DNA from: Chthonomonadales bacterium
GTDB lineage: Bacteria; Armatimonadota; Chthonomonadetes; Chthonomonadales; CAJBBX01
Assembly: GCA_020849275.1 (NCBI GenBank)
Contig: JADLGO010000065.1
Coordinates: 1-64,000 of the forward strand
DNA: 64,000 bases
Reading direction: 5' to 3'
Made by a program: the position numbers and the translations under genes. The notes beneath the pieces are model-generated. The model was not told where the DNA came from and made no database searches. It saw only the letters and a list, made by a program, of their open reading frames with translations. This document shows, piece by piece, positions 1-64,000 of this stretch (its first letter is position 1; each line of letters opens with the position of its first letter).

Positions 1-37
1 CGTGCACGCTTGCTCATCTGTCGCCTCATGACCCCTC

Positions 38-68
38 CCGAAGGCCCTTCAGCTCGGCCGGCCTTCGG
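38..68. terminator. Inverted repeat, possible terminator
   Basis: A 9-bp perfect stem (CCGAAGGCC at 38-46 with GGCCTTCGG at 60-68) closes a 13-nt loop and is followed on the plus strand by a short T-rich stretch. It could end a transcript entering from left of the window. The T tract is weak, so this is only a candidate. Confidence 0.4.
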
Positions 69-132
69 TTAGGTTCTTACGTGAGGCAACGAAACCGCTT
101 CGGTCAGGTGTTTGGTGAGGCAACGCGCGGGA

Positions 133-161
133 TTGACGCCTCGAGAGGGCCGGGCTATACT
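133..161 (+). promoter_or_regulatory. sigma-70 promoter of tRNA-Ser
   Basis: TTGACG (133-138) and TATACT (156-161) are separated by exactly 17 bp, and the mature tRNA begins 10 nt after the -10 box, so transcription would start almost at the tRNA 5' end. Confidence 0.85.
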
Positions 162-171
162 GTGCCCGTGC

Positions 172-255
172 GGAGAGGTGTCCGAGTGGCTTAAGGACCC
201 CGTCTTGAAAACGGGTGGCTGATGAAGCCCGCGGGTTCGAATCCCGCCCTCTCCG
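172..255 (+). tRNA. tRNA-Ser(UGA)
   Basis: The acceptor stem GGAGAGG (172-178) pairs with CCTCTCC (248-254), with discriminator G255. The anticodon TGA lies at 206-208 in the loop CTTGAAA, the variable arm is long as in class II tRNAs, and the T-loop GGTTCGAATCC is present. The long variable arm, the UGA anticodon and the G73 discriminator together identify a serine tRNA. CCA is not encoded. The gene stands alone with its own promoter. Confidence 0.97.
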
Positions 256-414
256 CTTGCCTTCGCCCCCACTGCCCCGGCCCGCGCGCCGCTCACCGCC
301 CACCGGCGAGCGGCCTGGGTGCGGTCAGGGTGGGCGCACGGCTCGGACGCCACGATGGAGCCCGCACGGAGACCGTGGCGCGCCCATTCCGACCTCGAGC
401 GCCGCAGTGGCGGT

Positions 415-1566
415 TTACCGGCTCTCCAGCGAGTAGGAGCCCTGCTCGGGCACGGCCCTCGTGCCGCGGAACGTGGCCATGAACGGGAGCAGGAACAGCG
501 GGACGAGGCCCAGCGGAACGAGGATGTCGAGCGGGTCGAGCCGGAACGGGAACCCCATCGTCGGAACCACGAGCAGCGTCACATCAAGCCATTGCCCCAG
601 CAGCACGAGCCAACAGGCGCGCTCCACCATGCGGGTGGAGCGCTGCGCGCGGTTGGTGATCAGCATGAGCGCCGGCACGGCCCAGGTGATCGCCACGTTC
701 AGCAGGAAGAGGAACGACCACGGGCCGGTGCGGCGGTTGGCGAAGTAGATGGCCTCTTCGGGGATGTTCGTGTAGTAGACGAGCACATACTGGCAGAACC
801 AGATGTATGCCCACAGGCTGGCGGTCGCACACACGAGTCGCGCTAGCTCATAGACGTGGTCGCGCGTGACTCCGGGGAGCAGACCGTGCTGGCTAAGTCG
901 GATCACCAGGACGGCCATCGCCGCTGCGCTGACCGTCAGCATCCCGGCGAACGTGTACAAGGGGAACATCGTGCTCGTCCACAGGGGCGTCAGCGACATG
1001 ATCCAGGCGAAGCTCGCAAGGATGAACGTGATCCCGAACAGCACCAGGAACGCGCCGGCAACTCGCCCGCTTCGTCCCGCGTGTGCCGCGTCGCCCTGGG
1101 AATCCGGCCGCCTCGACAGCCCGCGCACAACGAGTGAGCCGCCAATCCAGACCACGAAGGTCAGGACCGAGAGCGTCAGATACATCGTCGGATTGAGGAA
1201 AGCGCGCTTGTGCTCCAGATGGGGGTCGACGGCGACCCCGGACTGGCGCAGCCAGGGGTACAGGTAGGAGCCTCCCGCAAGGAAGGTCGCGATCAGGATC
1301 AGGGCGCCGATCGGCAGGTATGCGCTCATCGCCTCCGGGATGCGCCGGAACCGGACCGCCCAGCCGCTACCGAAGACCCGGTTCAGGGCCACGAACACGG
1401 TTCCCCCGATCGAGATGGCCAGGAAGTAGTAGTTCCCGATCATCAGGCTGCCCCAGGCGCGTTGCGGGGCGACGATCAGCCCCACGACGAAAGCCACGAG
1501 CCCGACCGCCCCCAGGGCCAGCGCCGCCCGCCCGATGTGAGCGTAGTACTGTTCACGATCTGCCAC
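415..1566 (-). CDS. actF: Alternative complex III subunit ActF (NrfD-like membrane subunit)
   Basis: A 383-residue, highly hydrophobic NrfD/PsrC-like protein with about ten predicted membrane spans. It resembles ActF, one of the two quinol-handling membrane subunits of alternative complex III (ACIII), the bc1-independent quinol:cytochrome c/acceptor oxidoreductase. It is the last gene of the actABCDEF string, which supports ActF rather than another NrfD paralogue. The start is GTG at 1566, with a GGGGGA ribosome site just upstream. A weak hairpin (288-314) lies past its stop but has no clear U tract. Family and order are seen; function is from knowledge of ACIII. Confidence 0.85.
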   Translation of the reverse strand: MADREQYYAHIGRAALALGAVGLVAFVVGLIVAPQRAWGSLMIGNYYFLAISIGGTVFVALNRVFGSGWAVRFRRIPEAMSAYLPIGALILIATFLAGGSYLYPWLRQSGVAVDPHLEHKRAFLNPTMYLTLSVLTFVVWIGGSLVVRGLSRRPDSQGDAAHAGRSGRVAGAFLVLFGITFILASFAWIMSLTPLWTSTMFPLYTFAGMLTVSAAAMAVLVIRLSQHGLLPGVTRDHVYELARLVCATASLWAYIWFCQYVLVYYTNIPEEAIYFANRRTGPWSFLFLLNVAITWAVPALMLITNRAQRSTRMVERACWLVLLGQWLDVTLLVVPTMGFPFRLDPLDILVPLGLVPLFLLPFMATFRGTRAVPEQGSYSLESR

Positions 1567-1630
1567 TATCGTCCCCCATGCCGCCCTCCTGATGAGGGGG
1601 CTCGCGCTCGCAGGCGCTCAGATGCCCGGA

Positions 1631-2191
1631 CTACTTGCTCTGCAACTCCCGGATGTAACGCACCACCGCCCAGCGCTCATCCCATGTCGTCTGCGAGGCG
1701 TAGCTGCCCATCTTCCGCCACCCAAGCGTGATGGTGTGGAACATCTCCCCATCGCGCAGGCTCTTCGCCTGCTTGGAGTGAAAACTGGGCGGGTTGGGGA
1801 ACTTGGGGATGAGCGGGCCGTCGCCGTTGCCGGTCGCGCCATGGCAGGGCGCGCAGAACGTCTCGAACACGCGCTTCCCTTGCTGCCGAGTCTGGGCCGT
1901 GTTCGGCAGCGGGCTGCTCAGTTCCCTGCCGGCGCGTACACGGTCCGCATCGGTCGCGGCGTACCGGAAGGCGTGCCCGTCGCGTGCCAGCGTGCCCTCC
2001 ACCGGGGGTTGCAGGGTCATCACGTGCGGCAGGACCGGGTTGGCGCTCTGCGTACGGTACGCAGGGGAGTAAGCCATCTGGGTTGGCAGGATGTAGTTGG
2101 GTTGGGTCATGTCTCGCCGCGCTCCCAGCAGGCCGCCGAGCACCACCACGGGCAGCAGGATCACCGCGCCCCACGCCAGACGCCGCATCAT
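1631..2191 (-). CDS. actE: Alternative complex III subunit ActE (monoheme cytochrome c)
   Basis: A 186-residue protein with an N-terminal hydrophobic signal/anchor, then one heme c site CAPCHG followed by the cytochrome c signature ATGNGDG. A downstream KMGSYAS supplies a plausible axial Met. ActE is the monoheme cytochrome of ACIII that passes electrons from the pentaheme ActA to acceptors on the periplasmic face. Its ATG (2191) overlaps the actCD stop as ATGA, indicating translational coupling; a second ATG follows directly. Confidence 0.88.
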   Translation of the reverse strand: MMRRLAWGAVILLPVVVLGGLLGARRDMTQPNYILPTQMAYSPAYRTQSANPVLPHVMTLQPPVEGTLARDGHAFRYAATDADRVRAGRELSSPLPNTAQTRQQGKRVFETFCAPCHGATGNGDGPLIPKFPNPPSFHSKQAKSLRDGEMFHTITLGWRKMGSYASQTTWDERWAVVRYIRELQSK

Positions 2192-4278
2192 GCGAGATCG
2201 TCCCCTTCATGTACCTCAACGGCTCCGTGTGTACGGAGCATTTGCTTCATCTCCTCCAGATCCATGGAGGCGTCCACCTCCAGGAGGGCCAGGGCAAATC
2301 GGTCGTCCGTCACTCGGCGCAGGCGGGGCTTTCGGTTCCCCGGCCACATCCGCGTGCGCGCGAAGAGGGCGATCACACCGATGATCCCCGCGAACAGGAC
2401 CGTCAACTCGAACGTCACCGGCAGGAACACCGGCCAGGCGTTGAAGGGCTGGCCTCCCACGCGGAGGGGCCAGTCGACCGAAGAGGTCCACGCTTGCAAC
2501 GTCAGGCCCAGCACGAGGCCGGCGGCGCCCGCCCACGCCCCGATCCAGGCGAGCCGGGAGGCGCCCAGGCCCATCGCCTCGGGCAGGCCGTGCACCGGAT
2601 AGGGCGCGAAGGCGTCTAGCACGTCGTACCCTCGCCTGCTTGCCTCCTCGGTGGCGCGCAGCAGTTCGTGCTCGTCGGGGAAGTAACCGATGCAGTAGCG
2701 CTCCGTTCCGAACAGGCGTCGCGAACGGCGGCTGCGACGGTGGGTGCCCCGAGGGCCGACCGGCCGACGCAATTCGCCGGCGCCGTCACCATGCGACGAA
2801 GCGACCGCCGAGGGCCCATGTCCGCCGTCCTGTGAGGCGTCGCCGGTCCTCTGGCCGACCACGGCGTGGGTGAGCCGCGCGAGCGCCTCGTTGGGACGAT
2901 CGTGCCCCAGCACCCCCTTGATCTCCGCGATGGCGACGATCGGAAGGGCGCGCGTGAACAACAGGAAGAGCGCGAAGAAGAGGCCGAACATGCCGACCAG
3001 GATCATCACCTCGTTGGAGGTCGGCAGGTAGTTCGTCCAGGCGCTGGGCAGGAAGTCATGGTGCAGCGAGGTGACGATGATCACGAATCGCTCGAACCAC
3101 ATGCCCGTGGTGATCACGACACACACGATCCCCATCAGGAGCGGCGAGCGGCGGACCCGTGAGAACCAGAGGGCCTGCGGAATCACCACGTTGCACGAGA
3201 TCATGGTCCAGTAGGCCCACGCGTAGTAGCCGAACGCCCGGTTCATGAACGTGGCCAACTCGTACTGATTACCGCTATACCACGCGCAGAAGAACTCGAT
3301 GCCGTAGGAGGCGCCCATCACGACGCTTGCCAGGAGCATGATCTTGCACATCCAGTTGAGGTGCAAGGGAGTGATGTAGGCTTCCAGCTTCATCACTCGG
3401 CGGGTGATCAGCAGCAGCGCCAGCACCATGGCAAAGCCGGAGAAGATCGCGCCAACGACGAAGTAGGGTGGAAAGATGGTGGCATGCCAGCCCGGTACAA
3501 CGGCCGTGGCGAAATCCATGCTCACGATGCTGTGTACCGACACGACCAGCGGTGTCGCCAGGATGGCCAGCAGCGCGTAGATCGCTTCATACCGGTGCCA
3601 TACGCGAGCGGACCCGTTCCAACCGTTGGACAGAATGCCGAAGATCCTCTTTGGCACCGGGTGCCTGGATCGGTCGCGCAGGGTGGCCAGGTCGGGAATC
3701 ATCCCGATGTACCAGAATACCAGGGAGATGGTGAAGTACGTCGAGATGGCGAAGAAATCCCACAGTAGCGGGCTGCGGAAGTTCACCCAGAGGGAGCCCC
3801 GGTTATTCGGGTACGGAAGAATCCAGTAGAAGTACCACGGCCTCCCCAGGTGGATCAGGGGGAACGTGGCCGCGCACATCACGGCGAAGATGGTCATCGC
3901 CTCGGCCGCGCGGTTGATGGACGTGCGCCACCTCTGCCGGAACAGGAAGAGCACCGCCGAGATCAGGGTGCCCGCGTGTCCGATCCCGATCCAGAAGACG
4001 AAGTTGGTGATGCCGAAGCCCCAGCCGACGGTGCGATTCAGGCCCCAGGCGCCGATGCCGTTGATCATCTCGTAGGCGATGGCCGCGGCGCCGACGGCGA
4101 AAGCGCCAACCGACGCGAGGAACGCCACCCACCAGACAGGGCCGGGCCGGTTTCCCACCAGGCCGGCGATGTCCGCGGTGACCTGTCCGTGCGTCTTGTC
4201 GCCATCGACCAGCGAGGGCGCGCCGTGGTGCTGGCTAGTTGCGGCGCCAGGCGGCAAGTCCGATACCGTGCTGCTCAC
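2188..4278 (-). CDS. actCD: Alternative complex III ActC-ActD fusion
   Basis: One 696-residue frame encodes two ACIII subunits usually made separately. Residues ~1-474 are an NrfD-like ActC with about ten membrane helices (for example GWGFGITNFVFWIGIGHAG and the HLGRPWYFYW region). Residues ~475-526 are a Gly/Ser/Arg-rich polar linker. Residues ~527-696 match ActD: a short soluble N-terminal part beginning RYCIGYFPDEHEL, two membrane helices, and a charged tail. ActC is a candidate quinol-binding membrane subunit; ActD links to the complex. The GTG start (4278-4276) overlaps the actB stop as GTGA; an upstream in-frame ATG at 4317 lies inside actB and is less likely. No stop or frame change separates the halves. 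Confidence 0.85.
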   Translation of the reverse strand: MSSTVSDLPPGAATSQHHGAPSLVDGDKTHGQVTADIAGLVGNRPGPVWWVAFLASVGAFAVGAAAIAYEMINGIGAWGLNRTVGWGFGITNFVFWIGIGHAGTLISAVLFLFRQRWRTSINRAAEAMTIFAVMCAATFPLIHLGRPWYFYWILPYPNNRGSLWVNFRSPLLWDFFAISTYFTISLVFWYIGMIPDLATLRDRSRHPVPKRIFGILSNGWNGSARVWHRYEAIYALLAILATPLVVSVHSIVSMDFATAVVPGWHATIFPPYFVVGAIFSGFAMVLALLLITRRVMKLEAYITPLHLNWMCKIMLLASVVMGASYGIEFFCAWYSGNQYELATFMNRAFGYYAWAYWTMISCNVVIPQALWFSRVRRSPLLMGIVCVVITTGMWFERFVIIVTSLHHDFLPSAWTNYLPTSNEVMILVGMFGLFFALFLLFTRALPIVAIAEIKGVLGHDRPNEALARLTHAVVGQRTGDASQDGGHGPSAVASSHGDGAGELRRPVGPRGTHRRSRRSRRLFGTERYCIGYFPDEHELLRATEEASRRGYDVLDAFAPYPVHGLPEAMGLGASRLAWIGAWAGAAGLVLGLTLQAWTSSVDWPLRVGGQPFNAWPVFLPVTFELTVLFAGIIGVIALFARTRMWPGNRKPRLRRVTDDRFALALLEVDASMDLEEMKQMLRTHGAVEVHEGDDLA

Positions 4279-7262
4279 GCCTCGTCCTCCGTATTGCGCA
4301 CTTTGGCCATATAGCACACCGCCGGCCGGCGGTTCAGTTCTTCGAGCAGACGGAAACTGCGCTCCGTCGCCCCTTGCCGCGAGACCCGGCTATTGGGGTC
4401 CTTCAGGTTGCCGAACACGATCGCGTCGGCCGGGCAGCTCTGCTCACAGGCGGTCTTGACCTCACCATCCCGCACCAGACGGCCCTCCGTGCGCGCCTTG
4501 ATCCGCGCGGCCTGGATGCGCTGGATGCACAGGCTGCACTTCTCCATGACGCCACGGCTGCGCACGGTGACATCGGGGTTCAATGCCAGGCTGCGCGTCG
4601 GATCGTTCTTGATGTTGTTGAACCAGTTGAAGCGGCGCACCTTGTAGGGGCAGTTGTTCGCGCAGTAGCGCGTGCCGACGCAGCGGTTGTACACCTGGAC
4701 GTTGAGCCCCTGGTTATCGTGTTCGGTCGCCAGTACGGGGCACACCGTCTCGCACGAGGCGTTGTCGCAATGCTGGCACATCAGGGGCTCGTAGAGAACC
4801 CCGGGGTCATCGTTGCCGCCCGTGTAGTAACGGTCGATGCGCATCCAGTGCATCTCCCGCTGGCGAGCAACCTCCTTGGGGCCCACGACCGGCACGTTGT
4901 TCTCGATGTCGCACGCCGTCACGCACGCGGAGCAGCCGACGCACCGTGTCAGGTCGATGGCCATGCTCCACTGGTATTCCGGGTACTCGTGGCGGTCCCA
5001 GAGATCGGCTCGCTTCTCCTCTTCGCTGAAGGACTCCGGGTGCAGACCCTTGCGGAACTCGGCGTAGGTTGCCTGTCTCACGAGCGGCCGCTCGTCCATC
5101 GTATCGTGAATCTGGGTGCGGGCAAAGGGGTGCACCCGCCCGTCCGGCCCGTCGGTCGCCGCGATCTCGATGGCGATGCCTCGGCGGCTGCGCCGCGGCC
5201 CTTGCATCGCGACCAGCGGGTATGCGTTCACCCCGACCCCGCTGCCAACCGGGCCGGCCTGCTTGCGGCCGTAGCCGAGCGCGATGGAGACCGTTCGAGG
5301 GTGCTGCCCGGGCTGTATGTGCGCGGGGAGCACCACCGACGGCGCCCGGGCGGAGCCCGCGGAGCCTCTGACCGTGACCCACTGCCCGTCCTCGATGCCC
5401 TTCTCGCGGGCGAGCGCGGGCGAGATGGCAGCGTAGTTGTCCCAGGTGATCTTGGTCAGCGGGTCCGGCAACTCCTGGAGCCAGGGGTTGTTGGCGTCGG
5501 ACCCGTCGCGCAGCGCGACAGGCTCGTACACCTCTAACTCGAGTCCGCTCGCGGCCATCGGGCGGCCAGCGATCTCGCGCAGCGCGGCCGCCGCCTCCGC
5601 GCGAAGCCGGGGCGCGGGCGGGGGCGGCGACGCGGCGAGCTCCAGGTAGCCGCGCTGGAGCATACCGTCCCAGAACGCGTCGAAGGTCGCGAACTCGCGC
5701 TGGCGCGGGAACAGTCTGGTCTGCCAGTGCCTGCGCAGGTAGCTGTGGAACCTCTCGCCCTTGCCCTGCCACTTCAGGAGGTTGTCCTCAAAGGCACGCG
5801 TCCGGTAGAGCGGGCGGATCGTGGGCTGGAACAGGCTGTAGCTGCCTGCGTGCGGTTCGGCGTCTCCCCACGCCTCCATGGAGTGGTGTGATGGGCAGTG
5901 CCACGTGGCCGCGCGCGCCGTCTCGTCGGGCACCGTGGCCATGGAGACCGCACACGCCACCTTGCCGAGCGCCTCTGCGAACTCCCCGGCGCGGGCGAAG
6001 GTGTACGCGGGGTTGCAAGCATGGACGATCAGCACCCCAACCTCGCCGCGCCGCATCTCGTCCACCAGGAGCGACATCTCGGCGTCGCTCCCCTGCTTCT
6101 GCAGCGACGGCCGGGCCAGGTCGACCGTTCGCCCGGTGTTCCCCAGCGCCTCGTTCAGCGCCAGCACCGCAACCTGAACGGAGACGTCGTCCGAGTCGCT
6201 CACCACCAGGCTGCGCCCACGGGCCGCGCGCAGCGCCGCCGCCATCGTCTCGACCCGCCTCGCCGCCTCGGGGGAGAGGCTGGGCGTCGCCGCGGCCGCC
6301 AACGCGCCCGTGGCCGGCCCGGCATGGCCGCCCTCGCGGCCGATCGCTGCGGCTACTGCCGCCACATAGGCTCCCTGCTCCGAGGGGGCGACCCCGTAGC
6401 GGATGTCCGCGTTACTGCCGGTGAGCGACATGCGGGACTCGACGTGGTAGTGTCGCGACATCGCGGAGTCTGGGTGAGCGAGGTTCCTGCCAGCCGAGTA
6501 CTGCTTGGCGAACTCCACGGGCGACAACCATGTGCCGAGGAAGTCCGCCCCGAAGCTGACGATGACCTCGGCGCGATCGAAACGGTACCCGGGCACGAGC
6601 GGCTGCCCGTAGACACGGCGGTGCGCCTCGCGCATCGCGTCGTAGGAGATGGCGTCGTGGACCACGTGCCTGCCATGCGGAAAGCCGGCAAGGAACTCCG
6701 AGATCAGTGCCCGGGTGGAGGGGCCGCTGACGCTGCTGGTGAGCACGACCACCTTGCGCTGCTGCCGGCGCGCGTCGGCCAGGTGCTGGCCGATCTCGCT
6801 GTCCACACGCTCCCAGGTGACGCTGGCGCCGCTTTCGGTCGGGCCCCTCTGCCGATAGGGGTCGTAGAGGCCCACGATCGAGCCCTGGCCGGCCGCGCAT
6901 AGCCCGCCCTTCGACATCGCGTGGTCAGGATTGCCCTCCAGCTTGATCGGGCGCCCGTCCATCACCTTGGCCAACGCGCCGCAACTGGCGCTGCAGCCGT
7001 GGCACGTGGTGGCATACCATCTGGCCACGCCCGGGGTGGCCTCGGGCGGCTGGTGCAGGTAGGGGATGATCTTCTTCCGCGGGGCGCGGCAGCCAGACAA
7101 CGTGCCGGCAGCGATGGTAAGCCCCATCAGCGTCAGGAACGAACGACGGTCTACCGCTGGCAGACCCGCCTGGGCCGCCCCACCGTCGGGTACATCGCTC
7201 GACTCGCTCGCCGGCACTTCCCCCAGAGCCCGTGGGCCCCTCTCGTCTTGCCTCTCGGCCAT
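4275..7262 (-). CDS. actB: Alternative complex III subunit ActB (molybdopterin-like / Fe-S protein)
   Basis: A 995-residue protein of the CISM family. It carries a Tat-like motif (RRSFL, residues 39-43) and a lipobox LSGC ending at Cys58, as in other ActB proteins. Residues ~60-700 resemble a molybdopterin oxidoreductase domain, which in ActB lacks the cofactor. The last ~270 residues form a ferredoxin-like domain with four cysteine clusters: CVGCSACVTAC, CQHCDNASCETVC, CVGTRYCANNC and CSLCIQRI...CEQSC. ActB relays electrons within ACIII on the periplasmic side. The start is ATG 7262 (GGGAGAAG upstream), 27 bp after actA. Confidence 0.9.
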   Translation of the reverse strand: MAERQDERGPRALGEVPASESSDVPDGGAAQAGLPAVDRRSFLTLMGLTIAAGTLSGCRAPRKKIIPYLHQPPEATPGVARWYATTCHGCSASCGALAKVMDGRPIKLEGNPDHAMSKGGLCAAGQGSIVGLYDPYRQRGPTESGASVTWERVDSEIGQHLADARRQQRKVVVLTSSVSGPSTRALISEFLAGFPHGRHVVHDAISYDAMREAHRRVYGQPLVPGYRFDRAEVIVSFGADFLGTWLSPVEFAKQYSAGRNLAHPDSAMSRHYHVESRMSLTGSNADIRYGVAPSEQGAYVAAVAAAIGREGGHAGPATGALAAAATPSLSPEAARRVETMAAALRAARGRSLVVSDSDDVSVQVAVLALNEALGNTGRTVDLARPSLQKQGSDAEMSLLVDEMRRGEVGVLIVHACNPAYTFARAGEFAEALGKVACAVSMATVPDETARAATWHCPSHHSMEAWGDAEPHAGSYSLFQPTIRPLYRTRAFEDNLLKWQGKGERFHSYLRRHWQTRLFPRQREFATFDAFWDGMLQRGYLELAASPPPPAPRLRAEAAAALREIAGRPMAASGLELEVYEPVALRDGSDANNPWLQELPDPLTKITWDNYAAISPALAREKGIEDGQWVTVRGSAGSARAPSVVLPAHIQPGQHPRTVSIALGYGRKQAGPVGSGVGVNAYPLVAMQGPRRSRRGIAIEIAATDGPDGRVHPFARTQIHDTMDERPLVRQATYAEFRKGLHPESFSEEEKRADLWDRHEYPEYQWSMAIDLTRCVGCSACVTACDIENNVPVVGPKEVARQREMHWMRIDRYYTGGNDDPGVLYEPLMCQHCDNASCETVCPVLATEHDNQGLNVQVYNRCVGTRYCANNCPYKVRRFNWFNNIKNDPTRSLALNPDVTVRSRGVMEKCSLCIQRIQAARIKARTEGRLVRDGEVKTACEQSCPADAIVFGNLKDPNSRVSRQGATERSFRLLEELNRRPAVCYMAKVRNTEDEA

Positions 7263-7289
7263 CAACTTCTCCCGTGCGCGCTCAGCATC

Positions 7290-7844
7290 TCAATAGTGGC
7301 AGGTTGAGCATTCGACCGATGCGTCGACCTTACCCATACCCGGCGGCGGGTGTTTGGTGTACTGCCGGTGGCAGCCCACGCACCAGCCCATGCTCAGGTG
7401 TCTTGCCTGCTCAACTCGCGCCATATCCTGCACGGGGCCGTGGCACGTCTGACACGCAACCCCCTTGGTCACGTGCGCGCTGTGGTTGAAGCGCACGAAG
7501 TCAGGCATGCGGTACACACGCTCCCACTCGATCGGCTTGTCGCTCTTGATGGCCGCCGTGATCTTCTTGACCTCAGGCGAGTCTTTGAGCACCTGCGAGT
7601 GGCAGTTCATGCACACGTTCGCGGGCGGTACCCCGGCCACGGCGCTCCGCCGCGCGTCAGAGTGGCAATACTCGCATGGGATCGCGTTATCCTTGGCGTG
7701 TATCTTGTGCGAGAAATCGATCGGCTGAACCGGGGCGTGGCCTGTCTGGTCACCGATCCAGGCGTACTGCGTGGGGTCAAAGAGCAGTGCGCCGCCCAGC
7801 AGCGTGACCACCACCGACACCACGACGGCCGACTGCAGATTCAC
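7290..7844 (-). CDS. actA: Alternative complex III subunit ActA (pentaheme cytochrome c)
   Basis: A 184-residue protein with one N-terminal hydrophobic anchor (residues ~5-25) and five heme-binding CXXCH motifs: CEYCH, CMNCH, CQTCH, CVGCH and CSTCH. A pentaheme cytochrome anchored by a single helix and placed first in the act string is the hallmark of ActA. It receives electrons from the quinol-oxidising part of ACIII. The start is GTG 7844, only 3 bp after the narI stop, so the act genes directly continue the nar genes. Confidence 0.92.
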   Translation of the reverse strand: MNLQSAVVVSVVVTLLGGALLFDPTQYAWIGDQTGHAPVQPIDFSHKIHAKDNAIPCEYCHSDARRSAVAGVPPANVCMNCHSQVLKDSPEVKKITAAIKSDKPIEWERVYRMPDFVRFNHSAHVTKGVACQTCHGPVQDMARVEQARHLSMGWCVGCHRQYTKHPPPGMGKVDASVECSTCHY

Positions 7845-7847
7845 CGT

Positions 7848-8588
7848 CTAGTCCTCCTTGCCGGGGCCAGCCGACACCGTGGTGACCGGGAGGTTCCTGC
7901 GCCGCGGATCGCGGTTCCAGATGACCACCTGCGGTGGCCGCCGCAGATACTGGAGGGGCGGCACCAGCAGGTGCACCAGCCGCGAGAACGGCAGCAGGGC
8001 GAAGAAGATGAAGGCGCCCAGAATGTGCGCCTTCACGGCGAGCGGCAGCACGGCGACCGTCGCGATGTCTGGCTGGAACGCGAGCAGCGATCGAAGGTAG
8101 GGGACCAGGACGATCGCATACCAGTTGGAGCCCCATCGCAGCGAGGTCGCGATGTAGACCCCGAGCCCGGTCTGGGCGAGTAGCACCACCAGGATGACGA
8201 TATCCATCGTCGTCGTGACGGCGCGCACGCGCGAGTTGCGCAGGCGCCGCACGCATAGGTTAGCGATGCCGATCAGCGCCAGCAGGCCCCCGACCAGCGC
8301 GCTGATCTCCAGGATGAAGAGGCGCACCGGTACGCTGTTGAAAGCCAGCAGCTCGCGCGGGAAGAGGAACGCCACGAGGTGGCCCGTCAGCACCCAGAGA
8401 ATGCCGTAGTGCCAGGGGACGGAGCCCGCGAACAACTGGTTCCCCTCAAGAAACTGCGACGACAGGCTCGAGTAGCTGAAGCGCCGCTGCACGTACCGGC
8501 GAATCGACTCGAACACCATAATGAACACGGCGACGTAAGGGAACAACTGGAAAAGCACGACATCGAGGTTCATCCGGAGCATCTCCAT
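7848..8588 (-). CDS. narI: Respiratory nitrate reductase gamma subunit NarI
   Basis: A 246-residue five-helix membrane protein of the NarI family. It binds two b hemes, oxidises menaquinol or ubiquinol and feeds NarH. Conserved His pairs are visible in WHYGILWVLTGHLVAF and in the helix LPLAVKAHILGAF...SRLVHLL. The length matches NarI (about 225-250). It follows narJ with a 54-bp gap and abuts actA by 3 bp. The ATG at 8588 fits the amphipathic N-terminus MEMLRMNLD. Confidence 0.93.
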   Translation of the reverse strand: MEMLRMNLDVVLFQLFPYVAVFIMVFESIRRYVQRRFSYSSLSSQFLEGNQLFAGSVPWHYGILWVLTGHLVAFLFPRELLAFNSVPVRLFILEISALVGGLLALIGIANLCVRRLRNSRVRAVTTTMDIVILVVLLAQTGLGVYIATSLRWGSNWYAIVLVPYLRSLLAFQPDIATVAVLPLAVKAHILGAFIFFALLPFSRLVHLLVPPLQYLRRPPQVVIWNRDPRRRNLPVTTVSAGPGKED

Positions 8589-8642
8589 CGCAGGGCCGCG
8601 CGTATCCGGGGTGGGACCGCCGCCGTCGTAGCGGGCAACGCC

Positions 8643-9233
8643 CTACCGGCCGCCCGCGGCGCAAACATCAGCAGGCTCTGCCATCTCCGCGAGATCGCTC
8701 TGGAGCACCAGCGCGACCGCCTGCAAGACCTCGCGGTAGGGGTTCGCGCCCCCCTCCACATTGCCGTGCGCATCGCGGGCAGGGGCCAGCGCGTTGTCCA
8801 TCCTGCGGATCGTCGGCAGCACGCACTCCCGCACCATGTCGGTGCAGATCTCTGTACCGTAGATGCGCGCCAGCCAGCGCAAGATCACCGGCAGGTGATC
8901 GGGCAGCTCAATCTCGGGCGCCATGCCCGCAGCCTCCTGGCTCTCGCGCAGGTGGGCGAGGAACACGCCGCGCTGGAAGTCCTCGCCGAACAGGTAGTAG
9001 CCCACGTCGAGAGAGCAGGAGGGGTTCAGGTCGAACGTCCGTGTGTAGAGCTCCTGCACCGCCCACAGCGGAGTGGCCTCGAAATAGCCGGCCCATTCCT
9101 CCAGCAGCCGCGCGACCTCCGCGGTCTGGCCGACCGACTCGGCGAGGCATGCACGGAGCTTTGCGCCGGTCGACTCGTCCGGGTAATCGAGCAGCGCGGC
9201 CAGTTGCTCATACCCAACGCCCATTGTGGCCAT
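8643..9233 (-). CDS. narJ: Nitrate reductase assembly chaperone NarJ
   Basis: A 196-residue member of the NarJ/TorD chaperone family, needed for cofactor insertion and membrane docking of NarGH. It shows the family pattern LAALLDYPDE near the start, LYTRTFDLNP and GYYLFGEDFQRG in the centre, and DHLPVILRWL. The ATG at 9233 starts one base after the narH stop, indicating tight coupling; a second ATG at 9224 is possible. The order narGHJI is canonical. Confidence 0.93.
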   Translation of the reverse strand: MATMGVGYEQLAALLDYPDESTGAKLRACLAESVGQTAEVARLLEEWAGYFEATPLWAVQELYTRTFDLNPSCSLDVGYYLFGEDFQRGVFLAHLRESQEAAGMAPEIELPDHLPVILRWLARIYGTEICTDMVRECVLPTIRRMDNALAPARDAHGNVEGGANPYREVLQAVALVLQSDLAEMAEPADVCAAGGR

Positions 9234-9234
9234 G

Positions 9235-10731
<1,497 letters not shown>

Positions 10732-10822
10732 CAGTATGCCCTCGCAGGATAACGCGATGCGGCGATCGCGCGGCGAACGAGAGAGCGCCGCGTTCGAGTA
10801 CCGCTCGCCGTGCGGCGGTGGG

Positions 10823-13800
10823 TCACCACTTCACGCTGTCCAGCCTGCGGACCAGGACGAACGTGTCGCGGTTCACTCCGGTCGGTCCCCAGTAGTTGAA
10901 GTGGTAGGTGAACTGCCCGTAGCCCCCCATCATCAGCACGGGCTTCAGTCGGATGCGCGTGAGGCTGTTGTGCCCGCCGGCGCGTCGGTTCTTCCGTGAC
11001 GGCGACTTGGGCACGCCGATCGTCCGCTCGGGGGCGTGGTAGACGATGCACACGCCGGGCGGGATACGCGCGCTGACGCAGGCGCGCGTCACCATTACGC
11101 CGTTGTCGTTGTGCACCTCCACCCAGTCATTGTCCGTGATGCCGAGCTCGGCTGCATCGCGATCGTTCATCCAGCATGGCTCGGTTCCGCGAGACAGCGT
11201 GAGCATCCGATGGTTGTCGTAGTAGGTCGTGTGGATGTGCCACTTGCCGTGCGGGGTCAGGTAGTTTAGCATCTTCGCCTCGCCCGCTTTGAGGCTCTCC
11301 GTCAGGTCGCCGTAGGCGAGCGGGGTGGGCGACGGCTTGTAGGTCGGCAGGTTCTCACCGAACGCCAGGTAGCCCTCGTGGTCGAGGTAGAAGTGCTGCC
11401 TGCCCGTCAGCGTGCGCCACGGGATCAGTCGCTCCACGTTCACGGTGAACGCCGAGTAGGTGCGGCCGTTCTCGACCAGGCCCGACCAGCATGGGCTGGT
11501 GAGCACGCGGCGCGGCTGCGCCTGCAGCTCGGCGAACGTCGTGCGCACGGAACGGCTATTCTCGGCCAGGTCGGCCAACTGCAGGCCGGTCACCTTCTCC
11601 AGGTTCTCGTAGCCCCGGTAAGCCAACTCGCCGTTGGTCTCCGGCGCCAGGCGCAGGATCACGTTGGCGACGTCGCGGGCCTGCGCCAGCGAGGGGTACC
11701 GCTCCCCGCCCCACCGCTCCTGCGGATGCGCCGACGACTCGACCAACTCGTCGTAGAAGTCCTCGATCCCGTACTGTGCGGCGTGTGCCTTCAGGCCATT
11801 GTCGCGGATGAGCCGCCCGAGAGAGGTGAAGCGCCGGTACACGTCCTTGTAGTTGCGCGTCATCACGCGCAGGTGTGGCATCGTCTTGCCAGGGATCGGC
11901 TCGCACTCGCCGGCCCGCCAGTCCAGGACGTGCCGCTGGGCGATCTCGTCCACCGAATCGTGCGCCAGCGGTTGGGTCACCACATCCCGCACGGGCTCCG
12001 GCAGATGCCTGGCCGCGAGCTCGCTGAACTTGGCGGCCAGCGACTTGAAGATGTCCCAGTCGCTGCGCGACTCCCAGCTCGGCGGCACGGCCTCCGAGAG
12101 CGGGTGCATGAACGTGTGCAGGTCGGTTGAGTTGAGGTCGTCCTTCTCGTAGAACGTGGCGGCAGGCAGCACCACGTCCGAGTAGAGCGCCGACGTGTCC
12201 ATTCGGAAGTTCAGGTCAACGACCAGGTCCATCTTGCCGATGGGCGCCTGCTCGTGCCACTCCACCTCCCGCACCAGGTCAGGCGATACCTCGCGCGCAA
12301 TGTCGTTGTGGTGCGTGCCGAGATAGTGCTTGAGGAAGTACTCGTGCCCCTTGGCGCTCGCCAGGAGGGCGTTGCCCCGCCAGATGAACCAGACGCGCGG
12401 CCAGTTCTCCGGGGCGTCCGGATCCTCGACCGAGAGCTTGAGGGAGCCGGCCCGCAGTTGGTCCACGACGGAATCGACGATCGCTCCATCGGATGTGGCG
12501 CCTGCCGCCTCCGCTTCCCGCACCAGGTCCTCGCTGCGCCGGCCGAACTGCGGGTAGAACGGCAGCCAGCCGGCCCGAACCGCGCGCGCCTGCATGTCGA
12601 CCGTGTGCCCTTGCGCGAGGCTCTCGCGCGCTCCCTCGCCGCCGGACGCGCCGGGGACCGAGTAGTAGTCGGCGTAGCGGCTGTCGTAGCGCCACTGGTC
12701 CGTGTGCATGTAGTGCCACGAGGGCGCGTTCTGCAGGCGCGGTGCCTGTATCCAGTCGCGGGCGAAGGCGATCGCGCTCCAGGGGGCCACGGTCGCCAGC
12801 TTCTCCTGCCCCACATAGTGGTTCAGGCCGCCGCCATTGCGCCCGACGCAGCCGCAGAACATCAGCGCGCTGATTCCTGCGCGGTAGATGAGGTTGTTGT
12901 GGTACCAGTGATTGACGCCGGCCCCGATAATGATGGAGCACTTGCCCCCCGTCTGCTCCGCCGTGGCGGCCCACTCGCGGGCGAACTTAACCACGGTCTC
13001 CCGGCTGACGCCCGTCCACTGTTCCTGCCAGGCCGGTGTGAAGGCGGCCTCGGCGTCCTCGTAGTCGGCCGGGTAGCTTCCGTCCAGGCCGCGCGAGACG
13101 CCGAACTGGGCAAGCAGTACGTCGTAGACGGTGGTAACGGGCACGCGCCCGCCCGTGGTCTCCAGCCAGCGCACAGGCACGCCGCGCGTCGCCACCTTCC
13201 CGGCGCCGAAATCCTCGCACTCGCAGGGCAGCACCTCGTCGGCGATGTCCAGCAGGCTCACATGGGGGTCCACCTCCGCGCCATCGGCGGGGTCGCGCAG
13301 CAGCAGGTTCCAGTGGCCCTTCTCCGCGTCCCAGCGATGCCCCGCCGAGCCGCCCAGCATCCTGGGCGCGCCCGTGTTCTTGTCGAAGACCAGAAACTTC
13401 CACTCGCCGTTGGCCACGTCGCGGTAACGCTCGATCTCGCCGGCGCGCAGAAGCTGACCGGGTCGGTAGCCTTGCTCCGTCTTCTGCAGAGTGACCAGGA
13501 ACGGCCCATCCGTATAGCGCTTCTGGTAGTCCAGGAAGTACTCCACGGGCCGGGCGACGTGGAACTCCTTGAGGATGACGTGGCTGACCGCCATCCAGAA
13601 GGCGGTGTCCTGGCCGGCGTGCAGGGGGATCCACTGGTCGGCATACTTGGAGACCTGGCTGAAGTCGGGCGCCAGAACGACCACCTTGGTGCCGTTGTGC
13701 CGCGACTCCGCCAGGAAATGGCAGTCCGGGGTGCGCGTCATGTTCGGATTGGACCCCACGACGGCGATGAACTTGGAGAGGTACCAGTCGGCGCCCTCCG

Positions 13801-14464
13801 CCACATCGGTCTGCTCACCCCAGACCTCGGGCGAGGCGGGCGGCAGGTCGGAGTACCAGTCGTAGAAGCTGAGGTTCACCCCTCCCAGAAGCTGGAGATA
13901 GCGCGACCCGCCGGCGTAGCTGAGGTAGGACATGGCCGGGATGGGCGAGAAGCCGCAGATGCGGTCGGCGCCATGCTCCTTGATGGTGTACACGTTGGAG
14001 GCGGCGATCAGCTCGAGCGCTTCGTCCCAGGCGACGCGCCGGAACCCGCCCTTGCCTCGCGCCCTCTGGTAGCGCGCTCGCGACTCGGGGTTGGAGACGA
14101 TGGAGCCCCACGCGGCCACCGGGTCCTCGTGCTGGCGGCGCGCCTGGCGCCACAGGTCCAGCAGCGCCCCGCGCATGTAGGGGTATTTGACCCGGATGGG
14201 GCTGTAGAGGTACCAGGAGTAGGAGATTCCCCGCTGGCAGCCGCGCGGCTCATAGGGCGGGACACCGTCCTGCAGCAGGGGATAGTCCAGCGCCTGCATC
14301 TCCCACGTCACGATCCCCTTCTTGACGTGGATGTTCCAGCTACACCCTCCCGTGCAGTTGACGCCGTGCGTGCTGCGCACCACTTTGTCGTACTGCCACC
14401 GGTTGCGGTAGAACTGCTCCCAGGCCCGCGTTTTCGGGCTTACTATGTCCTTGATCCAGCTCAT
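10823..14464 (-). CDS. narG: Respiratory nitrate reductase alpha subunit NarG
   Basis: A 1213-residue molybdenum bis-MGD catalytic subunit reducing nitrate to nitrite. The N-terminal FS0 cluster ligands appear in [13 protein letters not shown] and RGCQRG; the Mo-coordinating Asp region is [20 protein letters not shown], as in E. coli NarG. The N-terminus ([15 protein letters not shown]) has no twin-arginine signal, pointing to the cytoplasm-facing enzyme rather than the outward-facing archaeal-type pNar. ATG 14464 has GGAGAG upstream; a TTG one codon earlier is less likely. It is followed by narHJI and then the act genes. Confidence 0.97.
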
Positions 14465-14506
14465 CAAGCTCTCCAGGTTCAGCGATCACGGTCCAGAGGC
14501 CGCCGA

Positions 14507-15406
14507 TCAGTCGTGAGAGTCGGCGGTCCGCTTCCGTGAGAGGACCTTCTGCTTCGAGGCCTCGACCAGCGGTATGCGGACACCGCGAAGCCGCGCCCTC
14601 CAGAGATAGCCCATCAAGCCCAGCGCGGCCAGTACGCCCAGGATGCACAGCGCGATCGTGAGGGCCGCCGTGCGGGCCGGGTCAGGGGTGCGGTTCTTGG
14701 CCGCCTGCAGATAGGCGAATAGCTGAACGATCTCGGTGTCGGTGAGGTCGTGGTTCAGCATGACCTTGGACATGGTGGGAAAGGCCGGGGCTTTGAGGAT
14801 GCTGGCCAACTCCACGTCCGTGTACCTCTTGTTGGCCAGCGTCAGATCGGGACCCAGACTGCCCCCGCCGAGCGCCCCGACACCCTGCACCGAGTGGCAC
14901 GAGATGCACGGGGGGCCACCGTTCTTCATGCGGGTCTCACCCGTGAAGAGCCGGTAGCCCGCCGGAATGTCCTGGGGTTGCGGGGGGCGCGCCAACCGGC
15001 CGCCCTGGGGAATGAAGGTCTTGCCCTGCGCCGTGAGTTGGTCGATGAGCGCCAGGACCTGGTCGATCTGCTCCGGCGAGAGCATCTGGTCGGGCATCTC
15101 TTCCGGCGCGTACTTCTTGAACAACTGGACGGCAGTGGGGTCTCCCGCGTCCTTGAGTGCCTTGGGCGCGGGGATGTAGCGGTGGAGCCACTCCCGCGTC
15201 CGCCGCTGACCCAGCCCCTTCAGATCGGGCCCCTTCTTGTCGCCGCCGCCGATGTTGTGGCAGCTGTAGCACTGCTTCTCGAAAAGGGTCGCCGCCGGAT
15301 TGGCCGCCTCGCCCTGGGCGAATGATGGGCTCGTGATCACGAGGAAGGCCGCGCCGAGGGCGGCGCCGCGAAGGACGACAACACCCAGGCGCGTCGCGCA
15401 TCTCAC
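14507..15406 (-). CDS. Membrane-anchored diheme cytochrome c, NarC-like
   Basis: A 299-residue exported diheme cytochrome c. It has a signal sequence ending near SPSFAQG, heme motifs CYSCH (46-50) and CISCH (167-171), a candidate Met ligand in TMSKVMLNHDL, and a C-terminal membrane helix (~247-267) with a basic tail. It sits directly upstream of narG, the position of the diheme cytochrome NarC in the Thermus nar cluster. This suggests an electron link to, or maturation role for, nitrate reductase, or an acceptor for ACIII. The start is uncertain: GTG 15406 gives a standard signal peptide; an ATG at 15499 would add 31 residues. Confidence 0.8.
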   Translation of the reverse strand: MRCATRLGVVVLRGAALGAAFLVITSPSFAQGEAANPAATLFEKQCYSCHNIGGGDKKGPDLKGLGQRRTREWLHRYIPAPKALKDAGDPTAVQLFKKYAPEEMPDQMLSPEQIDQVLALIDQLTAQGKTFIPQGGRLARPPQPQDIPAGYRLFTGETRMKNGGPPCISCHSVQGVGALGGGSLGPDLTLANKRYTDVELASILKAPAFPTMSKVMLNHDLTDTEIVQLFAYLQAAKNRTPDPARTAALTIALCILGVLAALGLMGYLWRARLRGVRIPLVEASKQKVLSRKRTADSHD

Positions 15407-15544
15407 GGCAGAGTAGCTCGCCCGCGAGCGGCCGGTGCCGCCGACGAGGGGCGACCCGGGTTGGCGTGTGTAAGCACTGCGGCAGGGATGGACTCGCATT
15501 GACAGCTATCCCCAGTTCCGAAGGCGCGACCTCCGGAGACGCGG

Positions 15545-15949
15545 TTATCTGGCCAGCAGGTCGGCCATTTCCTGGAGGGTCGTCCTTCTGAGAAACTCCA
15601 CGAACTGCTGACGGTGGAAGGACCAGAACCCATGCGCGGGGCAGGCCCGCTCATCGCTGCAATCCGCCAGTTCCAGCAGGCAGCGACGCTTCACTACCGG
15701 GTCGTCGAGAGCGACGCAGATGTCGTACAGGGTCAACTGCTTGGGGTCCTGCGCAAGGAGGACACCGCCGCCGGTCCCGCGCTGAGTCGTCACCAGTCCT
15801 CGGCGGGCCAGCGTGTGGATGATCTTGGCGAGGTAGTACGCCGGAACGCGCGTGGCCTTTGAGATCTCGCGGACGGGCACGGGCCGCCCCATGTCGTTTG
15901 CCAGATACCCGAGGGCCGTGATGGCGTACCCGACCGATTGGTTGAGCAT
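15545..15949 (-). CDS. Rrf2-family transcriptional regulator with Fe-S cysteine triad
   Basis: A 134-residue winged-helix regulator of the Rrf2 (IscR/NsrR/RirA) family. The N-terminal HTH contains PVREISKATRVPAYYLAKI, and the wing TQRGTGGGVLLA is typical. Three cysteines, C90, C97 and C103 (C-X6-C-X5-C), fall where IscR and NsrR bind an Fe-S cluster, whose usual spacing is X5-X5. It is the first gene of the nar/act string, so an iron-sulfur, NO or redox-responsive controller of nitrate respiration is likely (inference). A strong promoter lies just upstream, so it would control its own operon. Confidence 0.88.
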   Translation of the reverse strand: MLNQSVGYAITALGYLANDMGRPVPVREISKATRVPAYYLAKIIHTLARRGLVTTQRGTGGGVLLAQDPKQLTLYDICVALDDPVVKRRCLLELADCSDERACPAHGFWSFHRQQFVEFLRRTTLQEMADLLAR

Positions 15950-15978
15950 GGTCCGCCAGGCTAGAAAACGATATGAAG

Positions 15979-16007
15979 AGTATATTACCCGCTGGTCTTT
16001 TTGTCAA
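15979..16007 (-). promoter_or_regulatory. sigma-70 promoter of the rrf2-nar-act string
   Basis: On the minus strand, TTGACA (16007-16002) and TATACT (15984-15979) are separated by 17 bp, a near-consensus promoter in DNA that is otherwise very GC-rich. Transcription would start near 15972, about 23 nt before the rrf2 ATG. The -10 box overlaps an imperfect ATAT-N7-ATAT inverted repeat (15971-15985) that could be the Rrf2 operator (inference). Confidence 0.85.
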
Positions 16008-16009
16008 CA

Positions 16010-16555
16010 TCTTTCTGGTGGGCACCCCGCTCGTTGACGCTGGCCGTGAACGCGTCGGTGAGGGGTCGCCGTGCTGGCGGCGCCGAGAAGGTCCCTGGCG
16101 CGCCCTGGTGGCGCCGGAGAACCCGTGCCGGCCTGGCGCTCCTGCCCGATCCAGCAGAACGCGCTGGACCGTTCCGCCCTCGTACGCGCAAGCGTGCCGC
16201 AACGACAGGCGTGGGGGCCGCTGGAAGGCCGGGGGGCGACCGTGCTTGTTACAGGAGAGGGCGGCGGGGCCCTCTACGGGGCCGAACCTGCGAGTCGCGT
16301 ACCTCGATCGCGCAGCGAGGGATTCGGTAGGCCGTACCCCACTCCCGATGTGCCTCGCGTCATCGCGGTCGCCTCTGGCGGTGGAACCGTCCGCCGGCCC
16401 GGCCGCCTCGGTGCGCGGCGGCTGCGGAGCCCAGGGGACAGCCGTTTCTGCGAGGGGTGCGCTTGCCGATCACCATCATAGTACCGCACAGAGTGCGTCA
16501 ACGCGTTGACGGAGCGCGGGCCGGCATTGTAACTGGGATCGGGCGGCTCGTGCTC
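16010..16555. other. Non-coding gap without a recognisable gene
   Basis: About 550 bp between the rrf2 promoter and the 3' end of the sugar isomerase gene. Open frames exist on both strands, but none has a family signature, a good ribosome site or a plausible composition. The only notable element is a 16-bp perfect palindrome at 16496-16511. Confidence 0.6.
16496..16511. promoter_or_regulatory. 16-bp perfect palindrome, possible operator
   Basis: CGTCAACGCGTTGACG is a perfect palindrome with a central CG, the symmetry typical of LacI-family operators. It lies 45 bp beyond the stop of the isomerase gene and is not next to an obvious promoter. A regulator-binding or nuclease site is possible; function is unknown. 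Confidence 0.4.
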
Positions 16556-17353
16556 CTACACGTTGGCGCGGATCCAGTCCGCGCACCGGCGGTAGCCGGC
16601 ATCGGTCGGCGGCGGACCCTCGTACTCGGCCGTCCACACGCCGTCGTAGCCGGCGGCTTTCAGGCACCGCACAGCGTGCGCGAGGTGGATCTCGCCGTCG
16701 CCGAGTGCGGCGCCCTGGTAGTCCTGGCGCGAGCCGCGTCCGTCCTTCAGGTGCGTGTGGAGTGTGTGCGGCGCGAGGATCTCGTAGTATCGGTCGATCG
16801 TCGCGATGTCGTGGCCGAACCATCGGTAGTTCATCGTGTCGAGGTTCACGCCGAGGCGCCGGGAGTCCACCGCCTGGATCAGCGCGAGCTGTCGGTCGCC
16901 ATCGTTCGTGCAGTAGCCGTGGTTGTCCACCGCGAAGTAGACGTCCTCCCGGTCCGCGAACCCGATCAGCCGCCGGAAGCAGCCCGCCATCGCCTCCACC
17001 CAGCGCTCCTCGGGCACCGAGTCCTTTGGCTGGCCACCCTCGGTGCGGATGATGCTGGTGCCCAGAAGCTTGGCGAGTTGGGCAACCCGCTTCATCCGCT
17101 CCACCTGCCGCTCGATCTGAGCCTCGTCCAGCAACACGAAGTCGTTGCCTGCCGACAGGGCGGCGACGCGAAGACCGCGCGCATCGAGCTGGCGCCTGAC
17201 CTTCTCGGCTTCGCGCTCGGGCTCGTTCACATCCTTGCCCCACACATCGGCGATCTGCAGTTCCACGAACTCGATGCCGGCCCGCGGGCAATAGTCGAGG
17301 AACTGCTCGAAGGTGAACTGTGGGAAGTTGTAGTGTATGACGCCGACTTTCAT
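16556..17353 (-). CDS. Sugar phosphate isomerase/epimerase (xylose isomerase-like TIM barrel)
   Basis: A 265-residue member of the AP-endonuclease-2/xylose-isomerase-like TIM barrel family, metal-dependent sugar isomerases and epimerases. Features include the N-terminal strand KVGVIHYNFPQ, a central VDNHGYC, NLDTMNYRW, THLKDG and the late metal-ligand region WTAEYEG. The start ATG 17353 gives a full-length protein; the frame stays open further upstream, but that part is low-complexity. It is divergent from the GH38 gene, 271 bp apart, suggesting a shared sugar-use role. The substrate cannot be read from the sequence. Confidence 0.85.
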   Translation of the reverse strand: MKVGVIHYNFPQFTFEQFLDYCPRAGIEFVELQIADVWGKDVNEPEREAEKVRRQLDARGLRVAALSAGNDFVLLDEAQIERQVERMKRVAQLAKLLGTSIIRTEGGQPKDSVPEERWVEAMAGCFRRLIGFADREDVYFAVDNHGYCTNDGDRQLALIQAVDSRRLGVNLDTMNYRWFGHDIATIDRYYEILAPHTLHTHLKDGRGSRQDYQGAALGDGEIHLAHAVRCLKAAGYDGVWTAEYEGPPPTDAGYRRCADWIRANV

Positions 17354-17624
17354 GGCCTCTCCGTTCGCGTCGCGGTATTGGGCCGTCACTGCCGGGCGGC
17401 GGGGCGGCGCCTTGGTCTTCTGCGCCCAGTGGGCCGGTTCCTGCCGCCCGCGGCGTCCGGCCGCTCCCGCGGCCGCTCGGACGGCTCGCTCCTCCCAGAG
17501 CGCGGTCCGTTGGGTCCGCCCGCGACGAGAGGGAATCCAGACCGCCGGGCGAACAGATCCGGTAGTGCCACGAGCCGCCGCGGACGAGGCGCGGCCACCG
17601 GACCACAAGGACAGGTGAGGAGAC

Positions 17625-20189
17625 ATGCGTTACGTCGTGCACTACGTGGCCCACACGCACTACGACGCGGAGGTGTTCCTGACGCGTGACGAGACCTTTG
17701 AGATCGGGTACTCGATCATGCTCGGCGCGCTCGCGGCGATGCGGGCCGATGAGCGCTTCAAGTTCGCCGTCGATCAGACCTGCTACATCGAGCCCTTCCT
17801 GCGCGCCTACCCCGAGGAGCGGCCGTTCTTCGAGCGGATGGTGGCCGAAGGGCGCATCGATGTCACCTGCGGCATGTACGCGATGCCGGACGTGAACATC
17901 CCGTCGGGCGAGTCGTTCATCCGCCAGGTGATGGCCGGGAAGGGTTGGTGCCGCGAGGAGCTCGGGCTTGACGTGCGCTGCGGATGGTTGCTGGACTCCT
18001 TCGGGCTCCACCCCCAGATCCCGCAGCTCATGCGCAAGTGCGGCTTCGACCAGAACGTGTTCCAGCGCGTCCACGCGTTCGACGGGCCCACGGAGTTCTG
18101 GTGGCGGGGCATCGACGGGACGCGCCTCTTCTCGCACTGGATGCGCGGCGGCTACTGCACGCTCTACCCGCTGCCGGGCAACCTGCACGAGGCACGGCCG
18201 TTCGTCGAGGCGCGACTCCGGCAGCTCAGGCAGCATGCGACCACGCAGCACCTCCTCGCGCTCAGCGGAGCGGACTTAACCCCGATTCAGCCCCACGTGA
18301 CCGGCCTCTTCGACGAGCTGAATCGGTCGGGCGGCGACTACGAGCTCGTGGTGTCGACGCCGAGCGCCTACTTCAGCGCGATCCAGGGCCAGGCGGAGGC
18401 GCCCGTCGTCGAGGGCGACCTCAACCCGGTGTTCCAGGGCTGTTACAGCGCGCGGATCGCGGTGAAGCAGTGGAACCGTCGACTGGAGACGCTACTCGCC
18501 GACGCGGAGCTCGCCGATGCCGCGGCGGCGCTCCTCGGGGCGCGGCCACAGTCGGACGCGATCGAGCAGGCGTGGGAGGGCGTCCTCTTCAACCAGTTCC
18601 ACGACATCATCTGCGGCTCGCACGTCGACAAGGTCTACGCGAACGTGATCGACCGCTACAAGGCGTCGCACGTCGAGGCGCGGCGTTGCCTGGACGCGAG
18701 CCTCGACGCGATCGCGGAGGCCGTGGACACCCGCGGGCCGGGCGTGCCGGTGCTGATCGTCAACCCGCTGAGCTGGTCGCGGGACGACGTCGCGGAGTGC
18801 CGCGTCGGCTTCTCCGAGAAGGATGTTCTCGAGATCGAGGTGCGCGATTCGGCCGGATCCGTGGTTCCGAGCGACCTGCTCGCCTGCGAACGCTACGAGA
18901 ACGGCGCCATCAAGCGGGCGACCGTCCTGTTCATTGCGCGTGGAGTGCCCGCGGTCGGCTGGGAGGTCTACCGCGTCGTGCCGGCCACCACCGCGCCCGA
19001 GCCGTCAACGCTCGGCACCAACCAGACTGAGGCCCTGCTGACCGACACCCACCTGGACGTGATCGAGAACGAGCTCTACCGTCTCGAGATCGACACCTGG
19101 ACCGGGGCGATCCGCAGCCTGCGCCAGAAGGTAACCGGTTGGGAGGCGATCCGCCCGGAGCGGCCCATCGGCAACAGCATCGTGAGGGAGCTGGACAACG
19201 GCAACTTCTGGGAGTACAACGGCCACTGCAAGGGCGACGCGCTGTTGCCCATGAACAGGCCGCATCCGCTGCCGCCCGAGGACTCGCCGCGCGCGGCCTT
19301 CTCACACCACTATGGCGGCGACGGGCGCGTCACCCGCGGCCGGGCGCGCGTGGAGCACAACGTCGCCTTCGCGTTTGGCGACGGGCACTTCGCGGCTCGC
19401 GTGCGCCTCTACGCCGGCCTCCCGCGCATCGACATCCACACGACGCTCGTGAACCAGCAGGAGCGCGTGCGGTACCGCGCGGTCTTCCCGACGACGCTCG
19501 TCGGGGGCACGGCGACCCAGGAGATCCCGTTCGGCGCCATCGACCGGCCCGAGGGCGAGTTCCCCGCCCAGAACTGGATGGACCTGGCGGACGGCGCGCA
19601 GGGTCTCGCCGTGCTGAACCGCGGGCTGCCCGGCAACTGCGTGCACGACGGCGTTATGCTTCTGGCGCTGCTCAAGTGCACGGCGCTCAAGGAGGGGTAC
19701 GGGGAGTCCGGCGGCTTCAGCCGGAGCACCAAGACGACCGACGGCTATGAGATCGGTGTGGCGCACGGCTTCGACTATGCCCTGGTCCCTCATGCCGGCG
19801 ACTGGCGGGATGCGCGGATCGTCCGGCGCGGACTGGAGCTCAACCGGCCGCTGATCGTGCGAAAGGCCGAACGGCGCGCGGGGCGCCTTCCGCCGCGTAT
19901 GAGCCTGTTCGAGATCGACGCGCAGGGCGTCGTGATCTCGGCGGTGCGCGTGGGCGAAGGCGGCACGGTGGTGCGCGCCTATGAGTCGGAGGGGCGCCCG
20001 GCCAGTGGCGTTCGTCTGCGGTGCGCCGCGGGCATCCGGCGCGCGTCGGAGACCGATCTGCTCGGGGAGCAGACGCGTCCGGTGGTGGCGGCCGGCGACG
20101 GTCGCTCCGTGACCTTTGACCTCGGCCCGTTCGAGATCCGGACGTTCGTGCTGGATCTGGACGGTGACAGCCTGCCCCGCGCGGAGTGA
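17625..20189 (+). CDS. Glycoside hydrolase family 38 alpha-mannosidase-like protein
   Basis: An 854-residue protein organised like GH38 retaining alpha-mannosidases. The N-terminal zinc/catalytic domain opens with VAHTHYDAEV, a variant of the usual HTHWDREW. The motif WLLDSFGLHPQIPQLMRKCG carries the expected nucleophile Asp, and NQFHDIICGSH is the helix-bundle His/Asp motif. The C-terminal half (~residues 350-854) is the beta-sandwich region. There is no signal peptide, so it probably acts in the cytoplasm on imported oligosaccharides. ATG follows GAGGAG. The Trp-to-Tyr and Arg/Glu/Trp changes in the first motif hint at a divergent subfamily and substrate. Confidence 0.85.
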   Translation: MRYVVHYVAHTHYDAEVFLTRDETFEIGYSIMLGALAAMRADERFKFAVDQTCYIEPFLRAYPEERPFFERMVAEGRIDVTCGMYAMPDVNIPSGESFIRQVMAGKGWCREELGLDVRCGWLLDSFGLHPQIPQLMRKCGFDQNVFQRVHAFDGPTEFWWRGIDGTRLFSHWMRGGYCTLYPLPGNLHEARPFVEARLRQLRQHATTQHLLALSGADLTPIQPHVTGLFDELNRSGGDYELVVSTPSAYFSAIQGQAEAPVVEGDLNPVFQGCYSARIAVKQWNRRLETLLADAELADAAAALLGARPQSDAIEQAWEGVLFNQFHDIICGSHVDKVYANVIDRYKASHVEARRCLDASLDAIAEAVDTRGPGVPVLIVNPLSWSRDDVAECRVGFSEKDVLEIEVRDSAGSVVPSDLLACERYENGAIKRATVLFIARGVPAVGWEVYRVVPATTAPEPSTLGTNQTEALLTDTHLDVIENELYRLEIDTWTGAIRSLRQKVTGWEAIRPERPIGNSIVRELDNGNFWEYNGHCKGDALLPMNRPHPLPPEDSPRAAFSHHYGGDGRVTRGRARVEHNVAFAFGDGHFAARVRLYAGLPRIDIHTTLVNQQERVRYRAVFPTTLVGGTATQEIPFGAIDRPEGEFPAQNWMDLADGAQGLAVLNRGLPGNCVHDGVMLLALLKCTALKEGYGESGGFSRSTKTTDGYEIGVAHGFDYALVPHAGDWRDARIVRRGLELNRPLIVRKAERRAGRLPPRMSLFEIDAQGVVISAVRVGEGGTVVRAYESEGRPASGVRLRCAAGIRRASETDLLGEQTRPVVAAGDGRSVTFDLGPFEIRTFVLDLDGDSLPRAE

Positions 20190-20368
20190 GTGCGCCCACG
20201 GCCGAGCGCCCACGGTTGCACGCGGGTGATCGGCGTCAGAGGCCCGGCGCATGGTCCAGGGCGACCGGTGGCGATGCGATTCCCGCGCGGAGCCGCGCTG
20301 GAGCGGAATGACCCCGGGCGTGCCCTGTTGGCGCGTTTGGCGAGGACGGGAGGCTGGGGGAGGGCGCG

Positions 20369-21808
20369 ATGGACACGCTATGGGCGGGCGCGATCCGCGC
20401 GGGGCGATTGGCGGCGGCCGCTGGCGCCGTACTCGCGGCGCTCGCGGGGACGGGCCGACGGGCCGCCGCCGAACCTGGCGAAGCGACGCCGCGGGCGCGC
20501 GGCGCCCACGCGCTCACGACGGTGGGCCTCTACGTCTCGCCGCCCGGCGCCGATCGGGCGCGCTACCTGGACTTCTACCGGGCCTGCGGATACAACTATC
20601 TGGAGTTCTGCGACGGTGGGTTCGGGCAGCGGCCCGACCTGCTGGCGCGCTACTACGCGGGCATGGCCGATGCCGTCCGGGCTGCCCGGGCGAAGGGCTT
20701 CCGCGTCTGGATCCTCCTGCTGGCCGGCATGCGGCAGTGGAAGGGGCCCGGAGAGGCGGGCAGCGCCGGCACCTTCAGCGCGCTCGATGCCGACCTGCGA
20801 CGCGAGAGGCTCGCCTGCATCCGGCGGGCGGTGGAGGCGCTGAACGACGCCGACGGCTTCGTCTTTTTCGCCGGCGACCCGGGGGGCGACCCCGAGGGCC
20901 GCAGCACGGTGAAGGACTGCATGGTCTTCGCGCGCGAGGTGCGGGGCATCGTGCGCGCGTCCGCGCCGCGCGTCGGCTTCGTCGTAAACCTGTGGGCGGT
21001 GGCGGAGTGGGCGGGGTTTCCGTCGCCGTTCGGGCTGGAGTTCTGGCGCAAGCAGGCGGCGCTCACGCGCGAGGTGGCGGCGGAGCCCGACCTGCTCGGG
21101 CCGGCCTGCGGCGTTGCGTTCTCGCTGGACGGCTACTACCGCTCGCTGACGCTGGCATGTTACGCGGCCGCGGGGCTCTCCCCGGATCGGTACCCGACGG
21201 CGGCGGCGGTGCGCGATCTCCGTCGGCGCGGCGTTAAGGCCGTGCTGGGCTGGCCGTACTTCCTCGTCGATGAGGTGGACGACGGCTTCATCACGCCCAA
21301 CAACGTGGCCTCTGGCGGTCAGGCCGGATCGGAGGCGCGCTACATCCGCGCGATCGTCGAGCGTGGGCGCGCGCTAGAGCTCGACGGTCTCGTGGCGAAT
21401 GCGACTTACGTGGCGGCCGAGGCGCTCAACCTGTGGACGTTCGGCCAGATGTGCCGCCATCCGCGCCTGTCACCCGCCGCCGCGCTGGATGGATTCGCGC
21501 GGATCGTGGCGGACGGCCCCACGTGCGGAACGCTCGCCCGCGTGCTGCGGTTCATGGAGAACCACGGCAACTGGCAGCACAGCCTCCCGGAGGCGTACCG
21601 CCTCCGCGGCCTGGCCAACCCTGGCGTGGCTTCGGCCGGCGACGCCCTGCGGCTGCTCGACACGGTGGTTCCGCGCCACGCGCCGCCTATCGCCCTGCCA
21701 GAGGAGCCGGCGCGCTACCTTGCGCGGGTTCGCGCGCGCCTGGAGGCCATCGCGGCGGGCCGCATCGGCGGCGTTGCGCCGATCCTGGGCGCACCGAAGG
21801 CGCCGTAG
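20369..21808 (+). CDS. Secreted protein of unknown function, TIM-barrel-like
   Basis: A 479-residue protein with an Ala-rich N-terminal hydrophobic segment (~residues 8-35) ending RRAAAEPGEA, consistent with export. The body has the look of a glycoside-hydrolase-like barrel: LTTVGLYVSPPG, YNYLEFCDGGFGQ, GFRVWILLLAGMRQW, DGFVFFAGDPGGDPEG, KAVLGWPYFLVDEVDDGF. I cannot assign a named family. It lies 179 bp after the GH38 gene on the same strand, so a role in carbohydrate breakdown is a reasonable guess only. The ATG at 20369 follows GGGGGAGGGCG. Confidence 0.7.
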   Translation: MDTLWAGAIRAGRLAAAAGAVLAALAGTGRRAAAEPGEATPRARGAHALTTVGLYVSPPGADRARYLDFYRACGYNYLEFCDGGFGQRPDLLARYYAGMADAVRAARAKGFRVWILLLAGMRQWKGPGEAGSAGTFSALDADLRRERLACIRRAVEALNDADGFVFFAGDPGGDPEGRSTVKDCMVFAREVRGIVRASAPRVGFVVNLWAVAEWAGFPSPFGLEFWRKQAALTREVAAEPDLLGPACGVAFSLDGYYRSLTLACYAAAGLSPDRYPTAAAVRDLRRRGVKAVLGWPYFLVDEVDDGFITPNNVASGGQAGSEARYIRAIVERGRALELDGLVANATYVAAEALNLWTFGQMCRHPRLSPAAALDGFARIVADGPTCGTLARVLRFMENHGNWQHSLPEAYRLRGLANPGVASAGDALRLLDTVVPRHAPPIALPEEPARYLARVRARLEAIAAGRIGGVAPILGAPKAP

Positions 21809-21862
21809 CCCGCCAGAGCGCCGACGGGGCGCCCGTCTCGCACCTGCCCTGCCCGCCAGCGG

Positions 21863-22597
21863 CTACTCCTCGAAGATCACGTTGTCGGCCCATCGCGCGG
21901 CGTGCGCGCGCTGGGCGGGGGTGCGAACCGTCCAGGCCAGAAGCGGCAGGCCGCGCGCTCGCACCAACCGCGTCGCCACGGTCGGTAGCGCGTCCACGTG
22001 GTAGGCCACGAAGTGGGGCCGCGAAACCAGGTTGCAGAGGAGGTTGGCGAGCACCAGACGGCGGAGCGGCTGGCCGCGCATCCCGGCATGCGCGAAGGAG
22101 AGCTGCCCGCGGACGATCTCAGGCGCTCGCGCGCGGAAGAACGCCATGGAGCGAGGGTCGAACGACTGCACGGCCAACTCGCCGCGGTAGCCCCGCAGGA
22201 GACCCAGCGTTGCCTCCTCCAGCGGGCCGATGATTGGCCCCATGCTCTTGATCTCCACGAGCAGCGGCACGCGGCCCGCCACCGCCTCCAGCACCTCGGC
22301 GAGCAGCGGGATCCGTTCGTCGGTGCCGCTCAGGCGCAACGGCGCCAGGTCGGCGGCCGACAACTCGGCGACGGCGCGCGAGTCGCCGGTCAGCCTCGCG
22401 AGGCCGCCGTCGTGGAAGACGACCACGTTCCCATCACGGAGCCGGTGCACATCCAACTCGATGGGGTGGCCGGCCGCGGCGGCTCGCTCGAACGCGGCCA
22501 GGGAGTTCTCCGGGACGCGCGCGCCATCGTGCAAGCCGCGGTGCGCGATTGGGCGCTCGCGCAGCCAGGGCGGCGCCACATCGGTTCGGGCGGACAT
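21863..22597 (-). CDS. Glycerophosphodiester phosphodiesterase
   Basis: A 244-residue GDPD-family TIM barrel. It shows the family's opening IAHRGLHDGARVPENSLAAF (catalytic His, Arg and Glu/Asn region), the metal-binding ELDVHRLRDGNVVVFHDGGL and LLVEIKS. It hydrolyses glycerophosphodiesters to glycerol-3-phosphate and an alcohol. There is no signal peptide, suggesting a cytoplasmic enzyme like UgpQ. The ATG at 22597 was chosen because the family core starts 16 residues later. It is divergent from the LacI-type gene that follows, with their start regions nearly touching. Confidence 0.9.
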   Translation of the reverse strand: MSARTDVAPPWLRERPIAHRGLHDGARVPENSLAAFERAAAAGHPIELDVHRLRDGNVVVFHDGGLARLTGDSRAVAELSAADLAPLRLSGTDERIPLLAEVLEAVAGRVPLLVEIKSMGPIIGPLEEATLGLLRGYRGELAVQSFDPRSMAFFRARAPEIVRGQLSFAHAGMRGQPLRRLVLANLLCNLVSRPHFVAYHVDALPTVATRLVRARGLPLLAWTVRTPAQRAHAARWADNVIFEE

Positions 22598-22725
22598 GCT
22601 GCTCACCTTCGCCGCGTGCGCGGGCAGCACCTGCTCGGCGGCGGCGAGGCGCCGCACCTGGAGCCATCTCACCCTGACGCGAGATCGCCGTAAGGGCCGG
22701 GGTTCACTGCTCCACCGCCTCCCAC

Positions 22726-23760
22726 GTGCTCAACGGGGCGCGAGGCAGCACCCGTGTTTCCGACGGCACGCGCCGGCGGCTTCAGCAGGTCGCCGCGGAC
22801 CTGGGTTACGTCCCCAGCCGCCCGGCGCAGACCCTGCGCACGCGCCAGAGCCGTGTGGTCGGCCTGCTCACCGGCAGCCTCGAGAACCCCTTCTTCGCAC
22901 GCATGGTGTCGTTGTGCTCCGAGGAGCTGGAGCGCGGCGGCTACGACGTCGTGCTCGCGGTCCGCCGGTCCGACGAGCCCACCGACCTCCATCTGCTCCG
23001 GGCGCTGAACTCCCGACAACTCGACGGCATCCTGCTCTGGAGCGAGACGAGCAGCGAGGTGCGTGAGCGGGTGCAGCGGCCCGACATGGCGACCACCGTC
23101 GTGATGGGTTACCGAATCCCGTGCCGCGCATCGGTCTCCGGCGACCTGGAGGTCGGCGTCCGCGAAGCGATGCGGCACCTCGTCGCGGGCGGCTGCCGTC
23201 GCATCGCCTACTTCGCGCTGGATCTCGCGATTCGGCGCGAGGGCGATCCCCGCCACGACGTCTACTGCGACGAGGTGACCGCGCGCGGCCTTGCTCCCCA
23301 CGTGATCACGTACGATGGCCTGGCGTTCGACGTCGGCGCCGCCCGGGAGTGCGGCGAGCGCCTGGCGAGTGGACGCGGACCCCTTCCGGACGCGCTCCTG
23401 TGCTTCAACGACGTTGCCGCGATGGGCGCGCTGATGGGGCTGCGTCGCCAGGGCGTTCGCATCCCGGACGACATTGCGCTCGTCGGCTGCGACGATCTGC
23501 CCCTGGCCGCCGAGTTGGACGTTCCGCTCACCAGCATTGCGTACCCGCTGGGCGAGATGTGCCGCACGGCCGTGGACCTGCTGCTCGAGCGTGTGCAGGC
23601 CGCCGAGGGGCTGGCCGCGCTGCCTCCCTGCCACGTCCTGCTGCCCACGGAGCTCCGCATTCGTGCTTCCAGCGTTCCGAAGCCACCGCCGACCGTCGGC
23701 GAGCTGGCCGAGCGCCGTCCGGCCGCGCCGCGCCGGCCACACCCGAGGAGGGAACCATGA
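22726..23760 (+). CDS. LacI-family transcriptional regulator with disrupted N-terminus (possible pseudogene)
   Basis: The ligand-binding core is complete (TRQSRVVGLLTG..., CFNDVAAMGALMGLRRQG, GCDDLPLAAELDVPLTSI) and ends in a 4-bp ATGA overlap with the next gene. The HTH is readable in the same frame upstream of the first start codon (GTG 22726): 22678-22725 gives REIAVRAGVHCSTASH, a clear LacI HTH, but an in-frame TGA at 22675-22677 precedes it and no ATG, GTG or TTG lies between. Removing one A at 22677 would restore the usual TLREIA and connect to ATG 22596. As read, the protein would lack half its HTH. A real frameshift, a sequencing error or a non-canonical start are all possible. Confidence 0.8.
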   Translation: MLNGARGSTRVSDGTRRRLQQVAADLGYVPSRPAQTLRTRQSRVVGLLTGSLENPFFARMVSLCSEELERGGYDVVLAVRRSDEPTDLHLLRALNSRQLDGILLWSETSSEVRERVQRPDMATTVVMGYRIPCRASVSGDLEVGVREAMRHLVAGGCRRIAYFALDLAIRREGDPRHDVYCDEVTARGLAPHVITYDGLAFDVGAARECGERLASGRGPLPDALLCFNDVAAMGALMGLRRQGVRIPDDIALVGCDDLPLAAELDVPLTSIAYPLGEMCRTAVDLLLERVQAAEGLAALPPCHVLLPTELRIRASSVPKPPPTVGELAERRPAAPRRPHPRREP

Positions 23761-24074
23761 CACCAGCGTCCACCCGGCGCGAGGTGCCGACCTGGCTGGT
23801 CGTCGTCGTTCTTGGAGTCGTGCTCGTGGTCGTCGCGGCCATCGGGATCCAGATGTTCGGGCCCGCAACCCCGGCCGCGACCGTGACCCGGATCGGCCCG
23901 TCGTCGAACGCGGCGGGCAGCTATCTGAGCCACTACACCGGGCAGGGCAAGGGCACCCGACCCGGCGGCGCGCCGGGAAGGAGCCCGGCCGCCGGCTACC
24001 TTAACGCCTATCGTGGCGCCGGAGCCGGCCGCGAGCCCGGCGACAGCGCCCCGGGCCCCGGAGGGGCGCGCTAA
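23757..24074 (+). CDS. Small single-pass membrane protein, unknown
   Basis: A 105-residue protein. A short basic N-terminus ([12 protein letters not shown]) precedes one strong membrane helix (residues ~12-33, [20 protein letters not shown]). The rest is a Pro/Gly/Ala-rich extracytoplasmic tail with two related segments, [15 protein letters not shown] and [14 protein letters not shown]. The ATG overlaps the stop of the LacI-type gene (ATGA), so the two are translationally coupled, and the ribosome site GAGGAGGG is strong. A pseudopilin gene follows within 75 bp. No family was recognised; position suggests a helper of that pseudopilin (inference). Confidence 0.65.
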
Positions 24075-24147
24075 CAGGTCGGCAACGCCCCCTCTCACCC
24101 ATGCCGGCTCCATGGACGCCGAGCCCGACGCTCAAAGGAGAAACCCC

Positions 24148-25002
24148 GTGTTCGCGATGACCTGCCCGCGCAAGCGAGCCAGACGAATGAGTGCCTTCAC
24201 CCTGAGCGAGTTGTTGGTCGTAATTGAGATTATCGCGATTCTCGCCGCCATCCTGTTCCCGGTCTTCGCGCAGGCACGCGAGAAGGCGCGCGGCATCTCC
24301 TGCCTCTCCAACACGCGCCAGATCGGCCTGGCGCTCGCGATGTTTGCGCAGGACCACGAGGAGTATCTGCCCAAGGCGTTCTTCAACGACGAGGCCCAGG
24401 CGGGCGAGTCGTGGGGGAACCCGTGGTGGTTCGGCTGGGAGCAGGTCATCGCTCCGTACATCAAGAGCAACATGCTCCTTCACTGCCCATCGGACGGTAC
24501 GAGCGGCATTCGCTGCTACGATGACGCCAACGGGAACCCGCCCGACCCCGCCACGCTCGCCAACCCGAACTGCTTTCCGGCCTCCTATCGCTCCAACATC
24601 TCGAACATGCCCAATGGTCCCTGGACGGCCATGAAGCTCGCGGCGCTCGATCAGCCTGCCGAGGCCATCCTGGTTGGCGAGAGCGTTCCCGGTGTCGACA
24701 ACTTCAACTGGAACCAGCTCGCCACATGGGAGGACATCCACGCGCGCGTCTGCCGCGACGTGACCGACAACGCCGCGTTCGACCGCCACGGCAAGGTGTC
24801 CGGAAACCGCAACGACGTTGCGCTCAACGGCGCCGGGCGCTGCAACTACGTGTTCAGCGACGGCCACGCCAAGAGCATCGCCTGGGGCGCCACCTGGCGG
24901 CCAATCGGCGCCGACATGAACCAGGGCAACGCCACGGTGTTCCCGACCATGTGGCGACAGGCGTTCAACGGATGGGACGATCAGTGCACCTACGTGCGCT
25001 GA
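24148..25002 (+). CDS. Type II secretion-like pseudopilin, H-X9-DG family (DUF1559-like)
   Basis: A 284-residue protein with a class III (prepilin) signal: basic leader [13 protein letters not shown], then [20 protein letters not shown] with the conserved Glu5 after the cleavage site. The residue before Phe is Ala instead of Gly, and a Glu interrupts the helix. The C-terminal [11 protein letters not shown] matches the DG-H end typical of the abundant pseudopilins of Planctomycetes and Armatimonadetes. It is probably a membrane-anchored surface or secretion-system subunit. The GTG at 24148 has AAAGGAG 7 nt upstream; ATG 24157 is an alternative. A strong hairpin (25047-25097) follows. Confidence 0.88.
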
Positions 25003-25046
25003 GCCGATCGGCATAGGAACGCGGGTCCCGCGCGGCATCGCGCGCT

Positions 25047-25097
25047 GCCGAGGGGAGGCCGTCCAGGGGGTAGTCCGCCGGCGAGCCTCCCCTCGGC
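25047..25097 (+). terminator. Hairpin after the first pseudopilin gene
   Basis: A perfect 13-bp stem, GCCGAGGGGAGGC (25047-25059) with GCCTCCCCTCGGC (25085-25097), lies 45 bp after the pseudopilin stop and before the next promoter. No T tract follows, so it is a probable GC-rich terminator or processing hairpin. Confidence 0.65.
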
Positions 25098-25137
25098 GCA
25101 CGCCTCGGCCGTACCCCATATCGGGCCGAATCGGCCC

Positions 25138-25166
25138 TTGACAGGCCGCTTCTCTCATGTTACACT
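25138..25166 (+). promoter_or_regulatory. sigma-70 promoter of the second LacI-type gene
   Basis: TTGACA (25138-25143) and TACACT (25161-25166) are separated by 17 bp, in otherwise GC-rich DNA. The -10 region contains GTTACAC (25159-25165), the same half-site found in the downstream palindrome at 25209-25222. Confidence 0.85.
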
Positions 25167-25208
25167 GCGCGCACGTAAAACGGTAAACCCCGGCGCTGTG
25201 TGCCATCA

Positions 25209-25222
25209 GTGTAGCGTTACAC
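25209..25222. promoter_or_regulatory. Candidate LacI-type operator
   Basis: GTGTAGCGTTACAC is a 14-bp palindrome matching its complement at 12 of 14 positions around a central CG, the LacI-family operator layout. It sits about 35 bp after the predicted transcription start and 20 bp before the start codon of a LacI-type gene, suggesting autorepression. The half-site GTTACAC recurs in the -10 region 57 bp upstream. Confidence 0.6.
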
Positions 25223-25242
25223 CCGGCCGATCGGGGACAGAT

Positions 25243-26277
25243 ATGCCCAGGCCTCCATCGCCAACGATCAAGGATGTCGCGGCGCGCGCGCGGGTCTCCG
25301 TCGCCACGGTGACCAACGTGCTTCACGGCCGGTGCGGGCGCTTCTCGGGCGAGACCGAGGAGGCGGTCCGGCGCGCCATCGTGCAGCTCGGGTACCGCCC
25401 GAACGAGGTTGCGCGGACACTCGTGAGGCGCCGCAGCGACACGCTCGCGGTCGTGCTCGACCACCTCGGCGAGTCGCTCATGCAGAACCCCTACTTCTCG
25501 ATGCTGTTCGACGGCTTCCTCTTCGCGGCGATCGAACGTGGCTATCAGGTGAAGACCGTGGCGCTGCCCGGCCGCGACATGGACTCGATTCGCCGGCACA
25601 CGGAGGACGGATCGGTCGACGGGGCCATGCTCGCCGCGCCGAAGGTCGCCAGCCCGCTGCTCGATTGGGTCGAATGCTGCTCCCTGCCCTGCGTCGTCGC
25701 CGGGATGATCCCCGCCTCGGCCCGCGTCTCCTGCGCGGACGTGGACGATGAAGGGGCCGTGCACGAGGCCGTGCGCTGGCTCGTGTCGCTCGGGCATCGG
25801 CGCATCGGCCTGATCGGCGGGCCGCCGGATTACTGGAGCGCCCGCCAGCGCGAGGTCGGTTACCGCCGTGCGCTGCGTGATAGCGGAATCGACCCGCCCG
25901 CGAGCTGGCTCGGCCGCGGCGACTTCAGCACCGAGTCCGGCCGGCGCGCCGTGTTGCCCCTCATGGCGGTACGCCCGGCCCTCACCGCAGTGCTCTGCTG
26001 CAACGACTGGATGGCCCTGGGCGCTCTGGAGGCGCTGCGTCGGCAGGGGATCCGCGTGCCGGACGACCTCTCCATCGTGGGCTTCGACGATGCCGAGGCC
26101 GCGCACGTGGCGCACCCGCCCCTCACCACGATCCGCCAACCGGTTCGCGAGATCGGGGCCAGGGCGGCCGACATTCTGATCCGACAGGTCGAGCAGGGCT
26201 GCGGCGCGCCGGAGCGCGTTGTGTTTCCCGGCGTCCTGGTGCGGCGCGAGAGCGCGGCTCGGCCAGGGGCGCGATAG
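25243..26277 (+). CDS. LacI-family transcriptional regulator
   Basis: A complete 344-residue LacI/PurR-type regulator. The HTH and hinge occupy the first ~60 residues (PTIKDVAARARVSVATVTNV, then LHGRCGRFSGETEEAV and LGYRPNEVARTL). The periplasmic-binding-protein-like effector domain carries the family signatures HRRIGLIGGP, CNDWMALGALEALRRQGI and VGFDDAEAAHVAHPPLTTI. It probably senses a sugar or related ligand. It has its own promoter and a palindromic operator between promoter and ATG 25243. It heads a second cassette with a lipoprotein gene (15 bp away) and a pseudopilin gene. Confidence 0.95.
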   Translation: MPRPPSPTIKDVAARARVSVATVTNVLHGRCGRFSGETEEAVRRAIVQLGYRPNEVARTLVRRRSDTLAVVLDHLGESLMQNPYFSMLFDGFLFAAIERGYQVKTVALPGRDMDSIRRHTEDGSVDGAMLAAPKVASPLLDWVECCSLPCVVAGMIPASARVSCADVDDEGAVHEAVRWLVSLGHRRIGLIGGPPDYWSARQREVGYRRALRDSGIDPPASWLGRGDFSTESGRRAVLPLMAVRPALTAVLCCNDWMALGALEALRRQGIRVPDDLSIVGFDDAEAAHVAHPPLTTIRQPVREIGARAADILIRQVEQGCGAPERVVFPGVLVRRESAARPGAR

Positions 26278-26292
26278 CAAAGGAGGACGCCG

Positions 26293-26505
26293 ATGTGGCG
26301 ACGTGCGGCGTGGGGACTTGCCGCCGGTCTGATCGTGGCGGCCGGCTGCGCCGAGCGGCCCAGGTACGCCGACCTCGGCGCGGCGCGCAAGGCGGACGAG
26401 AACCGAATCCGGGCCATCGAGAGCAACCCCAACCTGACGCAGGCCCAGAAGGAGTGGCAGATTAACCGCATCAAGGGGCAGATGCCCCCGCAGCAGAGGA
26501 AGTAA
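26293..26505 (+). CDS. Small lipoprotein, unknown
   Basis: A 70-residue protein with a lipoprotein signal: [19 protein letters not shown], where VAAGC is a good lipobox. The mature part is charged and mostly helical ([34 protein letters not shown]). The ribosome site AAAGGAGG is strong and the gap to the LacI-type gene is 15 bp, so they are co-transcribed. A pseudopilin gene follows. No named family was recognised. The same relative position holds a different small membrane protein in the preceding cassette. Confidence 0.75.
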
Positions 26506-26617
26506 CGCTCGCGGCGGCAGTGGCCGCGGGCACGGCGCCCTTTCACCACGAAGTGCGGCCAGGCAGGCCCACAGAGGACCTGCGCGTGGCCAGGTGACTC
26601 GTTACAGGAGGCCAACC

Positions 26618-27526
26618 ATGCTACGGCGTCGCGCGTTCACACTGATCGAGCTGCTTGTTGTCATCGCCATTATCGCCATACTTGCGGCGATACTCTTCCC
26701 CGTCTTCGCCCAGGCGCGCTCCGCCGCGCGCAAGGCGACGTCCCTCTCCAACGTGAAGCAGATCGCGCTCGGCATCCTCATGTACGTGCAGGACTACGAC
26801 GAGACCTTCCCGCAGTCCGAGTACGGTGGCGGCGCCGCCGAACCCACGTACCCCCACGTCGAGTGGTACGCCATGATCTACCCGTACGTGAAGAACGGCG
26901 ACCGCACCCAGGTCAACGGCGTCGACCAGAGTTGGGGCAAGGACGGTATCTTCCACGCGCCGGGCTATCCCCAGGCCGCCTCCAACATCGTTGGCGATCC
27001 CGGCGGCGGACACAGCTACGGAGTCGACGAGGCGATCTTCCCCACGAACTACGAGTGCACCCCGGCCAGCACCCCCAACGGCACCGTGCCGGTCGCCATG
27101 CTCGACAACTCCGCCTCCAAGGTGATCCTCATGGAGAAGGGGGCCAACTACAGCTCGTGGGGCTACCCGTGGTACCACCCGTGGCAGCAGATGTGGGTGG
27201 GGCCGATCCTTCGCACGCCCAACGACCCCTCGACGCGCTTCCGCGATGGCGTCGACGTCTACACGCCGGGCACACCCGTGTACTCGCCGGTGTTCGACTC
27301 CGACTGCTCGTCGTCGTACGATGGGGCCTGGGAGTGCGCGGCGCACGCGCGCTATCGGTACTCGAACACGTGCCCGATGGCCTTCGCCGACGGCCACGCG
27401 AAGGCCGTGACGAGGAGCGGGATCAAGTGGTTCGAGAACGTCTGGTTCGATCGTCGAGGCCTCAACAACGACTTCAGCTGGTACTACGGCTGGATCAAGG
27501 GCGATTGGGGGCCCTGGATGCAGTAG
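26618..27526 (+). CDS. Type II secretion-like pseudopilin, H-X9-DG family (DUF1559-like)
   Basis: A 302-residue protein with a textbook prepilin start: MLRRRA then [20 protein letters not shown], Glu5 present and Ala instead of Gly before the cleavage point, as in the paralogue at 24.1 kb. The following [19 protein letters not shown] and [15 protein letters not shown] are family features, and [15 protein letters not shown] is the C-terminal DG-H motif. ATG 26618 follows AGGAGG by 6 nt. It closes the second regulator-lipoprotein-pseudopilin cassette and is followed by a strong hairpin. Confidence 0.92.
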
Positions 27527-27554
27527 GACCACCGGCTGCGGTCGTGACCACGTA

Positions 27555-27593
27555 GGCGAAGGGGCCGTCCCGGCATGGGGCGGCCCCTTCGCC
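27555..27593. terminator. Bidirectional terminator hairpin
   Basis: A 13-bp stem, GGCGAAGGGGCCG (from 27555) with its complement ending at 27593, lies between two convergent genes (pseudopilin stop 27526, acyltransferase stop 27606). It probably serves both strands. No clear T tract is present. Confidence 0.75.
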
Positions 27594-27605
27594 CGCGCCG
27601 CTGGA

Positions 27606-28826
27606 TCAGGGCACGTCGGGCGCGCGCGCCGCACCACGAGCACCCGCCGCCCGGACCGAGGCCACCTGCGGGGCGAGCGGCCTGCCGAACAGCAGGCGGT
27701 CAACGCGCAGGCGCGTCGTCGCCACGGTGGCCCACCACGTCGCGCCAAACAACAGAATCCCTGCAACGATCGGCGACAGCGGGAGCGCGCCGATTGCCCG
27801 GGTGATCGATGGGCCGGAAAGAAAGTGCAGCACCAGAGGATGCACGAGGAACAGCGGCAGCGACCAGTCGCCGACGCGCGCCAGCCACCGCCCGCCGGCG
27901 CCGCAGCGAGCCAACCGGCGTGAAGCGGCAAGCAGCAGAAGCGCCATCCCCGTCGCGTAGGTCGTGTTGCCGGCGGTGAAGCCCAGGCTGGACATTGGCA
28001 GCCCGAGCAGTTGACGAACGGCCATCGTCATGTAGACGGCAAACCCTGCCGCGGTGCCGAGCGCGAGCGGCCACCGCCACGCCCGCCAGAGGTCACCCCA
28101 GGCGGACCACTTCGGCCCGAGCCATACGCCGAGGAGGACCGCCGGCAGGTACCACAGCACCGTCGAGGCGGGCGTCACGAAGCCCAGGAGCGGAAACAGA
28201 ACCCGGGAGTGGAGCGCGAACGCGCCCCCCTGGAGGAGCGCAGCGAGGAGGACGATGCTGCCGAAGCGAAGCCGCAGCCGTCGGACTCCGTAGTAGAAGA
28301 GCGGAAACGCCACTGAGAACTGTAGAAGGATCGCCATGAAGTACAGGTGGAAGTACGCCTTCCCCCACAGCAGGCTCGAGCACCACCCGCGCGCGTCGGC
28401 CAGGAGCGCGGGCAACGTAGCGCTCATCCCGAAGGGGAGCGAGACCGTCGTCGGAAGAACATCGATGCCGATCCGCAGGCGGGCCACCCGGAAGGCGATG
28501 TAGACGAGCGACCAGACGAGGTAGGGCCAGAGCGTGCGCTCGGCCCGCCGACGGTAGAAGCGGCGCCAGTCCGGGCGCGGCTTCGACGCCAGGCTGCGCG
28601 CCAGGAGCAGGGCGGAGGCCAGCAGGAAGGTTGGAACCGCGAAGTGGAGCACGCGGTTGCCGAGCGTCATGATCCACCAGTCCAGGCTGCCCTCGACCGC
28701 GAACTTGCGCGCCGAGTGCGACAGGAGATGGTGGACGATGACCTCGGAGATGCCGATGCCCTTGAGGATATCGAACGTTGCGTCGCGCGGCGTGGCGCTC
28801 CGTGGCGGCTCAATGTAGACGGCCAT
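27606..28826 (-). CDS. Acyltransferase family 3 membrane protein
   Basis: A 406-residue integral membrane protein of the acyltransferase-3 (OafA/NodX-like) family, which O-acylates surface sugars. The early motif DILKGIGISEVIVHHLLSHS carries the conserved His after helix 1, and RRAERTLWPYLVWSLVYIAF matches the family's RRxxRxxxPY pattern. About ten membrane helices are predicted. The substrate is unknown. The ATG at 28826 gives a short soluble N-terminus. It is not closely spaced with the neighbouring dehydrogenase (156 bp). Confidence 0.88.
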   Translation of the reverse strand: MAVYIEPPRSATPRDATFDILKGIGISEVIVHHLLSHSARKFAVEGSLDWWIMTLGNRVLHFAVPTFLLASALLLARSLASKPRPDWRRFYRRRAERTLWPYLVWSLVYIAFRVARLRIGIDVLPTTVSLPFGMSATLPALLADARGWCSSLLWGKAYFHLYFMAILLQFSVAFPLFYYGVRRLRLRFGSIVLLAALLQGGAFALHSRVLFPLLGFVTPASTVLWYLPAVLLGVWLGPKWSAWGDLWRAWRWPLALGTAAGFAVYMTMAVRQLLGLPMSSLGFTAGNTTYATGMALLLLAASRRLARCGAGGRWLARVGDWSLPLFLVHPLVLHFLSGPSITRAIGALPLSPIVAGILLFGATWWATVATTRLRVDRLLFGRPLAPQVASVRAAGARGAARAPDVP

Positions 28827-28982
28827 GGCGCCCTACCGTTCGACGCGGGCCGGGGGTAGCCCTCCACCCGGCGCCAATCGCCCATCGCGCGCGGTCTTTG
28901 GGGCCCGCGCGGCCCTGGCCGGCGGTGCCCATGGGGATCGTGACGACCATCCTCGGCGCCGTCGCGCGAGGACGCCGGCCGA

Positions 28983-30035
28983 TCAGTCCTCCATCACCAG
29001 GCACACTTTGCCCGACTCGCCCTCGGCGGCCAGGCGGTAGGCCTCCTCGGCACGCGCGAGCGGCAGACGGTGGGTCACCGTCCGCTCCGGGTGCAGCCCC
29101 CGGCGGTCGAGCAAGCCAAGGAGCTCCTCCATGCGCGGAAGCGACGTGACCCAGGACCCGTACAGCCGGATCTGCTTGTGGATCAGCAGCGGCGACACGT
29201 CGAAGGTGACCGTGCCGCCCTCGCCCACGTAGACGCACCGACCCCATGCGCGCAGCGCCTGCAGGGCGAGCAGCCGCGCGGCGGCGACGCCCGAGCAGTC
29301 GATGCTCGCCTCGAAGCCGCCCTCCGAGAGATCAATAACCTGTTCCAGCGCGTCGGGGGCGGCCCGGACGGCGTGGTCGACGAGGTCCAGTTCGCGCGCC
29401 AGCCCGAGCCGCTTCGCCGACACGTCCGTTCCCACGACCGCCGACGCGCCCAGCGCGCGCCCGAGCATGGCGGCGGCCAGGCCGACCGGCCCGAGGCCCG
29501 TGACCAGAAGGCGATCCCTGCCGCTGAGCTCGATGCGCCGCAGGGCCTCGTAGGCGGTGCCGAAGCCGCAGGCGACGAGCGCTCCGTCCACGTAGGTGAT
29601 GCGCTCGGGCAGCAGCACGCACGTGTGCTCGTCTGCCAGCAGGTAGTCCGCGTGCCCGCCATCGCGCTGCCATCCGTAGGCCGCGCGGCGCGGGCTGTTA
29701 CAGCCGATCATGTATCCGCGCCGACACTCCTCGCACAATCCGCACCCGCCGATGTGGTAGATGACCACGCGATCGCCTTCACGAATGCGCTTGCAGCCCG
29801 GCCCGAGCTCGACGACCTGGCCGCACGGCTCGTGCCCGGCGATGACGCCCTGGTAGGCCTCTGCGCCCTCGCCCAGATGCTCGCGGTAGATCGCCCGGAT
29901 GTCGCTGCCGCAGATCGACGAGGCCCTCATCTTCACGAGCACCTGGCCATGGCCGGGCGAGGGCACGGGGAACTCGCGGAAGGCTACCGTGCTGTTGCCG
30001 GGCAGGACCACGCCCGTCATCCTCGTTCGGGACAT
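28983..30035 (-). CDS. Zinc-dependent alcohol/polyol dehydrogenase (MDR family)
   Basis: A 350-residue medium-chain dehydrogenase/reductase. Catalytic zinc ligands are in SSICGSDIR and the IAGHEPCG segment. The structural zinc site is the four-Cys [15 protein letters not shown]. The Rossmann motif is [14 protein letters not shown], followed by VVGTD, whose Asp suggests NAD(H) preference. It resembles sorbitol or threonine dehydrogenase-like enzymes; the exact substrate is open. Start ATG 30035 is followed by [12 protein letters not shown]. It lies 18 bp after the upstream unknown gene and may form an operon with it. Confidence 0.9.
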
Positions 30036-30053
30036 CGCTCTCACTCCCACGCC

Positions 30054-30887
30054 CTATGTGGCCATGCCCGAGAGGTTCATGGCGAGGTTGTAGGCGAACC
30101 AGCCGTTGCCGGTCACGAACACCTGCGGGCGCGCATTCGCCGCGTCCCGCGTGATGGCGATGCCCTCCCGGTACGGCTGTATGCTGACGATCTTGCCGTA
30201 AGGCACCCGAAAGCTCTTCCTGCTCCCGCCGAAGTAGATGTGCTTGGTGGTCATCGCCAGAAGACCCGAGTCGGCTGGCTCCATGGCCGTGTGCTCCTCG
30301 ACGTGGCCGCGCGAACCGCCGAACCGGTAGTAGACTCCCCTCATCACCCGAAAACTCACTCCGGACGAGCCCCCGACGTACTGCCGGCGAGTCTTCTCCT
30401 CGATGTAGCGCACACCGCTGAAGAGCCAGACCAGTTGCTCCGACCGCTGGAAGTTGAACAGAAGCGGGCCGTTGGCGGCGAAGGGGCACACGGGCACACG
30501 CCCCGCCATCACCTCGCGCAGCGCGCCGGCCATGCTCAGCTTGGTCCTGACGTCCTCGGGCAGCGTCGCGGTCTCGTAGCCCAGAGCATGGGTGAGGCCG
30601 CTCAGGCGCTGCTCCTCGGCCTCGGTCAGCACGCCATCCTCCACGACCTGGTCGACCGCCTCGTGCCAGGTCGCCAGAACGACGGCCTGGGCTTCGTCGT
30701 ACGGAACGCGGCCTCGAGCGGCCTGCTCGATTCGCCGCCGGATGTCGGACGAGTCACCCCCCTCGAGTACTGCGGAGAGCACGAGCTGTCGGACCGCGGC
30801 GGTGGCTTGCTCGGGGCGCTCGCGGCACTCCGGGTGCGCCGTGCGCAAGACGCCGGCGTCACGCCCGCAGAACCTCCATTCACCCAT
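30054..30887 (-). CDS. Unknown protein with TerB-like helical region and PH-like C-terminus
   Basis: A 277-residue soluble protein with no named family recognised. The N-terminus MGEWRFCGRDAGVLRTAHPEC has two cysteines that could be half of a zinc ribbon. The middle (VEDGVLTEAEEQRLSGLTHA) looks like the acidic helical region of TerB or calcium-binding-like proteins. The C-terminal third (MTTKHIYFGGSRKSFRVPYG, then KIVSIQPYREGIAITRD) has the strand pattern of bacterial PH-like domains. An in-frame start at 30908 is possible. It is 18 bp upstream of the dehydrogenase gene. Confidence 0.65.
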   Translation of the reverse strand: MGEWRFCGRDAGVLRTAHPECRERPEQATAAVRQLVLSAVLEGGDSSDIRRRIEQAARGRVPYDEAQAVVLATWHEAVDQVVEDGVLTEAEEQRLSGLTHALGYETATLPEDVRTKLSMAGALREVMAGRVPVCPFAANGPLLFNFQRSEQLVWLFSGVRYIEEKTRRQYVGGSSGVSFRVMRGVYYRFGGSRGHVEEHTAMEPADSGLLAMTTKHIYFGGSRKSFRVPYGKIVSIQPYREGIAITRDAANARPQVFVTGNGWFAYNLAMNLSGMAT

Positions 30888-31088
30888 CGGGCAACTGCCC
30901 TCCCCCAAGCCCGGTGCGGCTGGCCAGCCGCGCCGGGCGGTACTGCCGGGCGCCCGACCCCGTCCGTGCTGGCAATCAGGCCAATCGCTGACGGGCCGGC
31001 GATGCGGAAGGGGCGGGCGACGCTCGCGCCGCCCCCGCGTCGCCCGGATTACGCGACCGTAGTCGGGGCTGGCCGGCCCGGCCCGAGC

Positions 31089-31994
31089 TCAGGCCGGCTC
31101 GTACGGCCGGTACCCCCGCACCATCAGGCCTCGCTGGCCGCTCTTGCGCGCCTCCGCCGCCCGCCTCTCGGCCTCCTCGCGGTTGGCGGCCGTGGTGGCG
31201 CTCACCGTCACGTAGTCATCCACCCGGCGGTAGCGGTTGATGAAGACGGGGCGCGGGCGCGTGGAATGGTTCTCCCTGGATCCGTGGATGGTCCGATAGT
31301 GAAAGAAGATGGCGTCGCCCGCGTTCCCGGTCACCTGTAGGGCAGCCTCCCATGGCCACTCGTCCTCGTCCAGTCCCAGGTGCGAAAGGGTGTCGACGTG
31401 GCGCAGGGTACCGAGCCGGTGCGAACCCGGGACCACGTGCAGGGCCCCGTTCTGGAGGTCGGTGTCCACCACATAGCTCAGCACGGCCACCGGCCCATCG
31501 AAGCGGTGCTCGAAGTACGCGGAGTCCTGGTGCAGTGTCTTGGGATGGCCGCCGACGGGCTCCTTGTAGAGGCACTGGCCGCCGCCGAACAACTCGATGT
31601 TCGGGCCGAGGATCGCCTCGGCGATGTCGACGGTGCAGGGGTCGAACGCCGCGCGGAAGAAGGCGGCGCTCGTCTCGTAGCCGATCGCCAGCACCATGAT
31701 CTGCTTGTCGCGCGCGAAGCCCGCCGGAGCGGGCAGGAACAGCGTGCCGTTCGGCGTCACCCATCCCTCGGTCACCTGCCGCGCCTGGTCGAGGAGCGCG
31801 ATGCTCTGGCGCGCGGTCTCCTCGATGTCGCGTTGCAGCTCGGCGACGTAGGACGCCATCAGCCCGCGGACCACCAGGCAGCCGTGCTGCCGATAGACTG
31901 CCGCGGCGCACGCGGCGTCCAGATCGGCGGCGGTCACCTCGATGTCGGCGATGCCCACTGTGGGCGCGGCGGCAGTGCTCTTTTCGGCTGGCAT
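31089..31994 (-). CDS. Phytanoyl-CoA dioxygenase (PhyH) family protein
   Basis: A 301-residue Fe(II)/2-oxoglutarate-dependent oxygenase. The HxD iron ligands are in LHQDSAYFEHRF and the distal His is in FFHYRTIHGSRENHSTRPRP, with the Arg that binds 2-oxoglutarate. LHVVPGSHRLG is a family signature. The hydroxylated substrate is unknown; the family is expanded in Armatimonadetes and Planctomycetes. ATG 31994 was chosen for the good protein start MPAEKSTAAAP; the frame stays open far upstream but is not convincing. It is divergent from the decayed membrane-protein gene. Confidence 0.88.
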   Translation of the reverse strand: MPAEKSTAAAPTVGIADIEVTAADLDAACAAAVYRQHGCLVVRGLMASYVAELQRDIEETARQSIALLDQARQVTEGWVTPNGTLFLPAPAGFARDKQIMVLAIGYETSAAFFRAAFDPCTVDIAEAILGPNIELFGGGQCLYKEPVGGHPKTLHQDSAYFEHRFDGPVAVLSYVVDTDLQNGALHVVPGSHRLGTLRHVDTLSHLGLDEDEWPWEAALQVTGNAGDAIFFHYRTIHGSRENHSTRPRPVFINRYRRVDDYVTVSATTAANREEAERRAAEARKSGQRGLMVRGYRPYEPA

Positions 31995-32201
31995 GGTGCG
32001 TTCCCCTTCCTGCGAGGACATGCGGCGCGCGGGCGCGCCGCCGACGTGGCTCTGGCGTCGGCCGAAGCGACCGCTCAGCCAGGTCCGACAAGGGCGTGTA
32101 TTGGTGCCACTGAACGGCGTCGGCGATCGACTGCGCGCCGCGGGCCCGCTCGGCGCTCCCGCTAGGGCGGCGACCCTCGGGCGGGTCCGGGTACGCGCCT
32201 C

Positions 32202-34202
32202 ATGACCGATCGGGCAACCCATCCCGCCGAACCACGAGGGCGGCTCGCTCCGCCGCCCGCGGCCGCCACCGCGCCGCGCTCGCGGCTCTCCCTCCGCGTG
32301 CTCCTGCTGGCGCTCGCGCTGATCCGCTCCAACGCGCTCTGTCTCACCAAGATAGAGTACGTAAGGTACTCCGACAACGCAACCACCCAGGCGATCCTCT
32401 CCATCGCCGACGCGTTGCTCTTCGCCATGCTGGGCATCAACGCCGTGCTGCGGCGACCTGGTGGGCGCTGGCCGTCGACCTCGCAGGAGATGGTGGCGCT
32501 CTACGTGGTCGTCGCGGTTGCCAGCAATCTGGCCGGCCACGATGTGCTGCAGACCCTCTTCACCGCCCTCACCCGCATCGTACGCCACGCGGGGAACCAG
32601 CCGAGCTGGTCGGCGAGCATCCCCCTTCGTGCCGCCGCATCGGGTCGTCCAAGACCGGGAGGCCGTTGGCGCGCTCTTCATCGTGCGGTCGACCCTCTAT
32701 CGCCGCGACGATGTGCGGCCGTTGCTCGCTCGGCTGGGCTGGTGGACCCTGTTCGCGATGCTGCTCGTCTCGACCATGCTCTGCCTGGCCGCCATCTTCC
32801 TCGAGCAGCGCGACGCGGAGCGCCTCGGCGAAGTGATCGCCGCGATCCCCGTTCAGATGGTGACGCAGACGGATCCGCTCTTCCGGGCCCGGCTCCTGTG
32901 GGGCGGCGCGGCGATCGGCGTCCTGGGGCAGACGATCAACCTGCTGCACACCCTCGTACCCTCCGTGCCCGGCGTGCCGATCGGCGTACAGTACTTCCAG
33001 GCGGAGCGGTACCCCGGGAACGCGGCGGGCCCTCTGCCCGCTTGGTCCTTCCCGTTCGCCTACGGCCTCACCTTCCTGCTGCCGACGCAGCTTGGCTTCT
33101 CGTGCTGGTTCCTCATGTTGCCGAGCCGCGCCGATCTGGTGGCCGCCGCGATGGCGAGCCACACCGAGTAAGGTGAGTACCCCTCCGTGCAACGGCCGGG
33201 CGTTGGAGCCGCCCTCGGTATGCTCCTGGCCGTGCTCTGGAGCGCGTGGGGGCGCCTGGCGCATGTGTGGCGGCGGGCGATCATCACCGGCCGTGCCGCC
33301 GAGGAGCCCCCCCGGGGAGGGCGATGCCGACGAGCCGATGCGGTACCGGACGGAGGTCTCGGGCTGTTCGGCGGGGCGGGCGGCATGGCCAGGCTCGCCG
33401 TGGCGGCGGCATGCGCTGGGGCACAGGGGCGCTCTGCCCGGGGATCCTGTTCGCCATCGTGCTCGTGGTGGCGCGTCTGCGCGCGGAGCTCGGCCCTCCA
33501 ATCTACGAGCTCAACCAGGCGGGCCGCGATCAGGTGCTCCAGCGCGCCTTCGTCACGAACGCATGAACCCCTGGCGATCTCACGGCGATAACGTTGCCCT
33601 TGATGCTCTCGCGCGCCCATCGGTTGTTCCCGCCGCAGGCTCGTGCCGACACCCTGCGGCTTGCCCGGCGCGCCGGGACGCCGCTGCCGACGATGACGCC
33701 CGTGATCCTGGGCGCCAGCCTGCTCGGGGTCGTCGCGGCGTTCTGGGCGTACCTCCACACGATGTACGGCGTCGGCTGCGAGTCGGCGAGGTTCCGCGGC
33801 GTGGCCTGGGCCTTCGGCGCGGAACCCTGGCAGAAGCTCGACGTCCGGATCGCCTCGGCGCAGCAGGCGGACCCCGGCCCCGTGGCGGCCTACGCCTTCG
33901 GGTGCCTGCTGACGCTCCTCGTGGCGACGATGCGGGCACGCTTCGTCTGGTGGCCCTTCCATCCGGCCGGCTATATCGTGGCCGGCAGCTTCGGCCTCTT
34001 CCACCTCTGGCTGCCGATCCTCGTGAGTTGGCTGGCCAAGGTCATCATTCTGCGCGATGGCGGCCTGCGCGGTTACCGGCGCGCTCTCCCCTTCTTCCTC
34101 GGCCGGATACTCGCTGAGTTCGCCGCCGGGTTCGCGCGGGCGCTGCTGGACCTCGCCTTCGGCCTCCATCTCCCGCCGGAGTCCGGGATCGGCGGCCTCT
34201 GA
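32202..34202 (+). pseudogene. Decayed DUF6785/DUF6784-like polytopic membrane protein gene
   Basis: Five stretches in three frames read as consecutive parts of one large membrane protein, but no single frame spans it. Frame 1 runs from ATG 32202 to ~32620 (ALALIRSNALCLTKIEYVRY). A run of five C at 32621-32625 shifts the frame; dropping one C gives the smooth junction SIPFVPPHRVVQDREAV. The next frame runs to an in-frame TAA at 33169-33171, then continues (VGAALGMLLAVLWSAWGRL). Further shifts occur near 33305 (C7 run), 33360 and 33415. The last part (VARLRAELGPPIYELN) crosses an in-frame TGA at 33564 and ends with WWPFHPAGYIVAGSFGLFHL. Assignment to DUF6785 is from recall of the family pattern. 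Confidence 0.8.
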
Positions 34203-34371
34203 CGTCCCCCGTGGCCACCCGTTCGCACCGCCCGATGGTTCGCCCCCGTCATGGAACCTCGGACCGGCCCATCCCGTCCCGTCTTTGTCGCCGAACGCGA
34301 GGTCGCCGGTCCACGTGGGCCCACCTGGCGGGGAGGCGAGGTCCCGGCAGCGCCGGGGCTGAAGGAGGAGG

Positions 34372-34890
34372 ATGATGGCCAGGATAGCCGTCGGGCTGTT
34401 CGATAGCCCCGACGTGGCCAGGCGCGCGCTGAGCGCGCTCCGCGACGAGCTCGCGCGGGTCGTGGGCGAGGTCTGGGACGACTACACGGTCGAGCGGAAC
34501 CCGGCGCTCGACCCCGACGAGTTGTCGCGTGAGCTCGAGGCGCGCGGCGTGCCGCCCGGGGAAGCCAGGCGCTTTGCGGAGGGGGCGCGGCGTGGCGGGG
34601 CGATCGTGACCGCGGAGACCGGGGACTCCGAGGCAGGGCACGCGGTGAGCACGATGAACCGGTTCGGCGCGGTGGACGTCGAACTCCGCAGCGACGCGAG
34701 GCGCGGCGCCGCAGGCCAGGGCCGAGCGAAGGCCGCCGCGGCCGCCAGGCAGGCGCGCTCACCCGGTCAGATCCCGACGCCGACGCCCGGCGTCACCGGC
34801 GACTACCACGCCGGCGCGCGGCACGCGCGCGCGTATGAGCTCCCGTATGAGCGCGCGCGGGAGGGCCTGGCCCTTCGGCGCGGTAGATGA
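34372..34890 (+). CDS. General stress protein 17M-like (YflT family) protein
   Basis: A 172-residue protein. Its first ~105 residues follow the heat/general-stress protein pattern: IAVGLFDSPDVARRALSALR, then YTVERNPAL, RRFAEGARRGGAIVTAET and MNRFGAVDVELRSD. The remainder is low-complexity Ala/Arg/Gly-rich sequence with a YHAGARHARAYELPYERARE tail that may be disordered. Molecular role is unknown in the family. Two adjacent ATGs (34372, 34375) follow AAGGAGGAGG; either may serve. It stands alone after the decayed membrane-protein gene. Confidence 0.75.
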   Translation: MMARIAVGLFDSPDVARRALSALRDELARVVGEVWDDYTVERNPALDPDELSRELEARGVPPGEARRFAEGARRGGAIVTAETGDSEAGHAVSTMNRFGAVDVELRSDARRGAAGQGRAKAAAAARQARSPGQIPTPTPGVTGDYHAGARHARAYELPYERAREGLALRRGR

Positions 34891-35031
34891 GGCGACGGCA
34901 GCATGGCAGCGCGCTACCCGACGCGCAACTCGCCGTGCGGTCGGACAGACGGGCACGACACAGGCGGCGCTCCAGAGCAAGACCGGGGTCTTGCCGAAGC
35001 TAGCCGGGTTCGCGACCGGCTGGTGGCGTCC

Positions 35032-35649
35032 TCACCGTCGCGTCCCGTTCAGGAAGAGGTCGGTCAGCGCGGTTGCGTATGCCTCCGCGCTGAGCGGCCT
35101 CTCCGGCTGGCAGACCATCGCGTCGTAGAGCAGCGTCGGCGCGAAGACGTGCCCCACCAGCGCGCGAGCGGCGATCCGGGGGTCAAGGTCCCGCAGAACG
35201 CCCTCGCGGATCCCGCGCGCCAGGTACGCCTCCACCACATCGGTTGCCGGACAGGTGATCTTTGCGCAGAATCCCTCCGCGAGCTCCCTGTCGAACAGCG
35301 CCTCGGCGAAGACGATCTTCAGCAGATCGCCGTGTGTCTGCCAGAGCTGATACCGATCGAGCAGGAAAGCGTGGATTCCCTCCTGAACCGGCAAGCCCTT
35401 CACCTGCTCGAACAGGGTAGCCAGCGGCTTCAGGGTGATCCCCTCCAGGAACGTAAGTAGAATGTGCCTCTTGGTGGCGAAGTGCCGGTAGATCGTCCCC
35501 TCGGCGATGCCCGCCTCGTTGGCGACGGCCCTGGTCGTGGTGCGCTCAAAGCCGTGCTCCGCGAACAGGCGCCCGGCGGCCAGCAGGACCGCTTGCCGTT
35601 TGTCGGGAACGCCGCGCCCGCGCTGCGGGCTCGTTGCCAGTTCGGCTAT
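35032..35649 (-). CDS. TetR-family regulator without a canonical start codon
   Basis: A continuous frame encodes a typical 205-residue TetR regulator. The HTH reads DKRQAVLLAAGRLFAEHGFE, TTTRAVANEAGIAEGTIYRH, FATKRHILLTF. The C-terminal ligand domain ends ALTDLFLNGTRR. Upstream of the HTH there is no ATG, GTG or TTG back to an in-frame TGA; the first such codon downstream is GTG 35403, which would remove the whole HTH. The best candidate is ATA at 35649, preceded by GGGAGAG at good spacing (giving IAELATSPQRGRG); CTG 35640 is another. A rare start or a start-codon mutation is implied. The overlooked HTH makes this easy to mis-annotate. Confidence 0.8.
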   Translation of the reverse strand: MAELATSPQRGRGVPDKRQAVLLAAGRLFAEHGFERTTTRAVANEAGIAEGTIYRHFATKRHILLTFLEGITLKPLATLFEQVKGLPVQEGIHAFLLDRYQLWQTHGDLLKIVFAEALFDRELAEGFCAKITCPATDVVEAYLARGIREGVLRDLDPRIAARALVGHVFAPTLLYDAMVCQPERPLSAEAYATALTDLFLNGTRR

Positions 35650-35733
35650 TGCTCTCTCCCTTCACGGCAATGTCGCGGCGCTCGGCGATGGCCTCGCCAG
35701 AACCAGGAGGTGGTCGCCGAGGGCGTTCGTCGC

Positions 35734-36261
35734 TCAGTGTCGCCGGTGCTCGTGTTCCTCATCCTCCGTCTGCGCGTGCGTCTCCGGGGCCGGGGCGCCG
35801 CCACCGGTTGCGGAGGCCGGTACAGATCGGATCTCCGAATGGCGGATCTGCCCGCCCAGGTTGGCCGTGCGAACCATCAGTCCGCCCACGGCCACCGAGC
35901 CGATCAGCACGGCAGAGGTGAGGGCGGCGGGCGGTCCGGCGGCGCGCCGAGAGGCAAGCAAGGCGGCGGCGGACACGACGCCGAGCAGTCCGATGGCCAT
36001 CAACGACAGCTTGCCCGACGACTCATGCGCCTCGACTACGGCCTTGGAGACCCCCGCGAGGCTCTCCACGGTCTCCTCCGCCGGCTCGCCCGTCAGGTAG
36101 ACAGGCACCGCCGCCAGGGCTGCGACCAGAAGGCCCGCCAGGCCGGCTCTCTTCAGGTCCGCGCTCCGAAGGCCCATGCCGGCGATCAGTAGAACGATTC
36201 CGGCGAGAGTCCCCAGTACCGGAACGTGGTTGAGTACAAGATGCGCGTGTGTCAGGTCCAT
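35734..36261 (-). CDS. DUF2231-like small membrane protein
   Basis: A 175-residue protein with four predicted membrane helices: HLVLNHVPVLGTLAGIVLLI, AGLAGLLVAALAAVPVYLTG, LSLMAIGLLGVVSAAALLAS and ALTSAVLIGSVAVGGLMVRT. Its start with HxxLNHxPVLG is typical of DUF2231-type putative electron-transfer or heme-associated membrane proteins. The C-terminal tail is His/Glu-rich (EDEEHEHRRH), which could bind metal. ATG 36261 begins MDLTHAH. It lies between the TetR gene and a damaged DUF6448 gene, all on the minus strand. Confidence 0.7.
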   Translation of the reverse strand: MDLTHAHLVLNHVPVLGTLAGIVLLIAGMGLRSADLKRAGLAGLLVAALAAVPVYLTGEPAEETVESLAGVSKAVVEAHESSGKLSLMAIGLLGVVSAAALLASRRAAGPPAALTSAVLIGSVAVGGLMVRTANLGGQIRHSEIRSVPASATGGGAPAPETHAQTEDEEHEHRRH

Positions 36262-36380
36262 TCTCGCGTCTCCATGCGCCGGCGCGGGTCGCCGCCGTCG
36301 CGGGAACAGGCATCGGGGCGGACCACCCGTCACTCCGTCCGGCGTCTATCGGCACGGCTCCGTCAGTGGCGATGATCGGT

Positions 36381-37004
36381 CTACGCCGAACCCGCCTCCT
36401 CGCCGTGCGGCCCGGCCGATGCGGCGGCGACGCCATGCAGGCGCTCGACGTAATGCACGAAGTCCACGTAGGCCTCCACGAACGCCCGGCCGGCCTCCAC
36501 GTTGTGCGCCGCGTGGCGCTTCGCCTCAAGGACGCGCGCGAAGCGCCGGCGGATTCCGGCGATCACGTCCTCAGTCACCTGCTTCATTAGGGCGTCCGCC
36601 CTACCGCTCTCGATGGCCCGGTCCGTCGCCGTGACCGCCGGCCCCGGGTCGGTCCCGGCCGGCTTCAGGCCGGTGTAGGGTGCGCCCTCACCCGCGCGGT
36701 GGATCCGGACGAGCGTCTCATGGAAGTACCTGTCCGCCAGCCCCTTCGCCTCCGGGCCCTTGCCCCGGACGACTAGCGTTCGCTTGAATGCCATGCGGAT
36801 CGCCGCATCCTGGTCCTTTCGCACCCACTTCAGTGCGGGCGTTACATCCCTTGCCGTCAGGGCGGCCCGCGCGGCCTTGACGACAGGGCCGTCCAGCCCG
36901 TCGCAATGTGCGGCGGCGGGCGTGGAGATCCATCACCCCGCGCCCAGGCACAGCCCGAGCACAAGCGCCGCTCGGAGGAGCGTCCTCGGCGCGGTAACGG
37001 TCAT
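36381..37004 (-). pseudogene. DUF6448 family exported protein, interrupted by TGA in signal peptide
   Basis: A frame from ATG 37004 (GAGGGGGCAG upstream) reads a signal peptide MTVTAPRTLLRAALVLGLCL, then an in-frame TGA at 36935-36933 (codon 24), then ISTPAAAHCDGLDGPVVKAA and the rest of a DUF6448-like protein (ALKWVRKDQDAAIRMAFKRT, GEGAPYTGLKPAG, VDFVHYVERLHG) to the stop at 36381. The mature part is intact in the same frame, so only the one codon breaks it. The only later starts (GTG 36824) would remove the conserved HCD start of the mature domain and the signal. Nonsense mutation, sequencing error or readthrough are possible; TGA is a normal stop elsewhere here. Confidence 0.78.
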
Positions 37005-37283
37005 CTGCCCCCTCTTTGCCTGGCGCTTCGGAGCGCCGGCAGTGCGGTCGTCGGTGCGGGAACTCTCCGATGAGTGAGCACTTCCTCGTTACACGGCGGA
37101 TCCGGCAGATGTGTTCGCCTCTTCGCCACACTCCCCGAGGAAGCCCTGGCCCTCCGTCTGGCGTCCGGCGTGGCTGGCACTCATGCGGGCCGCGATCGGG
37201 CTCGCGCGGCCCGCGCAATCGCGGCAGGGACCGCTCGCGGGCGCGTCTGGTGATCGCACCATTGACGGCGCGTATCGCGCCCG

Positions 37284-38927
37284 TCAGTTGTAGAGCACCG
37301 GGTCCTTCCTCCAGTCCCGGTCACGGTCGAACCCGTACTGCGTTACGCGTGGCCGGCGCTCGCGCAGTCGCACTGACTCGATGCCCAGGTAGTAGCCGGT
37401 CGACCGGGCGTTCCGGCCAACGCACTCCAGGCGGATCGTGTACTTCCCCGGATCCGGCCAGAAGTCGAGCAGATGGGCCTCGTACTGCGACGTATCAGCA
37501 CTGTAGAGGTCGATGGGGCCCCCGAGCTTGACTCCGTTGAGGTACGCCTGGAAGGTGCCGAAGTCGTAGGAGCGCGTCAGGTTGAGCAGCAGGCGGAGCG
37601 GCTCCTTCCTGGTTACCTCGATGGGCACCTCCAGCCAGGCGGCCTCCTGGCCCTCGGGCTGGTAGAGAAGCTGCGGCCCCTCGAAGAAGCCAAGCTGCTG
37701 GGGGCGCGCCTCGCCGGCGCCGTGGTGCGCCGCGTCCGCGAAATCACGCGCGTACGACACCACGCGCTCCAGTCCGGGCAGACGCCGCTCCGTGCCCGAG
37801 GGTGCGCGCGCCGTGAAGGTGGGCTCGCCCGTCTGGTACCAGAACGCGACGCTGCTGTAGTCGTCCTCGCGCTCGTTCCAGCTCATGCTCTTGTGATCGG
37901 GGTTCTCGTCGGGCGAGATCCATCCCCAGTGCTCGAACGTGACGCGGATGCCCTTCTGGAAGACGATCGGGTCGGCGATGTGCCAGCGGTAGGCGCTCGT
38001 ATGGCCACCGACGATGCCCCACTGGTCGAAGTAGGGAACGCCGAAGTAGGGAGTGCTGGTCCTCTTGAGGCCCCACGCGCTAAGGAAGTAGTCCTCCGTG
38101 CCGGTACCCCAGATCGATGGCTTCACTTCGCCGTCAATGGCGATCTTCTCGTCGCCCTCGCCGAACCAGCTCGGGCTGCGCGTGCGGACGGCCATCACCG
38201 TGCCGACGTAGTGCCCCTTTCCGGCCGTCTCGAGCACCACATAGTCCTTGCCGCCCTCGACCGGGTACTCCTGGCGATACTGCGCATGGAAGTAGGGCGT
38301 GTCGCGCGGCAGGCGGTCCTTCTTCACCCAATCGATGTTGTAGTAGAGCAGGTTGATCGGCTTGTCGCCCTGGTTGACGATCTCGACGCGCGCCGACTTG
38401 CGAAACGGCATCCGCCAGAAGCAGTTGTAGGAGTCCGCGTCCTCCACGATCACCGGCAGGCTGATCACCTCGCTGCGCTTGCCGAAGCAGTTGGCGAAGA
38501 AGTCGCCGACGGGCGCCTCCACGCCAGGGCGCGAGCGGCCGTCCCAGTAGATGCGCAGGAGCATGTCCTGGTGCGTCGCGGACCCGTTGCCGGCCCAGCC
38601 CTGCGGCTCCGAACCGAGGAACGTGAACCACATGTGCGTGATAACGCCAGGGCCCTTTGCGTCCATGAGCACGTGCGTCTCGCCCGGACGTACCTGGAAG
38701 TTGTCGAAGTTGCTCTTCTCGGCGCGGCTACCCAGAGGGTCGGCCGCGCGGCTGTAGCGACCGTCGGGGCCTTCGCGGAAGGTACTCGTTTCGCGGTGGC
38801 TCCGGCCGTCGTGCGGCCGCGCGAGGCCGCTCAGCAGGTCGTCGGCCCGGCAGGCCGGCACGGGCGTTCCGCCCCCGGCCACGGTCAGCAAGGCGAGCGC
38901 GGTCGCCCGCGCGGCACGGATGACCAT
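37284..38927 (-). CDS. Secreted glycoside hydrolase family 172 (DUF2961) protein
   Basis: A 547-residue protein with an N-terminal export signal (MVIRAARATALALLTVAGGG, then ACRADD). The body matches DUF2961, now GH172, whose characterised members cleave or form fructofuranosidic or arabinofuranosidic bonds. Typical segments are KGPGVITHMWFTFLG, LLRIYWDGRSRPGVEAPVGD, FFANCFGK, IWGTGTEDYFLSAWG and GVPYFDQWGIVGGHTSAYRW. The last ~130 residues form an extra beta-rich part (YDFGTFQAYLNGVKLGG). ATG 38927 was chosen for its signal peptide. The gene is divergent from the S9 peptidase gene. Confidence 0.9.
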   Translation of the reverse strand: MVIRAARATALALLTVAGGGTPVPACRADDLLSGLARPHDGRSHRETSTFREGPDGRYSRAADPLGSRAEKSNFDNFQVRPGETHVLMDAKGPGVITHMWFTFLGSEPQGWAGNGSATHQDMLLRIYWDGRSRPGVEAPVGDFFANCFGKRSEVISLPVIVEDADSYNCFWRMPFRKSARVEIVNQGDKPINLLYYNIDWVKKDRLPRDTPYFHAQYRQEYPVEGGKDYVVLETAGKGHYVGTVMAVRTRSPSWFGEGDEKIAIDGEVKPSIWGTGTEDYFLSAWGLKRTSTPYFGVPYFDQWGIVGGHTSAYRWHIADPIVFQKGIRVTFEHWGWISPDENPDHKSMSWNEREDDYSSVAFWYQTGEPTFTARAPSGTERRLPGLERVVSYARDFADAAHHGAGEARPQQLGFFEGPQLLYQPEGQEAAWLEVPIEVTRKEPLRLLLNLTRSYDFGTFQAYLNGVKLGGPIDLYSADTSQYEAHLLDFWPDPGKYTIRLECVGRNARSTGYYLGIESVRLRERRPRVTQYGFDRDRDWRKDPVLYN

Positions 38928-39144
38928 CACTGTCACGCTCCATTCGAGGGAGGGATGCCGGCGCGCCGCCGCGCCGACGGCGCCGTGCGGCGCCGCTCCC
39001 TCATTCGCGAGCGGCGACCCGGCTGCCTGCCGAACGCGGCCGCTTCGGTTCGGCCGACGTCGCGCAGGAGAGGCGCCCTTCCAGCGGCGAACAGGCGACT
39101 GTCGGCCGCGAGCGCCGCCCGAACGCCACGCCAGGAGCCGTCCC

Positions 39145-41739
39145 TTGCACCGTTCCCACGCCCTCCGCCCGCTGCCGCTCATCCTCACCCTCGCCGCTGC
39201 GTCTTCCTCCGCGCTGTCTCAGGGCACCGCCGATGACTACCGGCGGGCCGCGGCGCTACCCGCCCTGACGCGCGACAAGGTGTACCGCGCGCGCGTGCGC
39301 CCGCACTGGTTGGCGGGAGGCAGCCGGTTTTGGTACCGTAACGACCTGGCAGGGGGGCGCCGCGAGTACGTGGTCGTAGACGCCGACCGGGGCGTTCGTC
39401 GGCCCGCATTCGACCATGCGCGCCTCGCGGCGTCCCTGGCGGAGGTCACGGGCGAGGCGGTCGACGCCGCGCGCCTGCCGGTTGAGGCCATCGACCTCGG
39501 GGCCGATGGTCGCGCCCTGACGGTTCGAACGCCGGGGGCGGTGTGGGCATGCAACCCTGCGACGTACGCGCTCCAGCGTCTGCCGGCCGGGGCGTTGCCG
39601 AAGCAGGGGCTTCGAAGCGAGGGAACGCCCAGGCCGTCCTCGCGGACCGGGGTCGAGACGAGCATCACCTTCGTCAATCGCACGCCGCGCGAGGCGCTGG
39701 TCCTCTGGATCGACTCCGAGGGCGCCAGGCGGCCGTACGGCCGCCTGGCGCCCGGCGAGCGACGCGATCAGCACACGTTCGCGGGCCATGTCTGGTTGGT
39801 CACGGACCCGGACGGCGTGGCTCTGGGCGTTTTCGAGGCCACCGATGAGCCGGGCAACGCGATCGTCAGCGGTCCCATGCCGCCGCCCGCGCCTCGGCTA
39901 GAGCATCGAGCGGGCGACGGCGCCACCTCGCCTGACGGCACCTGGGTGGCGTTCGTCCGCGAGCACGATGTCTGGCTCCGGCCCGCCGCGGGGGGCGAAG
40001 CCCTCGCGCTCACCTCAGGCGGCTCGGCCGCCGACGGCTACCGGGGGGCACTCTGGTGGTCGCCGGATTCGCGCCGCCTGGTGGCGATCCGAACGAAGGC
40101 CGGCCAGGAGCACAAGGTCTACATCGTCGAATCGTCTCCGCCAGACCAGGTGCAGCCGAGGCTCCACGACTACGACTACCGGAAGCCCGGCGATGTCATT
40201 CCGCTCGATCGGCCGCATCTGTTCGACGTACGGGCGCGGCGCGAGGTGCCGGTGGATGACGCGCTGTTTCCGAACCCTTGGGCGATCTCCGACGTGCGCT
40301 GGGACCCGGACTCGCGGCGATTCACGTTCGTCTACAACCAGCGCGGGCATCAGGTGGTGCGCCTTGTCGCGGTCGATGCCGCGACCGGCGCCGCGAGCGC
40401 AGTCGTCGACGAGCGCAGCCGCACGTTCGTCGACTACGCTGGGAAGCTCTTCCTGCACCGTCTGGACGCGACGGGTGAGCTGCTCTGGATGTCCGAGCGC
40501 GACGGCTGGAACCACCTCTACCTCTACGACGCTCGATCCGGGGCCGTGAAGGAGCAGGTGACGCGCGGACCGTGGGTGGTGCGCGGCGTTGACCGCGTGG
40601 ACGAGGTGACGCGCCAGGTGTGGTTCCGGGCAGGCGGCCTCGTGCCCGGTGAGGACCCCTACCACGTGCACTACTGTCGCGTCAACCTCGACGGCACCGG
40701 GCTCGTCGACCTCACTCCGACCAACGGCACCCACACCGTGTCGTACTCGCCGGATGGCCGCTTCCTGATCGACACGCGGTCGCGGGTCGATCTGCCGCCG
40801 GTCACCGAGCTTCGCCGCACGGCGGACGGCGCGCTGGTCCGCGTCCTGGAGCGCGCCGACTCGAGCGCGCTTCTGGCCACCGGTTGGCGCCCGCCGGAGC
40901 GCTTTGCTGCCGTGGGCCGCGACGGGCAGACCCCGATCTTTGGCATCATCGTGCGCCCGACACGCTTCGACCCGTCCCTGCGCTACCCCGTCGTCGAGTG
41001 CATCTACGCCGGCCCGCAAGGTTCGTACGTGCCGAAGGCATGGTCGGAGTACCTGGGAGTACAGGAGGTCGCCGAGCTCGGTTTCGTCGTCGTGCAGATC
41101 GATGGCATGGGCACGTCGAACCGCTCCAAGGCGTTCCACGACGTGTGCTGGAAGAACCTCGGCGACGCCGGGCTGCCGGACCGGATCGCGTGGATGCGCG
41201 CCGCCGCGCGCTCCCGGCCCTGGATGGACCTGAGCCGGGTCGGCATCTACGGCGGGTCGGCTGGCGGCCAGAACGCGCTCCGCGCTCTCCTGGCCTACCC
41301 CGACTTCTACAAGGTCGGCGTGGCCGACTGCGGCTGCCATGACAACCGCATGGACAAGATCTGGTGGAACGAGCTGTGGATGGGCTGGCCCGTCGGCCCC
41401 GAGTACGCCGCGCAGTCCAACGTGACGAACGCCGGCAAGTTGCGAGGCAAACTGCTGCTCGTGGTTGGCGAGATGGACACCAACGTGGACCCCGCCTCCA
41501 CGATGCAGGTGGTCAACGCGCTCGTGAAGGCGGACAAGGACTTCGACCTGCTCGTGATGCCCGGCGTCGGCCACGGGAGTGCCGAAACGCCGTACGGCCG
41601 GCGGCGCCGGCAGGACTTCCTCGTGCGCCACCTGCTTGGAGTGGAGCCTCGCCGTCGCTTGCCCGCGCCACTTACCCCGTCAACTCCTCGCAAAAGCGCC
41701 AGTCGCCCCGGAAGTCGCGTTCCAGCGGCCGGTCGGTGA
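39145..41739 (+). CDS. Exported S9 family peptidase (dipeptidyl peptidase IV-like)
   Basis: An 864-residue prolyl-oligopeptidase family protein. A signal-like N-terminus ([20 protein letters not shown]) is followed by an N-terminal beta-propeller region (DPP4-type, including [20 protein letters not shown]) and an alpha/beta hydrolase domain. The catalytic Ser is in [17 protein letters not shown], the Asp in [13 protein letters not shown] and the His in [13 protein letters not shown]. It releases dipeptides or cleaves after Pro. The start is placed at TTG 39145 (AGGAG 7 nt upstream), giving a good signal peptide; longer in-frame starts are Arg/Pro-rich and unlikely. Its 3' end overlaps the convergent DUF885 gene by 68 bp. 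Confidence 0.9.
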
Positions 41740-43372
41740 GGAGCGCGCGGACGAGCGCGACCGGCATGCAGTTGGTCCGCAGGAAGGCATCGTGGAACCT
41801 GCGCGGCGTCCACTTGCCGGGGCCCACGAGCTCCCGATACAGCGCGTGCACCTGGAGACCGCCCACCAGGTAGGCGCACTGGTAGAGCGGGTCGTAGTCG
41901 CCGGCAAACGAACGCCGCACCTCCGCCACGGCGTTTGCGCGCTCGTGGCCGACGTCCTCCTCCAGCATGGCCACGCACTCGCCCGGCGTCATGCGGCCGA
42001 GGTGGAAGGCGAGGGAGAACCAGACGCGAGCGCAGCGGTGCATTCGCCAGAACAGCATTCCCACCCGGTCCTCCGGCGTCTCGCCGAACCCGAGCTCCCA
42101 GAGCAGCATCTCCCAGTGCAAGGTCCAACCCTCCGTCCAGAATGGAGTGGAGAAGACCCGCCGATAGGGGCGGTGGCGCGCCTGGGCGAACATCTGGAGG
42201 TGGTGGCCCGGGATCAGCTCGTGCTGAACCGTGGCCCGCGCGAAGTGCCGGTTGTTGCCGCGCAGGCTCATCCGCTTCTGCTCATGCTCCATGTTGGATG
42301 TCGGATACGAGACAAGGATCGTCTCGCCGCCAAGGAAGAACGGCGTGACCCTCTGCTGCTCGGGAGTCATCATCGCCATGCGCCAGCAGTCGCGCGCCAG
42401 GGCAGGCACGGTGACCAGATCGTGCTCCTCTACCCAGGCGATCGCCTCACGCGCGAGCGCGCGCACTAGGTTCGGTTGCTCTCCAGGCGGCACGTGCCGT
42501 CCCTTGACCTCCTCGACGGCCCGGCGCCAGTCGTCGCCGTACCCCATCTCGCGCGACGCCCGACGCATTTCGTCGATGCACCATGCGTACTCGCGTTGCG
42601 CGATCTCGACGAGCTCCTCGGGCGAGTAGGGGATGTAGGCGTGCGCCAGTTCCTCCCGTAGCGCCTCGCTGCCGATGGGGTCGCCGACGATCGCGTCGGC
42701 TTCCTCGGCGCCGGCCAGTCGCTTGCGTAGGAAGTCGGCGTACTCACCAAGGCACCTCTTTAGCACGGCGTACGGCTCCTCGACCCACCACGTGAAGGCG
42801 GGGTCGTAGCCGGCTCGGAACGCGTACCAGCACTCCAGCGAATCGGCGATCGCGGCGAGCGTGGCAGCCGCGCGGTACGCGACCGTGGGACGCGGGAGGT
42901 CGGCCGGCCGCGAGCCATCGAGGGCATCCTCGGCCTCGCTCTGCGCTCGCCTCGCGGCCTCGGCGGCGCGGTGGAGGGTCTCGGCGGCGGAATCGGGATC
43001 GATGTTCACCACGGACGGGTTCGCTCCATCCAGCGCCAGCAGAGGCAACGCCCACCCGATCAGCGGCTCAGCCTCCGCAAGCTGGGCGGGCTCGCGCCCC
43101 TGCCGACGGCGCTCCGCGTCGATCAGGTTGCCGAGGGCGAGCCAGTCGGCACGGTCGGCCGGCGAGAAGGTGTCGAACGGCAGCGCGTCCAGGGTCGCGC
43201 GCCACGACATCATCAGGTCATCGAGTTGCTCGCGGCGTAGAGCGGAGTAGGGCATCGAGTAGCGGCGCGCCACGCATGCCTGGTCCTCCGAGAACTGGTT
43301 GACGAGCGCCGGCATGTGGTCTGCCGCGGGGCGATGCGAGTCAACATCCACGTCGTAACGCATGGGCTCCAT
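41672..43372 (-). CDS. DUF885 family protein (putative metallopeptidase)
   Basis: A 566-residue DUF885 protein. The zinc-binding-like motif HELIPGHHLQ (an HEXXH-type helix) is followed by FSTPFWTEGWTLHWEMLLWE, both signatures of the family, which is thought to include carboxypeptidase-like enzymes. No signal peptide is apparent, suggesting a cytoplasmic peptidase. The start is ATG 43372; a second ATG at 43363 has a closer GGAG. Its 3' end overlaps the S9 peptidase gene. Peptidase pairing with S9 suggests a joint peptide-use role (inference). Confidence 0.85.
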   Translation of the reverse strand: MEPMRYDVDVDSHRPAADHMPALVNQFSEDQACVARRYSMPYSALRREQLDDLMMSWRATLDALPFDTFSPADRADWLALGNLIDAERRRQGREPAQLAEAEPLIGWALPLLALDGANPSVVNIDPDSAAETLHRAAEAARRAQSEAEDALDGSRPADLPRPTVAYRAAATLAAIADSLECWYAFRAGYDPAFTWWVEEPYAVLKRCLGEYADFLRKRLAGAEEADAIVGDPIGSEALREELAHAYIPYSPEELVEIAQREYAWCIDEMRRASREMGYGDDWRRAVEEVKGRHVPPGEQPNLVRALAREAIAWVEEHDLVTVPALARDCWRMAMMTPEQQRVTPFFLGGETILVSYPTSNMEHEQKRMSLRGNNRHFARATVQHELIPGHHLQMFAQARHRPYRRVFSTPFWTEGWTLHWEMLLWELGFGETPEDRVGMLFWRMHRCARVWFSLAFHLGRMTPGECVAMLEEDVGHERANAVAEVRRSFAGDYDPLYQCAYLVGGLQVHALYRELVGPGKWTPRRFHDAFLRTNCMPVALVRALLTDRPLERDFRGDWRFCEELTG

Positions 43373-43489
43373 CCGTCGCGGTTCGCAATGCGGACGCCGG
43401 CTGGCGACGGCCTGCGCGGGCCGCGCCGAGTAGCACGCCGTCGGGCCGGCCGGCGCGCGCCTCGATCCATCCCGCGGCGCGGCGGGGCT

Positions 43490-44935
43490 TCAGCGATCGG
43501 GGGGCGACCACTCCGGCGTCGGCGGCTCGACGCGGGTAACGGCCGCGTTCGATGCGAGTCCGCCGTGCATGAGGCGCTCGCGCTCGGCCCAGGCCTCGGT
43601 GAGGCCAAGGCGCGCAAGCATCCCCGGCCCGTCCGGAAACGAGTCGCCGGTACGGTCGAGCCACCCGCCGAGGTCCGCGGCGAGCGCGGCGCGCGGCCCG
43701 GCATCCGCGGCGCTCTCGGCCAGGTTCCGAAGCTGGTAGGGGTCCGCAACGTTGTCGTAGAGCAGCCACGGTCGGCGCCCGGGCAACTCCACGTAGGTGT
43801 GTCGCTCCGTGCGCACGCCCCGCCACGTGGGCATGCCCTGAACGGCGGCCTCGTCGCACGCGTGATAGTTGGCGATGAGCACCGAGTGCGGCCGCGCCGC
43901 CGCGCGCTCGCCGCGTACGGCCCGCGAGAGGTCGCTGCCCTCCAGGGAGGGCACGTCCTTCCAGCCCATCAGCCCGGCGAGCGTCGGCAGCAGGTCCACC
44001 GTTCCGACGAGCGTGTCCCGCTGCCCGCCAGCCGGCAGACCGCCTGGCCAGCGGAGGATCGCCGGAACCAGGATCGCCTCTTCGAACGGTGACTGCTTCT
44101 TCATCCACCCGTGTGACCAGAGCATGTCGCCGTGATCCGAGGTGAACACGACCAGCGTGTCGCGCTCGGCATCCAGGTCCCGCAGCCGTGCGATCATGCG
44201 GGCGAGCTGCTCGTCGAGCGCGGTGATGGCGGCGTAGTAGTCGGCGACGGTGCGACGCGCCTCGCGCCGCGCGGCCAGCGGGTTGCGCGAGCCCGGCCGC
44301 GCGTTTGGGCGCAGCGCGATCGCGGCCGGGTCGTACAGGTCGCGGTAGCGCCGGGGCACCTGCTCGTACGGGTCGTGCGGCGGCCCCCATGAGACGGCCA
44401 GGCAGAATGGGTCCACTGTGCGCGCGTGGCGCTCCAGGTAGGCCAGGGCGAGATCCGTCTGCACCTCGGGCTCGTAGCCGTCTGCCGTGTGCAACTCCGG
44501 GGTGTCCTCGAACCAGCGGGGATGGAAGTAGTCGTGCGCGCAATTGTATGCCGCCCAGTACTCGAACCCCAGTCGGCGCGGCCCCGGCGGCGTGAAGCGG
44601 TCGCGAGGCATGCCGTCCAGATGCCACTTGCCGATGTAGCCGGTCCGGTAGCCGTTGGCCCGCGCGATGGTGGCGAGCGTCGGCAGGTCGGTGCGCACCG
44701 GCAGGTCGTTCGAGACGACGCGGCTCGTGGGCGGGAAGGCGCCGGTGAGAAGCGTGGCGCGGTTCGGGCAGCAGACCGGGCAGGTGGCGTAGCAGCGCCG
44801 GAGGCGAACGCCGTCGGCGGCCAGACGATCGATCGTCGGCGTCCGCACGTCGCGGTTGCCGGCGCAGCCCATGTCCTGGCCTCGCATCTGGTCGGCGAAC
44901 ACCAGCAGCAGGTTGGGTGGCCGGCTTCCCGGCAT
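43490..44935 (-). CDS. Sulfatase (type I, formylglycine-dependent)
   Basis: A 481-residue sulfatase of the alkaline-phosphatase superfamily. The N-terminal metal motif PNLLLVFADQMRGQDMG is followed by CYATCPVCCPNRATLLTG, where CCPNR fits the CxPxR site whose Cys becomes formylglycine. Later motifs include TGYIGKWHLDG and VVFTSDHGDMLWSHGWMKK. It hydrolyses sulfate esters, probably on polysaccharides or small molecules; it resembles choline-sulfatase-like enzymes. There is no signal peptide. ATG 44935 follows AGAGG and lies 29 bp after the upstream sulfatase gene, so both are one transcript. Confidence 0.93.
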   Translation of the reverse strand: MPGSRPPNLLLVFADQMRGQDMGCAGNRDVRTPTIDRLAADGVRLRRCYATCPVCCPNRATLLTGAFPPTSRVVSNDLPVRTDLPTLATIARANGYRTGYIGKWHLDGMPRDRFTPPGPRRLGFEYWAAYNCAHDYFHPRWFEDTPELHTADGYEPEVQTDLALAYLERHARTVDPFCLAVSWGPPHDPYEQVPRRYRDLYDPAAIALRPNARPGSRNPLAARREARRTVADYYAAITALDEQLARMIARLRDLDAERDTLVVFTSDHGDMLWSHGWMKKQSPFEEAILVPAILRWPGGLPAGGQRDTLVGTVDLLPTLAGLMGWKDVPSLEGSDLSRAVRGERAAARPHSVLIANYHACDEAAVQGMPTWRGVRTERHTYVELPGRRPWLLYDNVADPYQLRNLAESAADAGPRAALAADLGGWLDRTGDSFPDGPGMLARLGLTEAWAERERLMHGGLASNAAVTRVEPPTPEWSPPDR

Positions 44936-44964
44936 CGTGTTCCTCTCGTCCCCTGGCGCGCGTC

Positions 44965-46395
44965 CTACAGTGCGGGCTGCCAGTTCGGGTTGGGCGCGGG
45001 GATGCGCGCGCACACCGAATCACGCCAGGCCGCCAGACGGGCGCGCATCCTCGCCGCCCGATCCGGCTCGATCGCGGCTCGATCGCGCGTTTCGCCGGGA
45101 TCGTCGCTCAGGTTGTACAGCTCCAGTCGCCCATCCTCGTGGAACTCGATCAGCTTGTGGTCGCCCATGCGGACGGCGGAGGCCGGCGTTCCGCCCTGAT
45201 TGCCGTAGTGTGGGTAGTGCCAGAAGATCGCGTCGCGCTCGAGCCGCCGCGCGCCCAGAAGGAGCGGGACCAGGCTGACGCCGTCCACGTGCTGGTCGGG
45301 GCGCGCCGGGAGGCCCGCCGCCGCGAGCAGGGTCGGGTAGACGTCGGTGCTCACGACCGGCGTGTCGCACACCTCGCCAGGCGAGGCGTGGCCTGGCCAG
45401 CGCACGACGAGCGGTACCCGCGTACCACCCTCGTAGCACCAGCCCTTGCCCTCCGCCAGTGGGAGGTTGCTGGTGGGCGCGCCTTCGGAGGTGGCCAGGC
45501 CGCCGTTATCGGAAGTGAACAGCACCAGCGTGTCGTCGACCAGTCCGCACTCCTCAAGGGTGTCGAGGAGCCGGCCCACGTTGCGGTCCAGATTGTGAAC
45601 CATGGCGGCGTAGGCCGGGTCCGATTGCACGATGCGGCGCGTCACGCGAAGGTGGCGCTTGTGCTCGCACGGGAACGGCTCGCCGGCTCGCACCGCCGCG
45701 ATGCCGTCGAGGCCGAGGTCGGCGGCTCGGGCACGGAAGCGTTCGACGAGAGCGGGTGCGGCCTCGATGGGCGTGTGCACGGCGTAGTGCCAGAGGTTCA
45801 GGAAGAAGGGACGGTCGCCGGCCCCGCGGACCCGCGCGATCGCCTCGTCGGTCAGGCGGTCCGTGAGCTCCTGACCTGGCGGCCCGTTCGGCAGCCCAGG
45901 GATGCCCCACGGGCTGAAGTAGCCGTTGTGCGGGTGACCCCACGCGCAGCCCGCCACGTTGACGTCGAAACCGTGCCGCTCGGGTCCGTAGGAGGCGTCG
46001 CCGAGATGCCACTTGCCCACGTGCCAGGTCGCGTAGCCGCCCTCGCGCAGCGCCGATGCCAGGCTTGTCTCCTCCAGGGCGAGATGGTCGATGTACGGAG
46101 CGTCCAGGAGGCGCCCGCGCGCCTGGCCCCCAATGTAGTTCGTGAGGCCGAGCCGGGCCGGGTACTTGCCGGTCATGATGCTCGCGCGCGTTGGCGAGCA
46201 GACGGGGCAGGCGGCGTAGGCCGCCGTGAAACGCATCCCCTCGGCCGCGAGGCGGTCAAGGCGCGGGGTGAGGTAGAACGGGCTCCCACTGCAGGCCAGG
46301 TCGCGCCAGCCCAGGTCGTCGATCAGGATCAGGACGATGTTGGGCGGGCGCGAGCGCCGCGTGGCGTGATGGGTGAGCGGAATCGGGTGGGTCAT
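44965..46395 (-). CDS. Sulfatase (arylsulfatase-like, formylglycine-dependent)
   Basis: A 476-residue sulfatase. NIVLILIDDLGWRDLACSGS supplies the paired Asp metal ligands, and CPVCSPTRASIMTGKYPARL contains the canonical CSPTR active site. GGYATWHVGKWHLG and LVLFTSDNGGLA are further family motifs. It is closer to arylsulfatase A-type enzymes than its neighbour. ATG 46395 was chosen because the catalytic domain begins about 18 residues later; no export signal is visible. It is first in a two-gene sulfatase operon and divergent from the GH57 gene. Confidence 0.93.
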   Translation of the reverse strand: MTHPIPLTHHATRRSRPPNIVLILIDDLGWRDLACSGSPFYLTPRLDRLAAEGMRFTAAYAACPVCSPTRASIMTGKYPARLGLTNYIGGQARGRLLDAPYIDHLALEETSLASALREGGYATWHVGKWHLGDASYGPERHGFDVNVAGCAWGHPHNGYFSPWGIPGLPNGPPGQELTDRLTDEAIARVRGAGDRPFFLNLWHYAVHTPIEAAPALVERFRARAADLGLDGIAAVRAGEPFPCEHKRHLRVTRRIVQSDPAYAAMVHNLDRNVGRLLDTLEECGLVDDTLVLFTSDNGGLATSEGAPTSNLPLAEGKGWCYEGGTRVPLVVRWPGHASPGEVCDTPVVSTDVYPTLLAAAGLPARPDQHVDGVSLVPLLLGARRLERDAIFWHYPHYGNQGGTPASAVRMGDHKLIEFHEDGRLELYNLSDDPGETRDRAAIEPDRAARMRARLAAWRDSVCARIPAPNPNWQPAL

Positions 46396-46580
46396 GGGCG
46401 TGCTGCTGGCTGACGGGATCGGCAACCGTCGGCGCTGGGTAGTTCGACGCGCGGGCCGGCCGCTCCTTGTGTGGGTGTTGCGGCGGCCGCCGCCGGGAGG
46501 AGACGCCGGGCGCCGCGCCAAACCTAGGCGCGGATGCACGCCCCCCGATTCGGTGCGGCTGAGGCCGACTGGAGAACGCG

Positions 46581-47813
46581 ATGACGCTGATCACCCTCTA
46601 CTTCTTCGCCCATCAGCCCGACCGCCTGCTCCCGTACGACCGCCGCCGCTCATTCGGACGCACGGCGCGCGACCTGCACCAGCACTACTTCGACGATGAA
46701 CTCAACGAGCAGGTCTTCCGCAAGGTGGCCGGCAAGTGCTACTACCCGGCCACACGGCTCATCCTCGAACTCGTCGAACGTCACCGCGACAGCGATAAGC
46801 CCTTCCGCGTGGCGTACGGCCTGTCGGGCACGTTGCTCGACCAGATCGAGCGGTACGACACGGGCCTGTTGGACCTTTTCCGCCGCCTCTCGGACACCGG
46901 GCTCGTCGAGTTCACCGGCGAGGTGTACTACCACTCGCTCGCCGGGCTGTTTGACGCCGAGCGACGGGAGTTCCAGGAGGAGGCGCGCATGCACGCCGAC
47001 CGCCTTGAGTCGCTGTTTGGCCGGCGGCCAGCGGTGTTTCGGAACACGGAGTGCATGTTCAACAACGGCATCGCGGCGACGGTGCAGGCGATGGGTTACG
47101 AGGGGATCATCACCGAGGGCGTGGACTGGCTTCTCGCCGGTTGGCGCTCGCCCGATTTCGTGTATCGAGCGACGTGCGGCCTGCCCGTGCTCATGCGCAA
47201 TTACCAACTCTCCGACGACCTGGGCTATCGGTTCAGCAACCGTGACTGGGAGGGGTGGCCGTTGCGCGCGGAGACCTTCGCCGGCTGGCTGGCTGGCAAC
47301 ACCGACATGAACGTGGTGCTCGCACTCGACTACGAGGCGCTCGGCGAGCACATCTGGGCCGACAGCGGCATCTTCGAGTTTCTGCGGCACCTGCCGGACG
47401 AGGTCATGCGCTATCCCCAGCTTGCCTTCACAACGCCCACCGAGGCTGTCCGAACGCTGCCGACCGTCGGGGAGGTGAGCGTGGACGACTACGCCACGAT
47501 CTCGTGGGCCGACCAGGAGCGCGACACCTCGGCCTGGCTGGGCAACGAGATGCAGCGCTACTGCCATGAGGAGCTCAAGCGGATGGAGGGCATCGTCAAG
47601 CGCGCCAGAGATGCCGCCCTGCTGGACTGCTGGCGCCGCATGCTAACGAGCGATCACCTGTACTACCTGGCGACCAAGTCGTTCAGCGACCAGGATGTAC
47701 ACAAGTACTTCAGCGCGTACGGCAGCGTGGTGGAGGGCTTCGTGCGGCTACACACGGCCGCCATCGACCTCTGGCACCGCGCGGAGAAGCTCGCGGGCGA
47801 AGAGACGGGGTAG
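46581..47813 (+). CDS. Glycoside hydrolase family 57 protein (alpha-glucan-active)
   Basis: A 410-residue GH57-type protein. Motifs in order: LYFFAHQPDRL (the family's HQP/HxH opening), PFRVAYGLSGTLLDQIERY, FTGEVYYHSLAGLF, FRNTECMFNNGIA with the expected nucleophile Glu, and LALDYEALGEH with the acid/base Asp. GH57 includes alpha-amylases and 4-alpha-glucanotransferases; members like this are usually cytoplasmic and act on alpha-glucans such as glycogen. ATG 46581 follows GGAGAACGCG. The length is typical for the shorter GH57 subgroup. Confidence 0.88.
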   Translation: MTLITLYFFAHQPDRLLPYDRRRSFGRTARDLHQHYFDDELNEQVFRKVAGKCYYPATRLILELVERHRDSDKPFRVAYGLSGTLLDQIERYDTGLLDLFRRLSDTGLVEFTGEVYYHSLAGLFDAERREFQEEARMHADRLESLFGRRPAVFRNTECMFNNGIAATVQAMGYEGIITEGVDWLLAGWRSPDFVYRATCGLPVLMRNYQLSDDLGYRFSNRDWEGWPLRAETFAGWLAGNTDMNVVLALDYEALGEHIWADSGIFEFLRHLPDEVMRYPQLAFTTPTEAVRTLPTVGEVSVDDYATISWADQERDTSAWLGNEMQRYCHEELKRMEGIVKRARDAALLDCWRRMLTSDHLYYLATKSFSDQDVHKYFSAYGSVVEGFVRLHTAAIDLWHRAEKLAGEETG

Positions 47814-47824
47814 AAGGCGGGCCC

Positions 47825-48406
47825 TCAGTCAGCGTCGGCCGCACCGCCGGAGGGTAGGCCCCACGCGGCGCGGAGCACCGCCTCCACGAACCCGGGCGGA
47901 GCCTCGGCGGGCAGCAGGCCGCTCAGAGGCGATTCGGCGAACTCGTAGATCGACCACGCGGTAGGAGGCCAGGTCCGTCCTTCTGGAGGCGCCGAGGCAA
48001 CCTCGAGCCGGCGCGCGGTGTCGCCGGTCGGGTCCACGGTGTGCAACAGGTCCAGGAGCTGGTTGGCGCGTGCCAGGTAATGGCCGGCGAGCGCGGGCTC
48101 GCCGGCGCGTATGGCGGCGCGCAGCCCGCCGGCGGCGGCCAACAGATGCGTGCCGAGCACATCGAGCACCGAGCTGATGCGCTCGGGGCGTGCCTCCGTG
48201 GACGCCTCCGGCTGGGGCGCAAGGGCGGGGTCAGCGGCGCTCGGCGCGGCCGGGCCCGCGTGCGCGCTCTCGACCTGGGGCGGCGGCTCGGCGGCCGACC
48301 CGGGCTCGTCCAGCGTGGAGACGCCCTCGATGAGCGCGTCGAACTCGAACGCGTCGGCCCCCTTGCGCAGGCGCTCGCGCAGCGTGCTCAGCTTACTGGC
48401 TCGCAC
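47825..48406 (-). CDS. ParA-linked protein of unknown function
   Basis: A 193-residue protein with no recognised family. The N-terminus (VRASKLSTLRERLRKGADAF) is basic and helical, followed by a Pro/Ala/Glu-rich linker and a helical C-terminal half (VLDVLGTHLLAAAGGLRAAI, YLARANQLLDLLHTVD). GTG 48406 overlaps the parA gene by 14 bp, so the two are coupled. In the position where parB is usual there is no ParB-like HTH or nuclease motif. It may be a cargo or adaptor for ParA (inference). Confidence 0.65.
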   Translation of the reverse strand: MRASKLSTLRERLRKGADAFEFDALIEGVSTLDEPGSAAEPPPQVESAHAGPAAPSAADPALAPQPEASTEARPERISSVLDVLGTHLLAAAGGLRAAIRAGEPALAGHYLARANQLLDLLHTVDPTGDTARRLEVASAPPEGRTWPPTAWSIYEFAESPLSGLLPAEAPPGFVEAVLRAAWGLPSGGAADAD

Positions 48407-49169
48407 GCCGCATGACCTCCTCCGCGAGAGCCTCGTAGTTCTGGGCGCCGCTCGCGCGCCGGTCGAACAGGATGATCGGCATCCCCTCCACCTCGGACTC
48501 GGAGAGCCGGACGTTCTTGTAGATGACGGTCTCAAACACCTTCTCGCCGAATCGCTCGCGGATCTCGGAGGCGATCGTCTGATGAATCCGCGTGCCGCGC
48601 TCACACATCGTCAGAAGCACGCCCATCAGCTCAACCCGGAAGCGCAGGCCCTTGGTCAGGTCGACGATCATCTTGTTGAGCGTGTCCATGCCGGCGAAGG
48701 CATAGAACTTGGGCTCCGTCGGGATGAGCAGGTGGCCGCACGCAACGATCGCGTTCTGGGTGAGCGTGCCGAGCGAGGGTGGGCAGTCGATGAAGATCCA
48801 GTCAAACTCCTGCTCGGCCGTGAGCGCCTCCAGAGCGTTGCGGAGTCGGTAGGCCTTGTCGGCGTACGGCATCAGTACCGCCTCGCAGTGCGCAAGGTCG
48901 AGGTGGCCCGGCGCCACGTAGAGCGGGAGGCTGGCCACCTGGCGCAGGACACCCGCCAGCGGCGTCGCGTCCGGATCCATGAGCACGTCGTGCAGCGCGC
49001 ACGGCAGGTTGTACCATTCGATGCCGAGGCCGAGGGTCAGGTTGGCCTGGGGGTCCAGGTCGATCAGGAGCGTCCTCATGCCGCGCGCGGCCAGGCAGGC
49101 GCCCAGGTTGGCGGTCGTCGTCGTCTTCGCGACGCCGCCCTTCTGGTTCACCACGGCGACGATCCTCAT
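48393..49169 (-). CDS. ParA/Soj-family ATPase
   Basis: A 258-residue ParA-type ATPase. The deviant Walker A is VNQKGGVAKTTTTANLGACL with both Lys; the A' motif is LLIDLDPQANLTLG, and the Walker B is WIFIDCPPSLGTLTQNAI. It lacks an N-terminal HTH, like the chromosomal Soj and cargo-positioning ParAs. It forms DNA-associated dimers that move cargo. ATG 49169 overlaps the stop of the preceding gene as ATGA. There is no parB next to it and two unknown genes flank it, suggesting an orphan system for positioning something other than the chromosome (inference). Confidence 0.9.
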   Translation of the reverse strand: MRIVAVVNQKGGVAKTTTTANLGACLAARGMRTLLIDLDPQANLTLGLGIEWYNLPCALHDVLMDPDATPLAGVLRQVASLPLYVAPGHLDLAHCEAVLMPYADKAYRLRNALEALTAEQEFDWIFIDCPPSLGTLTQNAIVACGHLLIPTEPKFYAFAGMDTLNKMIVDLTKGLRFRVELMGVLLTMCERGTRIHQTIASEIRERFGEKVFETVIYKNVRLSESEVEGMPIILFDRRASGAQNYEALAEEVMRRASQ

Positions 49170-49945
49170 GGGATGGCCACCTTCTCCACCGCGGACGGCG
49201 ACCCCTCGACGAGGGTCAGGCGGCTGGCCTCCGCGCGCACGATTCCCAGCGGGTTGAAGACGGTACGCGGGCGCAGGCGAACCTGCTCGGGCCGGTCGGC
49301 GGGACGGCCCTCCACGAGGAAGACGCCGTTGCGCAGGTCGTCGAGGAACGACATGTACTCCTCCGCGCACTCCTGGTCGTCATGGATGCGCATGCGTGTG
49401 AGGTCGACGATGGCCTGCCACAGGGGCGTGCCCGGCTCGACGGCATGCTCGCGCGGGCGGAACTTCACGCGGTCGCCGCGACAGAACGGGTTGCTCCAGA
49501 CGTCGCCGAGTGGCGCCCAATCGCTGTTCTCGCCCTCCGCCAGCGTGGGCGTACCGAGCGAGAGCCGTCCGGCCGAGCGGCGAACCGGGTATAGGCAGCA
49601 ACGCTGGCCGCCATCGCGCTCCTGGAGCGCGATGGCCAGGTAGCGTGCCGCCGCGCCGGTGTCCTCTTCCGGAGCGGTGAAGCGCACGGTGCGGTCGGCG
49701 ATGGTCACGATGCCGAGGACTGCGTGGGCGACTGCGTCCAGATCGCGAACATACCGACGTGCCTCCTCGAAGGCTGCCTCGGGGCCGTCCTCGGGCGCCC
49801 AGTCGAGGGCGACGGCCTCGACGCCGGCCGACGCGGAGAAGGCCAGAACGGTCGGTCGGATCGTACCGGAGCGCAGCACGCTGCTCGTCGCCCCGACGTC
49901 CAGAAGCGACCACTCGGCGTCGAAGTCGAACACGTCGTCAGACAC
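49166..49945 (-). CDS. Unknown protein upstream of parA
   Basis: A 259-residue soluble acidic protein with no recognised family. It starts MSDDVFDFDAEWSLLDVGAT, contains a strand-rich first half (TVLAFSASAGVEAVALDWAP, AVLGIVTIADRTVRFTAPEE) and a second half with NPFCRGDRVKFRPREHAV, TRMRIHDDQECAEEYMSFL and VRLRPRTVFNPLG. There is no signal or membrane segment. Its ATGA overlap with parA shows coupling. It could be a partner of the ParA ATPase, but nothing in the sequence proves this. Confidence 0.7.
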   Translation of the reverse strand: MSDDVFDFDAEWSLLDVGATSSVLRSGTIRPTVLAFSASAGVEAVALDWAPEDGPEAAFEEARRYVRDLDAVAHAVLGIVTIADRTVRFTAPEEDTGAAARYLAIALQERDGGQRCCLYPVRRSAGRLSLGTPTLAEGENSDWAPLGDVWSNPFCRGDRVKFRPREHAVEPGTPLWQAIVDLTRMRIHDDQECAEEYMSFLDDLRNGVFLVEGRPADRPEQVRLRPRTVFNPLGIVRAEASRLTLVEGSPSAVEKVAIP

Positions 49946-50083
49946 GTAGCATCCTCACTGTCCCGCGCTCGTCGCGATGCCGGCCGTACACGCGTCCCGC
50001 TGCGGGCTCGGATGCCCGCCGACCGTGCCCATTCTAGACAGCGTGCTTCGGCGATGTCAAGCCGGGCGGCGGGCGAACAGAGC

Positions 50084-51076
50084 TCACTCGCCTGCGCGGA
50101 AGGCATCCCGGATCAGGCGCAGAGAGGGTGGGCCGCCCGGGCGCCGTAGGACCTCCACCACGTCGAAGCGTACGGCGGGCGCCGGATCGCCGAATCCCGC
50201 CAGGTACGTCTCGGCGGCCGCGGCCATGCAGGCCCGCTTGCGCCAGTTGACGGCCTCGGCCGGCGAGCCGGTTCGGCCTGTCGTCCGGGTCTTGACCTCG
50301 ACGAACACGAGCGTACGGCCGTCGCGCGCGACGATGTCGATCTCGCCGCCCTGGGCGCGGTAGCCGCGGCACAGAACGCACCACCCTGCCTCCTCAAGCC
50401 ACCGGGCGGCTGCCGCCTCGCCTGCCTGGCCCGTGCAGCGGCGCTCAACAGCATCGAGGGCGAGCGCTGGATGAATCAGCGCCCCGGCGACCGGCGCGAA
50501 CGAGCGGCGGTGGATGGAGCAGGGCCCAAGCCGGCGAAGAGCTTGCAGGTGCTCGGGGGTGGGATAGCCCTTATGAGCGGCGAGACCGTACCCGGGGTGC
50601 TCCGCGTCGAGCGCCGCCATCAGCCGGTCGCGCGTCACCTTCGCCACGATCGACGCGGCCGCAACCGTCGCGCTGCGCCCGTCGCCCTGCACCACCGCGA
50701 CCGAGGGAACGGGGAGTCCGGGAACCGGGAGGCCGTCGACGAGCACGGCATCCGGCGGCGGCGAGACGGCTGCGATCGCGCGCCGCATCGCCTCGTGGGT
50801 GGCGCGGAGGATATTGAGCCGATCGATCTCGGGCGCCTCCACCGAGGCGGTGCCGACGCCGTCGGCGGCTGCAAGGATCGCTTCGAAGGCGCGGTCGCGC
50901 TGCCGCGGCGTCATGGCCTTCGAGTCGCGCACGCCGGTCAGTGCGACACCGAAGGGCAGGACCACGCAAGCCGCCACTACGGGCCCGGCCAGCGGGCCGC
51001 GACCCGCCTCGTCGACGCCACCGACGCGGCCGCAGCCGCGTTGGCGCAGCGAGCGCTCCTCGCGCCACCAGTCCAT
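50084..51076 (-). CDS. rnhB: Ribonuclease HII fused to YraN (UPF0102) nuclease-like domain
   Basis: A single 330-residue frame joins two proteins usually encoded by adjacent genes. Residues ~18-205 are RNase HII, which removes ribonucleotides from DNA: GGVDEAGRGPLAGPV has the DEAGRG motif, and DAVLVDGLPVPG and ASIVAKVTRDRLM follow. Residues ~215-330 match YraN/UPF0102: GQAGEAAAARWLEEAGWCVL, then the endonuclease-like core GGEIDIVARDGRTLVFVEVK. The junction (ALDAVERRCTG) is short. It ends the conserved ffh-to-rnhB block, 55 bp after lepB. Confidence 0.92.
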   Translation of the reverse strand: MDWWREERSLRQRGCGRVGGVDEAGRGPLAGPVVAACVVLPFGVALTGVRDSKAMTPRQRDRAFEAILAAADGVGTASVEAPEIDRLNILRATHEAMRRAIAAVSPPPDAVLVDGLPVPGLPVPSVAVVQGDGRSATVAAASIVAKVTRDRLMAALDAEHPGYGLAAHKGYPTPEHLQALRRLGPCSIHRRSFAPVAGALIHPALALDAVERRCTGQAGEAAAARWLEEAGWCVLCRGYRAQGGEIDIVARDGRTLVFVEVKTRTTGRTGSPAEAVNWRKRACMAAAAETYLAGFGDPAPAVRFDVVEVLRRPGGPPSLRLIRDAFRAGE

Positions 51077-51130
51077 GCGTTCACGCCCTCGCGCCTCGCC
51101 GGCGCGAACGGCCGCTCACGCGCTCCGGCA

Positions 51131-51874
51131 TCAACGGATGAGGCCGATGCGCGAGAGCGGCCAGAAGATGAACGAGGCCTTGCCGATGACCCGGCTGCGC
51201 GGCAGGGGACCCCAGAATCGGCTATCGTTGCTGTTGTTGCGGTTGTCGCCCATCACGAAGAGTTGGCCGGGGCCGAGCGTGAGTGGGCCGCGCGTGGCGA
51301 ACTGCGCAAGCGGCGTCTCGCGCATCGGCTCCTTCACGTATGGCTCGCGAAGCTCCTTGCCGTTGCGCCACACGTGCACCACATCCTCGCCGCCGGGGTC
51401 CGGCCGCACCTCGATGGTGTCGCCGGGGACGCCGATCAGGCGTTTGATCAGCACGTGCTCCGTCTGCATACCGCCCTGTACATCGGCCTTCTTCTCGGCG
51501 CGGAACACGATGATCTCTCCGCGCCTGGGCTCGCGGAAGCGGTAGAGGAGCTTGTTGACAAAGATGTGGTCGTTGATCGTGTCCGTGTGGTTCACCCCGG
51601 TCGGCGACAGGCCGGCCTGGTGACCCATCAGCGTGGGCTCCATGGACTCGGAGGGTATGAAGAACGCCTGCAGGAAGAACGGCCGGATGATCAGGAAGAC
51701 CAGAACGCCCGCGATGATCAGCGACTCGACGAGCTCCGCGACGGCCCTCGCTGCCACGGAGCGACTCGGCGCCAGCGCCAGGCGGATCACGGTCAGCGCG
51801 AACGCGAGCGCGACAATGGTGCCGACGCTCAGGTTCGCGAGCCATTCCGTGGCGCCGACTTCCTGTGGTTGCAT
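51131..51874 (-). CDS. lepB: Signal peptidase I
   Basis: A 247-residue type I signal peptidase with two N-terminal membrane helices (~13-35 and ~50-70). The catalytic Ser is S77 in FFIPSESMEPTLM and the general-base Lys is K144 in VLIKRLIGVPGD. Box E is FVMGDNRNNSNDSRFWGPL. It cleaves signal peptides on the periplasmic side of the membrane. It sits between rplS (33 bp) and rnhB in the conserved translation/export operon. The ATG 51874 start places both helices in register. Confidence 0.95.
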   Translation of the reverse strand: MQPQEVGATEWLANLSVGTIVALAFALTVIRLALAPSRSVAARAVAELVESLIIAGVLVFLIIRPFFLQAFFIPSESMEPTLMGHQAGLSPTGVNHTDTINDHIFVNKLLYRFREPRRGEIIVFRAEKKADVQGGMQTEHVLIKRLIGVPGDTIEVRPDPGGEDVVHVWRNGKELREPYVKEPMRETPLAQFATRGPLTLGPGQLFVMGDNRNNSNDSRFWGPLPRSRVIGKASFIFWPLSRIGLIR

Positions 51875-51907
51875 GCGTGTGTTCCGGGTAGCCGATCGCG
51901 CGGGGCG

Positions 51908-52261
51908 CTAGCTGGCGGACCGATCCTCCTTGATGCGGGCCCTCTTGCCCACGACGCCGCGCAGATAGTACAGCTTGGCCCGGCGCACGCGACCGCGGCG
52001 GGTGATCTCGATCCGATCCACGCGCGGCGAGTGCAGCAAAAACGTCCGCTCGACACCGATCTGGTGCGAGATCTTGCGGACGGTGAAGCTTGTGCGGTTT
52101 AGCGTCCCCTTGCGGGCGATCACGACCCCTTCGAACATCTGGATGCGCTCTTTGCCACCCTCCACCACCCGCGCATAGACGCGCACGGTGTCACCTGCGC
52201 GGAAAACGGGCACCTGCTCCTTGAGCTGTGCCCGCTCCAGGTCGGAGATGACGGGGTTCAT
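51908..52261 (-). CDS. rplS: 50S ribosomal protein L19
   Basis: A 117-residue ribosomal protein L19, located at the 30S-50S interface. Recognisable segments are [33 protein letters not shown] and [19 protein letters not shown], then [19 protein letters not shown]. The length is standard. It follows trmD by 57 bp and precedes lepB in the usual ffh-rpsP-rimM-trmD-rplS order. Confidence 0.98.
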
Positions 52262-52318
52262 GTTGCTGTTCCTCCACCGGCATTGATGCGCGCCGCCCCA
52301 CGAGAGGACAGGCGATGG

Positions 52319-53062
52319 TCACTCGACGGTAGGCGACTCCGGCTCGCCGGCGGCCAGCAGCCGCCGATCGGCTTCCGTGAGCGGATACCGCTCCCACAGG
52401 TCGGGACGCCGGTCGCGCGTGCGCGTTAGCTGGTGCCACCGGCGCCAGCGCTCGATCCGCGCGTGGTTGCCCGAGAACAGGACGGCCGGGACCTCCCAGC
52501 CGCGAAAGGTCCGCGGGCGCGTGTAGTGCGGGTGCTCCAGCAGGCCGTCCGCGAAGCTGTCACGCTCCGGTGCGCCCGCGTCGCCAAGCGCCCCTGGCAG
52601 GAGGCGGATGACGGTGTCCAGCACGACGAGCGCGGGCAACTCGCCTCCCGTCAGCACGTAGTCGCCGATCGACAGCTCCTCCGTGACCAGGTGCTCCCGG
52701 ATGCGCTCGTCCACACCCTCGTAGCGCCCGCACACCAGCACGAGGTGCTGTTCGGCAGCGAGGTCACGGGCCACCCGCTGCGTGAACGCGCCACCTTGCG
52801 GGTCCATCAGGATCGTCCGCGCAGGCGGTCCTCCGGCCGTCACCGCGTCCAGCGCGGAGGCGACTGGGTCCACCTTCATGATCATCCCACCGCCGCCGCC
52901 GCAGGGCGTGTCGTCCGTCGTACGATGGCGGTCGGCGGCGTAGTCCCGCAGGTTGACGACGCGGACGTCGACAAGCCCGGCCTCGCGCGCTCGTCCGACG
53001 ATGCTGAACCCGAGCGCGTGCTCCACCATCTCGGGGAGTACGGTGAGAACGTCAACCCGCAT
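52319..53062 (-). CDS. trmD: tRNA (guanine-N1)-methyltransferase TrmD
   Basis: A 247-residue SPOUT methyltransferase that makes m1G37 in tRNA. It begins [20 protein letters not shown]; the knot includes [15 protein letters not shown] and [20 protein letters not shown], and the family's [19 protein letters not shown] follows. The start is ATG 53062, which overlaps the end of rimM by 11 bp; a longer in-frame start is not needed. The length matches the family. Confidence 0.97.
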
Positions 53063-53582
53063 CGGCCGGCTCGTCGTCAGGCAGCAAGCCGGCCGGTGGC
53101 TCCACCACGATCCGGCGCGTCTGCACATCCACCGCCTTCACGAACTCCTTGACGGCCGGGATCATGGCGTCGCCGACGACGAACAGGTCGTGGGCGGGGT
53201 AGTTGAGCACCGCCGTCAGCGGGCCGAGGCTGCGCCCGCCAGAGGTGACCACCTCCATGCCTACCAGGTCACCCACATAGTAGGCGTCAGAGGGCAGCGC
53301 GACCGCCTGGCTTCGCATCACCTGCACAAGCGCTCGGCGCCACATTTCGGCGTCGTCGATCGACTCGACCCCGGTCAACTTCAGGAGCGCCTGGCCTTTG
53401 TGCAGCCGGGCACGTTCCACCACGAACAGCCGGGCATCGTCAGGCGACCGACGAAGGCAAGCGCGCTCCAGACGGAGGAACCGCTCCGGGAAGTCGGAGA
53501 CGATCGCTACCTTAACCTCACCGACACGCCCGAACGGGGCGACCACCTCGCCGATGGTCCAACTCCACTGGTCGAGCAGCAT
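53052..53582 (-). CDS. rimM: Ribosome maturation factor RimM
   Basis: A 176-residue RimM with the N-terminal domain opening [20 protein letters not shown] and the PRC-barrel C-terminal domain, where [20 protein letters not shown] is the family signature. It binds S19 and helps mature the 30S head. It overlaps trmD by 11 bp and follows khpA by 18 bp. Confidence 0.95.
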
Positions 53583-53600
53583 CGGCGGCGCCTCGGGGCC

Positions 53601-53852
53601 CTATCCGTCGATCTCGACGTAGGCACGATGGCCGTGCGCGGCGGCGACCGCGTTCGCCACGGTGCGCAAGGCGGTCACGACGCGCCCCTGCCTGCCGATC
53701 ACCTTGCCGACGTCGCCGGGCGCCACGCGAATGTCGCAGGCAAGCGTGCCCGCCTTGGCCGTCTCCAATACCTCGACCTGCTCGGGCGAATCGACAAGCC
53801 CGCGCGCCAGGCACTCGACCAGTCGCCGCACGGAGGCTTCCACCTCGCTCAC
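53601..53852 (-). CDS. khpA: KH-domain RNA-binding protein KhpA
   Basis: An 83-residue single-KH protein. It contains the KH core [20 protein letters not shown] with the GxxG loop (GRQG). KhpA-type proteins bind RNA and, in Firmicutes, partner with KhpB/Jag. It lies between rpsP and rimM as in most bacteria, and overlaps rpsP by 4 bp. Confidence 0.93.
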
Positions 53853-54121
53853 TGCTCGGCGGTCTCGGCGACCGTGGCGCCACCTCCGATCAGCCCGTTC
53901 TCCTTCAGCAGCGCCCGCGCCGTGTCGGAGGGCTGCGCGCCTCGCGACAGCCAGAGCTGCGCCCGCTCCTCATTGATCTTAACGGTGGGCGGCTCGGTGA
54001 GCGGGTCGAAGTGCCCGATCGTCTCGATGAAGCGCCCGTCGCGCGGGCTCCTGCTATTGGCCACGACCAGGCGGTAGAAGGGTCTGCCCTTCGCGCCCAT
54101 CCGCCGTAACCGGATCCTCAC
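53849..54121 (-). CDS. rpsP: 30S ribosomal protein S16
   Basis: A 90-residue S16 with the signature [20 protein letters not shown] and [16 protein letters not shown]. The start is GTG 54121 (VRIRLRR); a TTG two codons earlier is possible and nearer GAGAGGG. It is 49 bp downstream of ffh and overlaps khpA by 4 bp. Confidence 0.97.
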
Positions 54122-54170
54122 AGACAAGTTGGTTTCCCTCTCCTGATTGAACGTCGCGACGACAGCCGCG

Positions 54171-55499
54171 TCAGCCGCCGAACGGGAGGCGCAAGCGCCT
54201 GCGCCGCTTACCATGCCCGGCCTCGCCACCCATCATCTGCCGGATCATCTGCCGCATCATCTCGAACTGGTGCAGGAACTGGTTCACTTCCTGCACGGTG
54301 ACGCCAGCGCCCTGAGCCACACGCCGCTTGCGGCCGCCGTTAAGGATGGACGGATCGCTTCGTTCGTCCACGGTCATCGAGCGCACCAGGGCCTCCTGGC
54401 GGGCGAGCTGTTTCTCGTTCACCTCGAGCCCCTTGAGGCGGCCCATGCCCGGGATCATTCCCAGGATCTGCTCCAGCGGGCCCATCTTGCGCATCTGTTG
54501 CATCTGCTCGAGGAAGTCGTTCAGGTCGAAGCGGTTCTCGCGCAGCTTGCGCTCGAACTCCGCCGCCCTGCGCTCATCGATCGCCTGCTCGGCCTTCTCG
54601 ATGAGCGAGAGGACATCGCCCATACCCAGGATGCGCGAGGCCATGCGCTCGGGATGGAAGGTCTCCAGCGCGTCGAGCTTCTCGCCGATGCCCACGAACT
54701 TGATCGGCACTCCCGTGACGGATCGGATCGAGAGCGCCGCGCCGCCGCGCGCGTCGCCGTCCAGTTTCGTCAGCACGAAGCCATCGACCGACAGCCGAGC
54801 ATGGAAGTCCTGGGCGAACTGCACGGCGTCCTGCCCGGTCATCGCGTCGACGATGAGCAGCGTCTGCGTGGGCCGAATGTCGCGCTGGATCTGCTCCAGT
54901 TCCAGCATCATGGCCTCGTCGACGTGAAGGCGCCCGGCCGTGTCAAGAATCACGACGTCGCTGCCGCCGGCCTGGCGCACCGCATCGGCCGCGATGCGGG
55001 GCGGCGACGTGTCGCTCTCGGCGAAGACCGGCATGCCAAGCTGCTCGCCAAGAACCTGCAGTTGGCGCACGGCCGCCGGGCGATAGATGTCACACGCAAC
55101 CAGCAACGGGTTGCGACCCTGCCGGCGCATCCAGTGGGCCAGCTTCGCGCACGTTGTGGTCTTGCCCGAGCCCTGAAGCCCGCAGAGCATCACGACGGTG
55201 GGCGGGCGCGGCGCGAAACTCAGCCGCGAATCGTGCCCGCCGAGGAGGGCGGTCAACTCGTCGTGGACGATCTTCACGACGGTCTGCACGCCCGACAGAC
55301 TCTCGATGACGTCCTGGCCCAGCGCGCGCTCCCGGACGCGCGCCACGAACTCCTTGACGACCTTGAAGTTCACATCGGCCTCGAGGAGCGCCATGCGCAC
55401 CTCGCGCAACGCCTCGCCGATGTCCTGCTCGGTCAGGCGACCCTGCCCGCGCAGCCGCGCGAACACGCCCTGCAGTTTGTCTGTCAGGCTATCGAACAT
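54171..55499 (-). CDS. ffh: Signal recognition particle protein Ffh (SRP54)
   Basis: A 442-residue SRP GTPase that binds signal sequences of nascent membrane proteins. The N domain opens [20 protein letters not shown]. The G domain has [18 protein letters not shown] (G1), [21 protein letters not shown] (G3) and [14 protein letters not shown] (G4/closing loop). The M domain has [15 protein letters not shown]. It is first in the block, 120 nt downstream of a strong promoter start. Confidence 0.98.
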
Positions 55500-55590
55500 A
55501 TCTCTGCGTCAGGAAGTCACCGCCGCAACAAAGCCCGACTCACCCGCCGATCCAGGCCGGAACAGGAGGTGACATCGGGCATCAGACCAA

Positions 55591-55608
55591 CCCGAGCGGC
55601 CGCTCGGG
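55591..55608. repeat. 18-bp palindrome in the ffh leader
   Basis: CCCGAGCGGCCGCTCGGG is a perfect 18-bp palindrome about 11-28 nt after the predicted ffh transcription start. It would fold as a hairpin at the mRNA 5' end, or act as a protein-binding site. There is no T tract to make it a convincing terminator. Confidence 0.5.
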
Positions 55609-55625
55609 CCCCACGAAGCTCTCGC

Positions 55626-55655
55626 ATTATAGCGTTGATCGGAGCCGAAAGTCAA
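55626..55655 (-). promoter_or_regulatory. sigma-70 promoter of the ffh operon
   Basis: On the minus strand, TTGACT (55655-55650) and TATAAT (55631-55626) are separated by 18 bp. The start would be near 55619, giving a leader of about 120 nt before the ffh ATG. It probably drives the block through rnhB and perhaps the parA genes. Confidence 0.85.
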
Positions 55656-55779
55656 TCTGGGCCTGGGCGGGCAACCGTTCCGATCGTGTGCGACGGGCGT
55701 CGGAGCCGGGCAGGGGGGCGTTCTGGCGTGCAATCGAAACGCCGATCGAGGCCGTCGCTCTCGCGCCGGTCGGGCGAGG

Positions 55780-56982
55780 TCAGCCCCCGTCCGAGGAGGA
55801 GCGGATGCGGTTGAACTGGTCTTGCCAGATCAGGTTGCGCAGGGTGTCGTAGGCGCCACTGGCGATCTGCTGGACCGTCTGCTTCTGCGCGTCCGCGTCG
55901 GCCTGTGTGAAGGCGATGAGCGTTTCGCTGCGGGCGATGATGCGTGTCTTGTCCGTGCTCAAGCGCAGGTCCACCATCTGGAGGCCTTCGTCGAACAGGC
56001 GGTTCAGGCGCCCGGCGATGCGCTCCGCGCGGGTGCGCGCCGTCTCGCTGCCCTCGGCCGCGACCCTGGCCACGATCGTCCGGCTCATCGTGACCTCCGC
56101 GAGCGCCGTCTCCTCGCCGGAACCCGTGTCCACGCTGGCCGCCAGGCTCGGGTCCGTCTCACGTCGGTAGATAGGAACTCCAAGCTCGCGCAACTCCGCG
56201 ACCAGCGCCTCGGCGCGCTCGGGCGAGGGCGGGTGGGTGCGGTAGATGCCGAGCTCCATCTGCGGCTTGAGGCGCTCCTCGCGCGCGAGGCGCTCCATGA
56301 AGGTGAGCAACCCCACCGGGTTGTAGCCGGTCTTCATCAGGAAGCGCACGCCTGCCTGGTCGGCGTCCTTCTCCGCCTCGATGCCGTAGGTGTTGAGCCT
56401 TGCCACGGTGTAGAGTTGCCCGGCCAGGGCGAAGGTCCCCAGGGTGTTCGTGTTCGCCCCTCCGAGCACCGCCGCCAGGATGGTGGGCAGGATGATGCGC
56501 TGCTGGATCTTCTCCTGTTCCGCGATCAGCTTCATCATGTGGTGGTGCGCCGCGTGCGCGACCTCGTGGGCGAGGACGCCAGCGAGCTCATCGTCGGACT
56601 TCACGAAGGCGAGCAGGCCCTTGTTCACGTAGATGAAGCCGCCGGGAAGCGAGTAAGCGTTCACGTCCTTGTCGTCCACGACCTTGAACGTGTAGGCAAA
56701 CGCTTTCTTGCTCGGCTGACCCCAGAACACCGGCACGTCGATGGTGTTGGCCACGGCGGCGATCGCCTGACCGATCTTGTTGACGCGATCGAGCACCGCC
56801 GCATCGGTGATCAGCTTCACCGTCTTGTCGTTCTCGGCGGCGTTCTCGCGGCCCAGTCTCACCTCGGGGTCGTCCGGCGGAGCGACCTTGCGATCCTGCG
56901 CGGAGGCGCAGGCATATTGCGCGACGCCCATCAGGACGAGCGCCGCGGCAGCCACCACCCTTCGGACCCGTGACCAGGACAT
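55780..56982 (-). CDS. Exported M48 family zinc metalloprotease
   Basis: A 400-residue M48 (BepA/YfgC-like) protease. The N-terminal signal MSWSRVRRVVAAAALVLMGV ends near YACASAQDR. The zinc motif is LAHEVAHAAHHHMMKLI (HEVAH), with the downstream third ligand in GIEAEKDADQAGVRFL. A second half (~residues 270-400) contains HPPSPERAEALVAEL and helical repeats. Related enzymes degrade misassembled outer-membrane proteins. ATG 56982 gives the signal peptide. It is divergent from the zincin gene at 57170. Confidence 0.9.
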   Translation of the reverse strand: MSWSRVRRVVAAAALVLMGVAQYACASAQDRKVAPPDDPEVRLGRENAAENDKTVKLITDAAVLDRVNKIGQAIAAVANTIDVPVFWGQPSKKAFAYTFKVVDDKDVNAYSLPGGFIYVNKGLLAFVKSDDELAGVLAHEVAHAAHHHMMKLIAEQEKIQQRIILPTILAAVLGGANTNTLGTFALAGQLYTVARLNTYGIEAEKDADQAGVRFLMKTGYNPVGLLTFMERLAREERLKPQMELGIYRTHPPSPERAEALVAELRELGVPIYRRETDPSLAASVDTGSGEETALAEVTMSRTIVARVAAEGSETARTRAERIAGRLNRLFDEGLQMVDLRLSTDKTRIIARSETLIAFTQADADAQKQTVQQIASGAYDTLRNLIWQDQFNRIRSSSDGG

Positions 56983-57070
56983 TGTGCGCACCTCGCGCGG
57001 GGCCACCGTGAAGGAGGACGGGTCCGCGCAGCGTACCAGACGGCCCGCGACCCGGCCACTGGCCGGCTCC

Positions 57071-57099
57071 TTCACGCGGCATCGCGCTTCTGCTATAAT
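57071..57099 (+). promoter_or_regulatory. sigma-70 promoter with extended -10
   Basis: TTCACG (57071-57076) and TATAAT (57094-57099) are 17 bp apart, and TGC directly precedes the -10 box (an extended -10). It would start transcription near 57106 and drive the zincin-DUF58 pair. Confidence 0.8.
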
Positions 57100-57169
57100 C
57101 GTGGAGCGGGCGCGGGCTGCGGGCGCCGCGCCGCCCTCACTATACACTACGCAGCGCGGAGCTACGCGA

Positions 57170-58333
57170 TTGCAGCGTCCGGCAGCTTCCATCGCCCTCG
57201 CCTTGCTCCTCCTGCTGCCCGGCCTCGGCGCCACCTCGGCCGCCCCCTCGGATCGCCTGGAGCGAGCGGCGCTTGAGGCGCTCTCCGGCGGCGCCGAGCC
57301 CGTCCGAGGCCGGGCGGAAGCGTGGCTGGTGTGGGCGGAAGGCGCGCAACCCCTCGACGCGACCGACCCGCGTCTCGGAGCGCGCTACGGCGCCGCCTGC
57401 CGGGTCTACGTGGCCGAAAGCGGGCTCTTCGTGCGGCGCTTCACCGTGTGGGCGCCCGACGCCGCCCACCTCCCCTTCGCCCGCAAGGCGGGCCGCTGGC
57501 TCGCCCTGCTGTGGGGCGCCGCTCACGCGCGCTTCGGTATGTCCGCCTCGCGGCTTCGCGGTGCCCCGCTCGACGTGTGGCTGACGCGGTCCGGCGAGGC
57601 CGGAGGCGAGCAGTGGCGCAGCAGCATCTACGTCTACGACGTGATGGCCGAGCGCACGGGCATCGAGTGGGCGCGCACCCTTTCTCACGAGTATGGACAC
57701 TACCTGCTGCCGTCGCCGTCCGGCTACGCGGAGCCCGAGAGCTGGGCGAACGGCCTCCTCGGTGAACGCCTGTTCCTGTCCTGGATGGCCGATGACTTGC
57801 GCTCCGGGGCCGTCTCCGCCGAGGAGGCGCCCTACGTTACCCTCCATGATCTGGACGAGTACCGGGCGCGGCAGGTAACCCCGCTGCTGGATCGCGCTCT
57901 GGCGTCCGGCCCGGATGAGGCGGCGCTCGGGGGCACGGCCATGTCCGCGATGGACGCGTTCACGGCGCTCGAGCTCTATGTGGACGCCGTCTACGGCCCC
58001 GAGGCCATCATGGACGCGCTGATGTACCTTCCCGCGGGCGCGGCGGACCGCGGTCTGCGCGGTCCGGCCTTCGCGGCGGCCTTCGCGGCGTGGGCGAGGG
58101 CTCGGCCCCGATTTGTGACGCGCCTGCCGGCCGGCGACGCCGTCGTCTTCCTGCCGAGGGGCTCATGGAAGGTGGTCAGCGAGGCGCCCGGGCGCCGCGC
58201 GCTGCGCGTGGAGGGCGCGCAGGTGCGAGCGGCCGGCGGCGGTTGGCGTGTGGTGGCAGGGGAGACCCGATGGCGGCGCGTGCGCGCGCCGGGCGCCCCT
58301 GGCCCGTGCACACTCCGGTGGGAGCGGCAATGA
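57170..58333 (+). CDS. Exported zincin-like protein with HEYGH motif, unknown
   Basis: A 387-residue protein with a signal peptide (LQRPAASIALALLLLLPGLG, then ATSAAPSD). A metallopeptidase-like HEXXH helix appears in ARTLSHEYGHYLLP, followed 12 residues later by the Glu of EPESWANGLLGE, which could be the third zinc ligand. No family name was recognised. The C-terminal part (VVFLPRGSWKVVSEAPGRRA) looks like a beta-rich domain. The start is placed at TTG 57170 with GGAG 8 nt upstream. Its stop overlaps the DUF58 start (ATGA). Confidence 0.75.
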   Translation: MQRPAASIALALLLLLPGLGATSAAPSDRLERAALEALSGGAEPVRGRAEAWLVWAEGAQPLDATDPRLGARYGAACRVYVAESGLFVRRFTVWAPDAAHLPFARKAGRWLALLWGAAHARFGMSASRLRGAPLDVWLTRSGEAGGEQWRSSIYVYDVMAERTGIEWARTLSHEYGHYLLPSPSGYAEPESWANGLLGERLFLSWMADDLRSGAVSAEEAPYVTLHDLDEYRARQVTPLLDRALASGPDEAALGGTAMSAMDAFTALELYVDAVYGPEAIMDALMYLPAGAADRGLRGPAFAAAFAAWARARPRFVTRLPAGDAVVFLPRGSWKVVSEAPGRRALRVEGAQVRAAGGGWRVVAGETRWRRVRAPGAPGPCTLRWERQ

Positions 58334-59640
58334 TCCTCACCCGGCGCTGGTTCGCGCTCTTCCTCCTGGGCGGGATCCCGATCGCCCTGAGCGCCGCCTC
58401 GCGCGGTTACCTCGGCCTCGTGGCCGCCTGGGATGGGCTGCTCCTGATGGCGACCATCGTGGACTACTTCCTTCTGCCCGAGCGGGGGCAGATTGAGCTC
58501 GCGCGCCGTGTTGACGACCATCTCGCGTTGGGCGCGCCCAACGCCGTGCAGGTCAGCGTGCGCAACGGGTCTGCCTGGCCCTGGAGGCTCGTGGTGCGCG
58601 ACGAGCCGCCCGCCGGCATGGACAGCGACTTCGCGGACACCTCTTTGCAGCTCGGCCCAGGCTCGCGCAAGGCGCTGACCTATCACGTGCGCCCGACGGC
58701 GCGCGGCGACTACCGCTTTGGCGACCTCTGGTACCGTGTGCGGGGGCGGCTCGGGCTGGTAGCCGCGCAGCGTAAGGTGAGCTCGGCCGCCCCGGTGAAG
58801 GTCTACCCGAACATGCTGGAGGCCGCCAGGTTCACCCTGATGGCGCGGCGCGGCCGTCTGCAGCAGGTGGGCATCCGGGCCGCGCGCCTGGTGGGCGCCG
58901 GGCGCGAGTTCGAGTCGCTGCGCGACTACCAGCCGGACGACGACTACCGGCGAATCGACTGGAAGGCGACGGCGCGCCGGGGCCGCCTCACATCGCGCGA
59001 GTACGAGGTGGAGCGAAGCCAGAACGTCGTTCTGGTGCTCGACGTCGGCCGCACGATGCTGGCGGAGGTTGACGGCATCGCCAAGGTGGACTACGCGGTC
59101 AACGCCGCGCTGCTGCTCGCGTACGTCGCCACGCTCAGCGACGACAAGGTTGGCCTGCTGGTCTTCGCCGACGCCGTGCAGACCTGGATCGCGCCGGCCA
59201 GGGGGCGCTCCCAGGTGTACACGATCCTCGAGGCGCTCTATAACGCTCGCGCGCGCCGGGCGGAGCCCGACTACCGCACGGCCCTCGCCTACCTGAACGC
59301 GCGGTGGCGGCGCCGCTCGCTCATGGTCTGTTTCACGGACCTATGGGACCCGGACTCGGCGCGGCAGACGATGGCGGAGTTGGCGGCGCTGCAGCCTCGC
59401 CACCTGGTCGCCTGTGTGACTTTGATGGACACCCGGGTTCTACGGCGGGCGCAGGCCGATCCCGTGGACATGGACGCCGTCTTCGAGCAGGCGGTCGCGC
59501 GGCAGATGCTGGACGACCGCGCGCGGGCCGTGGCGGAGCTTCAGCAGCGTGGCGTGCTGGTGGTCGACTCCCCCGCCGACCAGCTCTCCGCAGCTCTCGT
59601 CAACCGGTACCTGGAGGTGAAGGAGCGGATGCTCCTGTGA
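58330..59640 (+). CDS. DUF58 domain protein
   Basis: A 436-residue protein with two N-terminal membrane helices (~7-45) and a DUF58/vWA-like domain: GREFESLRDYQPDDDYRRID then WKATARRGRLTSREYEVE is the family signature, and VVLVLDVGRTMLAEVDGI the MIDAS-like region. DUF58 proteins usually sit with MoxR ATPases; none is present here, but SpoIIM and RDD genes follow. It is coupled to the upstream zincin gene by an ATGA overlap. Its 3' end overlaps the convergent SpoIIM gene by 41 bp. Confidence 0.9.
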   Translation: MILTRRWFALFLLGGIPIALSAASRGYLGLVAAWDGLLLMATIVDYFLLPERGQIELARRVDDHLALGAPNAVQVSVRNGSAWPWRLVVRDEPPAGMDSDFADTSLQLGPGSRKALTYHVRPTARGDYRFGDLWYRVRGRLGLVAAQRKVSSAAPVKVYPNMLEAARFTLMARRGRLQQVGIRAARLVGAGREFESLRDYQPDDDYRRIDWKATARRGRLTSREYEVERSQNVVLVLDVGRTMLAEVDGIAKVDYAVNAALLLAYVATLSDDKVGLLVFADAVQTWIAPARGRSQVYTILEALYNARARRAEPDYRTALAYLNARWRRRSLMVCFTDLWDPDSARQTMAELAALQPRHLVACVTLMDTRVLRRAQADPVDMDAVFEQAVARQMLDDRARAVAELQQRGVLVVDSPADQLSAALVNRYLEVKERMLL

Positions 59641-60646
59641 GCGCGCGCGAGGGCGGCTCGAGGGAATCGCGCTCCGGCTCCACGCCTCGGCCCGAGGCGA
59701 AGAGATAGCCATACAGCGCCACGCCCGAGGCAAGGCCGAACGCGATCTTGGCGGCGCGCGGCATGGCGGAGTGGGAGATGAACGCCTCCACGACGCCCGC
59801 GAAGATCAGCAGCGCGATGCCGCCGAGGATGAGCCTGACGGCGTCGCGCGCGGCGAGCACGAGCGCGTCGCGGCGGCGGTAGGGGCCGGGCGCCAGGAGC
59901 GCCCAGCCCAGCGCGATGCCGGCCGCGCCCGCGATGCAGGTCTCGCTCAGCTCCACCACGCCGTGCGGGGCCACGCCCGCCCAGAAGCCGCCGAGTTGGT
60001 GCGCGTGCAGCGTGGCGCCCGCGAAGGCGCCGAGCATGCAGCCGTTGTAGAAGATGAGGGCGACGGTCAGCACGCCGCCGGCGATCCCCAGCGCGAAGGC
60101 GACGAAGCTCACCCTGATGTTGTTGGTCATCAAGAAGCTGGCGAAGACGGCGGCCTCGCCGTCCGGGCGTCCGTCGCTCGTCTTGCCGGATGTCCACGCC
60201 TCCAGCGACGACCGGAAGTCGCTTCCCGGTGGAACGAAAAGGTCGATGTTGGCGCGGGAAGCGGCGACGAGGCTGTAGCTCACGAGGAAGCCAACCACGA
60301 GCGCCAGGACCGCGACGCCGAACTCCGGCAGGCGGCGGCGGAAGGTGCGGGGGAACTCCTCGGTGAAGAAGCGCCGGAGGCCGGACCAGCTCCGCGTGTC
60401 GGCCTGATAGAGGAGGCCGTAGCTTCGCGCGACGAGGTGGTTGAGGTGGGTGACGAGCGAGCCGGTGATGGCATGGGCGCGGGCGTAAGCGAGGTCGGCG
60501 GCGGCGCGGCGGTAGAGCGGGCCGAGCTCGCGCAGCTCGCCCGCATCCAGGCACCGCACGCCGCGCCCCGTCGTGGCCTTCTCGAGGATGGCGCCGAGCC
60601 GCTGCCATGTCGCCTGGCGGCTCTGCACGAATTCGCGTTCGTCCAC
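59600..60646 (-). CDS. SpoIIM family (stage II sporulation protein M-like) membrane protein
   Basis: A 348-residue protein. An N-terminal helical region (REFVQSRQATWQRLGAILEK; LGPLYRRAAADLAYARAHAI) is followed by several membrane helices with the family motifs FLMTNNIRVSFVAFALGIAG, GVLTVALIFYNGCMLGAFAG and APHGVVELSETCIAGAAGIA. It is the non-sporulation homologue often beside RDD and DUF58 genes. The start was set at GTG 60646 with AGGAC upstream; longer starts are possible. It is divergent from the RDD gene. Confidence 0.9.
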   Translation of the reverse strand: MDEREFVQSRQATWQRLGAILEKATTGRGVRCLDAGELRELGPLYRRAAADLAYARAHAITGSLVTHLNHLVARSYGLLYQADTRSWSGLRRFFTEEFPRTFRRRLPEFGVAVLALVVGFLVSYSLVAASRANIDLFVPPGSDFRSSLEAWTSGKTSDGRPDGEAAVFASFLMTNNIRVSFVAFALGIAGGVLTVALIFYNGCMLGAFAGATLHAHQLGGFWAGVAPHGVVELSETCIAGAAGIALGWALLAPGPYRRRDALVLAARDAVRLILGGIALLIFAGVVEAFISHSAMPRAAKIAFGLASGVALYGYLFASGRGVEPERDSLEPPSRALTGASAPSPPGTG

Positions 60647-60756
60647 CGGTCCTGTCCTGACGGCGCCTCGGCGGCGCGGCACGACGACTTCATGATACCA
60701 CGGCCGCGCCCGCCCGTGCGCGGCGCGCTTCGGGGACCGGGGAGCGTTCGGCACGC

Positions 60757-61542
60757 ATGAGCCGCTACATCGAGTTCCCGACGCCCGAGAACGTGGAGGT
60801 CGGCTACGAGCTGGCCGGGATCGGCTCGCGCTTCGTGGCCGCGCTGATCGACCACCTGGCGCAACTCGGGCTGTTCGCCGGCGCAGCGGTGGTCGCCGTG
60901 CTGTTAGGCGGGGGGCTGGCCGGGCTCCGGCCCTTGCTTGGCGGCAGCGCTCCCCTCTGGGCGGTCGCGTTGCTCGTGCTGTGGGGTTTCGTCGTGCTGT
61001 TCGGCTACCATGTCTTCTACGAGTTGCGCTGGGCGGGCCAGTCGCCAGGGAAACGGTATGCCGGGATCCGCGTGGTGCGCGACGGCGGCTATCCCATTGA
61101 CGTCTACGCCTCCGTCGTCCGCAACCTGGTGCGCATCGTCGATTTCCTTCCGCCGCCCTACGGTGCGGCCATCATTTCGGTGTTCGCGAGCGCCGAGTAC
61201 AAGCGGCTGGGCGACTGGGCCGCGGGGACGCTCGTCATCAAGGAGTCGCACGCGGCCTTCGTGGGCGGGCGGAGCGGTTCTCCCTCCCCCATGGTGGCGC
61301 ATTTCCTGTCGCTCGTCCACAGTGCCGACGCGCTGACCCTCGAGGAGTTCACCACGATTCGCCGCTTCGTCGAGCGGCGGAACGAGCTCGAGATCCCGGT
61401 GCAGGCGCACCTTGCCATGCGTCTGGCGGTCCCGCTGATGCGGAAACTCAGACTGGACATCCCGATCGCAGTGCAGTGGCACTACGCCGATCTGCTTGAG
61501 GCCATCGAGCGCCGCTACGTCCAGGAGCGCGGCGTGCTGTGA
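60757..61542 (+). CDS. RDD family membrane protein
   Basis: A 261-residue RDD protein. The family core is present: GIGSRFVAALIDHLAQLGLF (the R and D residues), three to four membrane helices, then WAGQSPGKRYAGIRVVRDGG and RLGDWAAGTLVIKE. The C-terminal ~90 residues form a soluble helical extension (LEEFTTIRRFVERRNELEIP). Some RDD proteins act as Na+(Li+)/H+ antiporters; here the SpoIIM and DUF58 neighbours suggest the membrane-modifying gene set (inference). Confidence 0.9.
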   Translation: MSRYIEFPTPENVEVGYELAGIGSRFVAALIDHLAQLGLFAGAAVVAVLLGGGLAGLRPLLGGSAPLWAVALLVLWGFVVLFGYHVFYELRWAGQSPGKRYAGIRVVRDGGYPIDVYASVVRNLVRIVDFLPPPYGAAIISVFASAEYKRLGDWAAGTLVIKESHAAFVGGRSGSPSPMVAHFLSLVHSADALTLEEFTTIRRFVERRNELEIPVQAHLAMRLAVPLMRKLRLDIPIAVQWHYADLLEAIERRYVQERGVL

Positions 61543-61703
61543 GCGGCGAGCGCGGCGTGCCGGCGCGCCCGCCGGGCGTGTCCCGTGCAGGATCCCTGGG
61601 CGCGCAACGCCGGCGAACGGGCGCGGCCCGCCCTCGGGCGTCGTATGGTAGGTAGCGCGGACAGGCGCCCTGCCGCGCATGCCGACCCACGAAGGAGACC
61701 GCG

Positions 61704-62594
61704 GTGGGCACCCTGACGCTGTGCAAGAGCGAGCTCGAGCTGGGCGGAAGCTACCTCGGGGAGATGTGCGACTCCACGCCGCTGCTCGGCGACTACCCCG
61801 CGCTGCGCGCGCGCCTGTCTGACGAAGGCTATCTGCTGCTTCGCGGATTCCACGATCCTGCCCGCGTGCTGGCCGCGCGCCGGACGATCATTGGCAGTCT
61901 GGATGCCAACGGGCAGATCGACCGCCGCCATCCTCCGATGGACGGGGTGATGGCCGGGGGCGCGCGCGGCGCCTTTCTGGGCGGCTCCAGGGCGCTCACG
62001 CGCACCCCGGAGTTCCTGGCACTGGTCGAGTCCGAGCGCGTGATGGGGTTCTTTGCCGGGTTGCTCGAGGGCGACGTGCTGACGTTCGACTACAAGTGGC
62101 TGCGGGTGGTGGCTTCGGGCGACTTCACCGGAGCGCACTACGACATCGTGTACATGGGCCGCGGCACCACCGATCTCTACACTGTCTGGACGCCGCTTGG
62201 CGATGTGCCCTTTGCCCTGGGGCCACTGGCGGTGCTCGCCGGCTCCCATCGCCTCGAGCGGGTGCGCGACACCTACGGGAAGATGGACGTGGACCGCGAC
62301 CATGTCACCGGCGCGTTTTCGAACGACCCGGTCGCGCTCGTGGACCGGTACGGCGGCACGTGGCGCACGGCTGAGTTCCGCGCCGGCGATGCGCTCGTTT
62401 TCGGCATGTTCACCATGCACGCCTCGATCGCGAACACCTCGGACCGGTACCGCCTGAGCTGCGACACTCGCTACCAGCGCGCCGATGAGCCCGTCGATGA
62501 GCGCTGGATCGGCGAGAACCCGATCGCGCACTATGCCTGGACGAAGGGGGAGACGGTTCCGATGGAGGAGAAGCGGCAAGAATGGCGCGTGTGA
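61704..62594 (+). CDS. Phytanoyl-CoA dioxygenase (PhyH) family protein
   Basis: A 296-residue Fe(II)/2-oxoglutarate oxygenase, the second PhyH protein in the window. The HxD iron motif is GAHYDIVYMGRG; LAVLAGSHRLERVR is the conserved GSH motif; the distal His and Arg are in FTMHASIANTSDRYRLSCDT. It begins at GTG 61704 with GGAGACCGCG upstream. The substrate is unknown. It is not clearly related in sequence to the 31-kb PhyH protein beyond the fold motifs. Confidence 0.88.
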   Translation: MGTLTLCKSELELGGSYLGEMCDSTPLLGDYPALRARLSDEGYLLLRGFHDPARVLAARRTIIGSLDANGQIDRRHPPMDGVMAGGARGAFLGGSRALTRTPEFLALVESERVMGFFAGLLEGDVLTFDYKWLRVVASGDFTGAHYDIVYMGRGTTDLYTVWTPLGDVPFALGPLAVLAGSHRLERVRDTYGKMDVDRDHVTGAFSNDPVALVDRYGGTWRTAEFRAGDALVFGMFTMHASIANTSDRYRLSCDTRYQRADEPVDERWIGENPIAHYAWTKGETVPMEEKRQEWRV

Positions 62595-62606
62595 CGGAAC
62601 CCGCGC

Positions 62607-63848
62607 TCAGCGCGGCCGCGTGTCCGGTGCGTCCGGCTGGCGAGCCGCGGCCGGCCCGTGCGCGGCGGGAAGGCATAGGGTGAACGTGGAACCGCGACCC
62701 AACTCGCTCTCCACGCTCACTGCGCCTCCGTGCGACTCGACGATGTGCTTCACGATGGCAAGGCCGAGCCCGGTCCCGCCGGATTTGCGCGAGCGCGCTC
62801 GGTCGACGCGGTAGAAGCGCTCGAATATGCGCGGCAGTTGGTCGCGCATCATGCCGATTCCGGTGTCGGCCACGCGCACGACGGGGCCATCGGGCCCGGC
62901 CTCGCCGCTCACGCGCACGCTGCCGCCGGCCGGCGTGTACGTGATCGCGTTGTCCACCAGGTTCGCGAACGCCTGCTCGAGCTGCTCGGCGTGGGCGTGC
63001 GCCACCAGGGACCCCGTCGCTTCGCACGTGAGCGCAACACCGGCCTTGGCGGCGGGCCCCCGGAAGCGCTCCACCGTCTGACCGAGCAGGCGAGTCAGAT
63101 CCACGTCGGCTGGCTCCCGCGCGCGCGACTCGGCGTCCGCCAGCACCAGGAGGTTGGCCGAGATGCGCGCCAGGCGTTCGGTCTCCGTGACGATCGTGTC
63201 GAGGAAGCGCTGCGAGACGGCGGGGTCGTCGACCGCGCCGTCTCGCAGCGTCTCGGCCGTCGCCCGGATGGAGGCGAGAGGCGTTCGGAGCTCGTGCGAG
63301 ACGTTTGCGACGAAGTCCCGACGCACCCTCTCCATGTGCCGCCGGTCGGTCCAGTCACGCGCCACGAGAGCCAGCCGAGCCGGGCCGGCGCCGGAAGCCG
63401 GCAGCGGGCGCGCCGAGATGGCGAGGAGGCGCCCGGAAGGCCCGGGTAGCCGCACCTCGGCGTCCCGAGGTTCGCCGCTGTCGAGGGCCTCACGCGCCAG
63501 CGCGCCGAGCTCGTCCGAGAGGGTGCTCAGGAGGAGGCTGTGTCCGACGAGGCCGGCCTGCCCGGCGGGCAGTAGCGCCTCCGCCAGGGGGTTTGCCGAG
63601 GTGACCACCAGGTCCGGCCCGAGCAACACGAGCGCGACACCGCACGCGTCCGCCACTGCGTCGCGCTCGGCCGTGGCGTCGGCGCGCTCGCCCCGCGCGC
63701 CGCCCAGTCGCGCGCTCCCGGCGTCGATCTCGTGTCGGAGGCGCTCCCTCAGGCGCGCCGCTTCGGCACGGGCCACTGCCGCCAGCCGGGCGAGCGCCGC
63801 CGCGGACGCCGCCAGCACCGCGCACACTCCCAGCAGGAGCCAGATCAC
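62607..63848 (-). CDS. Sensor histidine kinase, PhoR-like
   Basis: A 413-residue sensor kinase. One N-terminal membrane helix (WLLLGVCAVLAASAAALARL) precedes a coiled segment and a PAS domain (VALVLLGPDLVVTSANPLAE). The H box is DFVANVSHELRTPLASIRAT; the N box is QAFANLVDNAITYTPAG; the G boxes are RVADTGIGMM and GGTGLGLAIVKHIVESHGG. With one helix and a PAS domain it resembles PhoR. The start at GTG 63848 lies 4 bp after the response regulator stop, so they form a two-component operon. Confidence 0.93.
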   Translation of the reverse strand: MIWLLLGVCAVLAASAAALARLAAVARAEAARLRERLRHEIDAGSARLGGARGERADATAERDAVADACGVALVLLGPDLVVTSANPLAEALLPAGQAGLVGHSLLLSTLSDELGALAREALDSGEPRDAEVRLPGPSGRLLAISARPLPASGAGPARLALVARDWTDRRHMERVRRDFVANVSHELRTPLASIRATAETLRDGAVDDPAVSQRFLDTIVTETERLARISANLLVLADAESRAREPADVDLTRLLGQTVERFRGPAAKAGVALTCEATGSLVAHAHAEQLEQAFANLVDNAITYTPAGGSVRVSGEAGPDGPVVRVADTGIGMMRDQLPRIFERFYRVDRARSRKSGGTGLGLAIVKHIVESHGGAVSVESELGRGSTFTLCLPAAHGPAAARQPDAPDTRPR

Positions 63849-63852
63849 CCGG

Positions 63853-64000
63853 TTACCCGACAGCGAGCTTGTAGCCGACGCCGCGAACGGTGAGGAGGCA
63901 ACGCGGGCGTGCCGGATCGGCCTCCACCTTCTCGCGCAGCCAGCGAACATGGACGTCCACGGTGCGGTCACCCACGTAGGCGTCGGCACCCCACACACGG
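63853..64000 (-). CDS. OmpR/PhoB-type response regulator, C-terminal fragment
   Basis: The window edge cuts this gene; only its last ~48 residues are present. They read [20 protein letters not shown] then [28 protein letters not shown] and a TAA stop. This is the winged-helix DNA-binding end of OmpR/PhoB regulators, including the recognition helix [11 protein letters not shown] and the RGVGYKL wing. It is the partner of the kinase that follows 4 bp later. Confidence 0.95.

Follow-up and report, generated by a model that had tools for sequence, protein, structure and literature searches.

A ParA module without ParB and with apparent partner proteins of its own in one lineage of the Chthonomonadales

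Introduction

What does a ParA ATPase do when no ParB gene lies beside it? The question is raised by a stretch of 64,000 nucleotides from a Chthonomonadales bacterium (phylum Armatimonadota; GenBank assembly GCA_020849275.1, contig JADLGO010000065.1), here called the window, in which a ParA gene lies between two genes of a kind that a preliminary description from the letters alone could not name. For many orphan ParAs no partner has been recognized, a gap ascribed in PMC10241942 to the extreme diversity of partner proteins. Partners of ParA/MinD ATPases, though diverse, contact the ATPase via a charged N-terminus according to the same source and a preprint (PMC12204374). Literature searches on ParA in Armatimonadota, Armatimonadetes or Chthonomonas listed no relevant title. 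The core idea of the preliminary description, a ParA module that lacks ParB, is right in that no ParB gene adjoins the ATPase and the gene trio is conserved in its family. The sections below consider how far the unit extends, which proteins could be the partners of the ATPase, and what the cargo might be.

The locus

The trio consists of the following genes.

49166..49945, minus strand: P1, an open reading frame of 259 amino acids with a GTG start and no Pfam match
48393..49169, minus strand: P2, the ParA ATPase, 258 amino acids, with an ATG start and the Pfam domain AAA_31
47825..48406, minus strand: P3, an open reading frame of 193 amino acids with a GTG start, a candidate ParA-activating adaptor

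A check of the open reading frames bears out the coordinates, strand and lengths first given for all three genes. The overlaps reported on either side of the ParA gene, 4 bp (ATGA) with P1 and 14 bp with P3, are present in the window and recur among relatives; of the 13 loci, with the window's own counted and the start codons chosen by hand, 11 keep the P1/ParA overlap and 12 the ParA/P3 overlap. Such overlaps suggest that the three genes may be translationally coupled, as had been proposed. The ParA gene was also said to have no adjacent ParB or helix-turn-helix (HTH) partner, and indeed P1 and P3 fall below every Pfam and NCBIfam cut-off, with no Pfam match to ParB_N in either. No Rfam model of a structured RNA matches positions 46000 to 52000 at the gathering threshold. 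A search for defense genes with PADLOC gives no match for P1 or P3 and a weak match over the P-loop for the ParA.

Distribution and genomic context

P1 is found in 13 of the 291 genomes searched from the phylum, and P3 is found in the same 13. The holders are all 12 genomes of the window's family, its own included, and G012 from a second family of the order, whose only other genome here, G014, is 64% complete. The remaining genomes of the 291 have no trio. P1 and P3 lie beside the ParA in all 13 holders, with a ParA orthologue between them and a constant gene order. P3 in G001 is recognized by its N-terminus alone, as the contig stops inside the gene, and this genome is therefore absent from the P3 alignment (A2). 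The trio is a real unit and not a chance arrangement, as 12 relatives encode all three proteins side by side. It is a lineage-restricted module: conservation of the three-gene set, suggested as a check across the phylum, is confined to the window's family and G012 and does not extend to the phylum. Loss of linkage in relatives, which would have counted against the unit, is seen in none of the genomes that have the genes. The ATPase is the best-conserved member, with 64–84% identity to its 12 orthologues against 34–54% for P1 and 36–49% for P3.

The flanking genes vary among relatives, whereas the order of the trio and most of its overlaps stay. An open reading frame resembling the window's convergent GH57 gene lies downstream of the trio in 5 of 12 relatives, and in a sixth the contig ends earlier. 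Ten neighbors from 6 of the 12 relatives, scanned for known domains, comprise M29 and M15 peptidases, HNH, phosphatase, HAD, aminotransferase, methyltransferase, DUF4082 and RseB-like proteins and one protein without a match. No cargo-linked gene was seen among these ten, which are a mixture of housekeeping, metabolic and unknown genes. Where neighborhoods were examined, GH57 is the only enzyme or secretion gene conserved beside the trio.

The position of the trio after an ffh-rnhB block led to the suggestion that its expression might be tied to that block. The evidence from relatives does not support such a tie: none of the 12 has an rnhB-like open reading frame near the trio, and a promoter-like site lies upstream of P1 at all 13 loci.

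50031..50060, minus strand: promoter-like site TTGACA-18-TAGAAT between rnhB and P1, matching at 11 of 12 positions

At the window's locus this is the one match found, against 0.1 expected, and the 13 loci share the form TTGAC[AT]-17/18-TAnAAT. The distance from the site to the P1 start is 38–99 nt in 11 loci and 238 nt in the other two. The two 238-nt loci belong to close relatives and are AT-richer, and a chance match is less remote there: 28% and 38% of shuffling trials reached 9 of 12. Most likely the trio has its own sigma-70-like housekeeping promoter. Read-through into the trio is possible, because no terminator-like site was found. Its position after the ffh-rnhB block looks incidental, and the block was rejected as part of the unit since the neighbors change among relatives. 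The rnhB gene of the window is confirmed by Pfam; the remainder of the ffh block was identified from reading the translations alone.

The ATPase and its relatives

Assignment of P2 to a family relies on domain models and on a characteristic nucleotide-binding motif. Pfam AAA_31 matches P2 from residue 1 with 157 bits, against a cut-off of 27, and no HTH domain precedes the match at the N-terminus.

49122..49142, minus strand: deviant Walker A motif of the ParA, K10-GGVA-K15-T, both lysines unchanged in all 13 sequences

The combination of a ParA/MinD P-loop ATPase domain with a two-lysine deviant Walker A motif places P2 with the ParA/Soj-type proteins. P2 reaches the cut-off of none of the 25 NCBIfam models listed; the best of these are partition ATPases below their cut-offs, RepA (99 of 348 bits) and ParA_partition (97 of 180 bits). 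The cut-offs of the BcsQ models TIGR03371 (75.0 of 157.85 bits) and NF007460 (31.5 of 399 bits) and of the bacterial MinD model TIGR01968 (60.3 of 212.9 bits) are likewise out of reach.

In a tree of 43 ParA sequences, from which L126 (157 residues) was excluded, the 13 trio ParAs and one paralogue from the window's own genome, on contig C3, form a clade with support 99/97, and the Soj sequences form a separate group. Since the C3 paralogue sits inside the trio clade, the label 'trio' requires two changes on the tree and not one. L018 and L021 are very long branches. The first of these, whose gene is paired with a ParB gene on contig C54, groups on the side of the trio. Compared with six Soj proteins whose genes adjoin ParB, the trio ParAs are fixed differently at 16 positions, four of which (Q152E, E154K, L158F and E159A) are clustered in one segment. 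A changed partner surface would be expected to leave differences of this kind. Basic residues at positions 194, 218 and 221 are kept in kind between trio ParAs and Soj, as are K10 and K15. As in Soj, the three basic residues presumably serve in nucleoid binding.

The closest paralogue in the genome, encoded on C3, is 70% identical to P2. Its neighbors are a DUF3467 gene and a phage run with small and large terminase subunits, a portal protein and a major head protein, and neither P1 nor P3 lies beside it. With prophage genes as neighbors of this paralogue, a DNA-partition origin or role is possible for the trio ParA.

The chromosomal ParABS system and ParB in trans

The genome of the window encodes three ParB_N proteins, all on contigs other than that of the trio. 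One of them, ParB1, adjoins Soj in all 13 trio genomes, in the window's genome on contig C17. The only parS-like site found in this genome, at up to two mismatches to TGTTTCACGTGAAACA, lies on C17 beside Soj-ParB1, and there is no site of that centromere type near the trio ParA at the same stringency. P2 belongs to the same ATPase family as the Soj of this Soj/Spo0J/parS system and is 36–44% identical to the Soj sequences read here, again without an N-terminal HTH domain. It differs in having no adjacent ParB and a clade of its own, and its candidate partner P3 carries no ParB domain. The trio ParA is a second system beside the chromosomal ParABS.

A ParB acting in trans was considered and set aside, as none of those encoded elsewhere is an obvious partner. 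ParB1 sits by its own Soj. The second ParB, ParB2, is also present in at least four sister-family genomes that lack the trio (G013, G015, G020 and G022) and, where read, has no peptide like the N-terminus of ParB1, for which an example is MEKRGLGKGLSALL. Of the 13 ParB2 sequences read, 10 have a longest frame that starts at most about 10 residues from the ParB domain; that of L145 adds a few further residues, and those of L015, from the window's own genome, and L156 add some 24. No KGLGKGL-like motif is found at the N-terminus of the ParB2 sequences read, a comparison from which L130 was left out. The pairing of a ParB encoded elsewhere with this ParA, named at the outset as an observation that would overturn the idea of a ParB-free module, was not seen: no ParB in these genomes is an evident match for it, though one could pair with it in trans.

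These data also bear on the reading of the trio as a diverged partition system for a chromosome or an element, in which P3 (or P1) would be an unrecognized centromere-binding protein, as ParG is for ParF. The partition ATPases among the best, sub-cut-off NCBIfam models and the 70% identical paralogue next to DUF3467 and phage genes argue for such a role, yet that paralogue has neither P1 nor P3 alongside, every trio genome already has ParB1 with an adjacent Soj, and P1 and P3 contain no Pfam DNA-binding domain. No relatives of P1 were found in viral contigs, phages (tblastn) or plasmids, nor any of P3 in plasmids, which tells against partition of an element and led to the rejection of a mobile origin for the trio. 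A partition role is considered unlikely.

P3, a candidate adaptor

P3 is divided into three regions that differ in conservation, charge and predicted structure, based on 12 aligned sequences.

48311..48406, minus strand: P3 residues 1–32, basic N-terminal helix and candidate ParA-contact peptide, 60% mean pairwise identity
48200..48310, minus strand: P3 residues 33–69, acidic linker, 23% identity, 19–81 residues long, net negative in 12 of 12 sequences
47852..48199, minus strand: P3 residues 70–185, helical domain and candidate contact for cargo or P1, 43% identity, 112–122 residues long

The net charge of the first 19 residues lies between +2 and +4 in all 12 sequences, and the structural model places a helix at residues 4–19 with a pLDDT of about 70. 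The linker is rich in proline and alanine in the window's sequence and is unstructured in the model, mostly with pLDDT below 50, while the helical domain exceeds 90 over most of its length. P3 thus combines a conserved basic peptide at its N-terminus with a second conserved region set apart from it. This is the build expected of a partner protein, and by analogy P3 looks like the known ParA-activating adaptors. The rule of a basic N-terminus is loose, and many unrelated proteins would satisfy it. A by-eye comparison of the P3 N-terminus (LRxRLRKG....FDALIxGVS) with that of ParB1 (KRGLGKGLxALI) reveals a loose resemblance. The term orphan, as first applied to this ParA, holds insofar as no ParB adjoins it; it is probably too strong, since P3 looks like its partner.

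Searches with P3 return little. The best match among Pfam and NCBIfam models is DUF6264, at 15.2 of the 31 bits required, and a Pfam scan of all 12 aligned orthologues yields weak single rows at most. PHROGs gives no row for P3. Profile searches of the PDB with the alignments of P1 (A1) and P3 (A2) give no row below an E-value of 0.09. In a fold search, the helical domain reaches Z-scores of up to 7.2 (rmsd 4.3 over 85 residues); middling values of this kind are common for helical arrangements.

P1, a second conserved component

The most conserved part of P1 lies near the N-terminus.

49865..49930, minus strand: P1 residues 6–27, the best-conserved part of the protein, modeled largely as helix, 62% mean pairwise identity

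Identity is 36% over residues 28–139 and 55% over residues 140–250. The AlphaFold2 model (pLDDT 86.8) consists of an N-terminal helix (residues 8–26), an alpha/beta domain (about 28–139) and a C-terminal domain rich in beta strands that carries a helical insert (about 152–250). A Pfam scan of the 13 aligned orthologues gives no row at E-values up to 1, and Foldseek finds no PDB match with an E-value of 0.001 or lower. In VIA-align the top rows reach a Z-score of 4.3 (the first with rmsd 2.7 over 55 residues); they cover the C-terminal part and include KOW and SH3 domains. No solved structure matches P1 convincingly. Among predicted viral structures in BFVD, four uncharacterized phage proteins match the fold with E-values of 2.5e-5 to 4.4e-4, three over 146–158 columns (TMq 0.36–0.38) and the top one over 261 columns at an rmsd of 19.1; these matches imply no function for P1. 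The single PHROGs row for P1 is at chance level (E 0.011, unknown function). A part of a cargo scaffold or a second regulator is our guess for its role.

The predicted globular build of P1, alpha/beta with a barrel-like part, would also suit an arrangement in which P1 and P3 form an enzyme or envelope complex and the ParA is its regulatory P-loop ATPase, in the manner of BcsQ in cellulose synthesis. The ATPase gives a weak match to a BcsQ model in support of this (75 bits against a cut-off of 158), but it keeps K10, K15 and the residues at 218 and 221 that are basic in Soj too, and, in the neighborhoods examined, conserved enzyme or secretion neighbors are missing but for the GH57 gene in 5 of 12 relatives. 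Such a regulatory role is very unlikely.

Proposed mechanism

The trio is probably a self-contained positioning module of the ParA/MinD kind that works without ParB, with P3 as activator or adaptor and P1 as a second component. We infer a single transcript, nucleoid binding by the ATPase, activation of its ATPase by P3, and contacts among the three proteins. The trio would be transcribed as one unit, and ATP-bound ParA dimers would coat the nucleoid. P3 would be anchored on the cargo via its C-terminal helical domain, from which the basic N-terminal helix could reach a ParA dimer across the flexible acidic linker. This contact would trigger ATP hydrolysis and release of ParA, and the cargo would then trail the receding ParA gradient. 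P1, the second conserved component, would belong to the cargo scaffold or act as a second regulator. In line with the first suggestion, that orphan ParAs of this type often position non-DNA cargo, the cargo would be something other than DNA.

Known positioning systems and candidate cargo

Several characterized systems resemble the trio in part. In McdA/McdB, which positions carboxysomes, a small partner whose N-terminal helix is basic is likewise encoded next to a ParA-type ATPase; in Halothiobacillus neapolitanus, the 20 N-terminal residues of McdB are described as necessary and sufficient for interaction with McdA (PMC12204374). The trio differs in its third conserved gene and in its genomes, as none of the 12 holders searched encodes a microcompartment shell protein. 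The ATPase of PpfA/TlpT, a system for chemoreceptor clusters, is, like that of the trio, an orphan ParA outside a parAB operon (PMC9178275); the trio differs in that CheW was not found in 5 of its 12 holders.

The genome searches for both kinds of cargo and for MinC excluded G001 (78% complete), G014, G019, G023, G024, G026 and G028–G030. The shell domain of bacterial microcompartments (BMC) is absent from all 22 genomes searched, among which are 12 trio holders, and Escherichia coli and Synechococcus were positive among 14 control genomes; microcompartments were rejected as the cargo. Chemoreceptor arrays were rejected as a common cargo, as CheW, expected in every holder if the system were like PpfA or ParC, was found in seven of the 12 holders and not in the other five, all of which are 98–100% complete.

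A partial likeness is also seen to the division-site positioning system PomX/PomY/PomZ of Myxococcus xanthus, in which, as in the trio, one well-conserved ParA has two co-occurring, poorly conserved partners. PomZ is more conserved than PomX and PomY in the account of PMC7993993. PomX is described as having a conserved charged N-terminal peptide, a variable middle rich in proline and alanine and a helical C-terminus (PMC7993993, PMC13170346). P3 is likened to PomX through this description of its build; at 193 amino acids it has half the length of PomX (404 residues in PMC7993993), and the helical domain of its model is shorter.

The shared logic, in which the ParA is well conserved, its two partners diverge and one partner is composed of charged peptide, variable linker and helical C-terminus, would fit a role convergent with that of PomXYZ. 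The ParA would move a P1/P3 assembly over the nucleoid to midcell, where the assembly would place the FtsZ ring, replacing Min. This amounts to the positioning module described above with its cargo named. Of 12 trio holders a single one gave a MinC match, compared with 5 of the 10 sister-family genomes, which lack the trio (Fisher p 0.056; 0.012 if the window's own genome is omitted), although the holders are one lineage and the contrast may be a single event. The one holder with MinC is the window's own genome, where the gene lies on contig C6 (6190 bp) with a MinD fragment identical at 45 of 55 positions to PDB 6riq, matching also 3q9l, and 62% identical to sister-family MinD. The two PDB entries are MinD of Pseudomonas and E. 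coli, and the contig may be a contaminant. Against a role at the division site, 5 of the 10 sister-family genomes lack MinC and the trio alike, and nothing links ftsZ to the trio. Division-site positioning is accordingly rated as rather unlikely. The broader proposal that the trio is a three-protein organizer of one Armatimonadota lineage, which would place the division site or another large protein assembly through ParA-driven movement over the nucleoid, would have arisen independently of PomXYZ, Mcd and Min and would include two families unnamed in the libraries searched, is likewise held to be rather unlikely.

Implications

The positioning module favored here is of a known ParA kind, with partner proteins that appear to be its own. 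The comparison of 13 genomes offers a candidate partner for a ParA that has no adjacent ParB, a 32-residue candidate contact peptide within that partner, and a second conserved component. If it is true that the module places the division site, it would represent a further independent solution to this task beside Min, MipZ and Pom.

Genes flanking the trio

The genes on either side of the trio (the ParA gene with its neighbours P1 and P3) are as follows.

50084-51076, minus strand: ribonuclease HII and UPF0102 domain ORF (domain search)
46581-47813, plus strand: GH57 gene, convergent with the trio

The first is a single ORF in which the ribonuclease HII part is followed by the UPF0102 domain; by its sequence it is apparently a fusion of two genes that are usually separate. 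The GH57 gene keeps its position converging on the trio in five of the 12 relatives that hold the trio.

Other ParA, ParB and Min genes

A second ParB of the order (loci L015 and L145-L156), which where read lacks an N-terminal peptide like that of ParB1, occurs in genomes both with and without the trio. The organism's own genome holds the following additional loci.

Contig C54 (L058, around 6650-10127): additional ParA with adjoining ParB_N protein
Contig C6 (6190 bp; L024, 1-960): MinC and the start of MinD
Contig C3, 30433-31218 (L060, 8434-9219): ParA paralogue sharing 70% identity with the ParA of the trio

The C54 pair is distinct from the chromosomal Soj-ParB1 pair. The MinD start on C6 is nearer to the MinD entries 6riq and 3q9l of the PDB than to MinD of the sister family; judged from sequence, C6 is possibly a contaminant contig within the assembly.

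Neither P1 nor P3 adjoins the C3 paralogue; its neighbours are a DUF3467 gene and a series of prophage genes with PHROGs matches to terminase small and large subunits, portal and major head protein. The C3 ParA may have been taken up by a phage or, in the opposite direction, the trio ParA may have been acquired from one.
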